Origin: Maricaulis maris
GTDB lineage: Bacteria > Pseudomonadota > Alphaproteobacteria > Caulobacterales > Maricaulaceae
Assembly: GCF_036322705.1 (NCBI RefSeq)
Contig: NZ_AP027270.1
Location: 1,861,501-1,925,500, forward strand
DNA length: 64,000 bases
Reading direction: 5' to 3'
The notes under the pieces are model-generated. The model saw nothing but the letters and a program-made list of their open reading frames with translations, ran no database searches and was not told the DNA's origin. Shown here piece after piece: positions 1 through 64,000 of the stretch. Both the position numbers and the translations under genes were made by a program. How positions within the stretch are numbered: position 1 is the first letter of the stretch; every line of letters begins with the position of its first letter.

Positions 1-138
1 GGTGACCGCGACGCGGGCATCCGGGGGACCTTCTCTACCAGATCCGCAGTACTGCCCCCGACCTCAACGCTTCACCTCGCGCCCCAAACGCTGAGGTCCC
101 CCGGATCCCGGCTGGCGCCGGGACCGTGGGATGACGGT
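1..138. repeat. Intergenic palindromic repeat R1, copy a (cut by the left edge)
   Basis: This is the right-hand part of a dispersed repeat whose full copies begin with CCGTCATCCCACGG and end with CGTGGGATGACGG. Inside is a dyad of CCGGGGGACCT facing AGGTCCCCCGG. It is nearly identical to the copy at 376-524 over the central stretch containing CAGATCCGCAGTACTGCCCC, and the two lie in direct orientation. Further copies are at 3280-3380 and 51007-51106. Confidence 0.7.
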
Positions 139-223
139 GGGAGTGATGACAGGTCTAGTTGGGAAGCGGTGTCCCAACGCGCCTGACGCAGATCCATCCA
201 TAAATCACTTGTCAGCCAGCGGG

Positions 224-300
224 CCGTATCCGGTTCTTCAGGTCAAGGGTGTAACCGCTCAGCGGCCCGTCGGGCCCTTGACCTGAAGAACCGGATACGG
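224..300. repeat. Repeat R4 with a perfect 26-bp inverted repeat
   Basis: The arms at 224-249 and 275-300 are perfect reverse complements (starting CCGTATCCGG, ending CCGGATACGG) around a 25-base loop. A diverged copy with the same right arm and similar flanks lies at 51181-51262. In both places R4 follows an R1 copy, so R1 and R4 seem to travel as a composite intergenic element. No protein is encoded. Confidence 0.7.
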
Positions 301-375
301 CGAACTCCCGGCAAGCGGTTTATGGCGGGCTGTGCGCCGCGGGCGCCCGCTTTTCTTACCCATCCCCCCACCACC

Positions 376-524
376 ACCGTCATCCCACGGTGACCGCGAA
401 GCGGGCATCCGGGGGACCTTCGCTACCAGATCCGCAGTACTGCCCCCAACCTCACCACTTCACCTCGCGCCCAAGCGCTGAGGTCCCCCGGATCGTCTCT
501 CCGCCACGACCGTGGGATGACGGT
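376..524. repeat. Intergenic palindromic repeat R1, copy b
   Basis: A full-length R1 copy. The outer ends ACCGTCATCCCACGG and CGTGGGATGACGGT are inverted, and an inner dyad CCGGGGGACCT / AGGTCCCCCGG lies within. It is in direct orientation with the partial copy at 1-138 and brackets R4 at 224-300. Confidence 0.7.
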
Positions 525-756
525 GAGGCTGAGGAGCGAACCGGCCATAAGGCCTCTCCCATATTCCGCCCCCCCCCTCACCCCCACATCTGCATGACCG
601 CCCTGCTGTCGCACGATTGGCCTTTTGCCTCTGACCTGTGCTACAGCCGCGTTCGTATTCCGGCCAGTCGCCCTATCGGCGCCCTTACCGGGACGACGAT
701 GGAACCCGGCCACTGATGGGTGTGGTCGGCATTTTGGCACTGGAACACAGCTTTAT
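525..756. other. Leader region of the DEAD-box helicase gene, no gene seen
   Basis: There is no convincing coding region here. The reading frame of the helicase is open upstream of 757, but the extra residues do not resemble a helicase N-terminus. Cold-shock type helicase genes often have long leaders, so this stretch could hold a promoter and a structured 5' UTR. I see no specific motif to prove it. Confidence 0.4.
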
Positions 757-3117
757 ATGACTCTGAATCCCCGCATTGCGCCGGCGCTCGCCGCTGCGCT
801 TGAAAAGAAGGGCTATGCAGCCCTTACCGAAGTCCAGTCCGCCGTGATCGCGGAAGACGCCGACGGGCGCGACCTGCTGGTCTCGGCCCAGACCGGCTCC
901 GGCAAGACCGCCGCCTTCGGCATGGCCCTCGCCCCGACCCTGCTCGGTGACGACAATGAATTTGGCCAGCCCGACCTGCCGATGGCCCTGATCGTGGCAC
1001 CGACGCGCGAACTCGCCCTGCAGGTCCAGCGCGAACTGGCCTGGCTCTATGGCGATGCGCGCGGCCAGATCGCCTCCTGCGTCGGCGGCATGGATCCGCG
1101 CACCGAACGCCGCACGCTCGAGCGCGGCTGTCACATCGTGGTCGGCACACCCGGCCGCCTGCGCGACCATATCGAACGCGGCGCCCTCGACATGTCGGCC
1201 CTGCGCGCCGTGGTCCTGGACGAAGCCGACGAGATGCTCGATTTCGGCTTCCGCGAAGACCTCGAATACATTCTCGATGCCGCCCCGGCGAGCCGTCGCA
1301 CCCTGTTGTTCTCGGCCACCGTGCCGCGCGCCATCGCCGATATCGCCCGCCGCTTCCAGAAGGACGCGCTGCGCATCTCGACGGTCTCCGAGCGCGGCCA
1401 GCATGCCGATATCGAATACCGCGCCCTCTCGGTCGCGCCGTCCGACCGGGAAAACGCGATCATCAATGTTCTGCGTTACTACGATGCCGAGCGCGCCATC
1501 ATCTTCTGCGCCACGCGCGAAGCCGTGAACCGGCTGTCGGCCCGTTTCGGCAATCGCGGCTTTGCCGCCGTAGCCCTGTCCGGCGAGCTGACCCAGAAGG
1601 AACGGACCCACGCCCTGCAGGCCCTGCGCGATGGCCGGGCCCGGGTCTGTGTGGCGACCGATGTCGCCGCCCGCGGGATCGACCTGCCGGGTCTGGAACT
1701 GGTCATCCACGCCGACCTGCCGACCAATTCCGACGTGCTGCTGCACCGCTCGGGCCGGACCGGCCGGGCCGGCGCCAAGGGGGTGTGCGCGATCATCGTC
1801 CCGCACACGCGCCGTGGCCGCGCCCAGCGCCTTCTGCGCGATGCCAAGCTGCAGGCCGAATGGGCCGACGCGCCGACCGCCGATGACGTCCGCGCCCGCG
1901 ATCGCGAGCGCCTGATGGCCGACCCGATCCTGACCGAGGCCGCCGACGAGGAACTGGCCGCCGACGCCAAAATCCTGCTCGAGAAATTCAGCGCCGAGCA
2001 ATTGGCGGCCGCCTTCCTGCGCGCCCGCATCGCAACCCTGCCGTCCGCCGAGGACCTGCTGTCCGGCCCGGCCGCCCAGAACGACCGCCCGGAACGCGCC
2101 CCGCGCGAGAACTTCAAGGCAAGCGTCTGGTTCCGCCTGTCCGCCGGCCGCAAGGCCAAGGCCGAGCCGCGCTGGCTGCTGCCGCTGATCTGCCGTCTGG
2201 GTCATGTGACCAAGCGCGAGATCGGCTCGATCCAGATCGGCGAGACCGAGACCCGGTTCGAGATTGACGCCGCCCATGCCGACCGCTTCGCCAAGGCGCT
2301 CGCCGAAAACGGCGGTGGCGAGAACAATATCCGCGTTACCCCCGATGACGGTTCGGACATGCAGCGCGCCGGACCGAGCGACGGCCCGACCGATGCCCGC
2401 ACACCGAAAATGCGTCACCGCGAAAAGTCCCGTCATCGCGAGACCGACAGTGACGGCTACCCGGTCAGCCGCCCGCGCGAGGATCGGGCTCCGCGCGCCG
2501 AGACGAGCGGCGACTATGAGGACCGCAAGCCCTACGCCCAGCGCGAGCGCGACGGCGAGACCGGCGGCGACAAGCCCCGCTACGAAAAGAAGCCGTACGA
2601 GAAAAAGCCTTATGAGAAAAAGGCGTTCGGCGACAAAAAGCCGTACGGGGACAAGAAACCCTATGGCGACAAGAAGCCTTACGAGAAAAAGCCCTATGGC
2701 AAGGCGGCCGAGGGTGAGCGCCCCTTCAAGGGCAAGCCGAAGCCGGATTATGGCCGCGCCGAAAGCCCGGTCGGCGGCGACGAGAAGCCCTGGGAGAAGA
2801 AGCCCCGCGCTGACAAGCCGTTCAAGGGCAAGCCGTCCGGCGACAAGCCCTTCCGGTCCGAGCGTCCGGCCGCAGCGGCCAGCGATGACCGTCCGGCCCG
2901 CAAGGCCCGTCCGACCGGCGACCTGACCAATCCCAATGCCCGCCCCGACAAGGGCGAGGACAGCGCCTGGGCCCGCAAGCGCAAGCCCGCGGCCGGTGGT
3001 TTCAAGAAAAAGGCGGGTGGCTATGACAAGCCGGCCGGCAAGAAGCCTGGTCCCAAGAAGGATGGTGGCAAGCCGTTCGAAAAAGGCGCCACCCTGAAGC
3101 GCAAGCCGAAGGGCTGA
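757..3117 (+). CDS. DEAD-box ATP-dependent RNA helicase with basic C-terminal tail
   Basis: ATP-dependent RNA helicase of the DeaD/CsdA/DbpA group, expected to unwind RNA during ribosome assembly or mRNA turnover in the cytoplasm. In the 786-residue product all core motifs are visible: AQTGSGKT (about 44-51), PTREL, DEAD (155-158), SAT (186-188), ATDVAARGID and HRSGRTGRAG (about 330-339). A DbpA-like RNA-binding domain follows at about 454-517. The last 270 residues are a low-complexity Lys/Pro/Tyr/Gly/Arg tail with short repeats such as PYEKK and PYGDKK, which fits RNA binding or condensate formation. The ATG at 757 was chosen because the helicase-like sequence begins just after it; an upstream in-frame ATG at 625 is unlikely. 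The gene stands alone and is followed by a palindromic repeat. Confident of family; exact role inferred. Confidence 0.93.
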   Translation: MTLNPRIAPALAAALEKKGYAALTEVQSAVIAEDADGRDLLVSAQTGSGKTAAFGMALAPTLLGDDNEFGQPDLPMALIVAPTRELALQVQRELAWLYGDARGQIASCVGGMDPRTERRTLERGCHIVVGTPGRLRDHIERGALDMSALRAVVLDEADEMLDFGFREDLEYILDAAPASRRTLLFSATVPRAIADIARRFQKDALRISTVSERGQHADIEYRALSVAPSDRENAIINVLRYYDAERAIIFCATREAVNRLSARFGNRGFAAVALSGELTQKERTHALQALRDGRARVCVATDVAARGIDLPGLELVIHADLPTNSDVLLHRSGRTGRAGAKGVCAIIVPHTRRGRAQRLLRDAKLQAEWADAPTADDVRARDRERLMADPILTEAADEELAADAKILLEKFSAEQLAAAFLRARIATLPSAEDLLSGPAAQNDRPERAPRENFKASVWFRLSAGRKAKAEPRWLLPLICRLGHVTKREIGSIQIGETETRFEIDAAHADRFAKALAENGGGENNIRVTPDDGSDMQRAGPSDGPTDARTPKMRHREKSRHRETDSDGYPVSRPREDRAPRAETSGDYEDRKPYAQRERDGETGGDKPRYEKKPYEKKPYEKKAFGDKKPYGDKKPYGDKKPYEKKPYGKAAEGERPFKGKPKPDYGRAESPVGGDEKPWEKKPRADKPFKGKPSGDKPFRSERPAAAASDDRPARKARPTGDLTNPNARPDKGEDSAWARKRKPAAGGFKKKAGGYDKPAGKKPGPKKDGGKPFEKGATLKRKPKG

Positions 3118-3147
3118 GGCGCGCGTCGGTCGCGACTGCACCCCACC

Positions 3148-3188
3148 CATTTTTCCCGGATCGCGCTGGCGCGCGTCCGGGAAAAATG
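3148..3188. repeat. Palindromic repeat R2, copy a
   Basis: Perfect 13-bp inverted arms CATTTTTCCCGGA (3148-3160) and TCCGGGAAAAATG (3176-3188) around a GC-rich 15-base centre. A longer relative with the same ends lies at 7547-7648. Confidence 0.65.
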
Positions 3189-3279
3189 ATTAGGACATGT
3201 CTGAACGAGAAGCGCCCCGCGCGCACTCCCCCGTATATCACTTGCCGGGAGATCGCCGAACGCCGCCACTATTATTCCC

Positions 3280-3380
3280 ACCGTCATCCCACGGTCGATA
3301 CGCAGCAGCGATCCGGGGGACCTCTGTTTTCCCGTCGACAGAATAGCTGAGGGCCCCCGGACAAGCCGGGGGATGACGGT
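3280..3380. repeat. Intergenic palindromic repeat R1, copy c
   Basis: It starts with ACCGTCATCCCACGG and ends with GGGGGATGACGGT, with an inner GGGGGACCT facing a GGGCCCCCGG variant. It is a more diverged member of the family at 1-138, 376-524 and 51007-51106. Confidence 0.6.
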
Positions 3381-3419
3381 AGAATTGTTTGAAGTCGCGA
3401 AGAGTCGCGAGACTCAGTC

Positions 3420-5162
3420 CTAAGCCACATCCGCCGTCTTCGCGGCCGACATGTCCTGACCGGCTTCCTGGGCGCGCTGGATCTGCTGGCGGACGTCGAG
3501 GCCCGGATGGGGTTCGATGACCGCGGTGGTCTCGGCCAGGATGGGCAGTGAGATGGTCACCGTGGTGCCCTCACCCTTGCGGCTGGCGATATTCATCGTG
3601 CCGCCGTGCAGCTCGGACAGGGCCCGGACCAGGGACAGTCCGAGACCGGTGCCGCGCTTCTCGATATCACGCGCATTGGCAGCCTGCTGGTAGGGCTGGC
3701 CGAGACGTCCGGCGTCTTCCGGATCAATACCGACACCGCTATCACCGACCGCCAGCACGAGCTGGCCACCGGCCGGGCGGGCCATGACCACGATGGCGCC
3801 ACCCTTCGGCGTGAACTTGACCGCGTTCGAGAGCAGGTTCAGCAGGATCTGGCGCAGCGCCTTGCGGTCACCCTCGACCATCAACGGACCGTCATGCGGC
3901 TTGACCTTGAGATTGATGCCGGCCTCTTCGGCCTGCAGGCGCATCATCTTGGCCGAGAGGCCCACCACGTCGCTGATATCGAAGGTTTCGCGGACCAGCT
4001 CGTAGCGATCAGCCTCGATCTTCGACATGTCGAGCACGTCGCCGATCAGCTCCATCAGGTGCTGGCCGCTTTCATGGATCAGGTCGGCATATTCGGCATA
4101 GCGCGCCGGCATCGGGCCGAACAGGCGGGCCTTCATCACATCGGAGAAGCCGATGATGGCGTTGAGCGGGGTGCGCAGCTCATGGCTGACCGAGGCCAGG
4201 AACTGGGTCTTGGCGCGGGCATCTTCCTCGGCGGCTTCGCGGGCGTCACGGGCCTCCTGCAGGGCCGCGGCCAGGGCCGGGCCGCTATCGCGGGACAGTG
4301 CGATCACCGAGCCGCCATGAATGGGGTGGGTCTTGACCAGAACATCTTCGCTGCGGCCGCGGACGCCGCGAATGACCAGCGGTCCCTCGACATCACGCAG
4401 TGCGGCCCGGCGGCCGGAAGCGGCCAGCTGGGCCCGGTCTTCCTCGTCGAAGCCGAGATCGGCGAGCGGAAGACCTTTCAGCTCGCGCGGCAGGCCCGGC
4501 GAAAGCTCGCGCAGGCCCTTGGACGCGGCGAGGATATGGCCATCCGTATCGCAGGCGACCAGCGGCACGGGCGAGGCATCAAAGGCCTTGGCCCGAACCC
4601 GGCCACGCTCGGCTTCGGCGCGGATCTGGTCGGCCTCATGGATGGCGCGCAGGGCGCCGAAGGCGAAGCCGGTCGACAGGGTCAGCACGCAGCCCAGCAC
4701 GAAGGGCAGGTGAAGCTCGACCGCGATCGGGGCCGGAGCGACGAAGCCGGTGATCTGGAGGCCGGCGACAACGAGTGCGGCCAGGCCGGACTGGGCCGCC
4801 GCCTTGATGATGCCATCACGCTCGCCGCAGGCAGCCGCCATGGCCGGCGCCAGCAGGAAGGCGAGGACACCAATTCCGGTCACGCCGCCGCCGGTCAGCG
4901 TGACGCCGACCGCAAAGCCGGTCCAGACCAGGGCCAGCAGGAAACGCTCGAAAGCGCGGTCCATGCGAGGGATGATGAAGGCGCTCAGCACCGCCGGGGC
5001 GGCAATCGCGGCGACCAGCAAGGCCTTTTCCAGCGTGGTGCCGTCAAGGACTGGCCAGAGCCGCGGCAAGGCGGCCGCGAGCGTGCCAAGCCAGATGAGG
5101 TTGACAAGCGTCCCGCCTTGGCGTGCGAACCAGGCTGCTATGGCAGGGGATTTCGGCTTCAT
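3420..5162 (-). CDS. Membrane-bound sensor histidine kinase, DivJ/PleC-like
   Basis: Hybrid-free sensor kinase that would autophosphorylate on His and pass phosphate to a response regulator. The 580-residue product has about six hydrophobic segments within residues 20-170, a degenerate PAS-like linker (about 190-290), a short coiled coil, and then the HisKA H-box SHELRTPLNAIIGFSDVM with His327. The ATPase domain carries N446, DSGVGID (474-480) and GTGLGLS (504-510). The H-box wording and overall size resemble the Caulobacter cell-cycle kinases DivJ and PleC, but assigning it to cell-cycle control is inference. The ATG at 5162 was chosen because the membrane domain starts there; the frame stays open upstream to 5582. 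It is divergent from the next gene across a 206-base promoter region with two GANTC methylation sites (both GAATC). No receiver domain is present. Confidence 0.88.
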   Translation of the reverse strand: MKPKSPAIAAWFARQGGTLVNLIWLGTLAAALPRLWPVLDGTTLEKALLVAAIAAPAVLSAFIIPRMDRAFERFLLALVWTGFAVGVTLTGGGVTGIGVLAFLLAPAMAAACGERDGIIKAAAQSGLAALVVAGLQITGFVAPAPIAVELHLPFVLGCVLTLSTGFAFGALRAIHEADQIRAEAERGRVRAKAFDASPVPLVACDTDGHILAASKGLRELSPGLPRELKGLPLADLGFDEEDRAQLAASGRRAALRDVEGPLVIRGVRGRSEDVLVKTHPIHGGSVIALSRDSGPALAAALQEARDAREAAEEDARAKTQFLASVSHELRTPLNAIIGFSDVMKARLFGPMPARYAEYADLIHESGQHLMELIGDVLDMSKIEADRYELVRETFDISDVVGLSAKMMRLQAEEAGINLKVKPHDGPLMVEGDRKALRQILLNLLSNAVKFTPKGGAIVVMARPAGGQLVLAVGDSGVGIDPEDAGRLGQPYQQAANARDIEKRGTGLGLSLVRALSELHGGTMNIASRKGEGTTVTISLPILAETTAVIEPHPGLDVRQQIQRAQEAGQDMSAAKTADVA

Positions 5163-5368
5163 GTCAAACCGGTGCGACTCGCTTGTTTTGCTGAACAGAA
5201 TCTTCGCCTTTGTCGTTAACAAATGCTGAATCTTAAACTTTGCGCGTTTACGCATCCCAGCCGCTAAGCCTTGTGATAATTCATCCGAACCTCCCCCTTG
5301 GATGTCCATCGAAGGCGAGGCAGTATGAAGACGGTTCACAAGAGCCGGGTCCAAGGGAGCATTGTGTG

Positions 5369-6406
5369 ATGTTGACGACTCTCCTCGCCATCGGCGCGCT
5401 GAGCATGAGCACGAGTCTGACACTGCAAGAGAACACCGGGCCGGAGGACGCCGGGCAGGCGCCCGCCACCGCCCCCGTGCTTCAGCTCGCCCCCTCCGCG
5501 GACCCGACGCCGACCATCGTCGAGCGCTCGGCCGGTGAATACGCGGCCTATCACAGCGTGATTGCCGATCTCCATTCGGCACCGATCCAGTCCGGCGACG
5601 ATCTTGACGATGCCATGAACCGTCTGACCGCCTTCTACGGCGAGGAACGCCTGGTCCGGGCCTGGATCGCCTATGCGGCCATCATCGCCGCGCGCCATCC
5701 CGAATATCTCGATGAAGTGCGGGAGCTGGCCGACTATTACGGTCCGGAAGCGGCCATGACCGGGCTGATGTATGATCCCAGCTTCGCAACCAGCTTTGCC
5801 TCCTCGCAAGAGGCCCAGACGTCGGTGGTGGATGCCATGGCGGCCGACAATGCGGAGATCATGGACGTCTCCGAACGTTACCGCGCCGCCGCCTATGACT
5901 TGCAGAGCGAGCGCTGGGCCAATCGCAGCCATGGCGACCGCAGCGACCGGCTCGCCGAGCTCTCCCACATGGGCAGTGAGCCGATCGACATGACCGACGA
6001 GGTCCTGATGACGCTGGCCACCGGTTTCGACAATGGCCTGCCCGCCTCGTCGCTGTTCGAGCGCTATGAACCGTCTTCGGTCTCGAGCCGGGCCTCGATA
6101 GCCCCCCAATTGACGCTCACCGTCGGCGACGCGGCCGCGGATCCCGACCGAGCGCGGATCGGCCGCATTCTGTCGGTCGCGGCGCTTCAGGCCCTGAACA
6201 ATGATGATCCGGCGCGGACCGACCAGGTCGTCGAGGCGCTGCTGTCCGATCCGGTGGTCGAGCGCTGCCTTGCCTGGGTCCGGCTGGACCTTCAGCAATG
6301 CGTTGCGGCCGGCCATTTCATGTATGAAGACAGCTTCTGCATCGCCGAGCACGCATTGATGGATGTCAGCCGCTGCCTCGGCAGCAGTGCGAGCACGGCG
6401 AATTGA
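5369..6406 (+). CDS. Exported protein of unknown function
   Basis: Product of 345 residues with a hydrophobic N-terminus (about 1-18) that looks like a signal peptide, followed by a Pro/Ala-rich linker and an acidic helical body. Four Cys lie in the last 55 residues, which could form disulfides in the periplasm. I recognise it only as resembling a conserved alphaproteobacterial hypothetical family; no catalytic motif is visible. The ATG at 5369 was chosen over an earlier in-frame start because of the ribosome-binding site AAGGGAG just upstream and the signal peptide that begins there. A possible 14-codon leader (5325-5369) ends in a TGATG overlap with this start. It is divergent from the histidine kinase gene. 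Confidence 0.75.
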   Translation: MLTTLLAIGALSMSTSLTLQENTGPEDAGQAPATAPVLQLAPSADPTPTIVERSAGEYAAYHSVIADLHSAPIQSGDDLDDAMNRLTAFYGEERLVRAWIAYAAIIAARHPEYLDEVRELADYYGPEAAMTGLMYDPSFATSFASSQEAQTSVVDAMAADNAEIMDVSERYRAAAYDLQSERWANRSHGDRSDRLAELSHMGSEPIDMTDEVLMTLATGFDNGLPASSLFERYEPSSVSSRASIAPQLTLTVGDAAADPDRARIGRILSVAALQALNNDDPARTDQVVEALLSDPVVERCLAWVRLDLQQCVAAGHFMYEDSFCIAEHALMDVSRCLGSSASTAN

Positions 6407-6456
6407 GTCAAATTTGAGCGACCCCGTTAGTCGAATCCGGCCAATTGTTAACAAAA

Positions 6457-6477
6457 CGTGTCCCGATCAGAGACACG
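6457..6477. other. Small hairpin after the exported-protein gene
   Basis: Arms CGTGTC (6457-6462) and GACACG (6472-6477) around nine bases. It may be a weak transcription stop for the upstream gene, but it has no T-run and is only six base pairs. Confidence 0.25.
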
Positions 6478-6480
6478 ATA

Positions 6481-6498
6481 AAAATTGTCGACAATTTT
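6481..6498. promoter_or_regulatory. 18-bp perfect palindrome, candidate operator
   Basis: AAAATTGTCGACAATTTT is a perfect 18-base palindrome, 138 bases before the start of the DUF5330-like gene, in an AT-rich island inside otherwise GC-rich DNA. Such a site could bind a dimeric repressor. No regulator gene is adjacent, so this is only a candidate. Confidence 0.4.
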
Positions 6499-6635
6499 AC
6501 ACAAAATTCACGGGTCGAATTCGCACACCGTTTTCGGTAAAGCCCGTAATCGCTCGCTATTGCTCAATATTTTCCCTAGCCTCGATCCTGCATTGATATC
6601 GGTACACCCGATTTCGGTCAGGAATGAGGTCGAAG

Positions 6636-6956
6636 ATGATGTTTCTACTGCGCGCTGCCTTCTGGCTTGCTGTCGTCAGTTTCTTCGTCCCGCAGGATTT
6701 TGCGGGCGAAGCGATGGATCTGCCGTTCCGCACGGCGGAGACGCGGATTGACGCCACCGCCAAGGTCTCCCAGTGGTGCTCCGACAATGAAGTGATCTGT
6801 GAAGCCGGCGAAGAAGCCGCACGGCTTGGCAGCTTCCTCGGCGAGATGGCCATGAGCCGGATCGGTACGGCCATCGAACAACACCAGGAACGCCAGACCG
6901 CGACCAACACTTCGGCCACGGCTCCGACCAACCCAGCCGCCCGCGCCAAGTCCTGA
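6636..6956 (+). CDS. DUF5330-like small exported protein
   Basis: Product of about 106 residues starting MMFLLRAAFW, with one N-terminal hydrophobic segment and then a short region with two Cys (CSDNEVIC) matching the pattern I associate with the alphaproteobacterial DUF5330 family. The end is Thr/Ala/Pro-rich. Function unknown; likely anchored in, or exported across, the inner membrane. The start was set at 6636 because GAGG at 6626-6629 is correctly spaced for it; ATGs at 6624 and 6639 are alternatives. The downstream gene is sufE, 110 bases away. Confidence 0.75.
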   Translation: MMFLLRAAFWLAVVSFFVPQDFAGEAMDLPFRTAETRIDATAKVSQWCSDNEVICEAGEEAARLGSFLGEMAMSRIGTAIEQHQERQTATNTSATAPTNPAARAKS

Positions 6957-7066
6957 TCCAGACCCGCTGACCCCGGGCGCCCGGCGCCCCCGACTGCCCT
7001 CAAACGCTCCGCAAACCGCACAGACGGCTTGCCTCGCCGCCTCGGCCGCACTACGTCGGCGATGAC

Positions 7067-7486
7067 ATGACGGCACAAGATATCCAAACCGAAATCGACG
7101 AACTCGTGGACGAGTTCGACTTCCTGGACGATTGGGAACAGCGCTATCGCTATCTCATCGACATGGGCAAGGCCCTGCCCGACATGCCGGAGGCCGAGCG
7201 CTCCGACGTCAACAAGGTCAAGGGCTGTGTGAGCCAAGTCTGGCTGGTTACCGAGCGTGACGGCAAGACCCTCACCTTCCGCGCCGACAGCGACGCCCAT
7301 ATCGTGCGCGGTCTCGCCGCCCTTCTGGTCCGTCTCTATTCCGGCCGCACCGGTGCGGAAATCCTCTCCGTCGACGCCCGTGACGTGCTGGCCCGCATCG
7401 GCCTGTCCGAACACCTCTCCCCGCAACGCTCCAACGGCCTGGCCTCGATGATCGGCCGGATCCGCGGGGAAGCGGCGACGCTTTAG
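7067..7486 (+). CDS. sufE: SufE cysteine desulfurase sulfur acceptor
   Basis: SufE accepts sulfane sulfur from the cysteine desulfurase SufS and passes it on for iron-sulfur cluster building by the SUF system in the cytoplasm. The 139-residue product is the usual length. It shows the N-terminal helix with DDWEQRYRYLIDMG, the substrate region LPDMPEAERSDVNKVKGC, and the acceptor Cys54 in KGCVSQVW. The rest of the suf operon is not in this window, as is common for stand-alone sufE genes in alphaproteobacteria. Downstream comes a palindromic repeat, R2 copy b. Confidence 0.92.
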   Translation: MTAQDIQTEIDELVDEFDFLDDWEQRYRYLIDMGKALPDMPEAERSDVNKVKGCVSQVWLVTERDGKTLTFRADSDAHIVRGLAALLVRLYSGRTGAEILSVDARDVLARIGLSEHLSPQRSNGLASMIGRIRGEAATL

Positions 7487-7546
7487 GGCCAGGTACTACC
7501 GTCCTCCTTCAGTGAGCGTGCAGCGCCACACCTTTGCTCCATCCTC

Positions 7547-7648
7547 CATTTTTCCCGGACGCGCCTCGGCGCGATCCGGGACCTACGGGGGTCTCATCGC
7601 CTGCGGGATCGTTTCGTGGGTCCCGGGTCTTCGCCCGGGAAAAATGAT
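7547..7648. repeat. Palindromic repeat R2, copy b
   Basis: It begins CATTTTTCCCGG and ends CCGGGAAAAATGAT, with inner dyads around CGGGACC / GGTCCCG. It is a longer relative of the hairpin at 3148-3188. It lies between the convergent sufE and DUF6456 genes and may also act on transcription ends, but there is no clear T-run. Confidence 0.6.
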
Positions 7649-7681
7649 GGGGTTGCGGGGCAACAGGTGCACCTCCCCCCC

Positions 7682-8395
7682 TCAAACCAACCGATAGACC
7701 TCCGCCAGGCGCGTCAGCGCCAGCCCCAGCACCGTCCGTCCCGACCGCGCCGCCCAGCCGAAGCGGCGTTCCAAGGCAGCGGCGCTGTCCTCGTGAACCA
7801 GGGCCGCCTCGATCACCCGGGCGAAGGTCGGACCGAGCGCGTCCAGCGCGTCCATGACGCGGTCCTTGGCCGCCAGCGCGCTGACTGCGGCGTCCTCCGG
7901 CCCGCGGCGCTGGCCTTCCGCCCGGCGCTGGGCGGTGGGCGACCAGTTGCGCGTCACCGGGCTCATCAGGGTCGAGCGGTGATAATCGGCGAGGAAGCGT
8001 TCACCGGCCTGGCGCTGGTGCGGATCGAGCCCGTCGAGCCAGGGGCCCAGCGCCCCCTCGCGGCGATTGGCCCTCACGGTGCGCACCGCGCCATTGGCTG
8101 CGATCACCGGACGCGCCTCCATCTCGCGATGGCGCTCGGCCGGATCCGGATCCTCGCCGCGCGTCCCCGCCCGCAACGCTGCCAGACCGTCGGCGGACAG
8201 GACCAGCCCGTTCTCGCGTCGCGCCAGCCAGCCGCAGGTCATCGCCTCATTGAAGCGCGCGGCGGCAATACGGGCGGTCGGGCGGCGACGACGGTCACCG
8301 TCCGGCAGAATGACCGCCCGGGCCTCGACCTCACCGGGGGCGGCCAGGCGGGCGCCAGGACGGGCCAAGGCGCGCATCCAGCGCGGCGCGCTCAT
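7682..8395 (-). CDS. DUF6456 domain protein, possible DNA-binding regulator
   Basis: Product of 237 residues rich in Arg and Ala. The C-terminal two thirds match the pattern of DUF6456 (RNWSPTAQRRAEGQ, HQRQAGERFLADYHR, and a C-terminal helical segment ending in LGLALTRLAEVYRL). The N-terminal part looks like a winged helix. Function is not established; a role in gene regulation or replication control is inferred from its neighbour. Its ATG overlaps the stop codon of the DnaA-domain gene upstream by four bases (ATGA), so the two are translationally coupled and probably act together. Confidence 0.7.
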   Translation of the reverse strand: MSAPRWMRALARPGARLAAPGEVEARAVILPDGDRRRRPTARIAAARFNEAMTCGWLARRENGLVLSADGLAALRAGTRGEDPDPAERHREMEARPVIAANGAVRTVRANRREGALGPWLDGLDPHQRQAGERFLADYHRSTLMSPVTRNWSPTAQRRAEGQRRGPEDAAVSALAAKDRVMDALDALGPTFARVIEAALVHEDSAAALERRFGWAARSGRTVLGLALTRLAEVYRLV

Positions 8396-8760
8396 GGTAG
8401 ACGCTCCAGACCGGCGAGCCGCTGCAACCCGCTCAGGCGCGGCGCTGTGCGCAAAGCCGCCTCAAGGGCATCCATATAATCGTCAAAGGCGCGATCATCA
8501 CGCCGATCCTCGATCCGGTGGCAGGCATGGGCCGCGGTCGAGCGGTCACGGCCAAAGGCCAGGGCAACCCGGCTCAGCGGCAGTTCAAAGGCGACATGGG
8601 CGAGATACATTGCGGCCTGGCGGGCCAGCGCGGTCTCGCGGGATCGTCGGGTCGGGGCCTCCAGCTCACGCTGCGAGATCCCGAAGGCATAGGCGACGGC
8701 GCTCTGGGCCAGCCGGGCCCGGGCAACGTCTTCTTCCAGCTTGCACATGACACTGCTCAT
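8392..8760 (-). CDS. Solo DnaA domain IV (helix-turn-helix) protein
   Basis: Product of 122 residues. Residues about 35-100 resemble domain IV of the replication initiator DnaA: RQAAMYLAHVAFELPLSRVALAFGRDRSTAAHACHRI is spread across helices equivalent to the DnaA-box-binding fold, with GRDRST at the signature loop. There is no AAA+ ATPase domain, so it cannot be an initiator itself. It may bind DnaA-box-like sites as a regulator or competitor. The start at 8760 gives a product beginning just before the conserved helices; earlier in-frame starts reach into the intergenic region. First gene of a two-gene unit with the DUF6456 gene. Confidence 0.75.
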   Translation of the reverse strand: MSSVMCKLEEDVARARLAQSAVAYAFGISQRELEAPTRRSRETALARQAAMYLAHVAFELPLSRVALAFGRDRSTAAHACHRIEDRRDDRAFDDYMDALEAALRTAPRLSGLQRLAGLERLP

Positions 8761-8866
8761 CCGTGCACTCCCGTTCTGACGCGGCGCCCCGATGGCCGCG
8801 ACTGACGTGATGCTAAGCAGGCTACACCCAGGTGGGGATAATATTCCTATTTTTGTTGTAAAGAAA

Positions 8867-8896
8867 GAGGGCGCCACCCTTGCGTGTGGCGCCCTC
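8867..8896 (-). terminator. Rho-independent terminator of the Mrp operon
   Basis: An 11-bp perfect stem GAGGGCGCCAC / GTGGCGCCCTC with an eight-base loop. Read on the minus strand it is followed by a T-rich tract (TTTCTTTAC). It lies 25 bases beyond the stop codon of the last Mrp operon gene. Confidence 0.85.
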
Positions 8897-8920
8897 TCCT
8901 GAATGACAAGTCCTTGAGAC

Positions 8921-10648
8921 TTATGGGGACAAGTAGGCAATCAGCAGGACGATCGCCAGCAAGGCACTCGTCCAGATCGCGAGCAGCCCACTGGGGATAT
9001 CCCGGCTCAGGGAGCCGATAGGACTGAATACCTCGAACAGTTTTCCGCCCGTCCGGGTCCGGATTCCGCCGAGCAGATTGCCGATCGACGCCCACAGCCG
9101 GCCGAACATCGCATGGCCCCAGACGACCGTGTCGGCGAGGAAACGACGATAGAACCAGTCGGTGTCGAGATTGATGCCGCGCTTCTCGTCCGGATACCAC
9201 TTCATCCGCACCAGCAAGGCGAAGGCGAACATGGCCCCGAGCAGGAGCTGCATCTGCCCGACGATATGGTCGAAGGTGTAGGGCTGGTAGTGCAGCGCCG
9301 CCTCCGGGAAGGGCACGAGCTCGTAGAGCACGCCGTAATTCACGCCCAGATAGACGCAGATCAGCGCCGCCATCCCCATCGCCATCAGCATGTTGACCGG
9401 CGCTTCGCGGACGCGATGGCCACGGTCATGGCTGAAGAAGGCGAAGTACGGGATCTTGATGCCCGAGTGCTCCAGCACACCGGCGGAAGCGAAGACCAGC
9501 ACCAGCCAGACCATCCAGTGGCCTTCCTGGGCCACGGCCGCCAGGGTCAGCGCCTTGGCGACGAAGCCCGAGAACAGCGGGAAGGCCGAGATCGAGGCCG
9601 CCCCGATCAGGCAGAAGACCGCGGTCGCCGGCATCGACTTGAACAGCCCGCCCAGTTCGGACGCCTTCACGGTCCCGACCCGCAGCATCACCGCGCCCAT
9701 GCTCATGAACAGCAGCGCCTTGTAGATGATGTGCACGAAGGCGTGCGCGGCCGCACCATTGATGGCGAGCTCGGTGCCGACACCGATCCCCACGACCATG
9801 AAGCCGAGTTGGTTGTTGAGCGAGAAGGACAACACCTTGCGCAGGTCATTCTCGACCACCGCGAAGAAGACCGGGAAGGCCGTCATGATGGCGCCGATCC
9901 AGATCAGCTCGTCGGTGCCCGCATAGCCCCGCGCCAGCGCATAGACCGCCAGCTTGGTGGTGAAGGCCGACAGCACGACCGCGCCGGTGATGGTCGCCTT
10001 GGGATAGGCGTCCTGCAGCCAGTTGTGCAGGAAGGGGAAGGCGCACTTGATGCCGAAGGCGATGAAGATCAGGAAGCCGCCCAGCGTCTCGATGGTCAGC
10101 GTTTCGTCAAAGGCCCAGCTGCCGGTCTCGCTGGCACGGATGACCGCACCGGTGAGGAGCAGTACGCCGGACAGGATGTGGATCGCCAGATAGCGCAGGC
10201 CGGCCTTGTAGGCGGCATTGTTGCGGGCGCCCCAGATCAGGAAGACCGAGGAGATCGCGGTCAGTTCCCAGAACACGAAGAGCGAGAGCAGATCACCGGA
10301 GAACACGGCACCCAGACCGGCACCGGCATAGATCAGGCCGGCGGCATCGGCGATGCGGTCCTTCTCATGCAGCCCGTAGAGCGCATTGATGAAGGCGGCG
10401 ATGATGAAGATCAGGCCCCAGATCCGGGACAGACCGTCAAAGCGGAAGGTTTCCAGCGTGAAACCGCCCAGCGAGATGATCCCGCCGAGATGGTCGCCGG
10501 ACGGCGCGTTGAACCACAGGCCGAGCGCCAGGACCGGTGCGATCAGCGCGAGCGCCTTGCGCACCTGGTGGATCGGGAAAGCCGCTGCCAGCAGGCCGGC
10601 AATGATGACCGGCCAGGCCGGTGAGACGTCATAGAGAGCTTCGATCAT
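8921..10648 (-). CDS. MrpD/NuoN-like proton-conducting antiporter subunit (third copy)
   Basis: Membrane subunit of the Mrp/complex-I antiporter family, which moves protons and cations through charged residues within membrane helices. The 575-residue product has about 14-16 hydrophobic segments. It keeps the key membrane Glu in FVFWELTAISS and the Lys in FGIKCAFPFLHNWLQDAYP, with His and Lys in AHAFVHIIYKALLFM. A C-terminal extension of roughly 120 residues ends in one more membrane helix, reminiscent of the lateral helix region of NuoL-type subunits. Last gene of the operon; its start overlaps the preceding 105-residue ORF by four bases. This operon holds three antiporter-like subunits where classical Mrp systems have two (MrpA and MrpD). 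Confidence 0.85.
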   Translation of the reverse strand: MIEALYDVSPAWPVIIAGLLAAAFPIHQVRKALALIAPVLALGLWFNAPSGDHLGGIISLGGFTLETFRFDGLSRIWGLIFIIAAFINALYGLHEKDRIADAAGLIYAGAGLGAVFSGDLLSLFVFWELTAISSVFLIWGARNNAAYKAGLRYLAIHILSGVLLLTGAVIRASETGSWAFDETLTIETLGGFLIFIAFGIKCAFPFLHNWLQDAYPKATITGAVVLSAFTTKLAVYALARGYAGTDELIWIGAIMTAFPVFFAVVENDLRKVLSFSLNNQLGFMVVGIGVGTELAINGAAAHAFVHIIYKALLFMSMGAVMLRVGTVKASELGGLFKSMPATAVFCLIGAASISAFPLFSGFVAKALTLAAVAQEGHWMVWLVLVFASAGVLEHSGIKIPYFAFFSHDRGHRVREAPVNMLMAMGMAALICVYLGVNYGVLYELVPFPEAALHYQPYTFDHIVGQMQLLLGAMFAFALLVRMKWYPDEKRGINLDTDWFYRRFLADTVVWGHAMFGRLWASIGNLLGGIRTRTGGKLFEVFSPIGSLSRDIPSGLLAIWTSALLAIVLLIAYLSP

Positions 10649-10962
10649 GACTGGCCCTCCTCGTCGGTATTGTCACCGTCCCAGTAATCCTCCTTGCGGC
10701 CCAGCAGACCGCGAACCACGAACCAGCCGATCATGACGGCGAGGACGAAGGCGCCGAAGCCCCACATGGCGTAGAAGCCGTAGAACTCGGCGAACTCAAC
10801 GTATTCATGGCGGTGATGGACAAAATCGACCGCAACGAAACCGAGCGTTCCGACCAGGAAGATCCATATCATCGAGGATTTCAGCCAGCCCGAGTCGAGC
10901 CACAGGAAGGGCCGCGCCATCGGATGGATCAGTTCATCATGTTTGCCGTTTGGATCGCTCAC
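10645..10962 (-). CDS. Small two-helix membrane protein in the Mrp operon
   Basis: Product of 105 residues with two hydrophobic segments (about 28-50 and 63-88), a His-rich loop between them (VHHRHEY) and an acidic C-terminus. I do not recognise the family. It overlaps its upstream neighbour by four bases (10959-10962) and its downstream neighbour by four (10645-10648), so it is tightly coupled to two antiporter-like subunits and is likely an accessory subunit of the complex. It does not look like any of MrpA-G. Confidence 0.7.
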   Translation of the reverse strand: MSDPNGKHDELIHPMARPFLWLDSGWLKSSMIWIFLVGTLGFVAVDFVHHRHEYVEFAEFYGFYAMWGFGAFVLAVMIGWFVVRGLLGRKEDYWDGDNTDEEGQS

Positions 10963-12440
10963 AGCGCGGCCTCCGCAGCAAGGGTCGACGTCATGAAGAC
11001 CGGTTCGAGATAATCCCGCAGCGGTCCGATGAGGAAGAAGAGCGCGATCACGCCGGCGGCCGTGATGACCGGCGGCAGGATCACCAGCATGGGCGGCTGC
11101 TTCTTCAGCTTGGCCTCGTCGGGCGGCGAGAAGAAGCCGCGCGCCGACAGCGGCAGCAGGTAGGCGACATTGAGGATGGAGGAGGCAATCAGCGCCAGCA
11201 TCAGCCAGCCATGCCCGCTCTCCCAGGCGCCTTCCAGCAGGAAGAGTTTCGGCCAGGCGCCACCGAGCGGCGGCAGGCCGATGATCGACAGCGCGCCGAT
11301 CGTGTAGGCGCCGAACAGCCAGGGCATGTAGCGTCCCAGACCGTCCATTTGCGAGATCTCGGTCTTGCCGGTCGCGGTATAGATCGCCCCGGCACTCATG
11401 AAGAGCGTGATCTTGCCCCAGGCGTGCATGACGATCTGCAGCGCGCCGCCGAGCATGGCGATCGGCGAGCCGAGCATCACGCCGAGCGTCACATAGGACA
11501 GCTGCGACACGGTCGAGAAGGCCAGCCGGGCCTTGAGGTTGTCCTTGGTCATGGCGACCACGGAGGCCAGCACGATCGAGATACCGGCAATCCAGGCCAG
11601 CGCGTCGGCGGCCGGCGTGATGGCGATCAGGTCCGCGCCGAAGATGTAGGTGCCGACCTTGAGCATGGCGAAGACACCGGCCTTCACCACCGCCACCGCG
11701 TGCAGCAGGGCCGAGACCGGGGTCGGGGCGACCATGGCATTCGGCAGCCAGGGGTGGACCGGCATCAGCGCCGCCTTGCCGATCCCGAAGGCGAACAGCA
11801 CCAGCAGGATGCCGGCAATCGCCGGGGTCACGTCATTGAGCGCCAGCAGGCCGCCGGCGACGAAGTCGGTCGAACCGGCGAGGAAGTGCGTTGCGATCAC
11901 CGCCGGCAGGAGGAGACCGATCGAGGTGCCCAGCAGGATGGAGAGGTAAATCGCCCCGCCGCGCTTGGCCTTGGCATCACCCTTGTGCGTGACCAGCGGA
12001 TAGGTCGATAGGGTGAGGACCTCGTAAAAGAGGAACATGGTCAACAGGTTGCCGGACAGGGCCACGCCCATGGCAGCGGCAATGGCGATACAGAAACAGA
12101 CATAGAAGCGGGTCTGGTTCTTCTCGTTATTGCCGCGCATATAGCCGATCGAATAGAGCGAGTTGACGATCCACAGCCCCGAGGCAACGGCGGCGAAGAT
12201 GGCGCCCAGCGGCTCCAGCTTGAACACCAGGTTGAGGCCGGGAGCCAGGGTCGCCAGCTCCAGCGTGGGCTGGCTCGGGGCGATCTCGACGAGATAGGCG
12301 ACATTGAGCGCCAGCAGCACGGCGGCGGTCAGCGTCGCCGCTTCGCGCAGGTTCGGGCGCGAGCCCAGCAGGGCCACGAAGACCCCGCCTAGGGCGGGCA
12401 GGACGAGCGCGAGAGCGAGTGAGAGTTCAGGCGTCCACAT
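10959..12440 (-). CDS. MrpD-like antiporter subunit (second copy)
   Basis: Polytopic protein of 493 residues and about 14 membrane helices in the proton-conducting antiporter family. Visible landmarks are MFLFYEVLTLSTYPLV with the membrane Glu, and FGIGKAALMPVHPWLPNAM with the membrane Lys followed by the PHPWLP-like signature. Also present are HAVAVVKAGVFAM and MHAWGKITLFMSAG. It sits between another MrpD-like subunit (four-base gap at 12441-12444) and the small 105-residue ORF. It could act as the second proton or cation path of the complex. The assignment among MrpA-N-terminal-like, MrpD or NuoM-like types needs a tree. Confidence 0.87.
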   Translation of the reverse strand: MWTPELSLALALVLPALGGVFVALLGSRPNLREAATLTAAVLLALNVAYLVEIAPSQPTLELATLAPGLNLVFKLEPLGAIFAAVASGLWIVNSLYSIGYMRGNNEKNQTRFYVCFCIAIAAAMGVALSGNLLTMFLFYEVLTLSTYPLVTHKGDAKAKRGGAIYLSILLGTSIGLLLPAVIATHFLAGSTDFVAGGLLALNDVTPAIAGILLVLFAFGIGKAALMPVHPWLPNAMVAPTPVSALLHAVAVVKAGVFAMLKVGTYIFGADLIAITPAADALAWIAGISIVLASVVAMTKDNLKARLAFSTVSQLSYVTLGVMLGSPIAMLGGALQIVMHAWGKITLFMSAGAIYTATGKTEISQMDGLGRYMPWLFGAYTIGALSIIGLPPLGGAWPKLFLLEGAWESGHGWLMLALIASSILNVAYLLPLSARGFFSPPDEAKLKKQPPMLVILPPVITAAGVIALFFLIGPLRDYLEPVFMTSTLAAEAAL

Positions 12441-12444
12441 CAGA

Positions 12445-13968
12445 TCAATTCCCCCCCATCACGGCATCCGCCGCGGACCGGGCCAGCCAGACCAGCGGGT
12501 CGGCGTGGAAGAAGAAGTAGATATTGGCCAGGGCCAGGATCGACATCGGCACCAGCACCATCCACGGCGCCAGACGGCGCTGGCTCAGCTCGCCATGATG
12601 GCTCGGCGGCGTATCCATCCAGATCGCCGACAGCAGCCGGGCGACATAGGCCAGGGCCAGCAGGGAGGACAGCATCAGAGCGGCCACCGCCCACCACCAG
12701 CCACGCTCGAGCGCGGCGGTGACGAGATACCATTTCGAGGTAAAGCCGACGGTCAGCGGCACCCCGACCAGCGACAGGCCGGCAATGGTGAAGGCCGTTG
12801 CCGAGGCCGGCATGGTCTTGCCCAGTCCGGCCAGGTCCTTGACCCGGCGAACGCCGAAATTGAGCGCGAACGCGCCCAGCGCCATGAACAAGGCGCCCTT
12901 CATCAGGGCATGGTTCATCAGGTGCAGCATGCTCGCCGACAGGCCGGACGCCGTGCCCATCCCGAGACCCAGCATCATGTAACCGACCTGCGCCACGGAG
13001 GAGTAGGCCAGCATGCGACGGGCATCGCTCTGGAACACTGCCTGCAGGGAAGCCACCACCATGGCGATGGTGCCGACGACGGCAAACAGCCAGACGAAGG
13101 ACATCTCGACGAAGCTGACATCGGGATGGAAAACCGAGAACAGGAAGCGGATCAGCGCGTAGAAGGCGACCTTGGTCGCGGTCGAGGCGAGGAAGGCCGT
13201 CACGAAGTTCGGCGCGAAGGCATAGGCATTCGGCAGCCAGACATGCAGCGGGAACATCGCCGCCTTCAGGCCAAGACCGACCACGATGAAGGCAAAGGCC
13301 GCCTGGGTCACCCGGTTATGGCCATTGACCTCGAGGATCGCCGCCATGTCGGCCATGTTCAGCGTGCCGGTCGCCATGTAGAGGAAGCCGACGCCGATCA
13401 CGAAGAAGGTCGCGCCGATCGTGCCGAGGACGAGGTAGTTATAGCTGGCCGTCAGCGCCCGCCGGTCCTTGCCCGCGCCCATCGCGATGAGCGTGTAGGT
13501 GGCGATCGAGGAGATTTCCAGGAAGACGAAGACGTTGAACGCATCGCCGGTAATGGTCACCCCGAGCAGGCCGGTGAAGCAGACCAGGAAGGCGGAATAG
13601 AACAGCGCCTGCTTGTTCTCGGCGATCTCGTCACCGACGCTCGGCAGGGCATAGATCACGCTCAGGAAACCCAGCATGCCGACCAGCAGCAGCAAGGCGA
13701 TATTGAGCATGTCGATGCGGTATTCGATCCCCAGCGGCGGCGCCCAGCCGCCCATATGGTAGGAGACGACACCCTCGGTCAGTACCTGACCGAGGAGGTT
13801 CAGGGACAAAAGGGCGACCGCGGCGGAGGTCACCAGGGCCACCGCCCAGGCGACACGGCCATTCGGCATCATCGCCGAGACAGCCGCCATGATCAGCGGA
13901 ATGACGACGATCAGGGCCGGCGCGTGCATGGCAATGCCCGCGGGCAGGAAGTCAGCCAGAAACTGCAT
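12445..13968 (-). CDS. MrpD-like antiporter subunit (first copy)
   Basis: Polytopic 507-residue subunit of the cation/proton antiporter. Motifs seen are [17 protein letters not shown] with the membrane Glu, [19 protein letters not shown] with the membrane Lys, and [17 protein letters not shown]. This is the copy that directly follows MrpC, the normal position of MrpD, so it is the best candidate for true MrpD. Its start overlaps the mrpC stop by one base (TAATG). Confidence 0.88.
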
Positions 13969-14513
13969 TATTCGGCGCTCCCGGATTCAAGCGTGTAATC
14001 GGCGGCATTGAGGGCATCATCCTCGATCGTGCCATAGGCCTCGCGAATGCGGACAACGAGCGCCAGGCCAACGGCCAGGGTCGCCACGCCGACGACGATG
14101 GCGGTCAGGATGAGCACGTGCGGCAAGGGGTTGGAGTAGAGGACTTCAGCCGCCTGGTGAGCCGCGTCGGCGCCGTAACCGGCGGCGTCGCCGGCATAGC
14201 CGGCCGCATCGGCGCCATGATCCGCCGCGCCAGCGGCCAGGTCAGCGCCATGGGCGGCATCAGCGGCCGCCGGGGCCCCCTCGCCTCCACCATGGCCATA
14301 GCCATCATCGACCTTGTACTCGGCAAGAATGGGCGGTGCGCCGCCGAACACCTTGCCAATGGTGATGTAGAGCAGGAAGACCGAGGTCTGGAACAGCGAC
14401 AGGCCAACCAGTCGCTTGACCAGGTTGCCGGTGGCGATGACCACATAGAGGCCGATCATCATCAGGATGATGATCGGAATATAGGTGAAGCGTTCTGCAA
14501 GGATCTCCAGCAT
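13968..14513 (-). CDS. mrpC: Mrp antiporter subunit C (NuoK-like) with Ala-rich insertion
   Basis: MrpC is the small three-helix subunit related to NuoK. Helices are visible at about 11-30, 36-57 and 131-155, with the family phrases NLVKRLVGLSLFQTSVFL and DPLPQALVLTAIV-like NPLPHVLILTAIVVGVA. At 181 residues it is clearly longer than the usual 110-125. The extra length is an Ala/Gly/Asp/His-rich stretch (about 68-123) with repeats such as GADAAGY, placed in the loop between helices 2 and 3. The start at 14513 was chosen because it begins the first helix; a longer ORF runs into mrpB. Spacing to mrpB is two bases. Confidence 0.85.
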   Translation of the reverse strand: MLEILAERFTYIPIIILMMIGLYVVIATGNLVKRLVGLSLFQTSVFLLYITIGKVFGGAPPILAEYKVDDGYGHGGGEGAPAAADAAHGADLAAGAADHGADAAGYAGDAAGYGADAAHQAAEVLYSNPLPHVLILTAIVVGVATLAVGLALVVRIREAYGTIEDDALNAADYTLESGSAE

Positions 14514-14515
14514 CG

Positions 14516-14974
14516 CTACCACTCCCCGTCCGGGATATCCGGCACACGGCCGGAGAAGGCATAAAAGATCGCAACCATCACCGAGGACACCGTGCACAGC
14601 ACGCCGATCTCGATCGCGATGATCCCGTAGTGCTGGCCGGTATGGTGGCCCTGATCCGGGTGCAAGGCGTCATAATCGAGGAAGTTGAGCGGCTCGCCGG
14701 CCCCGTTCAGGAACAGGGTCGCGACACCGACGCCGGCAAAGATCAGAACGCCGAGGGCGGCCCCGAAGCGCACGACGGTCGGCGAAACAGTCGCCTGCGC
14801 GGCATCAATGCCGAAGATCAGGGCATAGAGGATGACCGCCACGGCAATGATCACGCCGGCCTGGAAGCCGCCGCCGGGACCGTATTCACCATGGAACTGG
14901 ACGTAGAAACCGAAGATCACGATCAGCGGGATCAACAGCTTCGAGACAACCCGGAGAATCAGGTGCGGTGACAT
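14516..14974 (-). CDS. mrpB: Mrp antiporter subunit B
   Basis: Product of 152 residues with four hydrophobic segments and the MrpB signature of a short periplasmic loop then GPGGGFQAGVIIAVAVIL. It is an integral subunit of the Mrp monovalent cation/proton antiporter. It lies one base after the gene for the MrpA C-terminal-like protein and two bases before mrpC. Confidence 0.9.
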   Translation of the reverse strand: MSPHLILRVVSKLLIPLIVIFGFYVQFHGEYGPGGGFQAGVIIAVAVILYALIFGIDAAQATVSPTVVRFGAALGVLIFAGVGVATLFLNGAGEPLNFLDYDALHPDQGHHTGQHYGIIAIEIGVLCTVSSVMVAIFYAFSGRVPDIPDGEW

Positions 14975-14975
14975 G

Positions 14976-15542
14976 TCAGTCCTCCCCCTCTTCGCGGCGG
15001 CGTGTCCCGGTACCGAAGCCCAGAAGCAGCATCACGCCGAGCGCCGCACTGAACACCACCACGACCTCGCCCAGCGTATCGAAGCCGCGATAGCTGGAGA
15101 GGACCGCCGTGACCACGTTCGGGATCGAGATGTCGTACGGAACCCGCTCGAGATATTGCAGGCCGACATAGGCATTGGCTGCGCTGTCCGGGTCGCCATA
15201 GACCGGCATGTCCGGGATGGCGAAGAACAGCGCCGCGCCGGCTGCGGAAACCACGGCAAAGGCGGCCCAGTGACGCCCCGCCCCGGCCGGCTCGCTTTCG
15301 CGGGCGGTCAGCAGCATGGCACCGAGCATCAGCACGGTGGAGATGCCGGCACCCACGGCGGCCTCGGTAAAGGCCACATCGACCGCATCGAGCGAGACAA
15401 ACCAGGCGGCGCAGAGCAGCGAATAGACGCCGGTCAGCATGACCACGGCGAACAGGTTGCGAAGACGGACAATGGCAAAGCCGACCGCCAGCAGCATGGC
15501 GATCAGCAGATAGTCCAGATACTGGGTCAGATCGGCGTTCAT
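14976..15542 (-). CDS. MrpA C-terminal-like subunit (DUF4040/MbhE type)
   Basis: Product of 188 residues that matches the C-terminal part of MrpA, here as a separate gene. The first half has the DUF4040 pattern with DAVDVAFTEAAVGAGIST. The second half has the MbhE-like phrase SSYRGFDTLGEVVVVFSAA followed by a last membrane helix. The long N-terminal NuoL-like half of MrpA is missing, which may be why the operon carries three separate antiporter-like genes. It overlaps mrpG by four bases. Confidence 0.82.
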   Translation of the reverse strand: MNADLTQYLDYLLIAMLLAVGFAIVRLRNLFAVVMLTGVYSLLCAAWFVSLDAVDVAFTEAAVGAGISTVLMLGAMLLTARESEPAGAGRHWAAFAVVSAAGAALFFAIPDMPVYGDPDSAANAYVGLQYLERVPYDISIPNVVTAVLSSYRGFDTLGEVVVVFSAALGVMLLLGFGTGTRRREEGED

Positions 15543-15910
15543 TTCGGGCCCTCCGACGCGCCGGCATCGGCCGGGTGTTTCGGCTTGAAATGACCGAGGT
15601 CCGGCTTCTGGCCCGCGCGGTGCGCGGCATTGGCGATGGCATGGGTGGCCGTCGGGCTGGTCAGGAAGAGCAGCAGCGCGACCAGCGCCAGCTTGGCAGC
15701 GGTTTGCCAGTCACCGGCCTGGGCAATCAGGCCCAGGATGATCAATTCGGCGCCCAGCGTATCGGTCACGCCGGCCGCATGCATGCGGGTGTAGAAGTCG
15801 GGCAGACGCATGACACCGGTTGCTCCGGCGATCACGAACACCAGACCCACCGCCATGGCGCCGATGGAGAAGGCATCGCGCGCGTACTGGAAGGCTTCAG
15901 CGAGGCTCAT
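15539..15910 (-). CDS. mrpG: Mrp antiporter subunit G
   Basis: Product of 123 residues with three membrane helices and the MrpG signature GVMRLPDFYTRMHAAGVTDT. It belongs to the antiporter complex in the inner membrane. Starts and stops overlap the neighbouring genes by four bases on both sides, a sign of strong translational coupling. Confidence 0.93.
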   Translation of the reverse strand: MSLAEAFQYARDAFSIGAMAVGLVFVIAGATGVMRLPDFYTRMHAAGVTDTLGAELIILGLIAQAGDWQTAAKLALVALLLFLTSPTATHAIANAAHRAGQKPDLGHFKPKHPADAGASEGPK

Positions 15911-16224
15911 TTCTCGTACTCCCCGTCGATGGCCCGACGCAGCGACATCTGGGCCAGGGCAATCTCCAGCGAGCGGTAGCGGAAGAATTTCAGGATCGCG
16001 ATCGTCGCGACGAAATTGATCAGCGCATACAGCAGCGCGATGTCGATGGCGTCCTGGCGCCCGACCAGGGCGGCGAAGACCAGCAGGAAGAGGACCGTCT
16101 TGGTGCCAAAGGAGTTGGCTGCCAGGACACGGTCATACAGGGTCGGTCCGGCAAACAGGCGGGCCAGCATGATGGCCATCGCCACCGCTATGCCGATCGC
16201 CACGAGGAAAATCATGATGTGCAT
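15907..16224 (-). CDS. mrpF: Mrp antiporter subunit F
   Basis: Product of 105 residues with three membrane helices and the MrpF phrase GPTLYDRVLAANSFGTKTV, followed by DAIDIALLYALINF. A small integral subunit of the Mrp cation/proton antiporter. It overlaps mrpE by one base and mrpG by four. Confidence 0.93.
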   Translation of the reverse strand: MHIMIFLVAIGIAVAMAIMLARLFAGPTLYDRVLAANSFGTKTVLFLLVFAALVGRQDAIDIALLYALINFVATIAILKFFRYRSLEIALAQMSLRRAIDGEYEK

Positions 16225-16727
16225 CAGCGGGCCTCCCTCTTGCCATCGGTGGCGACGTCGGAGCGGGCGCCCATTTCGGCAAAGCCGGCCGGATCGGTGA
16301 AGGAATTGTCCAGCGCGTGGACAAGGAAGCCGTCATCCTCGACATCGACGGTCACGGTGCCCGGGGTCAGCGTGATCGAATTGGCGAAGACGCAGCGGCC
16401 CAGCTCGGAGCGTTGGTCGGCGGCGACATGGATCAGACGCGGCTCGACCTCGATTTCCGGCTTCATGACGAGACGAACGACGGCGAGGTTCGCCTTGACG
16501 ATCTCGCCACCCAGCCAGCCCCAATAGGTGAAGAGCGGAATAGACGGACCGACCGGAACCGTCTCGCGGTCGACAATGCGCATGCGATAGGCAAGCGCCA
16601 CCGTGACGATGATGCTGACCACGCCCAGCCCCATCACGATCGGATAGTTGCCGGACAGGGTAAATGGCCCGGACAAGGTGAGCCAGAGCACCACCAGGAT
16701 GGCGGTGAGGCTGATGCCGTAGAACAT
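16224..16727 (-). CDS. mrpE: Mrp antiporter subunit E
   Basis: First gene of the ten-gene operon. The 167-residue product has two to three N-terminal membrane helices and a cytoplasmic domain with SITLTPGTVTVDVEDDGFLVH, the hallmark of MrpE. The operon order is E, F, G, MrpA-C-like, B, C, D-like, D-like, small ORF, D-like. The promoter must lie in the 161-base gap to the right; I see no clear -35/-10 pair. Confidence 0.93.
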   Translation of the reverse strand: MFYGISLTAILVVLWLTLSGPFTLSGNYPIVMGLGVVSIIVTVALAYRMRIVDRETVPVGPSIPLFTYWGWLGGEIVKANLAVVRLVMKPEIEVEPRLIHVAADQRSELGRCVFANSITLTPGTVTVDVEDDGFLVHALDNSFTDPAGFAEMGARSDVATDGKREAR

Positions 16728-16888
16728 GGAATCTCCCCGCGCGATAACGCTGATGCTTCGGTAATTAACCGCTCAGGCGAAGCTTGACCAGATGAAGCGG
16801 GAGGGAAGATGCAGACGCACCATCCGTGGGGGTATTCCCCGCTGCCCCCGCCTGCTGGGCCGTGCCGGTGTCCGGCGCTGGCCGGGGC

Positions 16889-17143
16889 TCAGAAGTCGAA
16901 CAGTTCGGACAGGAAGCTCTCGCGCTTCTTGTCGCGGCGACGGTCCTCGTGACCGCGCGCGGGCCGACTGTCATAGCCGCGTTCGGGGCGGGCGGCCTGC
17001 GGCGCCGAGCGCTCGATGATCTTGTCCAGCTCACCCCGATCCAGCCATACACCCCGGCATTTGGGACAATAGTCGATCTCCACCCCGTTGCGATCGGACA
17101 TCACCAGGGTTTCACCATCAACCGGACATTCCATCGAGGTCAT
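16889..17143 (-). CDS. zf-TFIIB-type zinc ribbon protein
   Basis: Small cytoplasmic protein of 84 residues with a zinc ribbon: CPVDGETL then YCPKCRGVWLDRGELDKI, the pattern of the bacterial zf-TFIIB family. The C-terminal half is Arg/Ser-rich and basic. Role unknown; nucleic-acid binding is possible. A second in-frame ATG at 17134 is better spaced from the ribosome-binding site AAGGA, which directly touches the first ATG, so the true product may be 81 residues beginning MECP. Confidence 0.82.
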   Translation of the reverse strand: MTSMECPVDGETLVMSDRNGVEIDYCPKCRGVWLDRGELDKIIERSAPQAARPERGYDSRPARGHEDRRRDKKRESFLSELFDF

Positions 17144-17223
17144 TCCTTCTCAAATTGACTGCCGGGACAGTCCTATCTACGGCCACTGCCCCGGCAAGGT
17201 GGACGCGAAGGCTGACAATCCCC

Positions 17224-17520
17224 ATGCTCGGCGACGATTTGTCCCGTGCCGGAAACACCATGCGTATTTCCATCGTCATGAATCCCCGCAGCGGTCGGCT
17301 GTCACGCGAAGGCGAGACCCTGATCGCGGAGCTGCGCAACCACGCCTCGGTGTGCCGGGTGGACAGCCTGGTCGAGGATGGCGAAGACGCCTTGAAGGCC
17401 GCCCTGTCGAGTAGCGCGGACGCCATCGCCATTGCCGGTGGCGATGGCACGATCCGGGCAGTCACCGAAATGGCGATGCGGGCGGGCAGCGCGCTGCCGC
17501 TCATCCCCCTGGAAAAATAG
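17224..17520 (+). pseudogene. Truncated diacylglycerol kinase catalytic domain gene
   Basis: The reading frame starts like a DAGK/sphingosine-kinase family lipid kinase: MRISIVMNPRSG, a spacer, then IAIAGGDGTIRAV, the glycine-rich nucleotide-binding loop. It breaks off after LPLIPL, exactly where the family normally continues with GTxN, and ends at 17520 after two foreign codons. About two thirds of the usual protein (around 300 residues) is missing and is not found downstream in any frame. The sequence at the break, GGAAAAATAGGGACACGCAC, resembles ends of REP/IS200-type elements, so an insertion or deletion event is likely. The start is either 17224 or the ATG at 17260. Probably non-functional. 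Confidence 0.75.
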
Positions 17521-17665
17521 GGACACGCACCACCTATTCCGCCTCCACGCAGCGACGCTTGCAAAGCTTCGGCTTAGATCATGGGAACCCAAACTTCGGC
17601 GTCGCGAAATCAGGCCCTTGGGATCTCGGGTGACACACTGAAGGCGGTGGGCTGGTGGCCAGCCC

Positions 17666-18757
17666 CTACTTCCCGCCCTTGTCTTCCATCGACAGGTTCC
17701 AGTAGCGCAGCACTGTCTGGGCCTTCTCGACCGAGAGGCTGTCATGGATCTTGCGCGCTTGGGCGACCGGCTCGCTGGTCAAGGCCCGGCCGAGACCGCG
17801 CCAGACATGCTCGAAGCTGGGCCATTTGAGACCCGTCGCCTTGCACAGGACGGCGATCGGCTCGCCGGCCATGTCATCCATCATCTGCACCACGAGCCGC
17901 CGGTCGACATTGGCGAGGGTCGAGATCTCGGTAATGATTTCCGGCAGCGCGCCGTCCATCGCCATGGCTTCCAGCGTGCCTTCCAGCGAACCGTAGGGGC
18001 TCAGCTCGGCGGCTTCGCGATTGCGCTGGCGGCGATCAATATAGCGCAGGATGCGCGTCACCATCGGGTCGGACCAGTCCTCGGCCGCGGCCATCGGGAA
18101 GATGTCCTCGGAGGCGTCGATCAGGATGGTGCGATCAACCGCAAAGCGCTCGATGATCTGGGCGCGGTCGATGTGCTCGCAGGACCAGAACAGCCGAAAG
18201 GCCTGGGTCGGACGCAGTTCCTCACGCCGGATCAGCAGATGTGCCAGATTGCCCTCATCGGCCGCCATGCCGACCAGATGGTCGACCGTGGGCATGGCCA
18301 GGGTCGCGGTTTTGTTGCGCAGAAGCCGCTCGATGACCGGCGTTTCACCCCCCGCCGCCAGAGCCGCCGAGACGGTGGCCGACAGGTTCTCGCGCTTGGC
18401 CAGGGTCAGGCGATGCTGCAGCTTGCCGACCCGCGCCACCTCCATCATGTCGAAATCCGACAGGGCGAGGCAGTCTTCCAGGATCGGCTCGGCCACCTCG
18501 TAGACATCACAGGCGAGCGTGCGTAGCAGGCGGTGCGGCGCATCGCTGAGCACCGAAAGGCGCTTGGCGCAGCGCTGGCGCAGCTCGACATCGCTGGCCC
18601 GGATCACGTCATAGAGGAGATCACCGACGATCCAGCGTTCGCGCGGCGTGATCCGGCTCGAGGGCAGACCGACAATGTCGGCCAGCCGCCGCGCGAGGAT
18701 GGCCCGCGTGCGGTGCGTGACGGGCTCGCTGAGCTCAAAGGGTTCGGCATTCGCCAT
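17666..18757 (-). CDS. DUF2336 domain protein
   Basis: All-helical 363-residue cytoplasmic protein of the DUF2336 family found widely in alphaproteobacteria. Typical features are the helical-repeat phrases RRLADIVGLPSSRITPRERWIVGDLL and RDxxxVRxRLA-like segments in the first half, and VDRRLVVQMMDDMAGEPIAVLC near the end. The function of the family is unknown; HEAT-like repeats suggest protein-protein contacts. The gene stands alone. A 17-base dyad (GTCAGA...TCTGAC, 18768-18784) lies 10 bases before the start codon in the leader. Confidence 0.78.
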   Translation of the reverse strand: MANAEPFELSEPVTHRTRAILARRLADIVGLPSSRITPRERWIVGDLLYDVIRASDVELRQRCAKRLSVLSDAPHRLLRTLACDVYEVAEPILEDCLALSDFDMMEVARVGKLQHRLTLAKRENLSATVSAALAAGGETPVIERLLRNKTATLAMPTVDHLVGMAADEGNLAHLLIRREELRPTQAFRLFWSCEHIDRAQIIERFAVDRTILIDASEDIFPMAAAEDWSDPMVTRILRYIDRRQRNREAAELSPYGSLEGTLEAMAMDGALPEIITEISTLANVDRRLVVQMMDDMAGEPIAVLCKATGLKWPSFEHVWRGLGRALTSEPVAQARKIHDSLSVEKAQTVLRYWNLSMEDKGGK

Positions 18758-18767
18758 GGGTGCGCCT

Positions 18768-18784
18768 GTCAGATCCGGTCTGAC
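18768..18784. promoter_or_regulatory. Short dyad in the leader of the DUF2336 gene
   Basis: GTCAGA and TCTGAC flank five bases just before the DUF2336 start. It could affect translation or bind a regulator; six base pairs are weak evidence. Confidence 0.25.
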
Positions 18785-18836
18785 CGACAGGATGACGCCG
18801 CGGCGTTAATGAATCGTAGGAGCGATGCCCGGCATT

Positions 18837-19268
18837 TCAGGCTTTGCCGATGATCGGCAGCTTGTCCCTGTCGAGCCAGGTCACAACCGCGGCGAGGAGG
18901 CCGAACACCACCGCCATGCCGAACAGCATCGGCGAATAGATCAGGCTGCCATCCGCGGCCACGCCGACCGGGGCATTGATGCCCAGCCAGGGCGACAGGT
19001 GGAAGACGATCGCGCCGCCGATCACGCCCAGCGACAACAGGCCGCCCAGACCCTCCAGCCGCTTGCCGAAGATCCCGACCAGCAACAGCGCCGCCGCGAG
19101 CAGCTCCAGCACGCCGGTCAGCATGCGCACCTGCGGCTCGAAGAAGTCCATGCCGGACGCCTCGGCGATCTGGGCGAAGATCGGATTGGAGGCACCAAAT
19201 TTCTGCAGGCCCATGAAAATCATGAAGGCAGCAAGGAGCAGGCCCAGGCCCGGTTTGACGAATTTCAT
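18837..19268 (-). CDS. DoxX-like small membrane protein
   Basis: Product of 143 residues with four predicted membrane helices. It opens with KPGLGLLLAAFMIFMGLQKFG and carries a second helix with LTGVLELLAAALLLVGIFGK, the DoxX/DoxD pattern. Members are often linked to redox stress or quinone-related functions, but no activity can be read from the sequence. The start at 19268 is the only ATG at the beginning of helix 1. It is divergent from the MFS gene across a 128-base region containing a strong nested dyad at 19294-19346, which may control both. Confidence 0.8.
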   Translation of the reverse strand: MKFVKPGLGLLLAAFMIFMGLQKFGASNPIFAQIAEASGMDFFEPQVRMLTGVLELLAAALLLVGIFGKRLEGLGGLLSLGVIGGAIVFHLSPWLGINAPVGVAADGSLIYSPMLFGMAVVFGLLAAVVTWLDRDKLPIIGKA

Positions 19269-19293
19269 GATGTGCGACTCATTTCTGGATTGC

Positions 19294-19346
19294 CGTGATT
19301 TGCATCCAGTCAACATGTTGCTAGACAAGGCGCAATGCAAATCACG
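19294..19346. promoter_or_regulatory. Long-arm dyad with an inner palindrome between doxX and MFS genes
   Basis: The perfect 12-bp arms CGTGATTTGCAT (19294-19305) and ATGCAAATCACG (19335-19346) are separated by 29 bases. Within the spacer CAACATGTTG (19311-19320) is a perfect 10-bp palindrome. The position between two divergent genes fits an operator region for a dimeric regulator acting on both. Confidence 0.5.
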
Positions 19347-19396
19347 CCGGTTCACGAAAGAGCGGCGACACCCTCCGCACCAGACCGGATCAGCCC

Positions 19397-20719
19397 TTGC
19401 CTGTTTTTCGTCCCCTTGCCGGCAATCGCCAGCTCCGCATGCCGCCCTTTGGTGCCTATCTAATCCTGGTCGCCGGCTGGTTCTTCGGCTTCGGCCTGCA
19501 GACCACACTTTTCCCGGGCGTGATCACTTTCACCCTGCACGAGACGCCCGAGCGCCTCGGCCTCGCCCAGGCCGCGCTGACCGCGCCGATGATGCTCCTG
19601 CTGCCGTTTGCCGGTGTCCTCGCCGAACGCAAGGACCGGCGCGGGATCATCTTCTATTTCTACATTTTCGCCGGACTGTCGGCCGGCACGCTGGGCCTGC
19701 TCTTGCTGAGCGGACACCTGACCTACTGGATCATGGTCAGCTTTGCCCTGCTGATCGGTGTGGCGGGCGGCTTCGTGATGCCGGCGCGCGACAGCGCGAT
19801 CAATCCGGTGGTGCGCATCTCGGCCAAGACGCGGCATGGCGGAATCGAGCTGCAACGCGCCGTGGTGATGGCGTCAGCGGTCCAGTTCGGCGCCCAGATC
19901 GCCGGCATGGCGGTCGGCTATTTCGCCGCCTACACCGGACCGGGGACGCTCTTTGTGCTGCAGGCGGTCGGCCTGTGCATTGGCGGCATTTCGGCGGCCT
20001 TCCTGCCGCGCCTCAGCTCGAAGCGCAACAAATCGACCGCGCACCCGATGCATGACCTCGCCGACGGGGTGAAGGCGGTCTTCACCTCGCCCGTTCTGAT
20101 GCCGATGACGCTGATCATGATCGCACTCGGCATCCTCGTCGTCGGCGGCTCCTTCCTGGTGCTGATCCCGCTGATCATCCGCGAGAGCTATGGCGGCGGC
20201 TATCCCGAGATTGCCAGCCTGATGGTCGCCTTCTGGGTCGGTGCCCTGGTCGCCAATGTTGCGCTGGTCAGGTTCGGCCAGATCGAGCGACCCGGCCGGG
20301 CCCTGATCCTGGCCCAGTCGGTGACCGTGCTGGCCACCGGTGCCTTCTTCTTCCATCTTCCCTTCTGGTCGCTCTACGTGCTGGTCTTCTGCTGGGGACT
20401 GGGCGCCGGGATTGCCATTTCGCTGTCGCGGTCGGTGGTCCAGGAACAGGCCCCGCCCGACAAGCTGGCCCGCGTCATGTCCGTCTATCAGCTCGGCCTG
20501 TTCGGCGGCATGCCGGCCGGTGCGGTGCTGATGGGCGTGGTGGTCGGTCAGCTCGGCCCCAACCTGTCGGCACTGATTCCGATGGTCGGGCTTGGTGTCG
20601 TGCTGGTGGTCATCTGCCTGACAACCCCCATATTGTCGGTACGACGCGGTCAGGCCCACGCCCTCACCGCCCCTGACACGCCGCTGAAGACGGAGACCGA
20701 CCATGCCCCGACTGAGTGA
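19397..20719 (+). CDS. MFS family transporter
   Basis: Product of about 440 residues with 12 predicted membrane helices and a central loop near residue 215 (SSKRNKSTAHPMHDLADG). The loop after helix 2 has GVLAERKDRRG, the MFS signature. The substrate is unknown; the layout resembles the DHA1/enterobactin-exporter-like MFS_3 group. The listed start is a TTG at 19397; an ATG at 19439, which starts right at helix 1, is equally plausible. The end overlaps msrB by 17 bases, so the two are co-transcribed. Confidence 0.85.
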   Translation: MPVFRPLAGNRQLRMPPFGAYLILVAGWFFGFGLQTTLFPGVITFTLHETPERLGLAQAALTAPMMLLLPFAGVLAERKDRRGIIFYFYIFAGLSAGTLGLLLLSGHLTYWIMVSFALLIGVAGGFVMPARDSAINPVVRISAKTRHGGIELQRAVVMASAVQFGAQIAGMAVGYFAAYTGPGTLFVLQAVGLCIGGISAAFLPRLSSKRNKSTAHPMHDLADGVKAVFTSPVLMPMTLIMIALGILVVGGSFLVLIPLIIRESYGGGYPEIASLMVAFWVGALVANVALVRFGQIERPGRALILAQSVTVLATGAFFFHLPFWSLYVLVFCWGLGAGIAISLSRSVVQEQAPPDKLARVMSVYQLGLFGGMPAGAVLMGVVVGQLGPNLSALIPMVGLGVVLVVICLTTPILSVRRGQAHALTAPDTPLKTETDHAPTE

Positions 20720-21110
20720 TGCCGAGATCGAGGCCCTGAAGGCCAAGCTGGACCCCGATACCTATGCCATCGCCTTCGAGGAGGGCACCGAGCGCGCCTT
20801 CACGCATCCGTTCAACGCGGAAAAGCGTGCCGGAGCCTATCACTGCAAGGTTTGCGACATCCCCCTCTTCGCCTCGGACCACAAATACGAGAGCGGTTCG
20901 GGCTGGCCTTCCTTCTACCAGCCGGCCGAGGCCGACAATGTCGAGACCAAGACAGACTACAAGCTGATGGTCGCCCGCACCGAGATCCATTGCGCCAATT
21001 GCGGCGCCCATCTGGGCCATGTCTTCCCCGACGGCCCGGCCCCGACCGGTCAACGCTATTGTACCAATGGCGGGGCGCTGGACTTCCAGCCCGCACAGGG
21101 CGATGAATAG
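20703..21110 (+). CDS. msrB: Peptide-methionine (R)-S-oxide reductase MsrB
   Basis: Repairs the R form of methionine sulfoxide in proteins, using thioredoxin as electron donor. The 135-residue product is full length. Zinc ligands are Cys48, Cys51, Cys97 and Cys100; the substrate phrase SGSGWPSF is intact; the catalytic Cys120 lies in RYCTNGGALDF. It starts inside the end of the MFS gene, with GGAG upstream of its ATG. An oligopeptidase-like lipoprotein gene follows 24 bases later. Confidence 0.95.
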   Translation: MPRLSDAEIEALKAKLDPDTYAIAFEEGTERAFTHPFNAEKRAGAYHCKVCDIPLFASDHKYESGSGWPSFYQPAEADNVETKTDYKLMVARTEIHCANCGAHLGHVFPDGPAPTGQRYCTNGGALDFQPAQGDE

Positions 21111-21134
21111 CCCAGCTTTCTTGAGGGGAATCGT

Positions 21135-23405
21135 ATGCACTACTTACCGCTTGCCAGGCGGTTGGGTGTGGGGCTCGCCGGCCTCGCCCTCGCCGCCTGC
21201 AGTCAGGAGACTGCCATGACGACCGACACTTCGGCCGCCAATACCACGGCCGTGACCACCCATGGCGCGCTGATCACCCGCGCCCAGGGCCTTGAGGCGC
21301 CGCGCGCCGAACAGCGCCCGGTCACCATCGAGCAGGTCGGCTTCACCCGGGTCGATGAATATCAGTGGATCAAGGACGATAACTGGCAGCAGGTGATGCG
21401 CGAGCCGGAAGTCCTCGACAGCGATGTCCGCGAGCTGCTCGACGCCGAGAACGCCTATCTCGATGCCGTCATGGAGCCGACCGAAGCCCTGCAGGAACGG
21501 ATTTTCCAGGAGATCCGCGGCCGCATCAAGGAAGACGACAGCTCGGTCCCCGAGCGCGATGGCGACTATGCCTACTACACCCGCTACCGCGAAGGCGGCC
21601 AGTATCCGGTCTTCGCCCGTCGCCCGGTGGATCCGGAAACCGGCGAACCGGCCGGTGACGAGGAAATCCTCGTCGATGGCGACGCCGAAGCCGCCGATTT
21701 CGATTATCTCGATTTCTCCGACATGGAGCACTCGCCCGACCACCGCTATGTCGCCTTCGGCGTCGATGTGCGCGGGTCGGAGTATTACGAGATCCGCGTC
21801 AAGGACGTCGCCACCGGCGCCATTGTCGCTACCCTCACCGATGAGAGCTCGGGCGATTTCACCTGGGCCAATGACAGCGCCACCCTGTACTGGGTCTGGC
21901 GTGACGATAATGGCCGCTCCAAGCGCGTCTATCGCCAACCGGCCAATGGTGGTCCCTCCGAGCTGGTCTATGAGGAGCCCGATGACGGCTTCTTCGTCTC
22001 GGTCGGCCTGACCGACAACAACAACCACGTCATGATCAATGCCGGCGGTCACACCTCCAACGAGATCCGCCTGATTGACGCCAATGACGCGACCGCCGAA
22101 CCGGTGCTGATCTCGGCTCGCGAGGACGGCGTCGAATATTATCTGACCGAAGCCAGCGATCGCTACTATTTCCGCACCAATGCGGATGGCGCGGTCGACT
22201 TCAAGATCGTCTCCGCCCCGATCGACAATCCGGGTCGCGAAAACTGGGAAGACTTCATCCCGCACCGCCCCGGCACGCTGATCAACGGCGTCATCGGCCT
22301 GGCTGACTGGCAGGTCCGTGTCGAACGCGAGAACGCCCTGCCGCGCATCGTTGTGCACGAATACGCCACCGGCGAGGAATACAATATCGCCTTTGACGAG
22401 GAAGCCTATTCGCTGGGTGCCTCGGCCGGCTACGAGTTCGCGACCGACATGCTGCGCTTCTCCTATGAGAGCCCGTCAACGCCGGAAGAGACCTATGACT
22501 TCAACCTGCGTTCGCGTGAGCGCACGCTGCTGAAGCGCCAGGAAATCCCCTCCGGTCACAATCCGGAGGACTATGTCGTCCGCCGCATCATGGCCCCCGG
22601 CCATGACGGGGCCCAGATCCCGGTCACCATTCTCTACCACCGCGACACGCCGATCGACGGTAGCGCCCCGCTGCTGCTCTATGGCTATGGCTCCTACGGG
22701 ATCACCATTCCGGCCGGCTTCCGCGTCACCCCGCTCTCGCTGGTCGATCGCGGCATGGTCTATGCCACCGCCCATATCCGGGGCGGCATGGCCAACGGCT
22801 ATCAGTGGTATCTTGACGGCAAGCTGGACCAGAAGATGAACACCTTCCGCGACTTCGTCTCGGCCGGTGAAGCCCTGTCCGAGCTCGGCTATACCAGCCG
22901 CGGCCAGATTGTCGCCTATGGCGGTTCGGCCGGTGGCCTGCTCGTCGGTGCCGCGATCAACCTGCAGCCCGACCTGTTCGCCGGTGCCATCGCCGCCGTT
23001 CCCTTTGTCGATGTGATCAACACCATGTCGGATCCGGAACTGCCGCTGACCCCGCCGGAATGGCCGGAATGGGGAAACCCGATCGAGAGCGCGGAAGATT
23101 ATCAGACGATGATCGCCTACTCGCCCTACGACCAGATCCAGGAAATGGCCTATCCCCACGTCCTGGCCACCGGCGGCCTGACCGATCCGCGCGTCACCTA
23201 TTGGGAGCCGACCAAATTCGTCGCCCGCCTGCGCGACCGCCGGACCGATGACGGCCTGACCCTGCTGAAGATGAATATGGGTGCCGGCCATGGCGGCGCC
23301 TCGGGCCGTTTCGACAGCCTGCGCGAAACCGCCCTCAACTGGGCCTTCGCCCTGATGGCGGTCGGCCTTGCCGACAGCGAAGTTGAGGCCATCGCGGCTG
23401 AGTAG
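21135..23405 (+). CDS. S9 family oligopeptidase (oligopeptidase B-like) lipoprotein
   Basis: Prolyl-oligopeptidase family serine peptidase that would cut peptides, probably after basic residues if it is a true oligopeptidase B. The 756-residue product has an N-terminal beta-propeller and a C-terminal alpha/beta-hydrolase domain. The catalytic triad is readable as Ser598 in YGGSAGG, Asp684 in LTDPRV and His719 in AGHGGASGR. The start carries a lipoprotein signal (LALAAC, Cys22), so the enzyme is expected on the periplasmic side of a membrane. GAGGGGAATC precedes the ATG at 21135. Last gene of the MFS-msrB unit. Confidence 0.9.
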   Translation: MHYLPLARRLGVGLAGLALAACSQETAMTTDTSAANTTAVTTHGALITRAQGLEAPRAEQRPVTIEQVGFTRVDEYQWIKDDNWQQVMREPEVLDSDVRELLDAENAYLDAVMEPTEALQERIFQEIRGRIKEDDSSVPERDGDYAYYTRYREGGQYPVFARRPVDPETGEPAGDEEILVDGDAEAADFDYLDFSDMEHSPDHRYVAFGVDVRGSEYYEIRVKDVATGAIVATLTDESSGDFTWANDSATLYWVWRDDNGRSKRVYRQPANGGPSELVYEEPDDGFFVSVGLTDNNNHVMINAGGHTSNEIRLIDANDATAEPVLISAREDGVEYYLTEASDRYYFRTNADGAVDFKIVSAPIDNPGRENWEDFIPHRPGTLINGVIGLADWQVRVERENALPRIVVHEYATGEEYNIAFDEEAYSLGASAGYEFATDMLRFSYESPSTPEETYDFNLRSRERTLLKRQEIPSGHNPEDYVVRRIMAPGHDGAQIPVTILYHRDTPIDGSAPLLLYGYGSYGITIPAGFRVTPLSLVDRGMVYATAHIRGGMANGYQWYLDGKLDQKMNTFRDFVSAGEALSELGYTSRGQIVAYGGSAGGLLVGAAINLQPDLFAGAIAAVPFVDVINTMSDPELPLTPPEWPEWGNPIESAEDYQTMIAYSPYDQIQEMAYPHVLATGGLTDPRVTYWEPTKFVARLRDRRTDDGLTLLKMNMGAGHGGASGRFDSLRETALNWAFALMAVGLADSEVEAIAAE

Positions 23406-23426
23406 AGCTGCGGGGCAATTCCCACA

Positions 23427-23546
23427 TTTGTCTTCCCGGATGGACGCCCCGCGCAGGCGGGGCGCAAGTCCGGGACCTAGATGTTCGAACAGTTAGGTCC
23501 CCGCCCTGCACCCCGCCTACGCGGGGTGTCCGGCGGGGATGACAAA
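23427..23546. repeat. Structured inverted repeat R3, left copy
   Basis: A 120-base element with terminal TTTGTC and GACAAA and two 8-bp hairpins with four-base loops (CGCCCCGC/GCGGGGCG at 23445-23464 and CACCCCGC/GCGGGGTG at 23509-23528). It is the inverted counterpart of 23922-24043. The pair frames the GIY-YIG gene. Differences between the copies preserve base pairing in the stems. Confidence 0.8.
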
Positions 23547-23551
23547 TGGGA

Positions 23552-23929
23552 TCAGGTCTTGTTGCTTTCCCACGCCCGCATGCCCTCCGGCACGACTTCA
23601 CGCGGGTCAACACCGCCCATCTCCCAGTACAGATCCCGCCAATCGGGATTGGCCGTCTCGATCAGATTGATCTTCCAGGCCCGGCGCCAGCGCTTGATCC
23701 GCTTCTCACGGGTGATGGCATTATTGATCAGCTCATGGCTCTCGAACCAGACAAGCCGATCGACGCCGTAACGCGCCGTGAACCCACCGGCCTTGCGAAC
23801 CTTGTGTGAATAGACCCGCGCCAGCAATTCACGGGTGACCCCGCAATAGAGCATGCCATTCTTGTGTGTAGCAAGAAGGTATACGTGGAACGTGAATGCA
23901 ATTATAAATTGTGTTTGGCATTTTGTCAT
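23552..23929 (-). CDS. Solo GIY-YIG endonuclease family protein
   Basis: Product of 125 residues containing a UvrC/homing-endonuclease type GIY-YIG fold: FHVYLLATHKNGMLYCGVT at residues about 14-32 (the Y...Y-G core), the Arg-bearing helix HKVRKAGGFTARYGVDRLVW, and the metal-binding Glu region AITREKRIKRWRRAWKINLIE. The usual function would be DNA strand cleavage. It is a stand-alone domain. The ATG lies inside the right R3 repeat (GTCAT on the plus strand) and the stop lies six bases from the left R3 repeat, so the gene fills the space between inverted repeats almost exactly. This suggests a small mobile or selfish unit; that is inference. Confidence 0.87.
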   Translation of the reverse strand: MTKCQTQFIIAFTFHVYLLATHKNGMLYCGVTRELLARVYSHKVRKAGGFTARYGVDRLVWFESHELINNAITREKRIKRWRRAWKINLIETANPDWRDLYWEMGGVDPREVVPEGMRAWESNKT

Positions 23930-24043
23930 CCCCGTCGGATGTCCGGCGAAGGCCGGACGCAGGGCGGGGACCTAACTGCTTGCAACCACATAGGTCCCTG
24001 ACTTGCGCCCGGCCTTCGCCGGGCGTCCATCAGGGATGACAAA
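23922..24043. repeat. Structured inverted repeat R3, right copy
   Basis: A 122-base element in the opposite orientation to 23427-23546, with hairpins GTCCGGC/GCCGGAC (23941-23958) and CGCCCGGC/GCCGGGCG (24006-24025), each with a four-base loop. It starts TTTGTCATCC and ends GGGATGACAAA. The start codon of the GIY-YIG gene is within it. Confidence 0.8.
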
Positions 24044-24056
24044 CACCGGGAGGGGT

Positions 24057-24087
24057 GTCGTGGGTGGGGGCGCCCCCCACCCACGAC
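24057..24087 (-). terminator. Strong hairpin after the second tonB gene
   Basis: GTCGTGGGTGGGG and CCCCACCCACGAC form a 13-bp stem around GGCGCC, eight bases beyond the stop codon of the 24095-24712 gene. There is no T-run on the minus strand, so it may be a factor-dependent stop or RNA-stabilising structure rather than a classical terminator. Confidence 0.5.
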
Positions 24088-24094
24088 GGGTCAC

Positions 24095-24712
24095 CTACCC
24101 ATCAAGGCGGAAGTCGAGCCGCGTCGTGGCGCCGCGGAAGAGGATGGGCTGACCATTCTCGACTTGCGGGTTGTAGCGCCAGCGGCTGACAGCGTTGAGC
24201 GTGGCCTGCTCGAAGCCGCGACTGTCACAAGCCATCGGACGGATATTCGTCGTTGTGCCCTGCGGGGTGATATCGAACATCACCGTGCAGCTGCCAGAGT
24301 TTCCGCGCGACGCCTCAATGGCCGGGTAGACCGGCTCGATCCGGACGATGGGGACCGGCGAGCGATCAATCGGGACAAGGCCTTCGGTGGTCGTGACCTC
24401 GACCGGATCGACAGGGGGCAACACATAGGTGATGCCCTCGCCGATATCCGTTGGCAATGCGGTTTCGATAACAAGACGGGCGGCCGGCGGCGGCGGCTCG
24501 ACCGCCGGGATGTCGACGAGCGTGACGCGAACGTCAGGGACGATCTCCTCCGGTACGTCATTGATCACGAAGCGCGGTGTATCGACCTCCTGGACGCGCT
24601 CCACCATCGGCACGGCGATCAGGTCTCGCATCAGAAGAAACAGTCCGACAGTGATTGCGCCGGCGACCGGCAGCACTATCGGGGTACGAAGGTTTTGGAC
24701 TATGGCTGTCAT
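24095..24712 (-). CDS. TonB family protein (second copy)
   Basis: Energy transducer linking the inner-membrane proton motive force to outer-membrane receptors. The 205-residue product has one N-terminal membrane helix, a periplasmic linker with a short PPPP stretch, and a C-terminal TonB domain with VRIEPVYPAIEASRGNSG, VMFDITPQGTTTNI and AVSRWRYNPQVENGQP. It is clearly related to the TonB at 28384-29001, with the same length, same domain order and matching final residues (RLDFRL). It lies downstream of the second TPR gene, and there is no second set of ExbB/ExbD genes, so it would have to share the motor encoded at 29.0-31.8 kb. Confidence 0.88.
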   Translation of the reverse strand: MTAIVQNLRTPIVLPVAGAITVGLFLLMRDLIAVPMVERVQEVDTPRFVINDVPEEIVPDVRVTLVDIPAVEPPPPAARLVIETALPTDIGEGITYVLPPVDPVEVTTTEGLVPIDRSPVPIVRIEPVYPAIEASRGNSGSCTVMFDITPQGTTTNIRPMACDSRGFEQATLNAVSRWRYNPQVENGQPILFRGATTRLDFRLDG

Positions 24713-25012
24713 TGAACAGGCCTCCCCACGGGCGTGTCCTGCATGGCCTCACAGAGCGATGCCCCGCAAACCGGCCGGGAACCCGGCACCGTTCGCCGGC
24801 GCCGGGTAGGCCGGTACGGCTCAGCCTCACAACACGAGACCTCGCCGTGCCCTCAGGTTCGACGGCCGCCGGGGCAGAAGCGGGGCGCAATCGCGATCAA
24901 TTGGGGCGATTGCGGGGTCTTGTGCGGGCGTTGGCCGCTCTGCTGCGGGTGCCGCTTCTGTTGCCCTTCCCGCTGCTGTCGCGCCAGCCAGTCGACAGCC
25001 AGTCGACCTCGA
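24713..25012. other. Gap between second TPR and second tonB genes
   Basis: About 300 bases with no convincing gene. A minus-strand frame (24853-25116) overlaps the end of the TPR gene and looks like a shadow ORF with an Arg/Gln-rich composition. The spacing is unusually long for genes in one operon, so this tonB may have its own promoter here. Confidence 0.4.
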
Positions 25013-26488
25013 TCAGGTCCGCTCCGGCTCCGGCAGGCGATTGCCATAGCTGTCGAACCAGGTCCGGCAGGTTGGCGGTATCGCCAGGATCCGGCGCCCG
25101 CCGCTGTCATACTCATCCGGCGAGGTCACGATCCGGCGACGGGCCCGCTCGACCTCGATCTCGCAGCCCTCGATGGAGATCAGGATCTCCAGCTGGGCCG
25201 CGGCCTCCAGGATGGCCCGCTTGGAGGCAATGAATTCCAGCCAGCCCTGCGCCCCGGCCCGGGAATACTCCCAACCTAGCGCCCGGCGAAAGGCCGAGGC
25301 CGCGCCATCGAGGTCATCCAGTTCGACCCGTGAATTGCCGATGAATGTCCAGATATCACCCGGCCTGGAAAGACCACCGCGGCTGAGCGCCTGGACAAAG
25401 ACCGCCTCGGCTTCGCCAAAGCGTCCGGCTTGGTAGAGCGCCTCGCCATAGGCCTCGTAGTCAGGCCCCGCGCCCGAGCTTGTCGCGACCCGCTCGAGCA
25501 CCGGCAGGGCACGCTGCCATTCGCGGGCATGGCGCCAGAGATTGGCCAGCAGCTGAAGATTGCGGGTCGAAGCCTCGACCCGGCCCGCATTCAGCTCGCG
25601 CTCAAGCATGACGGCGCCGCCCCAGGGGTAGTCATACCAGGAATAATACTGCGCCAGCCGCACCAGCTCCTCGCTCGTGTTCAGCATGCCGTTGAGATAC
25701 ATGATGCGGTTGACCTCGAAGGCATCGCTTTGCCGGTTCATCTGGGCCAGCAGGCTGGCATAGCTGGTCCAGTTCGATTTTTCGGCCGGCCAGCGGCTGA
25801 CCATGACCTCCATCAGGGCGAGCTGATCGGGCAGGCGGTCCAACTGCTGGAAATAGTAGAGCAACAGCGAAAACAGCTGTCGGTCCGCGCCGCCCTCGGC
25901 CTCGGCCTGCTCGAAGGCGCTTTGGGCATAGGGCAGACCGCCCTCATGATCCTCCAGCCGGGCATGGGCTTGGGCGAGCCGTGTCGCGAGATCCCGGTTG
26001 AGGGGAACCCCGCGCGAGAGGGCGGCTTCGATCAGCCCGATTCCGGCACGGTATTGATCGTCGACCATCAGCAGCTGACCGGTATTGATGCGCAGCGCAT
26101 TGGCATCCTCGGCCGGCAGGACGGCGAGGTCGATCACCTGGCGCCAGTCATGGATGGCACCGGCCAGGTCATCCAGCTGATAGCGGGCCTGACCGCGCTG
26201 GCGAAGCAGAACGGCGCGCTCATAGGGGCTCAGCGCCCGGCCCTCGATCATCGCGGTGTAACCGGCCTCGACCGCGACCCAGCGCCCCTCCGCTTCCAGC
26301 TCGAGCAGCTCGAGGATCCGATTGCCGATGGCCGGGGACAGGATGCCCGGAGGATCATCCGCCGCGGTCTCGGCCTGGCCCGGCGGTGTGATCGCCAGGG
26401 TCGTCAGAAGGGTGAATGTGACGGCCAGACTCGCCAGGGCAAGCGGTGACCAGCCGACCGTGAGGGCCGGGCGTGCGGTTCTGTCCAT
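25013..26488 (-). CDS. Exported tetratricopeptide repeat protein (Ton-associated, second copy)
   Basis: Product of 491 residues with a signal peptide or N-terminal anchor (about 15-38) and a series of degenerate TPR helices through the periplasmic part. It aligns throughout with the neighbour at 26724-28244; for example both have the block IMYxNGML followed by LAQYYS and ERELNAG. The C-terminus contains a CEIEVERARRR segment and TCRTWFDSYGN, suggesting a disulfide. In Ton clusters such TPR proteins are thought to help couple TonB to receptors. It is separated from the first copy by hairpins at 26626-26693 and so probably forms a second transcript. Confidence 0.8.
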   Translation of the reverse strand: MDRTARPALTVGWSPLALASLAVTFTLLTTLAITPPGQAETAADDPPGILSPAIGNRILELLELEAEGRWVAVEAGYTAMIEGRALSPYERAVLLRQRGQARYQLDDLAGAIHDWRQVIDLAVLPAEDANALRINTGQLLMVDDQYRAGIGLIEAALSRGVPLNRDLATRLAQAHARLEDHEGGLPYAQSAFEQAEAEGGADRQLFSLLLYYFQQLDRLPDQLALMEVMVSRWPAEKSNWTSYASLLAQMNRQSDAFEVNRIMYLNGMLNTSEELVRLAQYYSWYDYPWGGAVMLERELNAGRVEASTRNLQLLANLWRHAREWQRALPVLERVATSSGAGPDYEAYGEALYQAGRFGEAEAVFVQALSRGGLSRPGDIWTFIGNSRVELDDLDGAASAFRRALGWEYSRAGAQGWLEFIASKRAILEAAAQLEILISIEGCEIEVERARRRIVTSPDEYDSGGRRILAIPPTCRTWFDSYGNRLPEPERT

Positions 26489-26625
26489 GTGCGTCTCCCC
26501 AAGTCATGACGTGAACTCCCCAGCCCAACATTACCGTCATGTCATGAAAGCTTCGGCGCAGATCGCGGCGGGACTGTGGCCATTTCGCGTTGTCTTGGTG
26601 GCGCAATACCCGGCAAACGAGCATC

Positions 26626-26657
26626 GCCGCGCTGACGCGGGGCCGCGTCAGCGCGGC
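26626..26657. other. 15-bp hairpin between the two TPR genes
   Basis: GCCGCGCTGACGCGG and CCGCGTCAGCGCGGC flank two bases. It sits immediately next to the terminator at 26662-26693, in the leader or promoter region of the second TPR gene. Confidence 0.5.
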
Positions 26658-26661
26658 AACG

Positions 26662-26693
26662 AAAAACGCCCCGGCCATAGGGGCCGGGGCGTT
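26662..26693 (-). terminator. Terminator of the main Ton operon
   Basis: A 12-bp stem AACGCCCCGGCC / GGCCGGGGCGTT with a five-base loop. On the minus strand it is followed by TTTTCG. It is located 31 bases after the stop codon of the first TPR gene. Confidence 0.8.
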
Positions 26694-26723
26694 GATCAGC
26701 TCGTTTCGATGACGCGGCGGAAA

Positions 26724-28244
26724 TCAGCCGGCATCGCTCGCGGCAGCCGCCGCTTCGGCCTCAGCCACGGCGCTCAATTGCTCGCCATGGACATTGTAGA
26801 GGTCGGAACAGCGCTCCGGCACATCGATCACGATGCGGCCTTCCTCATTGACGTCACCCAGCAGGGTCGCCGTCTCGAGAAGGTCGCTGATCGAGAACCG
26901 GCACTCGTCCTGGCGGACGCGTTCACGGATCTGGACACGCTCACGGGCTGCCCGCTGGCGGTTGGTGATAAAGGTCGCCCAGCCATTCGCCGTAGTCCGC
27001 GAATAGGGGTAGCGCGCGCCTTCGCGGAAGGCCGCCAGGGCGGATTCCTCGCGACCCAGTTCGGCCCGCACATTGCCGAGCAGCGTCCACGCATCACCCG
27101 GACGGTCGAGACCGCCGCGGTTGAGCGCCTCGGTGAAGGCATCCTCGGCCTCATCGAGCTCACGACGCTGCCAGAGCGACTCGGCCAGCTTGAGATAGTC
27201 ATCGCCATCGCCGGTCAGTTGCGCCAGCTGGCGCAGGACCGGAATGGCCCGCTCCCACTCACGCGCCTGGCGCCACATATTGGCGAGCAGGCTGAGATTG
27301 CTGCGGTTGCGCTCGACGACACCGGCATTGAGCTCGCGCTCGAGGACGATGGCGCCGCGATAGGGATATTCGTAGTAGGAATAGTACTGGGCCAAGGCCA
27401 CGATCTCACGGCTCTCGGTGAGCATGCCGTTGATATACATGATCTTGTTGGCTTCGAACGCATCCTGCTCGCGACCCGTCTGGGCCAGCAGGGACGCGTA
27501 GGACCGCCAATTGGTTTTCTCGGTCGGCCAGCGCTGAACCATTTCCTCAATGATGCGGAACTGATCCGGCACGCGCTCCAGCTGCTGGTAGAAGAACAGC
27601 ATCAGCGAGTAGTCGCCGCGAACGCGGTCAGCCATCGGCTGGGCAGCCCAGAAACGTTCGGCCCAGACAACACCGTCCCGGTAGCGCTCGGCCTGGGCAT
27701 AGGCCTGGGCCAGCATGCGCATGATGCGCGGGTTGAGGGCGTCGACACCGAGCTGGGCCACGGCCGCTTCGAGCGACTGGATGCCCTGCGCGTACTGCCC
27801 CTCGGAGATGTAGAGCTGACCGATATTGATGCGCAGGTCAGAGACTTCCTGCGGCAGCATGATGCCGGTGGCGATCGCCGCTTCCCAATCCTGGATGGCG
27901 CGGGAAACCTGCTCCAGCTCGTAATAGGCCCGGCCGCGCATCTGCAGCGAGATCATCCGCTCATAAGCGTTGATGCTCGACGTGCCGAGGGCCCGGTTCA
28001 GCGCCTCGATGGACTGCTGGAACTGGTCGTTGGCCTGGAATTCCTGGGCTTCCAGAACGATCTGGCCGATCTGTGCCGAGAAGACCCGCTCGGCCTGGTT
28101 CTGCTCGGAGTCTTCGTTGTTGTTATTCCGCCGGCGCTGGGCGTCGGCATCGGAAATCATCACCCCGGCCAGCGAAACGGCGAGCGCGAGGGTTGCGACG
28201 CTGCGCAGCAGGCCCGAGGTATCGAAACCGCTAAAACGGATCAT
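26724..28244 (-). CDS. Exported tetratricopeptide repeat protein (Ton-associated, first copy)
   Basis: Product of 506 residues with a signal peptide (cut expected after ADA, about residue 35), an Asn/Arg-rich linker, then TPR-like helical hairpins to the end and an Ala-rich tail. It is the last gene of the DUF3450-ExbB-ExbD-TonB operon, the standard place for the TPR component in TonB2-type clusters of Vibrio and related systems. Probably periplasmic and involved in receptor coupling (inference). The start at 28244 was chosen because AAAGGAG lies just upstream and the signal peptide begins there; the longer frame to 28442 overlaps the tonB gene. Confidence 0.85.
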   Translation of the reverse strand: MIRFSGFDTSGLLRSVATLALAVSLAGVMISDADAQRRRNNNNEDSEQNQAERVFSAQIGQIVLEAQEFQANDQFQQSIEALNRALGTSSINAYERMISLQMRGRAYYELEQVSRAIQDWEAAIATGIMLPQEVSDLRINIGQLYISEGQYAQGIQSLEAAVAQLGVDALNPRIMRMLAQAYAQAERYRDGVVWAERFWAAQPMADRVRGDYSLMLFFYQQLERVPDQFRIIEEMVQRWPTEKTNWRSYASLLAQTGREQDAFEANKIMYINGMLTESREIVALAQYYSYYEYPYRGAIVLERELNAGVVERNRSNLSLLANMWRQAREWERAIPVLRQLAQLTGDGDDYLKLAESLWQRRELDEAEDAFTEALNRGGLDRPGDAWTLLGNVRAELGREESALAAFREGARYPYSRTTANGWATFITNRQRAARERVQIRERVRQDECRFSISDLLETATLLGDVNEEGRIVIDVPERCSDLYNVHGEQLSAVAEAEAAAAASDAG

Positions 28245-28383
28245 CGATGGCTCCTTTGATACCAACCCAACTCCCCGGGTCGGCTTTCCAAAAACTCGCG
28301 GGACGGGAACCGGGAGGGTCCGGTCGTCATCCCAGGTGGCCAGTGAGGCGCGGCGGACCGAGCAGGCCCGCCGCGACCCGTCA

Positions 28384-29001
28384 CTATTCAGCCAGGCGGA
28401 AGTCGAAGCGGGTCTCGACGCCACGGCGGGCGACGGGGACACCGTCCTGGACTTTCGGGTTGTAGCGCCAACGCTCGACAGCCCGGGTCGATGCGCGCTC
28501 GAAGAAGGAGCTATCGCAGCGATAGATGTCGATATTGGTCGGCGTACCGTCCGGGGTCACGTCGAATCGAACCCAGCAGCTGCCCTCAATCCCGCGCTCC
28601 GCAGCGCGAAGCGGGTATTGCGGCTCGATCCGGACCAGCGGCTGGGCGTCACGGTCAGAGACCGAGAAGCTGACGCTGTCCGAGTTGAGCTGCGGGGCCT
28701 CGAAGTCCGGAATCGCACCCATGACGGTGGCGAGACCTTCCGACGGCTGCTCCGCACGCTGCCGCTCGATCTGCGGCGGCGGGGGTGGCGGATCGACCTG
28801 CTGGACGTCCTCGATTGTGGTGTCGCGACGACGGGCTTCCACCTCGGTCACTTCATCATTGATCGAGAAGACCAGGTCTTCGGATTCGTCAGCCTGCTCG
28901 ATCTCTTCGGTCTTGATGAGATCCTGCATCACATAAAACAGGAAAACCGTGATGATGGCCGCAACCGGGACGCCGATAACGAGACGAATGAAACTTCCCA
29001 T
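28384..29001 (-). CDS. TonB family protein (first copy)
   Basis: TonB-type energy transducer of 205 residues: an N-terminal membrane helix (about 5-26), an acidic region, a run of six Pro, and the C-terminal TonB domain with VRIEPQYPLRAAERGIEG, VRFDVTPDGTPTNI and AVERWRYNPKVQDG. It lies 14 bases downstream of the second exbD gene and uses the ExbB/ExbD motor encoded just upstream. The short length and lack of a long Pro-Lys spacer match the TonB2/TtpC type rather than classical TonB1. Confidence 0.92.
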   Translation of the reverse strand: MGSFIRLVIGVPVAAIITVFLFYVMQDLIKTEEIEQADESEDLVFSINDEVTEVEARRRDTTIEDVQQVDPPPPPPQIERQRAEQPSEGLATVMGAIPDFEAPQLNSDSVSFSVSDRDAQPLVRIEPQYPLRAAERGIEGSCWVRFDVTPDGTPTNIDIYRCDSSFFERASTRAVERWRYNPKVQDGVPVARRGVETRFDFRLAE

Positions 29002-29015
29002 TTTCTCTCCTCCCG

Positions 29016-29417
29016 CTACTGCAACGTCGAAATCTTCACATCGACTTCCATCTCCATGAGGAGCTCCTGGACGTCGAGGATCAGACCGATATTGGCACCT
29101 TCATCACCCTGGATCATGGCACGACCCTTGGGGTTCTCTTGCAGCAACTGCTCGATCACACCCCGAAGCTCGTTCATTTCATAGACCCGGCGGTTCACCC
29201 AGATCTCGTTGTCCGCAGTCACGGCAACCAGCATGGATGGGTTTTCGTCATCTTCGGTCACGGCGTCGGGGCGGATGGTGTCCACGCCCGGCTCCTTGAT
29301 GAAGACGGAGGTCACGATGAAGAAGATGAGGAGGATGAAGACGACGTCCAGCATGGGCGTCATGTTCAGTTCGACTTCTTCTTCGTCGGTATTCACGCGG
29401 CTTGCACGTCTAGCCAT
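29016..29417 (-). CDS. exbD: ExbD/TolR family protein (second exbD)
   Basis: Stator subunit of the Ton motor, 133 residues. It has one membrane helix with the proton-carrying Asp in LNMTPMLDVVFILLIFFIV, followed by a periplasmic domain. It forms the channel with ExbB to energise TonB. Two exbD genes lie in tandem here (29016-29417 and 29429-29836), a common feature of this cluster type. Confidence 0.93.
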   Translation of the reverse strand: MARRASRVNTDEEEVELNMTPMLDVVFILLIFFIVTSVFIKEPGVDTIRPDAVTEDDENPSMLVAVTADNEIWVNRRVYEMNELRGVIEQLLQENPKGRAMIQGDEGANIGLILDVQELLMEMEVDVKISTLQ

Positions 29418-29428
29418 TGAAACCTCCC

Positions 29429-29836
29429 CTATCCGTCATGTTGACGCTGGATCGAGACCGGGACGCCATTGGCCCCCATCTCGTCCCAGATCTGAACGAT
29501 GATGCCGTGATGGGCTTCATCGTAGACCTCGAGGAGCACCGCGGAGTTCGGCTCTTCCGCCCGGAAGCGGTTGACGGCCGAGAGCACGCGATCGACGTCC
29601 GTGCGGACCTGGTTGACGAAGATCTCGTTATCTCCATCGACCTGGATCACGATCGGCGGCGCAGCATCCGGCGGCGGCGGCGTATCGCTGTCCGCAGGCG
29701 GACGCATGTCGATACCTTCTTCCGACAGGAAGGTGGCGGTGACGATGAAGAAGATCAGCAGGATGAACACGATGTCGAGCATCGGCGTCATGTTCACTTC
29801 AGCCTGATCGTCCTTGTGCTTTTGACGACGCCTCAT
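29429..29836 (-). CDS. exbD: ExbD/TolR family protein (first exbD)
   Basis: Product of 135 residues with a short cytoplasmic N-terminus (RRRQKHKDDQ), the membrane helix VNMTPMLDIVFILLIFFIV with the essential Asp, and a periplasmic domain. Its start overlaps the short exbB gene by four bases (29833-29836). The two ExbD copies differ mostly in their periplasmic parts, so they may form a mixed dimer. Confidence 0.93.
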   Translation of the reverse strand: MRRRQKHKDDQAEVNMTPMLDIVFILLIFFIVTATFLSEEGIDMRPPADSDTPPPPDAAPPIVIQVDGDNEIFVNQVRTDVDRVLSAVNRFRAEEPNSAVLLEVYDEAHHGIIVQIWDEMGANGVPVSIQRQHDG

Positions 29837-30369
29837 GACACAGCCCCCTCACCGATTTCGAGCTCATCGGCCAGCTTCGACACGCGACGCTTGGCGAGGA
29901 TCTCGATCTGGTTGGCGAAGATGAGGCCCGAAAGGGACGCCACCATGCCAGCCATGGTCGGGATTGTGGCCCGTGACACACCGGCCGACATGGCCTGGGC
30001 ATCCGAGGAGCCGGAAATGGACATGACGTCAAAAACCGAGACCATGCCGGTCACTGTTCCCAACAGTCCGAAGAGCGGAGCGACAGCGACGAGGGTTTTC
30101 ACCAGCTCGACATTCTGGTCGCAACGCGATTTGACCTCCGAGATGAGTTGGTCGCGGATGGCGTGGGCATACCAGCTGTACCGGTCTGCCCGCGCATTCC
30201 ACTCCCTCTTCGCCTGTTTCGCAAAGCCCTCATGGGCCATGTAGAAATAGGCGAAGCGCTCGAGGATAAAGGCCCACATCACAAATGTTGTTGCCATGAT
30301 GACAACCAGGACGGGGCCCCCGCGCTCGAGGAACTCCTGAAGGCCGGATTGTACGGCCTGGAAATCCAT
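29833..30369 (-). CDS. exbB: MotA/TolQ/ExbB proton channel protein (short ExbB)
   Basis: Product of 178 residues with three membrane helices and the ExbB core phrases VAVAPLFGLLGTVTGMVSVF and AGVSRATIPTMAGMVASLSGL. It forms the proton-conducting pore with ExbD. It lacks the long periplasmic N-terminal extension seen in its upstream partner at 30384-31772. Confidence 0.93.
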   Translation of the reverse strand: MDFQAVQSGLQEFLERGGPVLVVIMATTFVMWAFILERFAYFYMAHEGFAKQAKREWNARADRYSWYAHAIRDQLISEVKSRCDQNVELVKTLVAVAPLFGLLGTVTGMVSVFDVMSISGSSDAQAMSAGVSRATIPTMAGMVASLSGLIFANQIEILAKRRVSKLADELEIGEGAVS

Positions 30370-30383
30370 AACGCTTCCTCCGG

Positions 30384-31772
30384 TTAGCCTTGTGCGCGTT
30401 CTTCAGCGTGGCGGGCGATCATGCCAGCCGCCTGCTCTTCGAGCACCTGCTGAACGCCGCGCGCGAAGCTTTGCGCGAAGCTGTGGATGAACAGAAGCGG
30501 GATCGCCGCGATGAGACCCAGAACCGTGGTCATCAGGGCTTCGGAGATACCACCGGCCATGATTTTCGGGTCACCCGTACCGAACAGGGTGATCTGGGTG
30601 AAGGTCTTGATCATACCGGTCACGGTACCGAGCAGACCCAGCAGCGGTGCGATACCGGCAGCCAGCTTGAGGAAGTTGAGACCGAATTCGAGCTTCGGCG
30701 TCTCCTGCAGGATGGCTTCGTCGAGCTTGAGTTCCATCGTCTCGACGTCTTTGTCCTTGGCACCCTCGTAAGCGAGCATGACACGGCCGAGCGGGTTGCC
30801 CTTGGAGCCGGACGACTTGCGCTTCTGACCGGAGACCGCGGCCTGCGTCAGCAGGAGCGAGATCATGCGGAAGATACCGAACAGGGCGGAGATGATCAGC
30901 AGGCCGATGATGACCAGGCCGACATTGCCCGACTGCGCGATACGCTCGTTGATGTCCGGAACGTCCTTGTAGATGTTCAGCAGGGCGCCACGCGACGGGT
31001 CAACGACACCTTCGACGACTTCGCCCGGATCGGCATTGAACAGGGTCGACGCTGCGCCAAGGAAGTTGGCCGGCGGCTGGGCTGCCATGTCGGTCAGGGA
31101 GTAGGCACCGGTGTTCTCACTCTGGCTCCAGAGCGCGAAACGCTGGTTGTTGTTGTAGTTCGTGAAGGCCACGAACGGACCAACGCGGGTGATCGGAACC
31201 GCGGCGCCGTCGCCGAGGCCGGTCACGCGGCCGTTGAAGGTCACGACCTGCTGCTGCTGGATCATCTCTTCGATGACACGGCGCGGGATGAAGTCGAGTT
31301 CCGCACGGGTCGGCAGGGTCCGGCTGTTGGACAGGGTTTCCAGCGCGTCAGCACGACCCGGGAACTGGGACGAGATGACCGACTGGTCGATCATGGCCGC
31401 GAACTCGCCAGCGGACTGGCGGGCCGCACCGAACAGTTCACCGAACGCACCCTGGCGCTGGCGAAGTTCGGCGTCGAGCTCATCGATGCGAACCTGGTTG
31501 GCTTCGAAGTCAGCCGACAGCTGGGTCGCCTGGCGCTCGAGCTGGGCCAGCGTGCTGCGCGCGGTATTGAGCGTCGCCTGCTGGCTGTTGGTGGAAGCCT
31601 GGAACTCACGCAGGCGAGCAGCATTGTCAGCGCTCGCTTCACGGGCATCGGAACGCACGCGGTTGAGGAGTTCGTTGAGGGAACCGGCCGGCTGGGTCTG
31701 ACCCACAGCACCGGCGGTAAGTGCCACGCCAAGCGAAACGGCGGCGGCGAGCATCTTCATGGTGGTCTTCAT
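30384..31772 (-). CDS. TtpC-like long ExbB protein
   Basis: Product of 462 residues: a cleavable-looking signal sequence (about 1-25), a periplasmic coiled-coil region (about 30-130), a further periplasmic domain, then three membrane helices with the ExbB core AAGIAPLLGLLGTVTGMIKTF and EALMTTVLGLIAAIPLL. This architecture matches TtpC, the extra component needed by TonB2 systems in Vibrio. It probably connects the motor with the DUF3450 protein encoded just upstream, which also has a coiled coil. The end is basic and Ala/Glu-rich. Confidence 0.9.
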   Translation of the reverse strand: MKTTMKMLAAAVSLGVALTAGAVGQTQPAGSLNELLNRVRSDAREASADNAARLREFQASTNSQQATLNTARSTLAQLERQATQLSADFEANQVRIDELDAELRQRQGAFGELFGAARQSAGEFAAMIDQSVISSQFPGRADALETLSNSRTLPTRAELDFIPRRVIEEMIQQQQVVTFNGRVTGLGDGAAVPITRVGPFVAFTNYNNNQRFALWSQSENTGAYSLTDMAAQPPANFLGAASTLFNADPGEVVEGVVDPSRGALLNIYKDVPDINERIAQSGNVGLVIIGLLIISALFGIFRMISLLLTQAAVSGQKRKSSGSKGNPLGRVMLAYEGAKDKDVETMELKLDEAILQETPKLEFGLNFLKLAAGIAPLLGLLGTVTGMIKTFTQITLFGTGDPKIMAGGISEALMTTVLGLIAAIPLLFIHSFAQSFARGVQQVLEEQAAGMIARHAEERAQG

Positions 31773-31796
31773 AACTTAACTCTCCGTTCCAAGCCG

Positions 31797-32579
31797 TTAC
31801 TGAGCGACGTTCGGGCCAGGCAGCGGCACGAGGAAGATCGACGGGGTCGTCACTTCATCGGCGATGCGGATGGCGCGGGTCACATTGGCTTCATAGCTGC
31901 TCGGCAGGGCTTCCCAGTCAGACGAACCATTGTGGAGGATCGTCATGCTGTTGTCGGGGTATTTGCGGATCATCGCGACGCGACCGATCTGCAGGACCTT
32001 GACCTGAACCGGAATGCCGCCTTCGAGGACTTCCTCGTCATAGGCATTCACACCGCGGCCGTAGGAGGCTTCGATGTCATAGGCGTTCAGGATGACGCGA
32101 TAGCGTTCAGCCGGGGAGATGTTCGGATCATCGATCAGCTCGTAAAGGCGCTCGATGCGGGCCCGACGGCCGGCTTCGCCTTCAAGGCGGAAAGGCAGGT
32201 CGAGGTTCACGAACTCTTCGAGGAGAACGACCATTTCCCGCATCATCGGCGCGAGGTCGCGCTCGATGTTGTCGACGCGGCCGATCTGCTGCTCGAGCGA
32301 CGCGATCTCGTTCTCCTGCGAGCGGAGGAAGACCTGCTGCTGCTCGACGAACAGGCGCTGCGACTCGATCTGCTCGAGCAAGGCCCGGTATTCCAGTTCG
32401 ATGTCGGTCCGCTGATCATCCAGCTGTTCGATGCGCGACTGGGTCTGAGCCCCATTCGCCGTGTCACCACGCGCGACTTCGAGCGTTTGGTTCAGCTGCG
32501 CAACGGCAGCCCCCCCAAAGGCGCCCGCCGCCACTGTCGCCATAAGCGACGCGCGAACCAAATTCTTCAAGTTCACCAT
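31797..32579 (-). CDS. DUF3450 exported coiled-coil protein
   Basis: First gene of the Ton operon. The 260-residue product has a signal peptide (cut near AVAQ, about residue 28), a long coiled coil rich in Gln/Glu (about 40-110), and a C-terminal domain with RKYPDNSMTILHNG typical of DUF3450. Function not proven; it is always found with TtpC-like ExbB proteins and is thought to be a periplasmic partner of them. The start at 32579 begins the signal peptide; an in-frame upstream start exists but adds no recognisable sequence. Confidence 0.88.
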   Translation of the reverse strand: MVNLKNLVRASLMATVAAGAFGGAAVAQLNQTLEVARGDTANGAQTQSRIEQLDDQRTDIELEYRALLEQIESQRLFVEQQQVFLRSQENEIASLEQQIGRVDNIERDLAPMMREMVVLLEEFVNLDLPFRLEGEAGRRARIERLYELIDDPNISPAERYRVILNAYDIEASYGRGVNAYDEEVLEGGIPVQVKVLQIGRVAMIRKYPDNSMTILHNGSSDWEALPSSYEANVTRAIRIADEVTTPSIFLVPLPGPNVAQ

Positions 32580-33216
32580 TTCTCGCCTCACAATGGTCAA
32601 TGCGGGTCCGTCCCGAAAGACTCCCCGCCCCAAAAAAACTTCGATGCTGAGCCAGCAAAACCTGCTGACCTGGCCCCCTACCCTGTGTTCAAGCGGCCGA
32701 GCCTAACCACCGATACCAATGGCTTAGCCTTCCAAGTCTGCATGAGTGGTTACCAGAACTGTGGTCCACCCGGTCCGTGACGGTTACCCCGTCATCTCGT
32801 CAGCGCACGCGCGCCGCTTGAAAATCCATTGAACGCTAACACCAGCGTTACACTACGATCAATACATCTTTGTGGCTGGAATGCGGCCTGAACTGCGCAC
32901 AATAAGGCAGGATTCGCGTCTCAGGATCATTCGCGAACCGCAGTTCGCGCCAGGATAGCAGCGCCGAGACCATCCGGTTGCGTGCCCGAACCCATGGCAG
33001 GGAGACCGCCGGGTCGGGGCATACTCACAATTCAGTGATGAGGATGGCGCGCACTGTCGGAAGGGCCCACAGGCCGCGATCAGGCGCGACGGATCCGATA
33101 CCGGCCCTGCGACCGGGGTCACGGCATGGCGCATCGCTGACCGGTCCGGACCGCGGGGCGGACCAACCCGCACGGGTGGCCCGGTGGACGGGATATCAGG
33201 AGAGTTTGGAAAAGGA
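32580..33216. other. Long intergenic region upstream of the Ton operon
   Basis: 637 bases between the Ton operon start and tRNA-Gln. I find no convincing gene. It must hold the Ton operon promoter. A small dyad AACGCT/AGCGTT (32832-32849) sits in a more AT-rich stretch about 250 bases upstream of the first gene and could be an operator. No Fur-box-like sequence was recognised by eye. Confidence 0.4.
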
Positions 33217-33291
33217 TGGCTGGGGCGCCAGGATTCGAACCTGGGAATGCCGGTACCAAAAACCGGTGCCTTACCACTTGGCGACGCCCCA
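33217..33291 (-). tRNA. tRNA-Gln (anticodon TTG)
   Basis: On the minus strand the gene starts TGGGGCGTCGCC and ends in CGCCCCA, discriminator G and an encoded CCA. The anticodon arm is CCGGT-TTTTGGT-ACCGG with TTG in the loop; the T arm contains GGTTCGAATCC. All four arms fold. Supported by sequence inspection. Confidence 0.93.
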
Positions 33292-33505
33292 ACCGGAGCC
33301 GTCTGTGAAGACGGAGCGCGGTAAATACATAACCGCTGAGGGGGATGCAACGGCCCAGTGCGGTTCGTCTGAGCTGGTTGAGCAGATTTTGCAGTTGCCG
33401 CCCTGTGATCACGGCAAAACAGGGGACCACTGCAGGTCGTTGTGAAACTCTGTCTTTGCCGCGTTGCACGGGGCAGAAGAGTTGGCTATAAGCCGCGCCT
33501 CGGTT

Positions 33506-33582
33506 CGGAGTATAGCTCAGCCTGGTAGAGCACCGTCTTCGGGAGGCGGGGGTCGCAAGTTCGAATCTTGCTACTCCGACCA
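33506..33582 (+). tRNA. tRNA-Pro (anticodon CGG)
   Basis: The gene begins CGGAGTATAGCTCAGCCTGG and ends CTACTCCG, discriminator A and CCA. The anticodon stem CCGTC/GGCGG closes the loop TTCGGGA, giving anticodon CGG. The T arm has AGTTCGAATCT. It lies 214 bases downstream of the divergent tRNA-Gln. Confidence 0.93.
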
Positions 33583-33802
33583 TTACTTTCCCGCCTCGTT
33601 CATACAGCCTGTTTCAGATACAGCCACAGCCCTCCGGGCGGGTGGCGGCGTGTGTCGGCGTGCCGTGTCGCGCCGCAGGCGGGACCGCGCGACTGCGCTT
33701 CCCTCGACCCATTCGCATTCCAAGCCTACATACTGTGCTGAACCGGACTGCATCTTGCAGGATCGGGCACATGTCTGGGTGAAGCGGGGCGAAAGGGCTC
33801 TT

Positions 33803-35590
33803 ATGAAACAGTTCTGGATTACATTCTTCGGATCGATCGTCGGCGTGGTGGTCGGGTCCGTGGTCACCGTCCTGCTTGGCGTCTTCCTGATAGGCGCCCT
33901 GATTGGTTCGGTCGTTGAAGGCGCGCGGACCGAGAACGCCCTGCCCCAGACGGCAATGGTCCTTGAACTGGATCTGCGCGAAGCCCGCCTCGACAGTCCG
34001 GCGCGCTCGCCCTTCGGCTTCGCCTCGCCGCTGTCCGTCGTCGATGTCGTTCGCACCCTCGAGCGGGCCGAAACGGACAGCCGCGTCGCCGGCCTGTTCA
34101 TCCGGGCCAACGAGTTCGGCATGTCGCCCGGTGTCGCGGAAGAACTGCGCGGCGCGATCGAGGATTTCCGTGCCGCCGGCAAGTTCGTGGTCACCCACGC
34201 CCAGGGCTTTGAAGGCACCAGCGTGACCGGGTATTTCGCGGTCTCGGGCTCGGACCAGATCTGGCTCCAGGACACGGCCAACTTCACCCCGGCCGGAATG
34301 GCCTCCGAAACCACCTTCCTCGGCGGCCTGTTCGAGCATTTCGGCGCGGTCCCGCAATTCGAGCAGTTCCACGAATACAAGAACGCCGCCAACACCTACA
34401 CCCAGACCGACTTCACCGACGCTCACCGTGAAGCGACCGAATCCTATCTCGGCTCGATCTACGACACCGCGGTGCGTCACATCGCGACCGATCGCGGCCT
34501 CGAGGAAAGCGCCGTGCGCGCGGTCTTCGAATCGGCCCCGCATACCGCCGAGAGCGCCACCGAGCTCGGCCTGATCGACAATCTCGGCCATGTCATTGAA
34601 GCGCGCGAAGCCACCCTCGCCCGCGTCGGCGGCTCCGGCAGCTTTGTCGACATCGCCCAGTACAACCAGCAGGCCACTCCGGCCTGGAGCAATGGTCCGA
34701 TCATCGCCCTGATCGAAGGCCAGGGCGCCATCGTCACCGGCAATCCGGGCGTCAGCCCGTTCGGCGGTGAAGAGACCATCGGCGGCGACTTCATGTCGGA
34801 AGCCATTCTCGATGCGGCCAACAATGATTCGGTGCGCGCCATCGTGATCCGGGTTGATTCGCCCGGCGGCTCGGCGATCGCCTCCGACCAGGTCTGGCAC
34901 GCCATCACCCGGGCCCGCGAGGCCGGCAAGCCGGTCATCGTCTCGATGGCATCGCTGGCCGCTTCGGGCGGTTACTACATTGCCGCCCCGGCTGATTATG
35001 TGCTGGCCCACGAGACCACGCTGACCGGCTCGATTGGCGTGCTCGGCGGCAAGGTCGTGCTCGAAGGCACGTTCGACATGGTCGGCCTGAATGCCGAGAC
35101 CATCTCGGTCGGCGGCGAGTACGCGACCGCCTTCTCGGCCCAGCAGGAATGGACCGACAGCCAGCGCGCCGCCTATCGCGCCCAGATGGCCGACACCTAT
35201 GCCGACTTCACGCAGCGGGTCGCCGACGGGCGCGGCCTGCCCCTGGAGCGGGTTCTGGAAATCGCCCGCGGCCGGGTCTGGACCGGCGCCCAGGCGCTGG
35301 ACCTGGGCCTGGTGGACGAAATCGGTGGCTTCCGCGACGCGGTCGAGGCTGCCCGCCAGCTGGCCGGTATTGATCCCGACCAGGCGATCCGCCTGCGCCG
35401 CTTCCCGGCTGAGTCGACGCCCCTGGAGGCTTTCCAGCGGATGTTCGGTGTCTCTGCCGACACCGCCGAGACCGCCGCCCGGCTCAACGCGCTGATGGAG
35501 CTGCCGGAAGTCCGCGCCGCTCTCGAGGCCCGTCAGGAAATGGGCCAGACCGGTGTCCAGCTGCGCACCCGCACCGCGGTGCCCAACTAG
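33803..35590 (+). CDS. sppA: Signal peptide peptidase SppA, long (67 kDa) form
   Basis: Membrane-bound serine protease that degrades cleaved signal peptides. The 595-residue product has one N-terminal membrane helix (about 7-36) and two ClpP-like halves. The catalytic dyad is readable as Lys193 in the N-terminal half (FHEYKNAANTY) and Ser388 in ASGGYYIAAPADYV, matching the Lys/Ser arrangement of E. coli SppA. The ATG at 33803 follows GAAAGGG and directly starts the membrane helix. A strong terminator follows at 35611. Confidence 0.93.
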   Translation: MKQFWITFFGSIVGVVVGSVVTVLLGVFLIGALIGSVVEGARTENALPQTAMVLELDLREARLDSPARSPFGFASPLSVVDVVRTLERAETDSRVAGLFIRANEFGMSPGVAEELRGAIEDFRAAGKFVVTHAQGFEGTSVTGYFAVSGSDQIWLQDTANFTPAGMASETTFLGGLFEHFGAVPQFEQFHEYKNAANTYTQTDFTDAHREATESYLGSIYDTAVRHIATDRGLEESAVRAVFESAPHTAESATELGLIDNLGHVIEAREATLARVGGSGSFVDIAQYNQQATPAWSNGPIIALIEGQGAIVTGNPGVSPFGGEETIGGDFMSEAILDAANNDSVRAIVIRVDSPGGSAIASDQVWHAITRAREAGKPVIVSMASLAASGGYYIAAPADYVLAHETTLTGSIGVLGGKVVLEGTFDMVGLNAETISVGGEYATAFSAQQEWTDSQRAAYRAQMADTYADFTQRVADGRGLPLERVLEIARGRVWTGAQALDLGLVDEIGGFRDAVEAARQLAGIDPDQAIRLRRFPAESTPLEAFQRMFGVSADTAETAARLNALMELPEVRAALEARQEMGQTGVQLRTRTAVPN

Positions 35591-35610
35591 GCCCGCCGAA
35601 CCCCGACAAC

Positions 35611-35644
35611 AAAAGGGCCCGCGCTTGCGGGCCCTTTTTTTTTT
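35611..35644 (+). terminator. Rho-independent terminator of sppA
   Basis: AAAAGGGCCCGC and GCGGGCCCTTTT flank the loop GCTT and are followed by a run of ten T in total. It lies 21 bases after the sppA stop. Confidence 0.93.
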
Positions 35645-35674
35645 GTGCGTCGTACCCGCGGGCGGTCACCGGCC

Positions 35675-36889
35675 TCAGGACGTCATGACCCCGACAATGA
35701 ACAGGCCGAGCAGCGCGAAACTGAGGAAGATCGCATAGACGAAATCCAGCAACATCACCCGCAGCAGGGATGAGAAACGTCCGTGCGAATAGACCGTGCG
35801 ATGGAGCCTGTAGAGATACCAGTTCGACCACAAAAGCCCGAACAGGACCGCATAGCCTGTCGCCGCCGGAACCACATAGGCGATCAGCGACAGACCGGTG
35901 ATCAGCAGCAGCATGAAGGCGTGGAAATGCAGCGACACGACGAGGTGGTCGTAGAAAAAATAGCCGCGCTTGTAGAAATGCGTCACCGCCAGCATCAGCG
36001 CATAGAGCGGCAACATGAAGAACATCATGGTCGGCGCCCAGCGCTGCATCGAGGCCGCCAGCGTCGCCCCGCCACTGTCAATGATCCGGTCGATGCGCTC
36101 CGACATCTCCTGACGGACCTCGAGCGGCAATTCGCTCAGCCCGGTTACCGTGACATTGAGGTCCTCATCGACCCCGCCGTCCAGTCCCGGTTCCGGATCC
36201 TCGCCATAGACCTCGGGAAGCAGGATTTGCCGGAACTCCTGCTTCATCGAGTCACGATCTTCGCGGCGCTGCTGCGCACGTTGTTCCGGCGTCATTGTCG
36301 ACTGGCTGAGCACCTGCGCGACGCCCGCCTGCGCGGTCCGGGCCAGCGCCTCCCGCTCGCTCTCCGGTATCCCCGCCTCGGCGAGGCGTTCATCGAGCGT
36401 TTCCAGATTGGCCGCCGCGACCGGCGCTTCCGGCGTCGGCACGGTGCCGCTGACCTCGTCGCCACCAAATCCGTCGAAGGCGAAAATCAGCAGGAAGAAA
36501 ACAACGCTGACCGTCAGGTAGAGCCGGAACGGCATGACATAGCGGGCGCGAACGCCGCTGAGGTAATTCTGGGTGATATGGCCGGGCCGCAGCATCAGCG
36601 GCGGGATGGTCCGCCACAGTCGACCCTCGAGACCGAACAGGCCGTCGAGAATGTCGACGAGCAGGTCCCAGATCGGCCGGTGGAAGGTATCGGCGGTCTG
36701 GCCACAGCTGTGACAGACCAGGCCCGAGAGCTCGGTCGAGCAGTTCGAGCACTGGTCCGGTGGGTTCGGCGCTTCAAAGGCCGAAAAACGGTCGCGCTTG
36801 GCCCGCTTGGACGCATTGATCGAATCGCCCAGCTCACCGCTGGCACTACCCGCAATTATCGCGTCGCTGATGGGATCACTTCCGGTCAT
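35675..36889 (-). CDS. DUF3667 family membrane protein
   Basis: Product of about 404 residues. The N-terminus has a small zinc-ribbon-like motif (CSNC...CHSCGQ), followed by DTFHRPIWDLLVDILDGLFG and RLWRTIPPLMLRPGHITQNYLSGVRARYVMPFRLY, which are the DUF3667 hallmarks. Four to five membrane helices follow, separated by a large hydrophilic insert rich in Gln/Arg/Glu (about 165-275). Function unknown. The start at 36889 follows an AGGG site; an upstream ATG at 36922 is possible. It converges with sppA. Confidence 0.8.
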   Translation of the reverse strand: MTGSDPISDAIIAGSASGELGDSINASKRAKRDRFSAFEAPNPPDQCSNCSTELSGLVCHSCGQTADTFHRPIWDLLVDILDGLFGLEGRLWRTIPPLMLRPGHITQNYLSGVRARYVMPFRLYLTVSVVFFLLIFAFDGFGGDEVSGTVPTPEAPVAAANLETLDERLAEAGIPESEREALARTAQAGVAQVLSQSTMTPEQRAQQRREDRDSMKQEFRQILLPEVYGEDPEPGLDGGVDEDLNVTVTGLSELPLEVRQEMSERIDRIIDSGGATLAASMQRWAPTMMFFMLPLYALMLAVTHFYKRGYFFYDHLVVSLHFHAFMLLLITGLSLIAYVVPAATGYAVLFGLLWSNWYLYRLHRTVYSHGRFSSLLRVMLLDFVYAIFLSFALLGLFIVGVMTS

Positions 36890-36963
36890 GAAAAAGCCCT
36901 GCCCCTGGCCATGTGAGAACACAGGCTAGGTCGGCAGGGCCTCCTCTGACAAGCTTGCGACGG

Positions 36964-38598
36964 TTACTCGTCCGTCGCAGCCGTCTCTTCCAGATCCGAG
37001 AAGCACAGATAGCGTGTGCGGTGGATGTTGGTGAGATTGTCTTCCCAGCCGGTGACCCGCGGGTTCACCAGGCTCTTGTTGACGTAGAAGACGATCGGGA
37101 TGATCGGCATGTCGTCGATCATCATCTGTTCGGCACGGGCCATCATTTCACCGCGCAGTTCCAGGTTCAGCTCGCGATTGGCCTCGGTGACCAGGCTGTC
37201 GAACGCCGGATTGTTGTAGCGGGCATAATTCATCGGCACCGAGCGGTATTCGCCGAGGAAGAGGAAGTTGTAGGGATCGTTATAGTCCGCGATCCAGCCG
37301 CCATCGGCGACCTGGAAGTCGGAGGCGCGCAGATTGTCGTAGTGGATCTGGGTGTCGTTGACGATCAGCTCCGGCTCGACCCAGTCGGCAATTGCCGACC
37401 AGTCATTCTGGACCACCGGCGCGATCCGCGGATTATCGCCGGTCGCGCGATAGGTGTATTCGAAGCGGAACGGGTTGTCGGGACCATAGCCGGCCCCTTC
37501 GAGCAGGGCGCGCGCCATTTCACGGCGCTGTTCGACCGGCGTGTCGGCCCAGCTCGATTCGACGCCACCGGGATAGTTCGCCACACCCGGCGGGATCATG
37601 GCGTAGGCCGGAACCTGACCGGCGCGCAGGATCTCGTTGGCGATGAAGTCGCGGTCGATCGCCATGCCGAGCGCGTTGCGCACATCGGGATTGTCGAACT
37701 GTTCCAGCGTCGTGTTCACGGAAAAATAGATCGTGCCCATGAAGGGGTGGACGCGGACATAGTCGGGGATTTCACGGCGCAGGAATTCCATCTGCTGGCC
37801 GGGGAATTCCATGTTCAGGTCAAGCTCGCCATTGCGAACCCGGCGACCGGCCGCCGAATTGTCCACCGTCGGATAGAAATAGACATCGTCGATGCAGACA
37901 TTGGCGTTGTCGTAGAAGTTCTCGTTGCGCTGCAGGTGGACGTAATTATTGGTCCGCCAGTCTTCCAGCGTATAGGCGCCGTTGGACACCATATTGCCCG
38001 GGCGCACCCACTCATCGCCATAAACCTCGACCACGTGCTGCGGCAGCGGGAAGGTCGTGTAGTGGGTCAAAAGGCCCGGCAGGTAGGGCGCCGGATTGAC
38101 CAGCTGGACTTCCAGCGTGCGGTCATCAATGGCGCGGACACCGATTGCGGACGGATCGGCCGCACCGGTCGAGGCTTCTTCCATACCCGCGATCGGATAC
38201 AGCAGGGAGACGTATTGCGCGCCCGTCGTCGGGGTCGCGATGCGCTGCCAGGCAAAGACGAAATCGCCAGCCGTCACCGGCACGCCATCCGACCAGACAG
38301 CCTCGCGCAGGGTGAAGGTCCAGGTCAGGCCGTCCTCGGACACTTCCCAGCTCTCGGCCATGCCCGGGATCGGCGCGCCATCCGGATCATCCGTGAACAG
38401 ACCCAGGAACATGTCGCCGATAATGTTGTTTTCCCAGGTGCCGGACGCCTTGTGCGGATCAAGCGAAAGCGGCTCCGCATTATTGCCCCGATGCAGCACG
38501 ACAGCTGACGAGTCCGTACTGTTATTGCCGCCGCAGCTGGCCAGAGCCAGCGCCGAGGCTGTCACAAGGATGGTCTTCAAGATGTTTGCGCGGATCAC
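36964..38598 (-). CDS. Peptide ABC transporter substrate-binding lipoprotein (OppA-like)
   Basis: Periplasmic solute-binding protein of family 5 that delivers oligopeptides to an ABC permease. The 544-residue product has a lipoprotein signal (LALASC) and the family features GNNAEPLSLDPHKASG near the start and TWTFTLREAVWSDGVPVTAGDF. The GTG at 38598 was chosen because GGAGGGGAG lies nine bases upstream and it yields a clean lipoprotein signal; an ATG at 38628 would add ten residues in front. Its permease genes are at 40225-42062, with two opposite-strand genes in between. The upstream region holds two tandem 10-bp palindromes. Confidence 0.9.
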   Translation of the reverse strand: MIRANILKTILVTASALALASCGGNNSTDSSAVVLHRGNNAEPLSLDPHKASGTWENNIIGDMFLGLFTDDPDGAPIPGMAESWEVSEDGLTWTFTLREAVWSDGVPVTAGDFVFAWQRIATPTTGAQYVSLLYPIAGMEEASTGAADPSAIGVRAIDDRTLEVQLVNPAPYLPGLLTHYTTFPLPQHVVEVYGDEWVRPGNMVSNGAYTLEDWRTNNYVHLQRNENFYDNANVCIDDVYFYPTVDNSAAGRRVRNGELDLNMEFPGQQMEFLRREIPDYVRVHPFMGTIYFSVNTTLEQFDNPDVRNALGMAIDRDFIANEILRAGQVPAYAMIPPGVANYPGGVESSWADTPVEQRREMARALLEGAGYGPDNPFRFEYTYRATGDNPRIAPVVQNDWSAIADWVEPELIVNDTQIHYDNLRASDFQVADGGWIADYNDPYNFLFLGEYRSVPMNYARYNNPAFDSLVTEANRELNLELRGEMMARAEQMMIDDMPIIPIVFYVNKSLVNPRVTGWEDNLTNIHRTRYLCFSDLEETAATDE

Positions 38599-38662
38599 GA
38601 TTTCGGTCTCCCCTCCGAAGCAGCACATTAAGTCACTGGGCGATGTTCTAGCCCAACATGAT

Positions 38663-38690
38663 CGACCGGTCGACAGTCACCGACCGGTCG
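38663..38690. promoter_or_regulatory. Tandem CGACCGGTCG palindromes, candidate TetR-type operator
   Basis: The 10-bp palindrome CGACCGGTCG occurs twice (38663-38672 and 38681-38690), 18 bases apart centre to centre, in the divergent region between the oppA-like gene and an exported-protein gene. The GACCGGTC core and near two-turn spacing resemble operators of TetR-family repressors. No tetR gene is in the window. Confidence 0.55.
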
Positions 38691-38729
38691 CGCATAGTCG
38701 GGGCTGAAGCCAGAATTACACGAGTGACC

Positions 38730-39332
38730 ATGAACGCGCGATTACTGATTCTTTTACCGGCGACCCTGATGGCCGCCCCTGCCGCCGCGCAGGCCGGTTC
38801 ATCGCCGCTGGACCCGCTTTTCACCTGCCGGGACATCGTCGACGACGTCGCCCGGCTGAGCTGTCTGGACGCGGCCGTCGACGTGCTGCGCGGGGAAACC
38901 GAGAGCGGTGAGGTTGTCGCCGTCGACCGCGAGCAGATCGAGGCCGCCGAAGAGGCGACCTATGGCCTCTCCATCCCGCAATTGCGCCTGCCGGGCCTGT
39001 CCCTGCCGGGCGGCGGCGAGGATGCGGAGCTGGCCGAGCTCGAATCGGCCACAGCCTCCCCGGCACGCGTTGTGGTCCGCGACAGCAATGGCCAGATCGA
39101 GAGCATTGAAGGCCTGGTCGTCGTCGACATCTCGGAAAACCGCTCCGGCGAAAAGGTCATCCGCCTGGCCAATGGCCAGGTTTGGCGCCAGACCGATGAT
39201 ACCTATGTCCAGCTGTCGCGCCGCCGCGCCGACAACGAGTATACGGTCACCATCTCCAACGGGGCCCTGGGCTCCCATTTCATGCGCCTGGACAATGGCG
39301 GTCGCCGTTTCCGGGTCGAACGTGTCGAGTAA
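38730..39332 (+). CDS. Exported protein of unknown function, paralogue 1
   Basis: Product of 200 residues with a signal peptide (about 1-21, ending AAAQA). The N-terminal domain has the pattern C-R-D-I then RLSCLDAAVDVLRGE, and the C-terminal domain has RLANGQVWRQTDDTYVQL and ends in RRFRVERVE. Both patterns recur in the next gene, so the two arose by duplication. The CxxI...RLxCxD pattern is also seen in small periplasmic proteins of other proteobacteria. Function not recognised. The ATG at 38730 begins the signal peptide. Confidence 0.72.
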   Translation: MNARLLILLPATLMAAPAAAQAGSSPLDPLFTCRDIVDDVARLSCLDAAVDVLRGETESGEVVAVDREQIEAAEEATYGLSIPQLRLPGLSLPGGGEDAELAELESATASPARVVVRDSNGQIESIEGLVVVDISENRSGEKVIRLANGQVWRQTDDTYVQLSRRRADNEYTVTISNGALGSHFMRLDNGGRRFRVERVE

Positions 39333-39347
39333 CCAATCGAGGGTCTC

Positions 39348-40145
39348 ATGACAGTCTCACGTCACGCGGTCATTGCCGCGCTTCTTCTATCCACTGCCCT
39401 GCCCGCAGGTGTTTTCGCCCAGGCCGGCGATGATGCCGTCGACGGCATCCTGTCCTGTCGCGGCATCGCCGAGACCGCGGCCCGCCTCGCCTGCTTCGAC
39501 TCCGCCGCCGCGCGCCTGGCCGGTGATCGCGACAGCGGCGAGCTGATGACCGTGACCCGCAGCGATGTGGCCGCGGTGGAAGGCGACAGCTTCGGGTTCT
39601 CGATGCCGTCCCTGCCCCGCCTGCGCATGCCGCGGCTGGCCATCGCCGCAGCCGACCGCCAGCACGACGCCCTCGCCGGTGCCAACACGGTCGACATGAC
39701 GGGTGACGCGCCCGCCGTGGTCGCCGATGCGACACCGCCACAGCCGGCTGCCGTACCGACGCCGGGATCGACGCCGACACCGGCTCAGGCCCCTGCACAG
39801 GCCCCTGCACAGGCACAGGCACAGGCTTCCGCCCAGGCCAGTGCAGCGGCAGGCAGCGCCGCCGCCGAAGCGGCGGCCGAGACCTCGGTCGCGATTCTCG
39901 AGCGGACCGATGACGGCGATGTGTTCCGGGTCGAGATGGAGATCGAGCGCACCCGCACGGTCGGCTACGACACCACGATCTTCTACATGACCAATGGCCA
40001 GGTCTGGCGTCAGACCGACAATGGCAGCGTGCGCATCCCGCGCAACGGTCCCAACACCGCCGAGATCCGTCGCGGCGCGATGACCAGCTACCTGCTTCGC
40101 GTCAACGGCCGGGGCCGCGCGATCCGCGTCGAACGCCAGCAATAG
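39348..40145 (+). CDS. Exported protein of unknown function, paralogue 2
   Basis: Product of 265 residues with a signal peptide (about 1-24). It shares with its upstream neighbour the Cys motif (ILSCRGIAETAARLACFD) and the end domain (MTNGQVWRQTDNGSVRI, RVERQQ). The middle holds a Pro/Ala/Gln-rich linker with a run of APAQ and AQAS repeats (about 130-170), absent from paralogue 1. It starts 15 bases after its neighbour. Probably periplasmic. A terminator follows at 40169. Confidence 0.72.
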   Translation: MTVSRHAVIAALLLSTALPAGVFAQAGDDAVDGILSCRGIAETAARLACFDSAAARLAGDRDSGELMTVTRSDVAAVEGDSFGFSMPSLPRLRMPRLAIAAADRQHDALAGANTVDMTGDAPAVVADATPPQPAAVPTPGSTPTPAQAPAQAPAQAQAQASAQASAAAGSAAAEAAAETSVAILERTDDGDVFRVEMEIERTRTVGYDTTIFYMTNGQVWRQTDNGSVRIPRNGPNTAEIRRGAMTSYLLRVNGRGRAIRVERQQ

Positions 40146-40168
40146 GCGCCGCGCCACCTGCAAGGACA

Positions 40169-40205
40169 AAGGGCCGCCGGATCAGCTCCGGCGGCCCTTG
40201 TTGTT
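40169..40205. terminator. Terminator between the exported paralogues and oppC
   Basis: A 12-bp stem AAGGGCCGCCGG / CCGGCGGCCCTT with a seven-base loop, followed on the plus strand by TTGTTGTTCC. It can serve the plus-strand pair and, read from the other side, the converging opp permease genes. Confidence 0.75.
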
Positions 40206-40224
40206 CCTAACGCTGCCCGACCCG

Positions 40225-41130
40225 CTACCGATCCTTCGGATCGATCGCGTCGCGCAGCCCGTCACCGATGAAGTTGAGACAGAACAGGGTGACCATCATC
40301 GTCACCGCCGGGCCGATTAGGGTCCAGGGTGCCGGCTCCATGTCCTGCGCACCAGCCGAAATGAGGCGGCCGAGCGAGGTCAGCGGTTCCTGCACACCCA
40401 GTCCGAGGAAGGACAGGAAGCTCTCGGCGAGGATCACCACCGGGATCATCAGGGTGACATAGACCACGACCGGGCCGAGTACGTTCGGGATGATGTGGCG
40501 CTGGATGATCTTCGGACGCGAAACCCCGGCGGCATGGGCGGCCTCGACGAATTCCATGCCCTTGAGGGCGATCGTCTGACCGCGCACGATCCGGGCCATG
40601 GTCAGCCATTCGACAGCACCAATGGCCACAAAAATGAGGACGATGTTCCGGCCGAAGGTCACCATCAGGATGATGACGAAGAAAATGAAGGGCAGCGAAT
40701 AGAGGATGTCGACGAAGCGCATCATCAGCTGATCGACCTTGCCGCCGATAAAGCCGGCGGTCGCGCCCCAGGTCACCCCGATCACCAGCGACACGAAGGT
40801 CGCCACGATGCCGACCATCAGCGAGACGCCAAGACCGACCAGGATGCGGGCAACCATGTCACGGCCCTGGGCGTCGGTGCCCAGCAGGTGCCAGTGCTCC
40901 AGCGTCGGGGCGATCCACACCCGGTCGCGATAGATGGTGTCGTAGTCATGCACCCAGAGCAGCTGGCCGATCGTGGCCAGGAAGACGAGGATGGCGAGGA
41001 TGATCATCGAGGTCACGGCGGCCCGGTTGCGCATCAGTCGCGCACGGGCATCGTCCCAGAGGGAGCGACCCTGGACGGCCGCCTTTTCAAGCAGCTCGGT
41101 TTTTTCCTGCGGTGTGCTGAGCAGCGTCAT
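40225..41130 (-). CDS. Peptide ABC transporter permease (OppC-like)
   Basis: Product of 301 residues with an N-terminal OppC-type segment, about six membrane helices and the EAA loop GMEFVEAAHAAGVSRPKIIQ that contacts the ATPase. The N-terminal cytoplasmic region (ELLEKAAVQGRSLWDDARARLM) is typical of OppC. It overlaps the oppB-like gene by four bases. No oppD/oppF ATPase genes are present in the window. Confidence 0.92.
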   Translation of the reverse strand: MTLLSTPQEKTELLEKAAVQGRSLWDDARARLMRNRAAVTSMIILAILVFLATIGQLLWVHDYDTIYRDRVWIAPTLEHWHLLGTDAQGRDMVARILVGLGVSLMVGIVATFVSLVIGVTWGATAGFIGGKVDQLMMRFVDILYSLPFIFFVIILMVTFGRNIVLIFVAIGAVEWLTMARIVRGQTIALKGMEFVEAAHAAGVSRPKIIQRHIIPNVLGPVVVYVTLMIPVVILAESFLSFLGLGVQEPLTSLGRLISAGAQDMEPAPWTLIGPAVTMMVTLFCLNFIGDGLRDAIDPKDR

Positions 41131-42062
41131 GACTCGTACTTCACCTTCGGATTGAGAACGCCATAGAGGAGGTCAGCGAGCAGGTTGAGGACGATGATCA
41201 GCGTCGCGTAGACGATGACCACACCCATCACCACCGTATAATCCCGCTGCAGGGCGGCATCGACGAAATGCTTGCCGATACCCGGCAGCTGGAAGACCCG
41301 CTCGATGACCAGCGAGCCGGAGATCACCGCCGCCGAAGCCGGTCCGAGATAGGACACCAGCGGCAGGATGGCCGAACGCAGGGCATGGCGGATGATCACC
41401 GCCGGAGCCGACAGCCCCTTGGCCCGCGCGGTGCGGATATAGTTGGAGCGCACGACCTCGATCATCGAGGCGCGCATCAGGCGGGCAATGATGGCGATCT
41501 GCGGCAGGGCAAGCGTGATCACCGGCAGGATCAGGCGATCCGGCGTCATGCCATAGCGTGGATCGAGCCCCCCGGTCGGCACGAGTCCCAGATAGAGACC
41601 GAAAACCAGCGCCAGAATGGGACCCATCACAAAGGGCGGAATGGAAATGCCGACCATGGCGAAGGTCATGACCGAGAAATCGGTGCCGGTATTCTGCCGC
41701 AGGGCCGCGACCGAGCCGAGCAGGGTCCCGAGCCCGATGGCCAGCAGCATCGAACACAGGCCGATCGTGGCCGAGACCGGGAAGCCTTCCGCGATGATCT
41801 CGGCAACATTCTTGTCGCGCAATTTCAGCGACGGGCCGAGATCCCCCTGGAAGAGGTTCCCCATATAATCGAAATACTGATAAATCAGTGGCTTATCGAG
41901 ACCATAGCTTTCCAGGATGACCTGACGCGTCTCTTCCGGCATCGGTCGTTCGAGATCGAACGGCCCGCCCGGCGCGACGCGCATCATGAAAAAGGCGACC
42001 GTGATGATCACCAGAATGGTCGGGACAGCGACACTGAAGCGTCTAAGTACAAATCCAAGCAT
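41127..42062 (-). CDS. Peptide ABC transporter permease (OppB-like)
   Basis: Product of 311 residues with six membrane helices, the OppB N-terminal pattern FVLRRFSVAVPTILVIITV and the EAA loop EVVRSNYIRTARAKGLSA. It forms the channel with the OppC-like protein. The start at 42062 was preferred because it lies at the beginning of the first helix; an in-frame ATG at 42083 is possible. The ABC unit reads oppB, oppC, then after an opposite-strand insertion of two genes, oppA. Confidence 0.92.
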   Translation of the reverse strand: MLGFVLRRFSVAVPTILVIITVAFFMMRVAPGGPFDLERPMPEETRQVILESYGLDKPLIYQYFDYMGNLFQGDLGPSLKLRDKNVAEIIAEGFPVSATIGLCSMLLAIGLGTLLGSVAALRQNTGTDFSVMTFAMVGISIPPFVMGPILALVFGLYLGLVPTGGLDPRYGMTPDRLILPVITLALPQIAIIARLMRASMIEVVRSNYIRTARAKGLSAPAVIIRHALRSAILPLVSYLGPASAAVISGSLVIERVFQLPGIGKHFVDAALQRDYTVVMGVVIVYATLIIVLNLLADLLYGVLNPKVKYES

Positions 42063-42442
42063 GAATGGTTCGGCCCAGTCCAAGGAGGCCGCAGTTTCTA
42101 TGCGGCACGGCTGATGTCAATGAAGCCCCTGTTGCTGTAATGCAGCATCCTGCACGACCAAGGGGGGTAACGGGGCTGTCCGGGACAGTGTAGGCTTGGG
42201 TGTCGCCTCACTGACAAAAAACTGGATCATCATCAGCGCCAGGATGAGCCAGCCCAGCCGCAAGATGCGCTTGCCTAGAAATCGACCGGCGTTCACATTC
42301 CCCTCCCGTGATCAAGACGACACAGCCGATCACGCAAAAAACGCGCCGCCGGTGATCCGGAGTGAATTGCAAGTGTCCGGCGAACGCCCAGGATACGGCA
42401 ATGCCTGTTATACGGACGGTCGCGACTGAGAAAGGCCAATCC
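42063..42442. other. Divergent promoter region between oppB and the ATP-grasp-like gene
   Basis: 380 bases with no convincing coding sequence. It must carry promoters for both directions. I see no strong palindrome; a short one, TGCAG/CTGCA, occurs near 42140. Confidence 0.35.
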
Positions 42443-43390
42443 ATGCACAGTGCGCTGTGGTGGCGAGATTTCGAGTTCCAGGACGGCATTGTAACCGTCA
42501 AGAAGACGGGCGCCCGTCTTCCGCTCAAGCTGGGACTGATTGGCGAAGTCCTGTCCTGGTTCCCCTTCTATTTCGTGGTTGAAGGCTGGCGGATCAAGTC
42601 GGCGTTCCGGGCCGGCCCGAAGATCTGGTTCGCACCGGACCGGCCGCGTCCCTGGTATCTGATCTGGTCCGTGCTGCACGCGGCCGGCGCGCGCATCGCG
42701 CCGCACCCGGGCGAGGCCGACGCCGTTTTCGTGTTCGACGACTCGACCACCTGCCAGCCCTGCAATGTCCCGCCCGATGCCCGCGTCATCAATCGTGACT
42801 GCCAGAGCATCGAGAAAAGTCACGTCGCTGCGGTGTTCGAGCAATCCTTTGGCTACTCGCTGGCCGTCGACCCGACGACCTGGACCGGTCCGATGGTGGA
42901 GAAGTCCGAGCTCAATGGCGCCCATGACGGCCGCGTCGTCCAGGGCCCGCTCGACGCGATCCGGCCCGGCCGCGTCTATCAGCGCGTGATCGACAATACC
43001 GTGCCGGGCGACATGGTCGAGGACCTGCGCTGTCCGACCATGGATGGTCATATCCCGCTGGTGATCCGCAAGCGCCGCAAGATCAACACCCGCTTTTCCA
43101 ACTCCAATGACGAGGTCGAGTGCGCCGAAACCGACGACGTCTTCAGCGCCGAGGAAAAGGCCCAGCTGGCCGCCTTCACCCGCGCCATGGGGCTCGACTG
43201 GGGTGGCCTTGATGTGCTGCGCAATCGCGAGGATGGCCGGCTTTATGTCGTCGATGTGAACAAAACTGATATGGGTCCGCCGGTCGCCATGGAGTTGGAT
43301 GACAAGATCAAAGTCACCAGACTGCTGGCCGCGGCATTCCTCGAATTCCTCGGCCACCCGAAACCGGAACCGGCCAAGAACCCATCATGA
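42443..43390 (+). CDS. ATP-grasp-like protein of unknown substrate
   Basis: Product of 315 residues. The C-terminal third carries GLDWGGLDVLRNREDGRLYVVDVNKT, matching the metal-binding end of the ATP-grasp fold (Asp and Asn ligands), and a basic stretch RKRRKINTRFSNSND precedes it. ATP-grasp enzymes join a carboxyl group to an amine or thiol using ATP. The N-terminal half is not recognised. The ATG at 42443 follows GAGAAAGG. The stop overlaps the start of the MBL hydrolase gene by four bases, so the two are coupled. The functional assignment is tentative. Confidence 0.55.
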   Translation: MHSALWWRDFEFQDGIVTVKKTGARLPLKLGLIGEVLSWFPFYFVVEGWRIKSAFRAGPKIWFAPDRPRPWYLIWSVLHAAGARIAPHPGEADAVFVFDDSTTCQPCNVPPDARVINRDCQSIEKSHVAAVFEQSFGYSLAVDPTTWTGPMVEKSELNGAHDGRVVQGPLDAIRPGRVYQRVIDNTVPGDMVEDLRCPTMDGHIPLVIRKRRKINTRFSNSNDEVECAETDDVFSAEEKAQLAAFTRAMGLDWGGLDVLRNREDGRLYVVDVNKTDMGPPVAMELDDKIKVTRLLAAAFLEFLGHPKPEPAKNPS

Positions 43391-44304
43391 CGTCTATCCC
43401 CTTTGTACGTGAGTTCGACTTCGAATACGGGCGTTGCGACACGCTCTCCCCGCTGATCCGGCGCGTCATTGCGCCCAATCCCGGGCCTTTCACCTTCACC
43501 GGGACCGGTGTCTACATCATCGGCCACGGCTCGGTGGCGGTGATCGATCCCGGCCCGGTCGACCCGGCTCATATCGCGGCGATCGACACGGCGCTTGAGG
43601 GCGAGACGGTCAGCCATGTCTTCGTCACCCACCACCATCTCGACCATTCGCCCCTCGCCCACCCGCTGGCCGAGAAGCATGGCGCCAGGGTCTATGGCTT
43701 CGGTCCGCCGCAGATTGCGCCGGCCGGCGGAGAAGTCCGTCTCGAAGCCGGCGATGATGTCGGCTTCCAGCCGGACGTCCAGATCGAGGATGAGGAAATC
43801 TTCCCCGGCGCGGGCTGGACACTCCAGGCGCTGCACACGCCCGGGCACACCTCCAACCATGTCTGCTACGCGCTGATCGAGGAGAACACGCTCTTCTCCG
43901 GCGACCATGTCATGGGCTGGTCGACCAGCGTTATCAGCCCGCCGGACGGGCATATGGGTGACTATCTTTTCCAGCTGGCGCGGATGCGCGACCGGGACTT
44001 CACCCGCCTCTGGCCGACCCACGGCCCCGCTGTCGAGAGCCCGAGCCCCTTTATCCAGGCCTATATCGACCACCGCCTCGCCCGCGAGGACCAGATCCTC
44101 GCCTGCCTCGCCGACGGTCATGAGACAATCCGCGACATGGTCGCTGTGATGTATGCCGATGTCGACAAACGCCTCCACCCGGCCGCCGCTCACAGCGCCC
44201 TGGCGCACGTGATCCACCTCATCGAACTGGGCAAGGTCGCCAGCGACACCGCGCTCGACCAGATTGATCTGAACGCGACATTCCGCCTCGCAGAAACGGT
44301 CTGA
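43387..44304 (+). CDS. MBL-fold metallo-hydrolase (LACTB2-like)
   Basis: Metallo-beta-lactamase fold hydrolase of 305 residues. The zinc motif THHHLDHS (HxHxDH) is at about 79-86, followed by HTPGHTSNH and LFSGDHVMGW. A C-terminal winged-helix-like region (DKRLHPAAAHSALAHVIHLIELGKV) is present as in LACTB2/endoribonuclease-like members. The substrate is unknown; RNA, thioesters or glutathione conjugates are possible in this group. It overlaps the ATP-grasp-like gene by four bases. Confidence 0.87.
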   Translation: MTSIPFVREFDFEYGRCDTLSPLIRRVIAPNPGPFTFTGTGVYIIGHGSVAVIDPGPVDPAHIAAIDTALEGETVSHVFVTHHHLDHSPLAHPLAEKHGARVYGFGPPQIAPAGGEVRLEAGDDVGFQPDVQIEDEEIFPGAGWTLQALHTPGHTSNHVCYALIEENTLFSGDHVMGWSTSVISPPDGHMGDYLFQLARMRDRDFTRLWPTHGPAVESPSPFIQAYIDHRLAREDQILACLADGHETIRDMVAVMYADVDKRLHPAAAHSALAHVIHLIELGKVASDTALDQIDLNATFRLAETV

Positions 44305-44314
44305 GCCTGGGCAA

Positions 44315-44365
44315 AATGGAGACAGTGACAATTAACGCGTCACGCCAATTGTCCCGGTCCCCATT
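44315..44365. repeat. Imperfect 19-bp inverted repeat, REP/IS200-like end
   Basis: AATGGAGACAGTGACAATT and its imperfect inverted copy (16 of 19 positions pair) surround 13 bases. The wording AATGGGGAC...GACAATT resembles hairpins I associate with IS200/RAYT-type transposases. It sits between the convergent MBL and DUF1499 genes and might also act as a transcription stop. Confidence 0.45.
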
Positions 44366-44389
44366 CGTCGCCCCTGTTCGCCGCCCCCG

Positions 44390-45178
44390 TTAGTCTTCGG
44401 CCTCGCCGCTCATCGCCGCCAGAAAGCGCTCGACGCGGCGCGCATTGCGGCCAAGATCGTGAACCGGCTGGCGGGCGAGCGAGCGGATGTCGACCTGGGA
44501 CCGGCCATCCTCGAGCGCCATCACCCGCACCGCAATGTCATCGCGGAAACCGAACATCAGGCTTTCCGCCCCGGCTTCGAACATGCCGGCGGAGTCCGAG
44601 GCCGTGCCGATGCGCCAGCCCTGTTCGCGGGCATAGTGCAGCGCGTCACGGAAGACCTGGCGGGCGTCGCGTTCAACGACCAGGCTGGTGATATCGGGAT
44701 AGGCCTCGGCCTGGGCCGCCATGCCGGTCGGGTCGAAGTCCAGCGAGCGCTCGGCAGCGCCACGCCGGGCAGCGTAGGCGGGCGTGAAGTGCGGCGGGTC
44801 CTCGGCATCGGTTGTGATATCGAAAATCACCGGACGGCTGGCGGCGAGCCCGTCATAGACATAGCGCCCGCCATAGCCGCCGGCAGCAACCAGCAGGGCC
44901 ATGATCGGCACACTCACAACGCCGAAGGACCGCTTGGCGATGACGCGGTAGAGGATCAGCAGGATGGCCATGCTGCCACCGGCGATCAGGCAGGCGAGGA
45001 TCAGCTTGGGACCGATATCGAGTGTCATCCGGACCAGACCGAAGGGCCAGTCCCAGAATCCCAGCTTTGTGCCGAGCGCGGCAATGAGGAACCAGACCGG
45101 TGTGACCAGCGCCAACAGGGCTGTGATCCACCCCAGCGGCTGGATGATCAGGCGCAATATTGCAATCAGACGGTCCAC
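44390..45178 (-). CDS. DUF1499 domain membrane protein
   Basis: Product of 262 residues with three N-terminal membrane helices (about 10-95) and a C-terminal DUF1499 domain containing ITTDAEDPPHFTPAYAAR, FRDDIAVRV and DIRSLARQPVHDLGRNARRV. Function unknown; the domain is periplasmic or cytoplasmic depending on helix count. The GTG at 45178 was chosen because GAGGGG lies six bases upstream; a TTG at 45229 would overlap the pdxH end. Confidence 0.8.
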   Translation of the reverse strand: MDRLIAILRLIIQPLGWITALLALVTPVWFLIAALGTKLGFWDWPFGLVRMTLDIGPKLILACLIAGGSMAILLILYRVIAKRSFGVVSVPIMALLVAAGGYGGRYVYDGLAASRPVIFDITTDAEDPPHFTPAYAARRGAAERSLDFDPTGMAAQAEAYPDITSLVVERDARQVFRDALHYAREQGWRIGTASDSAGMFEAGAESLMFGFRDDIAVRVMALEDGRSQVDIRSLARQPVHDLGRNARRVERFLAAMSGEAED

Positions 45179-45201
45179 ATCAGCCCCCTCAGGCGTCAGC
45201 G

Positions 45202-45870
45202 TCAGGGGTATAACCGGCTCACCGTCCAAGTCGACCCCAAATCCGGCCTGTCAAAAAACATTCTATCATGAAGACGGAAGGGCCGATCACGCCAGAATTC
45301 CATTTTCAGCGGGCGAATGCGAAAGCCCGACCAGTGCGGCGGACGCGGGACTTCGCCGAGACCGAAACGGGCGGCCTCGCGAGCGACGGCCTTTTCCAGC
45401 GCGAACTTGCTTTCCAGCGGGCGCGACTGTTTGGAGGCCCAGGCGCCGATCCGGCTGTCGCGGGCGCGGGAGGCGAAATAGGCGTCGGCCTCGGCCTCGC
45501 TGACCGCCTCGACCTGGCCCCGCACCCGGATCTGGCGACGCAGCGACTTCCAGTGGAAACACAGCGCGGCCTGGGCATTCTGCGCCAGCTGGCCGCCCTT
45601 GCCGCTCTCCAGATTGGTGTAGAAGACGAACCCCGTCTGATCGAGGTCCTTCAGGAGCACCATGCGGACATCGGGCAGGCCGGAGGCGTCCGCCGTGGCC
45701 AGCGCCATGGCGTTCGGGTCGTTGGGCTCCGACTTCTTCGCCTCGGTCAGCCACTCGGCAAACAGGGCAAACGGGTCCTCGCGATCAAAGATCTCCGCCG
45801 CATTGGCGTCCGTGGTTTTGGCATAGGCCTCGGCGTCGGGGCTGGGCGGAATGAGTTTGTCGTCGGACAT
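45202..45870 (-). CDS. pdxH: Pyridoxamine 5'-phosphate oxidase
   Basis: FMN-dependent enzyme that oxidises pyridoxine or pyridoxamine phosphate to pyridoxal phosphate, the last step of vitamin B6 synthesis. The 222-residue product has [49 protein letters not shown] and the C-terminal dimer motif [14 protein letters not shown] ending RLYP. The ATG at 45870 follows GGGAG; the longer frame to 45924 adds nothing recognisable. It is divergent from the J-domain gene. Confidence 0.95.
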
Positions 45871-45958
45871 CGGCGTACTCCCTGAGTGTGAGCGCCTAGG
45901 TACGCCGATCGAAACCGGCGTCAACCTTTCAGGAATCTTCTCGCGCTAGAACAGGCGG

Positions 45959-46468
45959 ATGACATCGCGTGTTGAGAGTATGGATGCCGCTTATGCCGTG
46001 CTGGGCCTCGCCCCGCCGGACGGCATCGAGGCTGCGCGCGCGGCCTTCCGGGGCCGCGTGAAGCGGCTGCACCCCGATGTCACCCCCCCGACCCAGGCGA
46101 CCCTGTCGGAACTCGCCCGCATCGTCGCGGCAATGGATTTCATCCGCGCTCATGCGCCAGTCTGTCTCGAGATCGAGATCACGACCGATCAGGCGGCTCG
46201 CGGACTGACCCGGACGCTGCGCCATGGCGACAAGCCGGTGCTCGTGCGCATTCCAGCCGGCACCCGCGACGGCACCAGCCTGCCCGCAATCGGCGAGCCC
46301 GGCATACAGGTTACCATCCGGCTGCGCATTGGCGCAGGGATGACGGACACGCCGCAACCCGATTTCCCCGACGCCGCCGATCTTGATGCCTTCATGCACG
46401 AATTCTCGCGCCCGTCGGTCAATGCCCGCCTCGCCCGCTGGATCCGCAAAGCGCAGTCGGCGGCGTGA
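45959..46468 (+). CDS. Short J-domain (DnaJ-like) protein
   Basis: Product of 169 residues with an N-terminal J domain (AAYAVLGLAPPDGIEAARAAFRGRVKRLHPDVTP, with the His-Pro-Asp tripeptide) and a short C-terminal part that recalls the substrate-binding domain of CbpA/DnaJ (ITTDQAARGLTRTLRHGD, VRIPAGTRDGTSL). It would stimulate an Hsp70 chaperone. The J domain is shortened in its last helix. The listed ATG lacks a strong ribosome-binding site; an ATG at 45980 is possible. aroC follows 49 bases later. Confidence 0.8.
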   Translation: MTSRVESMDAAYAVLGLAPPDGIEAARAAFRGRVKRLHPDVTPPTQATLSELARIVAAMDFIRAHAPVCLEIEITTDQAARGLTRTLRHGDKPVLVRIPAGTRDGTSLPAIGEPGIQVTIRLRIGAGMTDTPQPDFPDAADLDAFMHEFSRPSVNARLARWIRKAQSAA

Positions 46469-46517
46469 CGTGACGGCAAGCTGTGTCTAATCTGCCCGCA
46501 TAGCAGGCGGATACACC

Positions 46518-47609
46518 ATGTCTCACAACACCTTCGGACACCTCTTCCGGGTCACCACCTGGGGCGAAAGTCATGGCCCTTCGATCGGCGCCGTCGTCGA
46601 TGGCTGCCCGGCCGGCATTCCGCTGAGCGAGGCCGACCTCCAGCCCTTCCTCGACCTGCGCCGTCCCGGCACCTCGCGCCATGTCACGCCGCGCCAGGAG
46701 CCCGACCAGGTCCGCATTCTCTCCGGCACCTTCGAGGATGACCGCACCGACGGGCCGGTGACCACCGGTACGCCGATCAGCCTCATCATCGAGAATGTCG
46801 ACCAGCGCTCGAAGGATTATGGCGCCATCCGCGACAAGTGGCGGCCGGGCCATGCCGACTACACCTATGACATGAAGTACGGCATCCGCGATTATCGCGG
46901 CGGCGGACGCTCCTCGGCCCGCGAAACCGCGATGCGGGTCGCGGCCGGCGGTATTGCCCGCAAGGTGCTCGGCGACGGCATCTCGATCCGCGCCGCCATG
47001 GTCCAGATGGGCGAACGCGCCATCGACCGCTCGCGCTGGGACTGGGACGCGGTGCACGACAACCCCTTCTTCTGTCCGGACGCGGAAACGGCAGCGCTTT
47101 GGGAGGCCGACATGGACGCCCTGCGCCGCGCCGGCTCCTCGACCGGCGCCATCATCGAGGTCGTCGTTTCCGGTGTTCCGGCCGGCTGGGGCGCCCCGGT
47201 CTACGCCAAGCTCGACAGCGAGCTCGCCGCCGCCATGATGACCATCAATGCCGTGAAGGGCGTCGAGATCGGCGCCGGCTTCGCCTCGGCGGCAATGCGC
47301 GGCGAGGATGCCGCCGACGAGATGCGCATGGGCGAGGATGGCCCGGTCTTCCTGTCCAACCATAATGGCGGCGTGCTGGGCGGGATATCGACCGGCCAGG
47401 ACCTGACCATCCGCTTCGCCATCAAGCCGACCTCCTCGATCATGGTCGAGCGCCGCACGCTGGATCGCGATTTCGAGGAGACCGTGATCGAGACCCGGGG
47501 GCGCCACGATCCCTGCGTCGGCATCCGCGCCGTCCCGGTCGGCGAAGCCATGGCCGCGCTGGTTCTGGCTGACCAGAAGCTGCGGCACGCCGGCCAATCC
47601 GCCTACTGA
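46518..47609 (+). CDS. aroC: Chorismate synthase
   Basis: Converts 5-enolpyruvylshikimate-3-phosphate to chorismate using reduced FMN, the last step of the common aromatic amino-acid pathway. The 363-residue product is full length with [20 protein letters not shown] at the start, [34 protein letters not shown] and the end motif [18 protein letters not shown]. Probably monocistronic or co-transcribed with the J-domain gene. Confidence 0.97.
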
Positions 47610-47735
47610 TCAGCGTCCGGATCGCGCCTCACCACAAAGGTGAACCCCGCGTTCATCTTCGGCTCATACGCGAATCTCTACGGTCGGGGCAGATTGGCCG
47701 GGTCTGTCCGGCGATACCCCATGGAGGATACCCGT

Positions 47736-49124
47736 ATGAAGCAGCTCAAGCGCAAATGGCTTGGCGCCTCGCTCGCGTCGCTCATCCTGGTTCCCGCCCT
47801 GATGACACTGGCCCCGGCCGATGCCCAAAGGCGCGGTGGCGGCGATGAGTATCAACGCGACGGTGGCAATGAGACCGGACGCGGCGCCCGCCGTGGCCCG
47901 GATCGCGAACGCCGCAGCGACGCCACGCCAAACCGTCCGCAACGCGAAGCCCGGGTAGACCGGCCGCGCCGCGACTCCGGCCCGGCGACACGACCGACAT
48001 CGCAGCCCGGTCCCGACCGCGGCCCCCGTCCTGATACCCGCCCCGGCGGACGCGGCCCTGATACCCGCCCCGGCGGCGGACGCGGTCCGCAAACCGGCAA
48101 TCCCGGCCGTCGCCCGGATACGCGTCCTGACCGGCCGCGCCGTCCCGATACCCGCCCGGGTGGACGTGGTCCCGATGTCGGCAATCCCGGCCGTCGACCG
48201 GATACGCGTCCTGACCGGCCACGCCGTCCAGACAGCCGCCCGGGTGGGCGTGGCCCTGATGTCGGCAATCCCGGCCGTCGCCCCGATACGCGTCCTGACC
48301 GGCCGCGCCGTCCCGATACCCGCCCGGGTGGTCGCCGGCCTGATGTCGGCAATCCGGGCCGTCGCCCCGATTATCGTCGCCCCGGCGACCGTCGGCCGGA
48401 TGCACGAGGACCGGGTGGCTATCGTCCGGACACACGTCCGAACCGCCCCAATCGTCCCGGTGCCCATCGTCCCTGGCGCTCCGACCGGCCTTTCGCCGGT
48501 CATAATCCGCGCCGCTGGGACTATGCCGGGCGTCGCCATAATTTCTATCATGACCAGCGCCGCCACGAGTCCAACCGGCGCTGGATCCGGCATCTGAACC
48601 ATGGCTGGTCGAATGCCCGCTATTATGGCCGCTGGGGTCCGTCGAGCCGCTGGCGCTATGACACCCGCTATTACGACCATGGCTATTCCAACCGCCAGTT
48701 CGCCTATTATGACGGCATCTGCCGCTATAACAGCAATGGTGACGGCGCCGTGGTCGGCGCCCTGCTGGGCGCCCTGATCGGCGGTTACGCGGCCAGCGAT
48801 GACAGTGTCGGTGCCGGCATCCTGCTCGGCGCAGGCTTCGGCGCCGTGCTCGGCAACAGCATCGACCGTTTCGATGATTGTGATCGCGCCCAGTATCAGT
48901 ACGCGATGAATTACGCCTTCGAATACGGTCAGCCCTATTACTGGGGCAACCCCTATTCCGGCGTCCGCGGCACGGTGATCATCCGCGAGACCTACTACAA
49001 TGCCGGCGTCGAGTGTCGCTGGGGTGATGCGGAAATCTACATGCCGGACGGGACGTACAATTACGACCGCGTGCGCATGTGCCGCGACCCCTATGGTGAC
49101 TGGCAGGTCGCGTCCTACCAGTAG
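47736..49124 (+). CDS. Exported Arg/Pro-repeat protein with glycine zipper
   Basis: Product of 462 residues: a signal peptide (about 1-31, ending ADA), a very basic Arg/Pro/Asp/Gly-rich region built from 28-residue tandem repeats (84 bases per unit, about 48095-48360; core GRRPDTRPDRPRRP), then a Tyr/Trp/Arg-rich region, a glycine zipper (VVGALLGALIGGYA ... GAVLGNSIDR) and a C-terminal CxW...VRMC...GDW domain. The domain order recalls RcnB-type and glycine-zipper envelope proteins. Likely periplasmic or outer-membrane associated. The ATG at 47736 follows GGAGG. The end domain is shared with the next gene. Function not recognised. Confidence 0.78.
   Translation: MKQLKRKWLGASLASLILVPALMTLAPADAQRRGGGDEYQRDGGNETGRGARRGPDRERRSDATPNRPQREARVDRPRRDSGPATRPTSQPGPDRGPRPDTRPGGRGPDTRPGGGRGPQTGNPGRRPDTRPDRPRRPDTRPGGRGPDVGNPGRRPDTRPDRPRRPDSRPGGRGPDVGNPGRRPDTRPDRPRRPDTRPGGRRPDVGNPGRRPDYRRPGDRRPDARGPGGYRPDTRPNRPNRPGAHRPWRSDRPFAGHNPRRWDYAGRRHNFYHDQRRHESNRRWIRHLNHGWSNARYYGRWGPSSRWRYDTRYYDHGYSNRQFAYYDGICRYNSNGDGAVVGALLGALIGGYAASDDSVGAGILLGAGFGAVLGNSIDRFDDCDRAQYQYAMNYAFEYGQPYYWGNPYSGVRGTVIIRETYYNAGVECRWGDAEIYMPDGTYNYDRVRMCRDPYGDWQVASYQ
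48095..48360 (+). repeat. Tandem 84-bp coding repeats
   Basis: About three units of 84 bases, recognisable by the recurrent CGGCAATCCCGGCCGTCG at roughly 48097, 48180, 48264 and 48348. Each codes for 28 residues of the Arg/Pro-rich region. Coding, not CRISPR: there is no short repeat with unique spacers. Confidence 0.75.
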
Positions 49125-49172
49125 GCGCAGGCCGGGGATCCGCGCGCCCGTGTTCGTGGGTGCGCATCGGAG

Positions 49173-49205
49173 AAAGGCCGACCATCACAGGTCGGCCTTT
49201 TTCTT
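49173..49205 (+). terminator. Rho-independent terminator between the two glycine-zipper genes
   Basis: An 11-bp stem AAAGGCCGACC / GGTCGGCCTTT with a six-base loop, followed by TTTCTTG. It lies 48 bases after the stop of the first gene. Confidence 0.88.
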
Positions 49206-49309
49206 GCGTGATGTTCATGGAACTGTTCATCCCCGGCTCATCGACGAGACGCTAGAACGGGATCAACACCGGCGATGATTGGCCGGACAGATCCGAATTG
49301 GAGGTAGAG

Positions 49310-50122
49310 ATGAAACTGCTGACCCCAACGCTTCTTGCCGCGACGGCCCTGAGTCTCACTCTGCCGTCCCTTGCCGAAGCCCAGAACTACCGCAATGCGC
49401 AGGATTGCGAATCCGACCGCCAGGGCCGTCAGGTCGCCGGCGCCCTGATCGGCGGCATTCTCGGCGCGGTGATCGGCAATGAACTCGCCGATGACAGCAA
49501 TAACAACCGTCACAGCCGGGACAGCCATTACGGTCGTGGCGGCCGCGGCGGTCATGACCGCTGGGGTCGCGGGCGGGGCGCCCGCTACCAGCACCGCGAT
49601 CGCGGCAATGCCGAGGAAGTCGGCACGATTGCCGGCGCCGGTGTCGGTGCCCTGATCGGTGCCGGGATTGCCGGCGGCGATGATTGCAACCGCACGCGCC
49701 AGGCGCCGCGAAATGCCTATCCGGGCAAGCCGAACGGCTATTACCAGGACAGCGGCTACGCCGGTGGCGGCTATGAGGACGGCTATTATGACAACCCGTC
49801 CCGGGACGGGTATGGCAGCAATGACGCCTATTATGACGACGCCTACGCCAACGGTTACGACTATGGATCGTCCGGCGAGCTGCTCGGCGGCCCGCAGCGG
49901 GCCGAGCCGGCGCGGACCTACAACACCTCGTCCTATGACGCCTCGTCCTATGACGCCTCGTCCTACAACGCGTCCTCCTACAACGTGAACAGCGCAACCG
50001 GCGCCTGCCACTGGTCGCAGACGCGGCGGATGGATGCCTACGGGCAGGCCGTCACCGACCAGGTCTACATGTGTCAGGGGTCCGACGGCATCTGGCGTCC
50101 GGCCGACACATACGGTCAGTAA
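49310..50122 (+). CDS. Exported glycine-zipper 2TM protein
   Basis: Product of 270 residues with a signal peptide (about 1-24), two glycine-zipper segments (VAGALIGGILGAVIGN near 42 and GAGVGALIGAGIAGG near 110), a Gly/Arg/His-rich stretch between them, and a Tyr/Ser/Asp-rich region with ASSYD and ASSYN repeats. It ends with a CHW...VYMCQGSDGIW domain that matches the end of the preceding gene's product. Likely an envelope protein. GGAGGTAGAG precedes the ATG at 49310. It is separated from its neighbour by a terminator, so it has its own promoter. Confidence 0.8.
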   Translation: MKLLTPTLLAATALSLTLPSLAEAQNYRNAQDCESDRQGRQVAGALIGGILGAVIGNELADDSNNNRHSRDSHYGRGGRGGHDRWGRGRGARYQHRDRGNAEEVGTIAGAGVGALIGAGIAGGDDCNRTRQAPRNAYPGKPNGYYQDSGYAGGGYEDGYYDNPSRDGYGSNDAYYDDAYANGYDYGSSGELLGGPQRAEPARTYNTSSYDASSYDASSYNASSYNVNSATGACHWSQTRRMDAYGQAVTDQVYMCQGSDGIWRPADTYGQ

Positions 50123-50141
50123 TCACAGGCCAGACCGGCTT

Positions 50142-50876
50142 TCAGCCTTGGTCAGGGCGGGCGGCGGCAATAAGGTATTCCCGATTGCCGTCGCCCCCTT
50201 CGATTGGACTGTCCATGACCGTGCGTACCGAAAAGCCTTCCAGCCCGTCCAGAGCCGCTCGCACGGTCGCGACCGCGTCGTCACGCGCCTTTTCGCTTTT
50301 CACCAGACCCCCCTTGCCGATCAAGGCCTTGCCGACCTCGAACTGGGGTTTGATGAGCGCGATCAAATCCGCCGTCGGCGCCGCCAAAGCCAGGGGCCGG
50401 GCGATCACTTTCAGCAAGGAAATGAAGCTGGCATCGCAGACCACCAGCGAGGGCGGCTCGGAAAACAGCTCCGCCGCCAATGACCTGGCATCGGTCGCCT
50501 CCAGGGACGTGACCCGCCGGTCGGCCTGAAGCGAGGGGTGCAACTGCCCCCGCCCGACATCCACCGCATAGACATGCCGCGCCCCGCGCGACAACAGCAC
50601 CTCGGTGAACCCGCCGGTCGAGGACCCGACATCGAGGCAGACCCGATCCGCCGGATCCACCCCGAACCCGTCCAGCCCGGCCACCAGCTTGAGCGCCGCC
50701 CGCGACACCCAGGGATGCGCGGCCTCGGCGACAATTTCGGCCCCGTCCGCAATCTTCTGAGACGGCTTGGTCAGCTTGACCCCGTTCGCCGACACCTTCC
50801 CCGCCGCGATCGCCGCCTGGGCCCGCGCGCGGGTGTCGAAATGACCGTGTTCAACGAGATAGAGATCGGCGCGCAT
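50142..50876 (-). CDS. tlyA: TlyA family rRNA 2'-O-methyltransferase / hemolysin-like protein
   Basis: TlyA-type SAM-dependent methyltransferase of 244 residues: an N-terminal S4 RNA-binding domain (RADLYLVEHGHFDTRARAQAAI) and a FtsJ-like Rossmann domain with VCLDVGSSTGGFTEVLL and the catalytic Lys in WVSRAALKL, plus LIKPQFE. It probably methylates rRNA; family members in other bacteria modify 16S and/or 23S rRNA. In many alphaproteobacteria it lies next to dxs; here about 1.1 kb of repeats plus a hypothetical gene separates them. Confidence 0.9.
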   Translation of the reverse strand: MRADLYLVEHGHFDTRARAQAAIAAGKVSANGVKLTKPSQKIADGAEIVAEAAHPWVSRAALKLVAGLDGFGVDPADRVCLDVGSSTGGFTEVLLSRGARHVYAVDVGRGQLHPSLQADRRVTSLEATDARSLAAELFSEPPSLVVCDASFISLLKVIARPLALAAPTADLIALIKPQFEVGKALIGKGGLVKSEKARDDAVATVRAALDGLEGFSVRTVMDSPIEGGDGNREYLIAAARPDQG

Positions 50877-51006
50877 GGGCGGGGTCCGGGGCGGGGTTGG
50901 ATAGGGGGACAGTTTAGCGGGGCCTGCGTGGTGGGCCAGACGGTCGCGCAGGTGGAGCGCCGGGATGACAAACCCCGTCCTGTTATCTCCCGATGCTTCC
51001 CAACCT

Positions 51007-51106
51007 CCGTCATCCCACGGCTTGTCCGGGGGACCTCAGCTCACCTGCCAGCTGGCTGGCTGAGGTCCCCCGGATGCCCGCCTCGCGGTCACCGGGGGAT
51101 GACGGT
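51007..51106. repeat. Intergenic palindromic repeat R1, copy d
   Basis: It starts CCGTCATCCCACGG and ends GGGGGATGACGGT. The inner dyad TCCGGGGGACCTCAGC (51025-51040) and GCTGAGGTCCCCCGGA (51059-51074) is a perfect 16-bp inverted repeat. Confidence 0.7.
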
Positions 51107-51180
51107 AGGGGTGCGGATCAATATCTTGGAAACAAGGCGCCCGGCGCACACCCTGCCATCAACTCCTTGACGGGAGTTCG

Positions 51181-51262
51181 CCGTATCGGGTTTTTGAGCG
51201 CGAGGGTGAAACCGCGAAGCGGCGGCTTTGCCGCCCTTGACCTGAAGACCCGGATACGGCGC
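51181..51262. repeat. Repeat R4, diverged copy
   Basis: It shares the right arm CCCTTGACCTGAAGAC / CCGGATACGGCG and flanking bases (CGGCAAG, CCGCGGGCGC) with R4 at 224-300. Its left arm has decayed. It follows R1 in the same order as at the left edge of the window. Confidence 0.6.
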
Positions 51263-51363
51263 GATCTCGGCAAGGGGAATATGGTGGGGTGAGCACCGCG
51301 GGCGCTGTCCAGGACACGCTGATTACTGTGTCAGTCACGGTTTTGCGCGGCTTCTCGGACGTC

Positions 51364-51888
51364 TCAAGCTGGCCTGAGAGCCGTTCCGTTTTCCCCATCC
51401 CAATACCGATCAAGGACATTCTCCAGATATTCTCCGCAGGACGATTTCAGGCCGCCGGCCACGTAGGGAGGTCGTTTCAAGAACAGCAAGTAGCTCCGGT
51501 CGTATATCTGATGTTTTTTCGTATGAAATATCAGAGAATTGTCAGACATATCTAAGACGACTTGATCGAGGTCATCCCAAGGCAGGAATTGTCGACGCGA
51601 CCTGCCTGGCCAGAACGTGATACCCGACGCGCTCAACTCACAGGCGGGGCCATGCCATGATCTCGGCCATCCTCGGCGCCATTCAAGCCACACGCCACCG
51701 CCCAGAACCACAGTAGACGCAAACAGCAACGCCAATGAGCTTTCGCCAGAATTCTGTATCGCCGCATAGAGCAGTGCAAATGTGACTATCGCGAAGAACG
51801 CGATTGGCAGGGCCCGTTTCAATTCGATCGAAGCGTAAAATCGAAGCGTGCCTTGCCGCTTTTCAGATTCTGGGGTCTGCGCATCCAT
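51364..51888 (-). CDS. Hypothetical two-helix membrane protein of low GC
   Basis: Product of 174 residues with two adjacent membrane helices (about 22-62), a short Trp/Arg-rich loop (WRRGWPRSW) and a C-terminal domain with FLPWDDLDQVVLDMSDNSLIF that looks like a small bacterial PH-like fold. Base composition appears lower in GC than its neighbours and it has no clear ribosome-binding site, both signs of acquired DNA. It sits between repeats and dxs, interrupting the usual dxs-tlyA neighbourhood. A TTG at 51924 is an alternative start. Function unknown. Confidence 0.6.
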   Translation of the reverse strand: MDAQTPESEKRQGTLRFYASIELKRALPIAFFAIVTFALLYAAIQNSGESSLALLFASTVVLGGGVWLEWRRGWPRSWHGPACELSASGITFWPGRSRRQFLPWDDLDQVVLDMSDNSLIFHTKKHQIYDRSYLLFLKRPPYVAGGLKSSCGEYLENVLDRYWDGENGTALRPA

Positions 51889-52031
51889 ATTTTTGTGAAT
51901 ACCGAGCAGCTGGCGCCGTAGCAACTCTTATAAAAACCACGACAGGCACCATTCAGCCCGGCTCTCCCATCGGATAACCCGGCCCGTGAAAATGACCCGT
52001 CCGGACTGGGGCCGGTTGATGGGGCCCGCCC

Positions 52032-53963
52032 CTAACCCGCGATCAGCGCCGCCGCCACGCGCTCGGCCGCGGCATCGTCCTTGCCCATGGCTTCCAGCGC
52101 CTTGGCGGCGATGTGGCGGGCGTTGAGGCCGGCGGTGTCATACATGTCGAAGGGGGATTCCTGGTCCTGGAAGACATCCGGCAGGGTCAGGGTGCGGATG
52201 CGCAGGCCACGGTCGAGCGCGCCCTTCTCGGCCAGCAGGTGCAGCACGAAGGCGCCGAAGCCGCCCATGGCGCCCTCTTCCACCGTGATCAGGACTTCAT
52301 GCTCGCGCGCCAGGCGCAGGATGAGGTCCTCGTCCAGCGGCTTGGCGAAACGGGCATCGGCGACCGTGGTCGAGAAGCCCTGCGCGGCGAGCGCGTCGGC
52401 GGCCTTGAGGCTTTCCTCGAGACGGGTGCCGAGCGACAGGATGGCGATGCGCGAGCCCTCGCGGACGATGCGGCCCTTGCCGATCTCCAGCGGCTCGATC
52501 ACGTCCGGGATGGCGATGCCGGTGCCATTGCCGCGCGGATAGCGGAAGGCGGACGGGGCATCGTCGATCAGGGCGGCGGTCTTGACCATGCGCGAAAGTT
52601 CGAGCTCGTCGGCGGCGGCCATCAGCACCATGCCCGGCAGGGCGCCGAGATAGCCAATGTCGAAACTGCCGGCATGGGTCGCCCCGTCAGCACCGACAAG
52701 GCCGGCGCGGTCGATGGCAAAGCGGACGGGCAGTTTCTGGATCGCCACATCGTGGACGACCTGGTCATAGCCGCGCTGCAGGAAGGTCGAGTAGATCGCA
52801 GCAAAGGGCTTCATGCCGTCGGCAGCGAGGCCGGCGGCGAAGGTCACGGCGTGCTGCTCAGCAATACCGACATCAAACATCCGGTCCGGGAAACGGTCCC
52901 CGAACAGGTCGAGCCCGGTGCCGCCCGGCATCGCGGCGGTGACGCCGACGACGCGGCTGTCGGCCTCGGCCTCGCGGATCAGCTGTTGCGCGAAAACCTT
53001 GGTGTAGGACGGGGCTGCCGCCTTGGATTTTTGCTGCTCGCCGGTGATGACATTGAACTTGGCGACGCCGTGATACTTGTCGTCGGCCGCTTCGGCGGGG
53101 GCATAGCCCTTGCCCTTCTGGGTCACCACATGGATCAGGACCGGGGCGCTGTCACCGTCGCGCACATTGCGCAGCACCGGGACAAGCTGGTCGAGGTCAT
53201 GGCCATCAATCGGGCCGACATAGCGAAAGCCCATCTCCTCGAACAGCGTGCCGCCCATCGCCATGCCGCGCATGTATTCCTCGGCCCGGCGCGCCGCCTC
53301 CTCGACCCGAAACGCCTTGGCGACGCCCTTGCCGAGCTTGCGGATCGAGCGATAGCCCTGCGAGGAGACGAGGCGGGCGAAATAATGGCTCATCGCGCCG
53401 ACCGGCGGGGCGATGGACATGTCATTGTCGTTGAGGATGACGATCAGGCGGCCGCCGATATGGCCGGCATTGTTCATCGCCTCATAAGCCATGCCGGCCG
53501 ACATCGAGCCGTCGCCGATGACGGCAATCACATTGCGCTGCTCGCCCTTGAGATCGCGGCCGACGGCAAAGCCGAGCGCAGCCGAGATCGAAGTCGAAGC
53601 GTGGGCGGCGCCGAACGGGTCGTACGCGCTCTCCGAGCGTTTGGTGAAGCCGGACAGGCCGCCAGGCTGGCGCAGGGTGCGGATGCGGTCGCGACGACCG
53701 GTCAGGATCTTGTGCGGGTAGCACTGGTGGCCGACATCCCAGATCAGCGTATCGGTCGGCGTGTCGAAGACATGGTGCAAGGCGGTGGTCAGTTCGACCA
53801 CGCCGAGGCCGGCCCCGAGATGGCCACCGGTCACCGACACCGCATCAATCGTCTCCGCCCGCAGTTCGTCGGCCAGCGTCTTGAGCCGATCGAGCGGCAG
53901 ATTCTTGAGATCGGCCGGGGACGAGATGGTGTCGAGAATGGGGGTTTTCGGTGCCATGGACAT
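52032..53963 (-). CDS. dxs: 1-deoxy-D-xylulose-5-phosphate synthase
   Basis: Thiamine-diphosphate enzyme that condenses pyruvate and glyceraldehyde 3-phosphate, the first step of the MEP isoprenoid pathway. The 643-residue product has the expected [15 protein letters not shown], the cofactor loop [15 protein letters not shown], and the catalytic Glu region [17 protein letters not shown], followed by a transketolase C-terminal domain. Start options are a GTG at 53975 overlapping ispA and ATGs at 53963 and 53957; AAAGG fits the latter two. It directly follows ispA, so the genes form one operon. Confidence 0.96.
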
Positions 53964-53971
53964 GCGGCCTT

Positions 53972-54859
53972 TCACGAGCGCCGGGCGAGGATGAAGTCGA
54001 CCGCGTCTCTCAAAACATCTGCGCGTGCACCGAAAGGTTCAAGGTGGTCCTTGGCCTGTGCGGCCAAGTGCCGCGAACGGTCCTGCGCGCCTTCGATACC
54101 CAGAATGGTGACGAAGGTGGCTTTTCCTTGACCGGCATCCTTGCCGACCGCCTTGCCCGCCTCACCGGCATCACCCGTCGCATCCAGAAGATCGTCGGTT
54201 ATCTGATAGGCCAAGCCGAGATCATGGGCAAACCCCTCAAGCGCCCGCCGCACCGGGTCATCGACCTCCTTGAGGATGGTCGCGCTCTCGACCGCATAAG
54301 AGATCAGCGCGCCGGTCTTCATGCGGTGCATGCGGGTGACCACAGAAATGTCGAACTGCTCGGTCTCGGCACGGATATCGATCATCTGCCCGCCGACCAT
54401 GCCATACGGGCCGGACGCCCTGGACAGGCGCTCGACCAGGCGCGCGCGCACACCCCCGCGGGGATGGGTGTCGGGATGGGCGATAATCTCATAGGCCATC
54501 GCCTGCAGGCCGTCGCCGGCCAGAACAGCGGTGGCTTCGTCATAGGCCTTGTGGACGGTCGGACGACCGCGCCGCATGTCATCATCATCCATGCACGGCA
54601 GATCGTCATGGATCAGGGAATAGGCGTGGATGCATTCCAGCGCGCAGGCCGCGCGCAACACGCCGCGCTCGTCGGCATGAACCAGATTGCCCGCCTCGAT
54701 GGCCAGAAAGGGCCTCAGACGCTTGCCCGGCCCGAGGGCGGCATAGCGCATCGCCGAATTGAGGTGGGCTTCAGGCCCTTCGGCGCGTGGCAGAAGCGCA
54801 TCAAGCGCGACCGTCACCCGATCGGCATGCTCATTGAGACGCTGTTCGAAATCTTTCAT
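53972..54859 (-). CDS. ispA: Farnesyl/geranylgeranyl diphosphate synthase
   Basis: Trans-prenyltransferase of 295 residues that extends dimethylallyl diphosphate with isopentenyl diphosphate. The first Asp-rich motif is DDLPCMD (85-91) and the second is DDLLD (222-226); GKRLRP near 46-51 binds the substrate. The length fits a farnesyl diphosphate synthase. It lies between the csaA-like gene and dxs. Confidence 0.93.
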
Positions 54860-54920
54860 CGAGCCTGCCTGTCTGTCCCGCCTGCCCGGGTCTGCCGGTG
54901 AACGGGTCTGCCTGTTCTGT

Positions 54921-55274
54921 CTAGTGCAATCGCGACCCGTTGGGCACGGACTGGTCCGGCGCCATCAGCACGATCTCTCCCTTGCCATCAGAAACGCCGA
55001 GAGTCAGCACTTCCGACAGCATCGGCCCGATCTGGCGCGGTGGAAAATTCACTACCGCCAACACCTGCTTGCCGACCAGGGCGGCCGGCGAGTAGTGCGC
55101 CGTGATCTGGGCCGAGGACTTCTTCTCGCCGAGCTCGCCGCCGAAATCGATCCAGAGCCGGATGGCCGGCTTGCGCGCCTGCGGAAAGGGCTCGGCGCGG
55201 ACCACGGTTCCGATGCGGATGTCGAGCTTGAGAAAGTCCTCGATCGAGACTGTGTCGGGGGTCGCCTGCGGCAT
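54921..55274 (-). CDS. CsaA-like tRNA-binding domain protein
   Basis: Product of 117 residues made of a single EMAP/CsaA-type OB fold: FLKLDIRIGTVVRAEPFPQARKPAIRLWIDFG, AVVNFPPRQIGPMLSEVLTLG and the end GSRLH. In Bacillus CsaA is a secretion chaperone-like protein; here binding of tRNA-like structures is the safe statement. It lies between xseB and ispA, which are neighbours in many relatives, two bases from the xseB stop. Confidence 0.88.
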   Translation of the reverse strand: MPQATPDTVSIEDFLKLDIRIGTVVRAEPFPQARKPAIRLWIDFGGELGEKKSSAQITAHYSPAALVGKQVLAVVNFPPRQIGPMLSEVLTLGVSDGKGEIVLMAPDQSVPNGSRLH

Positions 55275-55276
55275 GG

Positions 55277-55525
55277 CTAGTCGAAACCGGCCGGCTCGGT
55301 GGCCGGCTGACCGTCCTCACCGCGCACGATTTTCTCGACCTTCAGTTCGGCCGCCTTGAGCTTGCTGTCACAATGCGCCCGCAGCGCGGCGCCGCGCTCA
55401 TAGATCTCGATCGAGCGTTCGAGTTCGACTTCACCGGACTCCAGCTGGCGGACAATGCCTTCCAGCTCGGCCAGCGCTTTCTCGAAGCTCAAGGTCGCAA
55501 TGTCGGCATGGGGCTCAGCGTTCAT
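55277..55525 (-). CDS. xseB: Exodeoxyribonuclease VII small subunit
   Basis: Small subunit of exonuclease VII, which degrades single-stranded DNA with the large subunit XseA (not in the window). The 82-residue product shows [27 protein letters not shown] and [26 protein letters not shown], the standard two-helix coiled-coil pattern. The ATG at 55525 follows GGAGAG; longer frames upstream are not conserved-looking. Confidence 0.93.
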
Positions 55526-55601
55526 CACGTCTCTCCGTTGTCGGTTTGAACCGGAATTCGGGCCAGCATAGGAAGCCCGTCGCGGCGCGGCAATCAGTCC
55601 G

Positions 55602-56201
55602 TCAGTCGCCACGATACTCATAGCGGCGCCAGGACCAGTAGCTGTCGCCACCATCGCGGACGCAGACCCATCCGGCGGCTTTCAGGTGCGGCCGCATCAT
55701 GCGGTTGAACCAGCCATGGGCGCAGCACACCACCGGTCCGTCCTCGGCCGCGGCGATCAGGCGGGCAACCGCCCGTGCGGCACGCGCGTCGGCCTCGACG
55801 CGGCTTTCGCGGCCGCGCGACTGGCCCAGCCACCAGGTGCAGCGCGCGAACACGCCCCAGGTCTTGGCCATGAAACGGCCCGGCCAGGGCGGCGGCGGCA
55901 GCTCGGCCTCGACGAAATCGTCCTCGATGACCAGCTCGCGGCCTGGCGCGACCGCCTGGGCGGTCTCGATGGCGCGGCGCAGGGTGGAGGCAAAGATGGT
56001 CCGCGCGTCGACGGCCTGTGCCTTCAACGGCTCGGGCGCGACCTGACCCTCAACCAGCGGCGCCGGCTGATAGGTATTGTCCCACCAGTCCTCATAGCCA
56101 CGCCAGTCCATCATCGCCTCGCGATTGGCGAGCGGCTGGCCGTGTCGGGCAATGGTGATATAGCCGGGCCGCGCGGGCTTGGCGGTGTTCATGTCTGTCA
56201 T
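55602..56201 (-). CDS. Histidine phosphatase family protein
   Basis: Phosphoglycerate-mutase-like phosphatase of 199 residues. The catalytic His is in [13 protein letters not shown]; the second Arg is in [13 protein letters not shown]; the acid residue is in [11 protein letters not shown]; the final His is in [13 protein letters not shown]. The substrate is unknown. It lies between the HDAC-like gene and xseB with small gaps. Confidence 0.85.
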
Positions 56202-56275
56202 ACGGTGTCACGGTCACGCGCGGGGGCAAGCGCATCAGCCGGCGCGCCCCGTCGCAGCCTGGCAGAGAAATTCGA

Positions 56276-57208
56276 TCAAGCCTCGGACAGCGCGCCGACA
56301 AAAGCCGCCGCCGATCGCCCCAGGGCCGGACAGTCGTAGCCACCCTCCAGCACGGAAACAAGCCGCGATTGGCTAAATTCACGGGCAATGCCAGCCAGTT
56401 GCCGCGCAGCCCAGGCATAGTCGTCGCTGTGCAGGCCCCAGCCCCCCACCGGATCATCCGCATGCGCATCAAATCCGGCCGAGACGAGGACCAGTTCCGG
56501 ACGCACGCGCTGAAGGGCGGGAATCACCTGGGTCTCGAACCGCGCCCGCCATTGCGCGCCGGTGACACCGCCCGGCATCGGGCAGTTCAGCACATTGCCG
56601 TTGAGCCCGGTCTCGCCCTCGCCTCCGGTACCCGGATAGAGCGGTGCCTGGTGCAGGGAGGCGAAGAAAACACGGTCATCCTGCTCGGCCAGGCATTGCG
56701 TGCCATTGCCGTGATGGACATCGATATCGACAATGGCGACGGTTGCGAGGTCGTGCACGTCAAGCGCATGCAAAGCCGCAATGGCGATCGTGTTGAACAG
56801 GCAGAAGCCCATCGCGCGGTCCGGCTCGGCATGATGTCCGGGCGGCCGCGCCAGGACGAAGGCCGCGCCTCCGGCGTCTGCCACCACCCGGTCCACAGCT
56901 GCCACCGCACCGCCGACCGCGCCCAGCGCGGCGGCCGCCGAGCGGTCACAGACCAGCGTGTCCGGATCAAGCCCCACCCAGTCTCCCGGCCGGGCCGCCG
57001 CACAGGCGCTCAGCACCCGGTCAACATGTTCGGCGGTGTGAAAGCGCGCCACATCCGGCATGCCGCCCGCAGGCGCCTCGACCCAGTCACAGCCGGGCAG
57101 GCCAAGCAGCGCCTCACGCACCGCCTCATAGCGACCGGCATGTTCGGGGTGACCGGGCGGGACCGCGTGGAGGCGGCTGGAGGGACTGTCATGGATCGTG
57201 GTTTTCAT
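56276..57208 (-). CDS. HDAC-like (class II type) deacetylase
   Basis: Zinc amidohydrolase of the histone-deacetylase superfamily, 310 residues. Seen are [20 protein letters not shown] (the His-His pair), [12 protein letters not shown] (zinc ligands), [15 protein letters not shown] (third ligand) and the Tyr loop LEGGYD. Bacterial members remove acetyl groups from polyamines or acetoin-related compounds or proteins; the substrate here is not known. A neighbour of xseB in many alphaproteobacteria. A SET-domain gene follows on its left side of transcription (upstream). Confidence 0.92.
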
Positions 57209-57271
57209 GGTTCCAATGTGAAGCCTTCATGCCGCGCTTTCCAGCCCGCGTGTGTGCCCGGCCCGGCCGCG

Positions 57272-57679
57272 TCAGGCCGGCATCGCGGCGCCATTGTGGT
57301 GGACCGGCGTCGGCAGCAGCACGACGTCTTCCATGAACTGGCTGTAGTCGCAGAGGATTTCCTCGCCCGGATGGATGTCCCGACGGGCCTCGCCATTGCC
57401 ATCGGCGCGAAAATCGAGGTTCGGCTCGCCGCTATGATTGAGGAAGCGGGCATGGTCGCCATCGAGCAGATAACCGTTCAGCCCGCGATCGAAATAGGCA
57501 TAGCGCTGCATGTACTGGCGATAGACTTGCGGGCGCTCGACCAGCTGGGCTTCGGTGAGGATGAGGTCGACCGCCGGGTCGAGGACCCAGACCAGCGTCC
57601 CCGCCGGGATGAATTCGGACGCAAAAACGCCCAGCCCTTCCAGCGGGCTGGGGGCAAGATAGGTGTCCACGAGAAGCAT
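57272..57679 (-). CDS. SET-domain protein
   Basis: Short SET-domain protein of 135 residues: SPLEGLGVFASEFIPAGTLVW at the start, HARFLNHSGEPNL (the NHS motif of the SAM site) and PGEEILCDYSQF (the catalytic-region Tyr). SET proteins are protein-lysine methyltransferases; in bacteria the targets are mostly unknown. The ATG at 57679 begins the conserved fold; the longer frame upstream is not. It lies just upstream of the HDAC-like gene, a pairing of a methyltransferase fold with a deacetylase fold. Confidence 0.82.
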   Translation of the reverse strand: MLLVDTYLAPSPLEGLGVFASEFIPAGTLVWVLDPAVDLILTEAQLVERPQVYRQYMQRYAYFDRGLNGYLLDGDHARFLNHSGEPNLDFRADGNGEARRDIHPGEEILCDYSQFMEDVVLLPTPVHHNGAAMPA

Positions 57680-57861
57680 GGATCTGTCACTCCGACCGGC
57701 CGCGTCGACGGCTGGCGATGGATCAGCGGCGGACCCCGAGACAGGCCGACCGCGGAGTGCGACGCTCCAGACTCCATATTGGGGATTTGTGAAAAAGCGC
57801 AAGCGGGATTCTGGCTTCGGCGGGCGCTATTCTACCTGCCCCGACAAGCCGTTCCGCGTGC

Positions 57862-57963
57862 TCAGAGCACACCGCTCTGGATCCAGGCAATGGCAAAGCC
57901 GACCGCGAGTCCGGCGATAACGAGCACACTTACCCACCCGCTTGCCGATCCTGTCCGCCTCAT
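57862..57963 (-). CDS. 33-residue single-helix membrane peptide
   Basis: A short frame encoding 33 residues, beginning MRRTGSASGW and continuing with one membrane helix (about 11-29: VSVLVIAGLAVGFAIAWI). GAGGGGGTGG lies eight bases before the ATG, a strong ribosome-binding site. Two positive charges precede the helix, which predicts a cytoplasmic N-terminus. The gap it fills (57680-58098) has no other gene. A small hairpin overlaps its end (57863-57879). It may be a small membrane regulator or accessory peptide; function unknown. Confidence 0.5.
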   Translation of the reverse strand: MRRTGSASGWVSVLVIAGLAVGFAIAWIQSGVL

Positions 57964-58098
57964 GCCCACCCCCTCGTCTCGGTATGACGGGGCAGATGCT
58001 AGCTGTGAATCGGATTCAGGCAACGCCTAAGTTGTGACACGTCATGAAACGGCACCCAGGGTGCACGCGCGCGCGCGCCCGGATGCCGGCCACCGGGC

Positions 58099-58971
58099 CT
58101 AATGGCCCAGCGACACGTCCATGATCTTCACGCCGGGAGGGGCGGCCGGCTCTTCCGGCACGAAGAAATCCGGTAGCAGCTCGAGCGAGGGATCGTAGGA
58201 ATACTGGTCGAGATCGCGCTCGCCCTCCTCCCACAGGAAGCTGTCATCAATAATGAAGTTGCCGGTGAAGTCGGCGGCCGGCTTGTTGAGGACCTTGTAG
58301 GCTGTGTCGGCGAGGATTTCCGGCTTGCGGCAATTCTTCATCGCCTCGTCATTGGCAAGAACATTGGAGATGGCGGCGGTCGCCACGGCGGTACGTGGCC
58401 AGATCGCATTGGCGCCGATCCTGCCCTTGAACTCCTCGCCCCAACCGAGGATGCACAGGCTCATCTGGTATTTCGCCGAGGTGTAGGCGACATGCGGCCC
58501 GAACCACAGGCCGCGCATGTCGAGCGGCGGGGCGAGCGCAATGATGTGCGGGTTCTCGGCCTTCATCAGATAGGGCAGGCATTTCTGCGTGGTCAGGAAG
58601 GTGCCGCGACCATTGACCTGGTGCATCAGGTCATAGCGCTTCATCGGCACATCGGCGGTCGGCCGCGGATAGATGGCGGAGGCATTGTTGATGACCGCGT
58701 CGATCCCGCCAAAGCGGTCAACCGCCGCAGCGACTGCCGCCTCGACCTGGGCCTCGTCGCGGATATCGCATTTGACCGCGAGGGCCTGACCACCGGCCTT
58801 TTCAATGGCCGCGGCCGCCGTGTGGATCGTCCCCTCGAGGCGCGGATCCACCGTGTCGGACTTGGCCGCGATCACGATATTGGCGCCATCGCGGGCACAG
58901 CGCTCACCGATCGCCAGACCGATACCGCGCGATGCGCCCGTGATGAAAATCGTCTTTCCCTTGAGGCTCAT
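58099..58971 (-). CDS. Short-chain dehydrogenase/reductase (HSDL2-like)
   Basis: NAD(P)-dependent SDR of 290 residues with TGASRGIG (cofactor loop, about 11-18), NNAS and the active-site YTSAKYQMS (Tyr and Lys). The wording around KCLPYLMKAENPHIIALAPPLDM matches the HSDL2 group, although the usual Ser of the SDR active site is replaced in the APPLDM segment, as seen in that group. The substrate may be a fatty-acyl or sterol-like compound (inference). The gene is alone, 45 bases before lepB. Confidence 0.9.
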   Translation of the reverse strand: MSLKGKTIFITGASRGIGLAIGERCARDGANIVIAAKSDTVDPRLEGTIHTAAAAIEKAGGQALAVKCDIRDEAQVEAAVAAAVDRFGGIDAVINNASAIYPRPTADVPMKRYDLMHQVNGRGTFLTTQKCLPYLMKAENPHIIALAPPLDMRGLWFGPHVAYTSAKYQMSLCILGWGEEFKGRIGANAIWPRTAVATAAISNVLANDEAMKNCRKPEILADTAYKVLNKPAADFTGNFIIDDSFLWEEGERDLDQYSYDPSLELLPDFFVPEEPAAPPGVKIMDVSLGH

Positions 58972-59016
58972 GCGCCCTCTCCCCGTTTGATGGTCGGGGC
59001 AGAGACTAGTGCGCGT

Positions 59017-59781
59017 CTAGAGCCCGCGCCAGACCCGGCCGCGCGGACAGTACAGACCCTGCTCCTGGCGACAGCGCTCCAGCGTGAAGAGGACGGTCTC
59101 GGCACGGCCGATCACATTCTCCAGCGGAATGAAGCCGGGACCGCCCGAGGCGCGGCTGTCACGCGAGGCGTCGCGGTTGTCGCCCATGGCGAAAACAGTA
59201 CCCGGACGCACGGTGACCGGCCCGAAATCATCGAGGTCGTAATTGTCGCCGCGTTCATAGATCTCGTGTTCGCGACCACCGGGCAGGACCTCGGTGTAAT
59301 GGCTGACGGTGACGGCCTGGTTGGAGCGATCCTCGCGATAGGTGCGAATGTCCTCCAGCAGGCGCGGGGCGACCTCGCCATTGATGTAGAGGCGGCCCTC
59401 ACGGACCTCGATCACATCGCCGGCGACACCGACCACGCGCTTGATCAGGTTGCGCGGCGGGCTCTGGTTTTCGTCGCGGAGCACCACGACATCCCCCCGG
59501 CGCGGCTGCGACCACGCAATCCGGCCATTCCAGCTGTCCGGCAGGACATAGCCAATCCCCAGCGGCAGGGAGTGGACGGAATAGCCATAGGCCCATTTGG
59601 AGACCAGCACCCGGTCACCGACTTCCAGCGAGGGCTGCATGCTTTCGGACGGGATGTGGAAGGCGGCAAAGCCGAAGGTCACCAGACCTAGCCAGACCGC
59701 CGCAACACCGCCGATGAACCGCACGGTTTCCAGGATTTCATCGGCCGCACGGCCAGCAAGACGCTTCATCAGTGGACTCAT
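59017..59781 (-). CDS. lepB: Signal peptidase I
   Basis: Inner-membrane serine protease that removes signal peptides of exported proteins. The 254-residue product has one N-terminal membrane helix (about 22-42), the catalytic Ser47 in IPSESMQPSL and Lys114 in NLIKRVVG, and the conserved end box FAMGDNRDASRDSR. It overlaps the YbjQ-like gene by four bases. A second lepB may exist elsewhere, as in many alphaproteobacteria. Confidence 0.94.
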   Translation of the reverse strand: MSPLMKRLAGRAADEILETVRFIGGVAAVWLGLVTFGFAAFHIPSESMQPSLEVGDRVLVSKWAYGYSVHSLPLGIGYVLPDSWNGRIAWSQPRRGDVVVLRDENQSPPRNLIKRVVGVAGDVIEVREGRLYINGEVAPRLLEDIRTYREDRSNQAVTVSHYTEVLPGGREHEIYERGDNYDLDDFGPVTVRPGTVFAMGDNRDASRDSRASGGPGFIPLENVIGRAETVLFTLERCRQEQGLYCPRGRVWRGL

Positions 59782-60098
59782 TTCAGTTTCACAGCCGTTC
59801 CGTAGGCCAGGATTTCCGCCGCACCTTCCATGACCGAGGAGGTCGTCAGGCGCACCGTGATGATGGCATCGGCGCCCAGCTCTTCGGCATGTTTGGCCAT
59901 GCGGTCGAGCGCCTGCTCGCGCGATTCAGACAGGAGGCTTGTATACTCCGGCACCTCGCCACCGACCAGGTTACGCAGGCCGGCGATGAAATCACGGCCG
60001 AAAAAGCGGGCGCGCACGACATTGCCGCGGGCGACACCGACCACGCGGTCGATCTCGCGACCGGGCACGGTGTCACTCATGGTCACGATCAGGCTCAT
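59778..60098 (-). CDS. YbjQ family (DUF74) protein
   Basis: Product of 106 residues in the YbjQ/UPF0145 family: VTMSDTVPGREIDRVVGVARGN at the start, and AEELGADAIITVRL with AYGTAVKL at the end. It forms pentameric rings in solved homologues; function unknown, with heavy-metal binding proposed for some. It overlaps its neighbours on both sides by four bases, forming a small operon of membrane peptide, ybjQ and lepB. Confidence 0.88.
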   Translation of the reverse strand: MSLIVTMSDTVPGREIDRVVGVARGNVVRARFFGRDFIAGLRNLVGGEVPEYTSLLSESREQALDRMAKHAEELGADAIITVRLTTSSVMEGAAEILAYGTAVKLK

Positions 60099-60316
60099 TC
60101 TTCATTCCCTTGCAAGACAAGCTGGTCCGAACGGGCCCGCCAATACATCAACGCCACGCCCAGGGCCGGACAACCCGTCGCCGCGAGCCACAGATAGCTC
60201 TCCGGATAAGGCAGATACCAGCCGGCCAGCAAGCCGGCCGCGAGCAGGCCAAGGAAGGCCAGACCGCCACCGATCACCAGAACCGGGATCATGATATCAA
60301 GCACTCTGCCTAACAT
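60095..60316 (-). CDS. Small two-helix membrane protein
   Basis: Product of 73 residues with two membrane helices (about 7-31 and 40-58) joined by a short turn with PYPESY. It starts MLGRVLDIMIPV. First gene of the three-gene unit with ybjQ and lepB, overlapping ybjQ by four bases. I do not recognise the family. A 12-bp palindrome (60336-60347) lies 20 bases upstream. Confidence 0.65.
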   Translation of the reverse strand: MLGRVLDIMIPVLVIGGGLAFLGLLAAGLLAGWYLPYPESYLWLAATGCPALGVALMYWRARSDQLVLQGNEE

Positions 60317-60335
60317 GGGCTGAACACATCCTGAC

Positions 60336-60359
60336 CGTATCGATACGCCATTCGATACG
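60336..60359. promoter_or_regulatory. Palindrome plus repeated half-site upstream of the ybjQ-lepB unit
   Basis: CGTATCGATACG (60336-60347) is a perfect 12-bp palindrome, and CGATACG occurs again at 60353-60359. The position near the expected promoter fits an operator or promoter element. Confidence 0.4.
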
Positions 60360-60548
60360 TCGAATTCGCGCCACAACCAAGAAGCCTGCCTGTCAATGAC
60401 GGTATTTTAAGGCGCCGCCGTGGCCGCAAGGACGCACGAAGACGCCGCGAGACCATTCGAGGGAGTGGGCGGGGGACTACGCGCGGACCTGTCCCGCTTG
60501 GCGAGACGGGGGCGCTCTGCCACTCTGGCCTGCAAGGAGATTTGCGAC

Positions 60549-60934
60549 ATGTCAGACACGATCATCGAACCCGGCTCGACCCAGGCCACGGACCGCGACG
60601 ACAAGCTCTTCGCCGCGCTCAATTACGGCCTCTTCCTGTGATCGGCAACATCATCGGTATCACCAGCATCCTGGCCGTGATCATCGCCTATGCCCGGCGC
60701 GAGCGCGCGCCGCACTGGCTGCAGTCGCACTATACCTTCCAGATCAAGTCTTTCTGGGCCGCCCTGATCGGCATCCTGGTCTGTACCTTCATGATCATGA
60801 CCATCATCCTGTCGCCCTTCGGCGCCATGGGCCTCGGTCTGATCTGGCTCTGGATGCTGGTCCGCAGCGTGGTCGGCCTCATCCGCCTGCTCGACGGCCG
60901 CGGCCACCCCGACGCCGACGCGATGTGGGTGTAG
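60549..60934 (+). pseudogene. DUF4870-like membrane protein gene with one-base frameshift
   Basis: The first 30 codons (MSDTIIEPGS ... KLFAALNYGLFL) end at a TGA at 60639-60641, but the other frame continues at once with IGNIIGITSILAVIIAYARRERAP and a two- to three-helix membrane protein to 60934. Adding a single base after CTG at about 60639 restores FLLIGN in one frame. The whole reads like a small DUF4870-type membrane protein of about 128 residues. AAGGAG is correctly spaced before the ATG at 60549. It may be a real mutation, a sequencing error, or less likely programmed frameshifting. Confidence 0.7.
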
Positions 60935-60988
60935 GCAGCGGGCGAAACCGAGGCGCTCGCCTTCAATTGCGATGTCGACCCGAACATC

Positions 60989-61013
60989 GGTCGAATGGAG
61001 CCCTCATTCGACC
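60989..61013. promoter_or_regulatory. 25-base inverted repeat upstream of the LytS/LytTR pair
   Basis: GGTCGAATG and CATTCGACC are perfect 9-bp arms around seven bases, 61 bases before the kinase start. It may be an operator for the system's own regulator or a leader hairpin. Confidence 0.5.
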
Positions 61014-61074
61014 AACGACCTAATTGTGCGACGAACGACATCCCGCCTCCGGCGCTTCGTGCTAAACGAAGGCA

Positions 61075-62175
61075 ATGCCTTTGACCGTACGCACGATTCC
61101 CTGGCGCAAATGGATGCGCAGCTTGCGAATCGGCTACCGGCTCGGAGGGCTGGCGCTCTATGTTGCGCTGGCCATCTGTCATTTTTCGGCCGGCTCTTAT
61201 TTCCGCATCCTGATCGGCGAGCCCATCCAGCCCGAAGACGTTCGCTTTTTTCTGGTCACCAACGCCTTTCACGCTGTCACGGTCCAGATTGCCTGGGCTT
61301 ACATGCGCGCCGGACATCGCAGCTGGTGGCATATCGGCCTGACGCTTCTGGCCTCGATGTTCATAACCTTCCTGATCAATGACGCGTCTTTGAACGACCT
61401 CTACATCCTGAGAGACATCCCGCTCCAACAGCGACTGGCTGTTCTGTTCTTCGAGTATGCGCGCGAGAATTTGCTGGTTCACGGGGGCTGGTATGCCGGC
61501 ATGCTGATCCATGCGCAAAGGCAGTCCGTCATGCGCTCAAAGCAGGACGGGCTCGCACTGGAGAAATCACTGGCCCAGGCCCGTCTGGCGGCACTTCAGA
61601 ACCAGACCAATCCGCACTTCCTGTTCAACGCCCTGAACACCGTCAATGCGCTGATCGGTGCAAATCGCTCCGACGAAGCCAGTACTGCGGTGATCAAGCT
61701 CGGCGCTTTGCTGCGCAACAGCCTCAAGGGCGATGTCAGCCCGATGGTGACTGCCCGGGAAGATGTGGAAAGCGCGCAGATCTATCTCGATCTCGAGCAT
61801 TTGCGGTTCGGCGAGCGACTTGACCTGCGCTGGGATGTCGACCCGGACTGCCTCGACCGGGTCGTACCCAGTTTTACGCTCCAGCCGCTGCTGGAAAACA
61901 TCGTGAAACATGCTGTCGCCTGTACTGAAAACCGGATCGAAGCGCGGATAGAGATCGCGTCGGGTCCGCATGGAAATCTGAACATAATTGTCTCAAATTC
62001 GATCGCTGGCAGCCCGGTGGCTAATCCCGCCGACCGCACAGGACTGGGACTTGCCAATCTGGGTGAGCGTCTGCGGCTGTTGTGCGGTGAGCGCGCAACG
62101 CTTGTAGCGGGCCCCGATGGCGAGACGAGGTACCGGGTCGAGATCTCCATCCCCCGCCAACCCCTGACCGAATAG
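61075..62175 (+). CDS. LytS/YehU-type sensor histidine kinase
   Basis: Membrane sensor kinase of the His_kinase (PF06580) group, 366 residues. Four membrane helices occupy about 20-150, followed by a short coiled coil and the phosphorylation site QTNPHFLFNALNTVNALI with His181, then an ATPase domain with PSFTLQPLLENIVKHA and TGLGLANLGERL. Its partner is the LytTR regulator ten bases downstream. The signal sensed is unknown; related systems respond to peptides, pyruvate or envelope stress. No clear promoter seen, but a strong dyad lies at 60989. Confidence 0.92.
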   Translation: MPLTVRTIPWRKWMRSLRIGYRLGGLALYVALAICHFSAGSYFRILIGEPIQPEDVRFFLVTNAFHAVTVQIAWAYMRAGHRSWWHIGLTLLASMFITFLINDASLNDLYILRDIPLQQRLAVLFFEYARENLLVHGGWYAGMLIHAQRQSVMRSKQDGLALEKSLAQARLAALQNQTNPHFLFNALNTVNALIGANRSDEASTAVIKLGALLRNSLKGDVSPMVTAREDVESAQIYLDLEHLRFGERLDLRWDVDPDCLDRVVPSFTLQPLLENIVKHAVACTENRIEARIEIASGPHGNLNIIVSNSIAGSPVANPADRTGLGLANLGERLRLLCGERATLVAGPDGETRYRVEISIPRQPLTE

Positions 62176-62185
62176 CGACGACGTC

Positions 62186-62974
62186 ATGCTCAAAGTCCTG
62201 CTTGTCGATGATGAACCCCTGGCGCTGGCAAACCTGCAACGCATCGTCGAGGGTTTCGAGGATGTCGAGGTCATCGGCAGCACCGGCTCCAGCACAACGG
62301 CGCTGCACATCGCCAAGCGGCAGCGCCCGGATGTGATCCTGGTCGACATCGAAATGCCCGGCATGAACGGCGTCAATTTTGCCCGCGAGATCAAGGCACG
62401 GATCCCCGTGCAGATCATTTTCGTGACCGCCTACAATCAATACGCCGTCGACGCCTTCGATGCCGTGGCTCTGGACTATGTCCTGAAACCGGTGGATCCG
62501 GAGCGACTGGCCGCGTCGCTCGACCGGGCCTGGACACAAGCGCTGGTCGGCCCGATCCTCGAGGCCATCGACCAGCGCGCCGCGACCCTGAAGGGTCCGC
62601 TGACTGACCGCCCTGAACCTGAGGCCGAGACGGTTTACTGGGCCCCCACCGACGGTGGGCTGGTACGGATCCTCCACGAGGATATCGACCATATCGAGGC
62701 GTGCCGCGACTATGCCTACATCCATACCCGGTCGAAGAAATACATGGTCCGCGAGACCATGACCGCACTGGAGGGCAGCTTTGCCGGATCGGCGCTGCGC
62801 CGCATTCACCGCTCGCACATCGTCAATCTCAACCGCATCCAGGCCATCCAGAGCACTGCCGGCCGGCGCGTCGTCCTGTCCTGTGGCACCGCCCTGCCCG
62901 TCGGCCGCAAATACTACGATCAGCTCCGCGCCGGGCTGGCGCCGACACCGTCCACAGCCACGCCCAGCCAATAG
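62186..62974 (+). CDS. LytTR-family response regulator
   Basis: Response regulator of 262 residues. Receiver domain: acidic pocket VDDEP, phosphorylated Asp54 in ILVDIEMPGMNG, Lys in YVLKPVD. A linker with Pro/Glu leads to a LytTR DNA-binding domain (ACRDYAYIHTRSKKYMVRETM, RRIHRSHIVNLNRI) that binds DNA by beta strands. It is encoded directly after its kinase and is expected to activate nearby or distant promoters. A terminator follows at 63032. Confidence 0.93.
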   Translation: MLKVLLVDDEPLALANLQRIVEGFEDVEVIGSTGSSTTALHIAKRQRPDVILVDIEMPGMNGVNFAREIKARIPVQIIFVTAYNQYAVDAFDAVALDYVLKPVDPERLAASLDRAWTQALVGPILEAIDQRAATLKGPLTDRPEPEAETVYWAPTDGGLVRILHEDIDHIEACRDYAYIHTRSKKYMVRETMTALEGSFAGSALRRIHRSHIVNLNRIQAIQSTAGRRVVLSCGTALPVGRKYYDQLRAGLAPTPSTATPSQ

Positions 62975-63031
62975 CCGCTCCGGCTGCGCCAACATCCGGC
63001 CACCACTCGGTTCGGCACCACCAGACACAAA

Positions 63032-63059
63032 AAAGGCGGGTCCGTTGGGACCCGCCTTT
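63032..63059. terminator. Bidirectional terminator between the regulator and the TonB receptor
   Basis: A 12-bp stem AAAGGCGGGTCC / GGACCCGCCTTT with loop GTTG, with T-rich tracts on both sides (TTTCCTC on plus, TTTTTTGTG on minus). It can end transcription of both converging genes. Confidence 0.88.
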
Positions 63060-63093
63060 CCTCTGCTTGCTCTCGGGCAGGCATGTCGTCAGA

Positions 63094-64000
63094 TCAGAAA
63101 TCCCACGACAGACCCAGGCGCACGCTGCGCGGCGACTGGTAGCCGATCGGCTCGCCATAGGTATTCGTGGTCGTACCGCGGCTGTTCACATATTGCGCCG
63201 GCACGTTGAGACCATCCTCGCCGACCTCGTCAACGTCCGTCACGCCGGAATTGTCAAAGACGTTGAAGATATCCACCCGGAAGGTGGGCTCACCGCCGAA
63301 CGGAAGATGCGTCGGGCGATACACGAAGTTCATGTCGAGATTGTACGTCCAGTCCGACTCCAGCTGGGAGCCACGGGGCGTCAGTGTCGAGTTGCAATAC
63401 CAGGACGCCGCTCCGTACTGCTGGGCGAAGTTGTCAGTCGGGTGGTAACCGATACAGCCGAAGCTGCGCGGCGACGTCGCCTGGAAGCTGGCCCCGACTG
63501 TGAACACGTCGTTGACCTCGAAATAGCCCCAGAGCTTGAGCTTGTGAGCCCGGTGGTTCGGCAGTTGACCATCGGTCCCGTCGGTCAGGCCCGGCGTATC
63601 ATAGTCGATCGTGATCCCGGCATCATCCTGACCATTGTCCGACTTCACAGGGCCCTCGTAATTGCCCTCGGAGTTGGAGATCGTCCAAGAACCGTTCAGT
63701 GCCCAGCGGTCCGCGAACGCCCGCGAGAACGTCAGCTCGAGCGCCTCATAGGTGTTGGTCGGGGTCGGATAGCCGAGATCGTCCGGAGATAGCTCGGCCC
63801 ACTGGCCGCCGCCCGGCAGGTCCGGCAGATAGACCCGCATCGTCTCGCCCGGATTGGTCAGCACGTATTGGTGGAAACCGGTCCAGATCGCATCACAGCC
63901 GACAATCGCATTGTCGTTGCAATAAGCCAGGACGGCCGCATCAATTGCTCCATCCTCGATAGTCGTGACGAGCTCACGATGGGTATAGCTCAGGCCGAAG
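63094..64000 (-). CDS. TonB-dependent outer-membrane receptor, C-terminal part
   Basis: Partial gene cut by the right edge of the window. The reading frame stays open to the edge, so about 300 residues of the C-terminal barrel are seen. Typical features are alternating beta strands with turns rich in Asp/Asn, phrases such as ALELTFSRAFADRWALNGSW, FGGEPTFRVDIFNVFDN and the very end SVRLGLSWDF with the terminal Phe needed for outer-membrane insertion. Two Cys pairs lie in loops (CNDNAIVGC and CIGYH...WYC). The ligand is unknown. The Ton cluster at 24-32.6 kb could power it. Confidence 0.9.
   Translation of the reverse strand, partial: FGLSYTHRELVTTIEDGAIDAAVLAYCNDNAIVGCDAIWTGFHQYVLTNPGETMRVYLPDLPGGGQWAELSPDDLGYPTPTNTYEALELTFSRAFADRWALNGSWTISNSEGNYEGPVKSDNGQDDAGITIDYDTPGLTDGTDGQLPNHRAHKLKLWGYFEVNDVFTVGASFQATSPRSFGCIGYHPTDNFAQQYGAASWYCNSTLTPRGSQLESDWTYNLDMNFVYRPTHLPFGGEPTFRVDIFNVFDNSGVTDVDEVGEDGLNVPAQYVNSRGTTTNTYGEPIGYQSPRSVRLGLSWDF

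Follow-up and report, generated by a model that had tools for sequence, protein, structure and literature searches.

REPs are widespread in bacterial genomes and have been sorted into two superfamilies, GTAG and CGTC, the second of which is mostly alphaproteobacterial (Di Nocera et al. 2013, PMC3733652). Members of the CGTC superfamily, among them neisserial dRS3 and rickettsial RPE-4/6, carry the tag CGTC, TGTC or CCTC, a stem of 8-9 bp that starts with AT and a CCA tail, and are arranged as facing dimers (PMC3733652). For the GTAG superfamily an enzyme is known, the HUH Y1 transposase RAYT (TnpA-REP), which together with GTAG REPs or REPINs makes up the REPtron, and RAYT protein lineages and their REPs co-evolve (PMC8266576). 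For the CGTC superfamily none was described: the survey characterizes it as apparently lacking a dedicated transposase, leaves the question open and gives no associated enzyme (PMC3733652).

Here we analyze a stretch of 64,000 nucleotides, hereafter the window, that lies on a 3.14-Mb Maricaulis chromosome (genome G000) and holds a stand-alone GIY-YIG nuclease gene between two REP dimers. The locus resembles a REPtron in that a small nuclease gene is framed by repeats, that gene-less dimers are dispersed and that repeats are matched to the protein lineage. It differs in its enzyme, which belongs to the unrelated GIY-YIG nuclease superfamily (PF01541 is the sole Pfam match and there is no Y1 domain at the gene), and in its tag, which is CGTC/TGTC and not GTAG. 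Such an arrangement would work like a REPtron with an enzyme of another superfamily, and would constitute a new class if mobilization were shown. Free-standing homing endonucleases of the I-TevI/Seg type are the other relevant GIY-YIG system; they share with the window gene the stand-alone catalytic domain and the presence or absence of the gene at orthologous sites, whereas the window gene has no second Pfam domain (NUMOD), no Rfam intron match and a position between structured, lineage-specific repeats. A link between GIY-YIG genes and REPs was not found in full-text literature searches judged by titles and abstract openings, a scope that leaves out subscription papers and preprints and makes an unseen report possible. 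The one paper in which both 'GIY-YIG' and 'repetitive extragenic' occur, PMC9465073, mentions them without connection, in different rows of gene lists and in the title of a reference, and a text search found GIY absent from PMC12306157 and PMC5082802.

The GIY-YIG gene of the window and its framing repeats

The features at the locus are as follows:

23427..23546, no strand: REP dimer (REPIN-like) 3' of the gene, units at 23430-23479 (plus, tag degenerated to GTCT) and 23494-23543 (minus)
23552..23929, minus strand: gene of 125 codons for a stand-alone GIY-YIG nuclease, with PF01541 matched over residues 15-88 (E 4.1e-12)
23922..24043, no strand: REP dimer 5' of the gene and reaching into its first codons, with units at 23925-23974 (plus) and 23991-24040 (minus)
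21135-23405: prolyl oligopeptidase gene, one neighbor
24095-24712, minus strand: TonB-like gene, the other neighbor

A preliminary description of this DNA had presented the two repeats as inverted copies, and so they are, with 82% agreement over 120 bases. Each can be folded into the two hairpins proposed there, and each is also an imperfect palindrome of two facing units of about 50 nt, such that one long hairpin is possible instead. The distance between the nuclease stop codon and the adjoining repeat is five bases and not six. The ATG had been placed inside the other repeat; the frame from this codon is indeed open in the window and in the relative G015, but it may not be the ancestral start. 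Codon 13 (window 23891-23893) is ATG in G015 and in a further relative, G006, and ACG in the window copy, and the window gene may therefore start at the in-repeat ATG.

Within each dimer TTTGTC lies at both outer ends and the GGGACCTA tails lie inside, the tag of one unit being degenerated. With their CGTC/TGTC tag, CCA-like tail and facing dimers, the repeats that frame GIY-YIG genes resemble the REPs of the CGTC superfamily. In named genomes such as that of Aeromonas fluvialis (locus L170) the gene stands between units of canonical appearance; there and at locus L151 the AT-starting stem of 8-9 bp fits as well. The Maricaulis unit is longer (50 nt, with an outer 7-bp and an inner 8-bp stem, the T of the AT start being paired and the A unpaired) and carries GGGACCYA instead of GGGATCCA; its tags are TGTC, one degenerated to GTCT, while CGTC and TGTC dominate elsewhere. 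Because it is a longer variant, we call it CGTC-type and do not regard it as a proven member of the superfamily. When the first repeat was used as query, the 3.14-Mb genome yielded one other full-length match (C1:726852) and three partial ones. The unit pattern GTCATCCC..GGGACCYA matched nine times in the genome, three of these at the GIY-YIG gene, and its reversed control did not match at all.

The window also contains a second type of REP (CCGTCATCCCACGG..), present as four dimers at 1-137, 377-523, 3281-3380 and 51007-51105, which resemble the repeats of another nuclease lineage (L055/L057/L082). A search of the window's own genome for relatives of the window protein found no nuclease of that type. 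An inverted repeat distinct from these dimers (ccgtatccggttcttcaggtcaaggg / cccttgacctgaagaaccggatacgg, with a variant) occurs at 224-300, between two direct dimers of the second type, and at 51181-51259, just beyond one.

The protein

GIY-YIG (PF01541) is the only Pfam domain of the window protein, with no other at E 0.001. Residues Y17, Y28, R38, H42 and E75 are invariant among aligned relatives; the tyrosines of the GIY and YIG motifs (Y17 and Y28), the arginine R38 and the glutamate E75 are so in sets of 19 and of 35 sequences, and it is these Tyr, Arg and Glu positions that we take to be catalytic in the GIY-YIG domain. A C-terminal stretch, KxWxRxWKxxLIExxNPxWxDL, is conserved in relatives. 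Two comparisons of the window gene with orthologues gave a dN/dS of about 0.08, the mark of purifying selection.

The predicted structure has a confident core (mean pLDDT 86.4). Its closest solved fold is that of UPF0213 protein BH0048 (1zg2; E 1.1e-3, 25% identity), a weak match by TM-score (0.45 by query length); the next resemblance, to Slx1, which according to the titles of its structure entries processes branched DNA, is weaker still (E 0.06 and weaker) and likewise weak by TM-score. No sequence relative of a solved structure was found at E 0.001.

Several assignments were discarded. The window protein, with its 125 codons and one domain, lacks the UvrB-binding and EndoV-like C-terminal domains of UvrC/Cho; a separate GIY match in a long frame of 670 aa at C1:1982373 was taken as UvrC. 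There was no PADLOC match to a known defense protein, the best match to a phage family was a PHROG at E 0.022, and both tRNAs lie more than 9 kb away, which speaks against a tRNA target. All 13 Rfam matches in 23300-24200 stay below the gathering score, and none is to an intron. No NCBIfam family was found for the three GIY-YIG proteins of G000.

CGTC-type units frame GIY-YIG genes across genomes

Relatives of the window protein occur in 50 of 61 genomes, with up to eight matches each, some of them with internal stops. A first set was made up of the best-scoring 90 loci of the matches listed plus locus L008, which gave 93 scored matches, 89 of them with full flanks; weaker matches stayed outside, except for a few that entered the second-clade set described below. 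The left and right 350-bp flanks matched each other (score of at least 25) in 62 of the 89 loci, compared with one of 86 for control flanks 550-900 bp away, that one being a tandem array. The inverted framing seen at the window gene is not general: the matches in the 62 loci are direct in 48 and inverted in 49, and many loci count in both groups owing to the palindromic nature of the repeats. Most of the framing repeats shown follow one design, i.e., [C/T]GTCAT, stem-loop and CCA-like tail, a spacer and the mirror image, with a sequence that varies by genome.

We then scored CGTC-type units within 350 bp of the gene by a rule that requires [GC]TCAT, leaves the preceding base free and does not ask for the tail. 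Such units lie near 74 of the 89 first-set genes (on both sides in 45) and in 18 of 85 distal controls; they number 210 near the genes and six after shuffling. The tags among 216 units near first-set genes are CGTCA (91), TGTCA (83), GCTCA (23) and CCTCA (12), and the commonest tails are CCCA (77), CCTC (22), TCCA (19) and CCTA (18), the window units ending in CTA. Fifteen of the 89 loci are without a CGTC-type unit and 27 without a flank-to-flank repeat.

A second set of 110 loci was drawn from named genomes and a phylum sample, and the rule, fixed beforehand, was applied to it unchanged. After omission of nine duplicates or copies of the window itself (L121, L122, L133, L180, L181, L191, L201, L204 and L208), 101 loci were scored, of which 92 had full flanks; these apparently still include at least one pair of duplicates (L174, L214). 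CGTC-type units were found near 89 of the 92 genes (both sides in 71) and in 20 of 86 controls, and flank-to-flank repeats in 62 of 92 compared with two of 86. The record titles name Chloroflexi, Omnitrophota, Planctomycetaceae, Nitrospirae, Alpha-, Beta-, Gamma- and Deltaproteobacteria and flavobacterial genera, many of these records being metagenome bins whose labels can be wrong. In Aeromonas fluvialis (L170), CCGTCATTCCCGCGCAGGCGGGAATCCAGG stands on both sides of the GIY-YIG gene; one of 16 example loci, L165, is without a good flank match. The same class of repeat is hence associated with GIY-YIG genes in relatives and in the broader set (74/89 and 89/92), and we are all but sure that nuclease and folded repeats belong together.

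Each nuclease lineage has its own repeat family

If a nuclease recognizes its own repeat, members of a lineage should carry matching repeats at unrelated places. Merging orthologous loci reduced 40 Maricaulis loci to 21 sites, and a repeat was counted as shared at a score of at least 40; a site pair may enter several bands. Among site pairs from different Maricaulis genomes, the repeat is shared in 26 of 40 when protein identity is at least 65% and in six of 163 when it is below 55%. The correlation between identity and repeat over the 21 sites was reached by none of 2000 permutations. The same holds within single Maricaulis genomes, where none of 32 pairs below 55% identity shares a repeat and four of five at 65% or more do. 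A Mantel test over the full set of 93 matches gave a correlation of 0.44, a value attained by none of 1000 permutations. The pairing is cognate: each nuclease lineage goes with its own repeat family.

The window's genome itself provides an example. At locus L008 (G000:C1:2163684-2165490) two further solo GIY-YIG genes form a tandem array of 546 bp in which a 134-nt repeat is present four times, and these genes are framed by another repeat than the window gene. The L008 repeat has 27 hits in the genome, 23 of them elsewhere and mostly partial. G015 has a GIY-YIG gene (L091) at the L008 site. An AT-rich palindrome, TGCAATTATAAATTG(CA), is found in the window at 23897-23911, just 5' of the probable original start of the GIY-YIG gene, and likewise 5' of each GIY-YIG gene of L008, which is of a different lineage; the palindrome could be an operator.

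As a control we took 20 loci (L231-L250) picked from the weaker matches, which belong mostly to a small GIY clade with the signature VYILRC.DGSYYTGHT... CGTC-type units occur at only two of these 20 loci, fewer than in their own distal flanks (7/20). Flank-to-flank repeats are nonetheless present at 13 of 20, distal controls scoring at most 24 in those 13, and are mostly CCCTTCGA..CTCAGGG or CATCCTGAGG..CCTCGAAGGATG. A TCGA-type rule (TTCGA..CTCAG) picks out 14 of the 20 loci (distal flanks, 4/20), a count that is post hoc because the rule was written after these loci had been viewed; in the first clade it picks out three of 89 (distal flanks, 4/84). The second clade thus goes with a different palindrome instead of none.

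These comparisons bear on the idea that REPs and solo GIY-YIG genes simply pile up, independently of each other, in tolerant intergenic regions. Units do occur in distal controls as well (18/85 and 20/86), as shared landing pads would predict. Independent accumulation does not account, however, for lineage-specific pairing even within one genome (0/32 pairs below 55% identity), for the cross-table of the two clades (CGTC-type 74/89 vs. 2/20, TCGA-type 3/89 vs. 14/20) or for the presence at the window gene of three of the genome's only nine units, and we hold it to be very improbable.

The fold of the repeat and its paired changes

The preliminary description had noted compensatory changes in the stems and had concluded that the fold itself appears to be selected. 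For 28 of the 31 distinct 50-nt units from fetched loci, 98.1% of the cells in the two-stem structure are paired, as compared to 84.4% in shuffled sets, double-change cells number 52 compared with 15.5, and the covariation score is 0.365 compared with 0.113 and with at most 0.067 when partners were slid. None of 500 shuffles reached any of these three values, whereas the number of pairs with a double change and the number of pair types showed no excess over shuffles. Because paired cells, double changes and covariation all beat the shuffles, we take the compensatory changes to be real, and in this larger alignment the variation respects pairing. The step from there to selection is less direct: such changes show that the stems stay paired, yet quasi-palindromes can also acquire them through template-switch correction, and this could have happened here without selection.

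Covarying stems, and the fact that REPs are often plausibly transcribed (PMC3733652), would also suit a role at the RNA level only, in which the hairpins would terminate or stabilize the nuclease transcript and the DNA would play no part. Dimers that stand on both sides of the gene and match in direct orientation as often as in inverted orientation, and copies that are dispersed without a gene, do not fit such a role, which we judge to be highly improbable as the main one, although it may exist as a side function.

Dispersed dimers and Y1 transposases in Maricaulis

In 19 Maricaulis genomes the pattern GTCATCCCN{20,50}GGGACCYA finds between 0 and 73 units per genome, nine in the window's own, and none in any genome when reversed. 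G015 has the most (73); G013 has 53, G011 50, G016 43, G018 32, G014 29 and G006 25, and facing pairs of units are frequent among the matches listed. The repeats had been thought of as ends private to one mini-element; instead, they are REP dimers scattered over the genome, and in most Maricaulis genomes there are more of them than of the genes. The Y1 transposase domain (PF01797) was not found in 14 of the 19 genomes, some of which are incomplete, and these include G015, the richest in repeats, as well as G013, G016, G018, G014 and G006. It is present in the other five, among them G011 and the window's genome, where two copies lie away from the GIY-YIG gene.

Unit and gene counts are weakly correlated (Spearman 0.50, p 0.03, relatedness ignored), and genomes with a window-clade gene have more units than those without (n = 10 vs. 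9, one-sided p 0.033, hand-grouped and relatedness ignored). Dimers are also present in G016 and G018 (43 and 32 units) without a window-clade gene, so that they can be maintained without this gene being constantly active. This persistence, together with the purifying selection on the gene and the fold resemblance to Slx1 and UPF0213, is what a nuclease in the service of the host would lead one to expect. Such an enzyme would trim or resolve REP cruciforms, in the manner of SbcCD or of Slx1, the adjoining REPs would be regulatory or parking sites, and something else would spread them. The patchy presence of the gene, with 0 to 8 matches per genome and internal stops in some, is unlike that of a housekeeping gene, however, and a general resolvase would have no need for its gene to be flanked on either side by repeats specific to its lineage; we therefore consider a host-serving role quite improbable.

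Occupied, single-dimer and empty sites

Three orthologous sites, which we term W, A and E, hold dimer-gene-dimer in some Maricaulis genomes and one dimer in others, and the occupied and empty alleles that the preliminary description had called for thus exist. At site W, that of the window, the arrangement is dimer-gene-dimer in G000 and G015, while G006 has the gene and one dimer at a contig edge (L013, G006:C188). Without a gene, G016 has a single full dimer and G018 a collapsed remnant. At site A the gene is present in G014 and G015, and one dimer without a gene in G000 and G018; of the other ten gene-less genomes, eight are without a unit and two have a single one. The single dimers of G000 (L251) and G018 (L252), when read by eye, lie in opposite orientation relative to their neighbors. 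At site E, G015, G018, G013 and G012 carry the gene and G016 one cognate dimer without it; none of the other ten genomes read has a cognate dimer, two have a stray unit, and G009, whose gene L090 lies outside the site, has neither gene nor unit there.

Further sites were not counted as having single-dimer alleles. At sites B and D the REP dimers of relatives are of another type or length, at site C none of the four relatives read has a unit, and at site F ten relatives comprise one with an array of eight units, two with a single unit and seven with none. The array (L287, G008:C45:1327-2247) lies where other Maricaulis hold a GIY-YIG gene.

Alleles of this kind can be read in terms of homing. 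A free-standing homing endonuclease would target the REP dimer, repair from a dimer-gene-dimer donor would copy the gene in with the dimers as homology arms, and REP dispersal would have another cause. GIY-YIG is a classic homing-nuclease domain (PMC1564403), cognate pairing is expected on this account, and at sites W, A and E some genomes do have a single dimer in place of the dimer-gene-dimer of their sisters. At site W in G006, moreover, the gene is inverted relative to its TonB-like neighbor, as compared to the window and G015, which independent entry into a near-symmetrical dimer would allow; either this or an inversion between the dimers is required. The flipped gene counts slightly in favor of homing and against the REPtron-like reading given below. 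On the other hand, the genes at site W branch in the order of the species tree (the window first, then G015 together with G006), as would follow if a single ancient locus had undergone losses and an inversion between dimers. The direction of change at this site was read from the trees by eye, the gene tree omitting three of the 93 rows, and the trees fit a locus that was occupied long ago and whose gene was later lost in some genomes, where one dimer, a remnant or no trace stayed behind. The window protein is also without a second Pfam domain such as NUMOD, and homing leaves unexplained how dimers arrive at dimer-free sites, 12 of 16 fully read genomes having no unit at site W. Homing is the main rival, and we consider it unlikely.

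A proposed REPtron-like unit with a GIY-YIG nuclease

The explanation we favor, with a probability of roughly 0.53, is a REPtron-like unit in which the GIY-YIG nuclease acts on its cognate REP hairpins and mobilizes REPs. It builds on what the loci show, namely genes framed by repeats, cognate pairing, gene-less dimers dispersed over the genomes, purifying selection with conserved GIY-YIG residues and single-dimer alleles in sister genomes; hairpin recognition, the cut and a causal role in dispersal are what we infer beyond them. The earlier idea that joins a stand-alone GIY-YIG enzyme with folded repeat ends holds up in its core, whereas cleavage by the enzyme and movement of the unit are putative.

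According to this REPtron-like model, the window holds one such unit, a solo GIY-YIG nuclease with a copy of its cognate CGTC-type REP dimer on either side. Every lineage of the nuclease would recognize the folded form of its own REP family (the tag GTCAT and the stem-loop), and a cut at the hairpin or cruciform would promote the copying or rejoining of REP dimers at new places. New dimers would persist as gene-less elements and could be worked on in trans. Exchange between the flanking dimers would keep, flip or lose the gene and could leave a single dimer. No target-site duplication or insertion junction was defined at the examined sites.

The general picture that emerges suggests that solo GIY-YIG nucleases are the missing enzymes of a widespread class of palindromic repeats said to lack one. 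More tentatively, and at odds a little short of even, we propose that they form a second class of REP-mobilizing enzymes, one that crosses phyla and is not related to the HUH RAYTs. At least two nuclease clades would be paired with palindromes of at least two superfamilies (the CGTC type and the TTCGA..CTCAG type), and these enzymes would account for a large part of the palindromic repeats in Alphaproteobacteria and in many other bacteria. With a lineage-matched nuclease found beside CGTC repeats in records labeled as several phyla, the question becomes one for a bench test of hairpin binding and cutting. If the proposal is true, it would offer a role for a large group of small genes of which no more than the GIY-YIG domain is known, and a nuclease and a DNA structure would be added as a new co-evolving pair.
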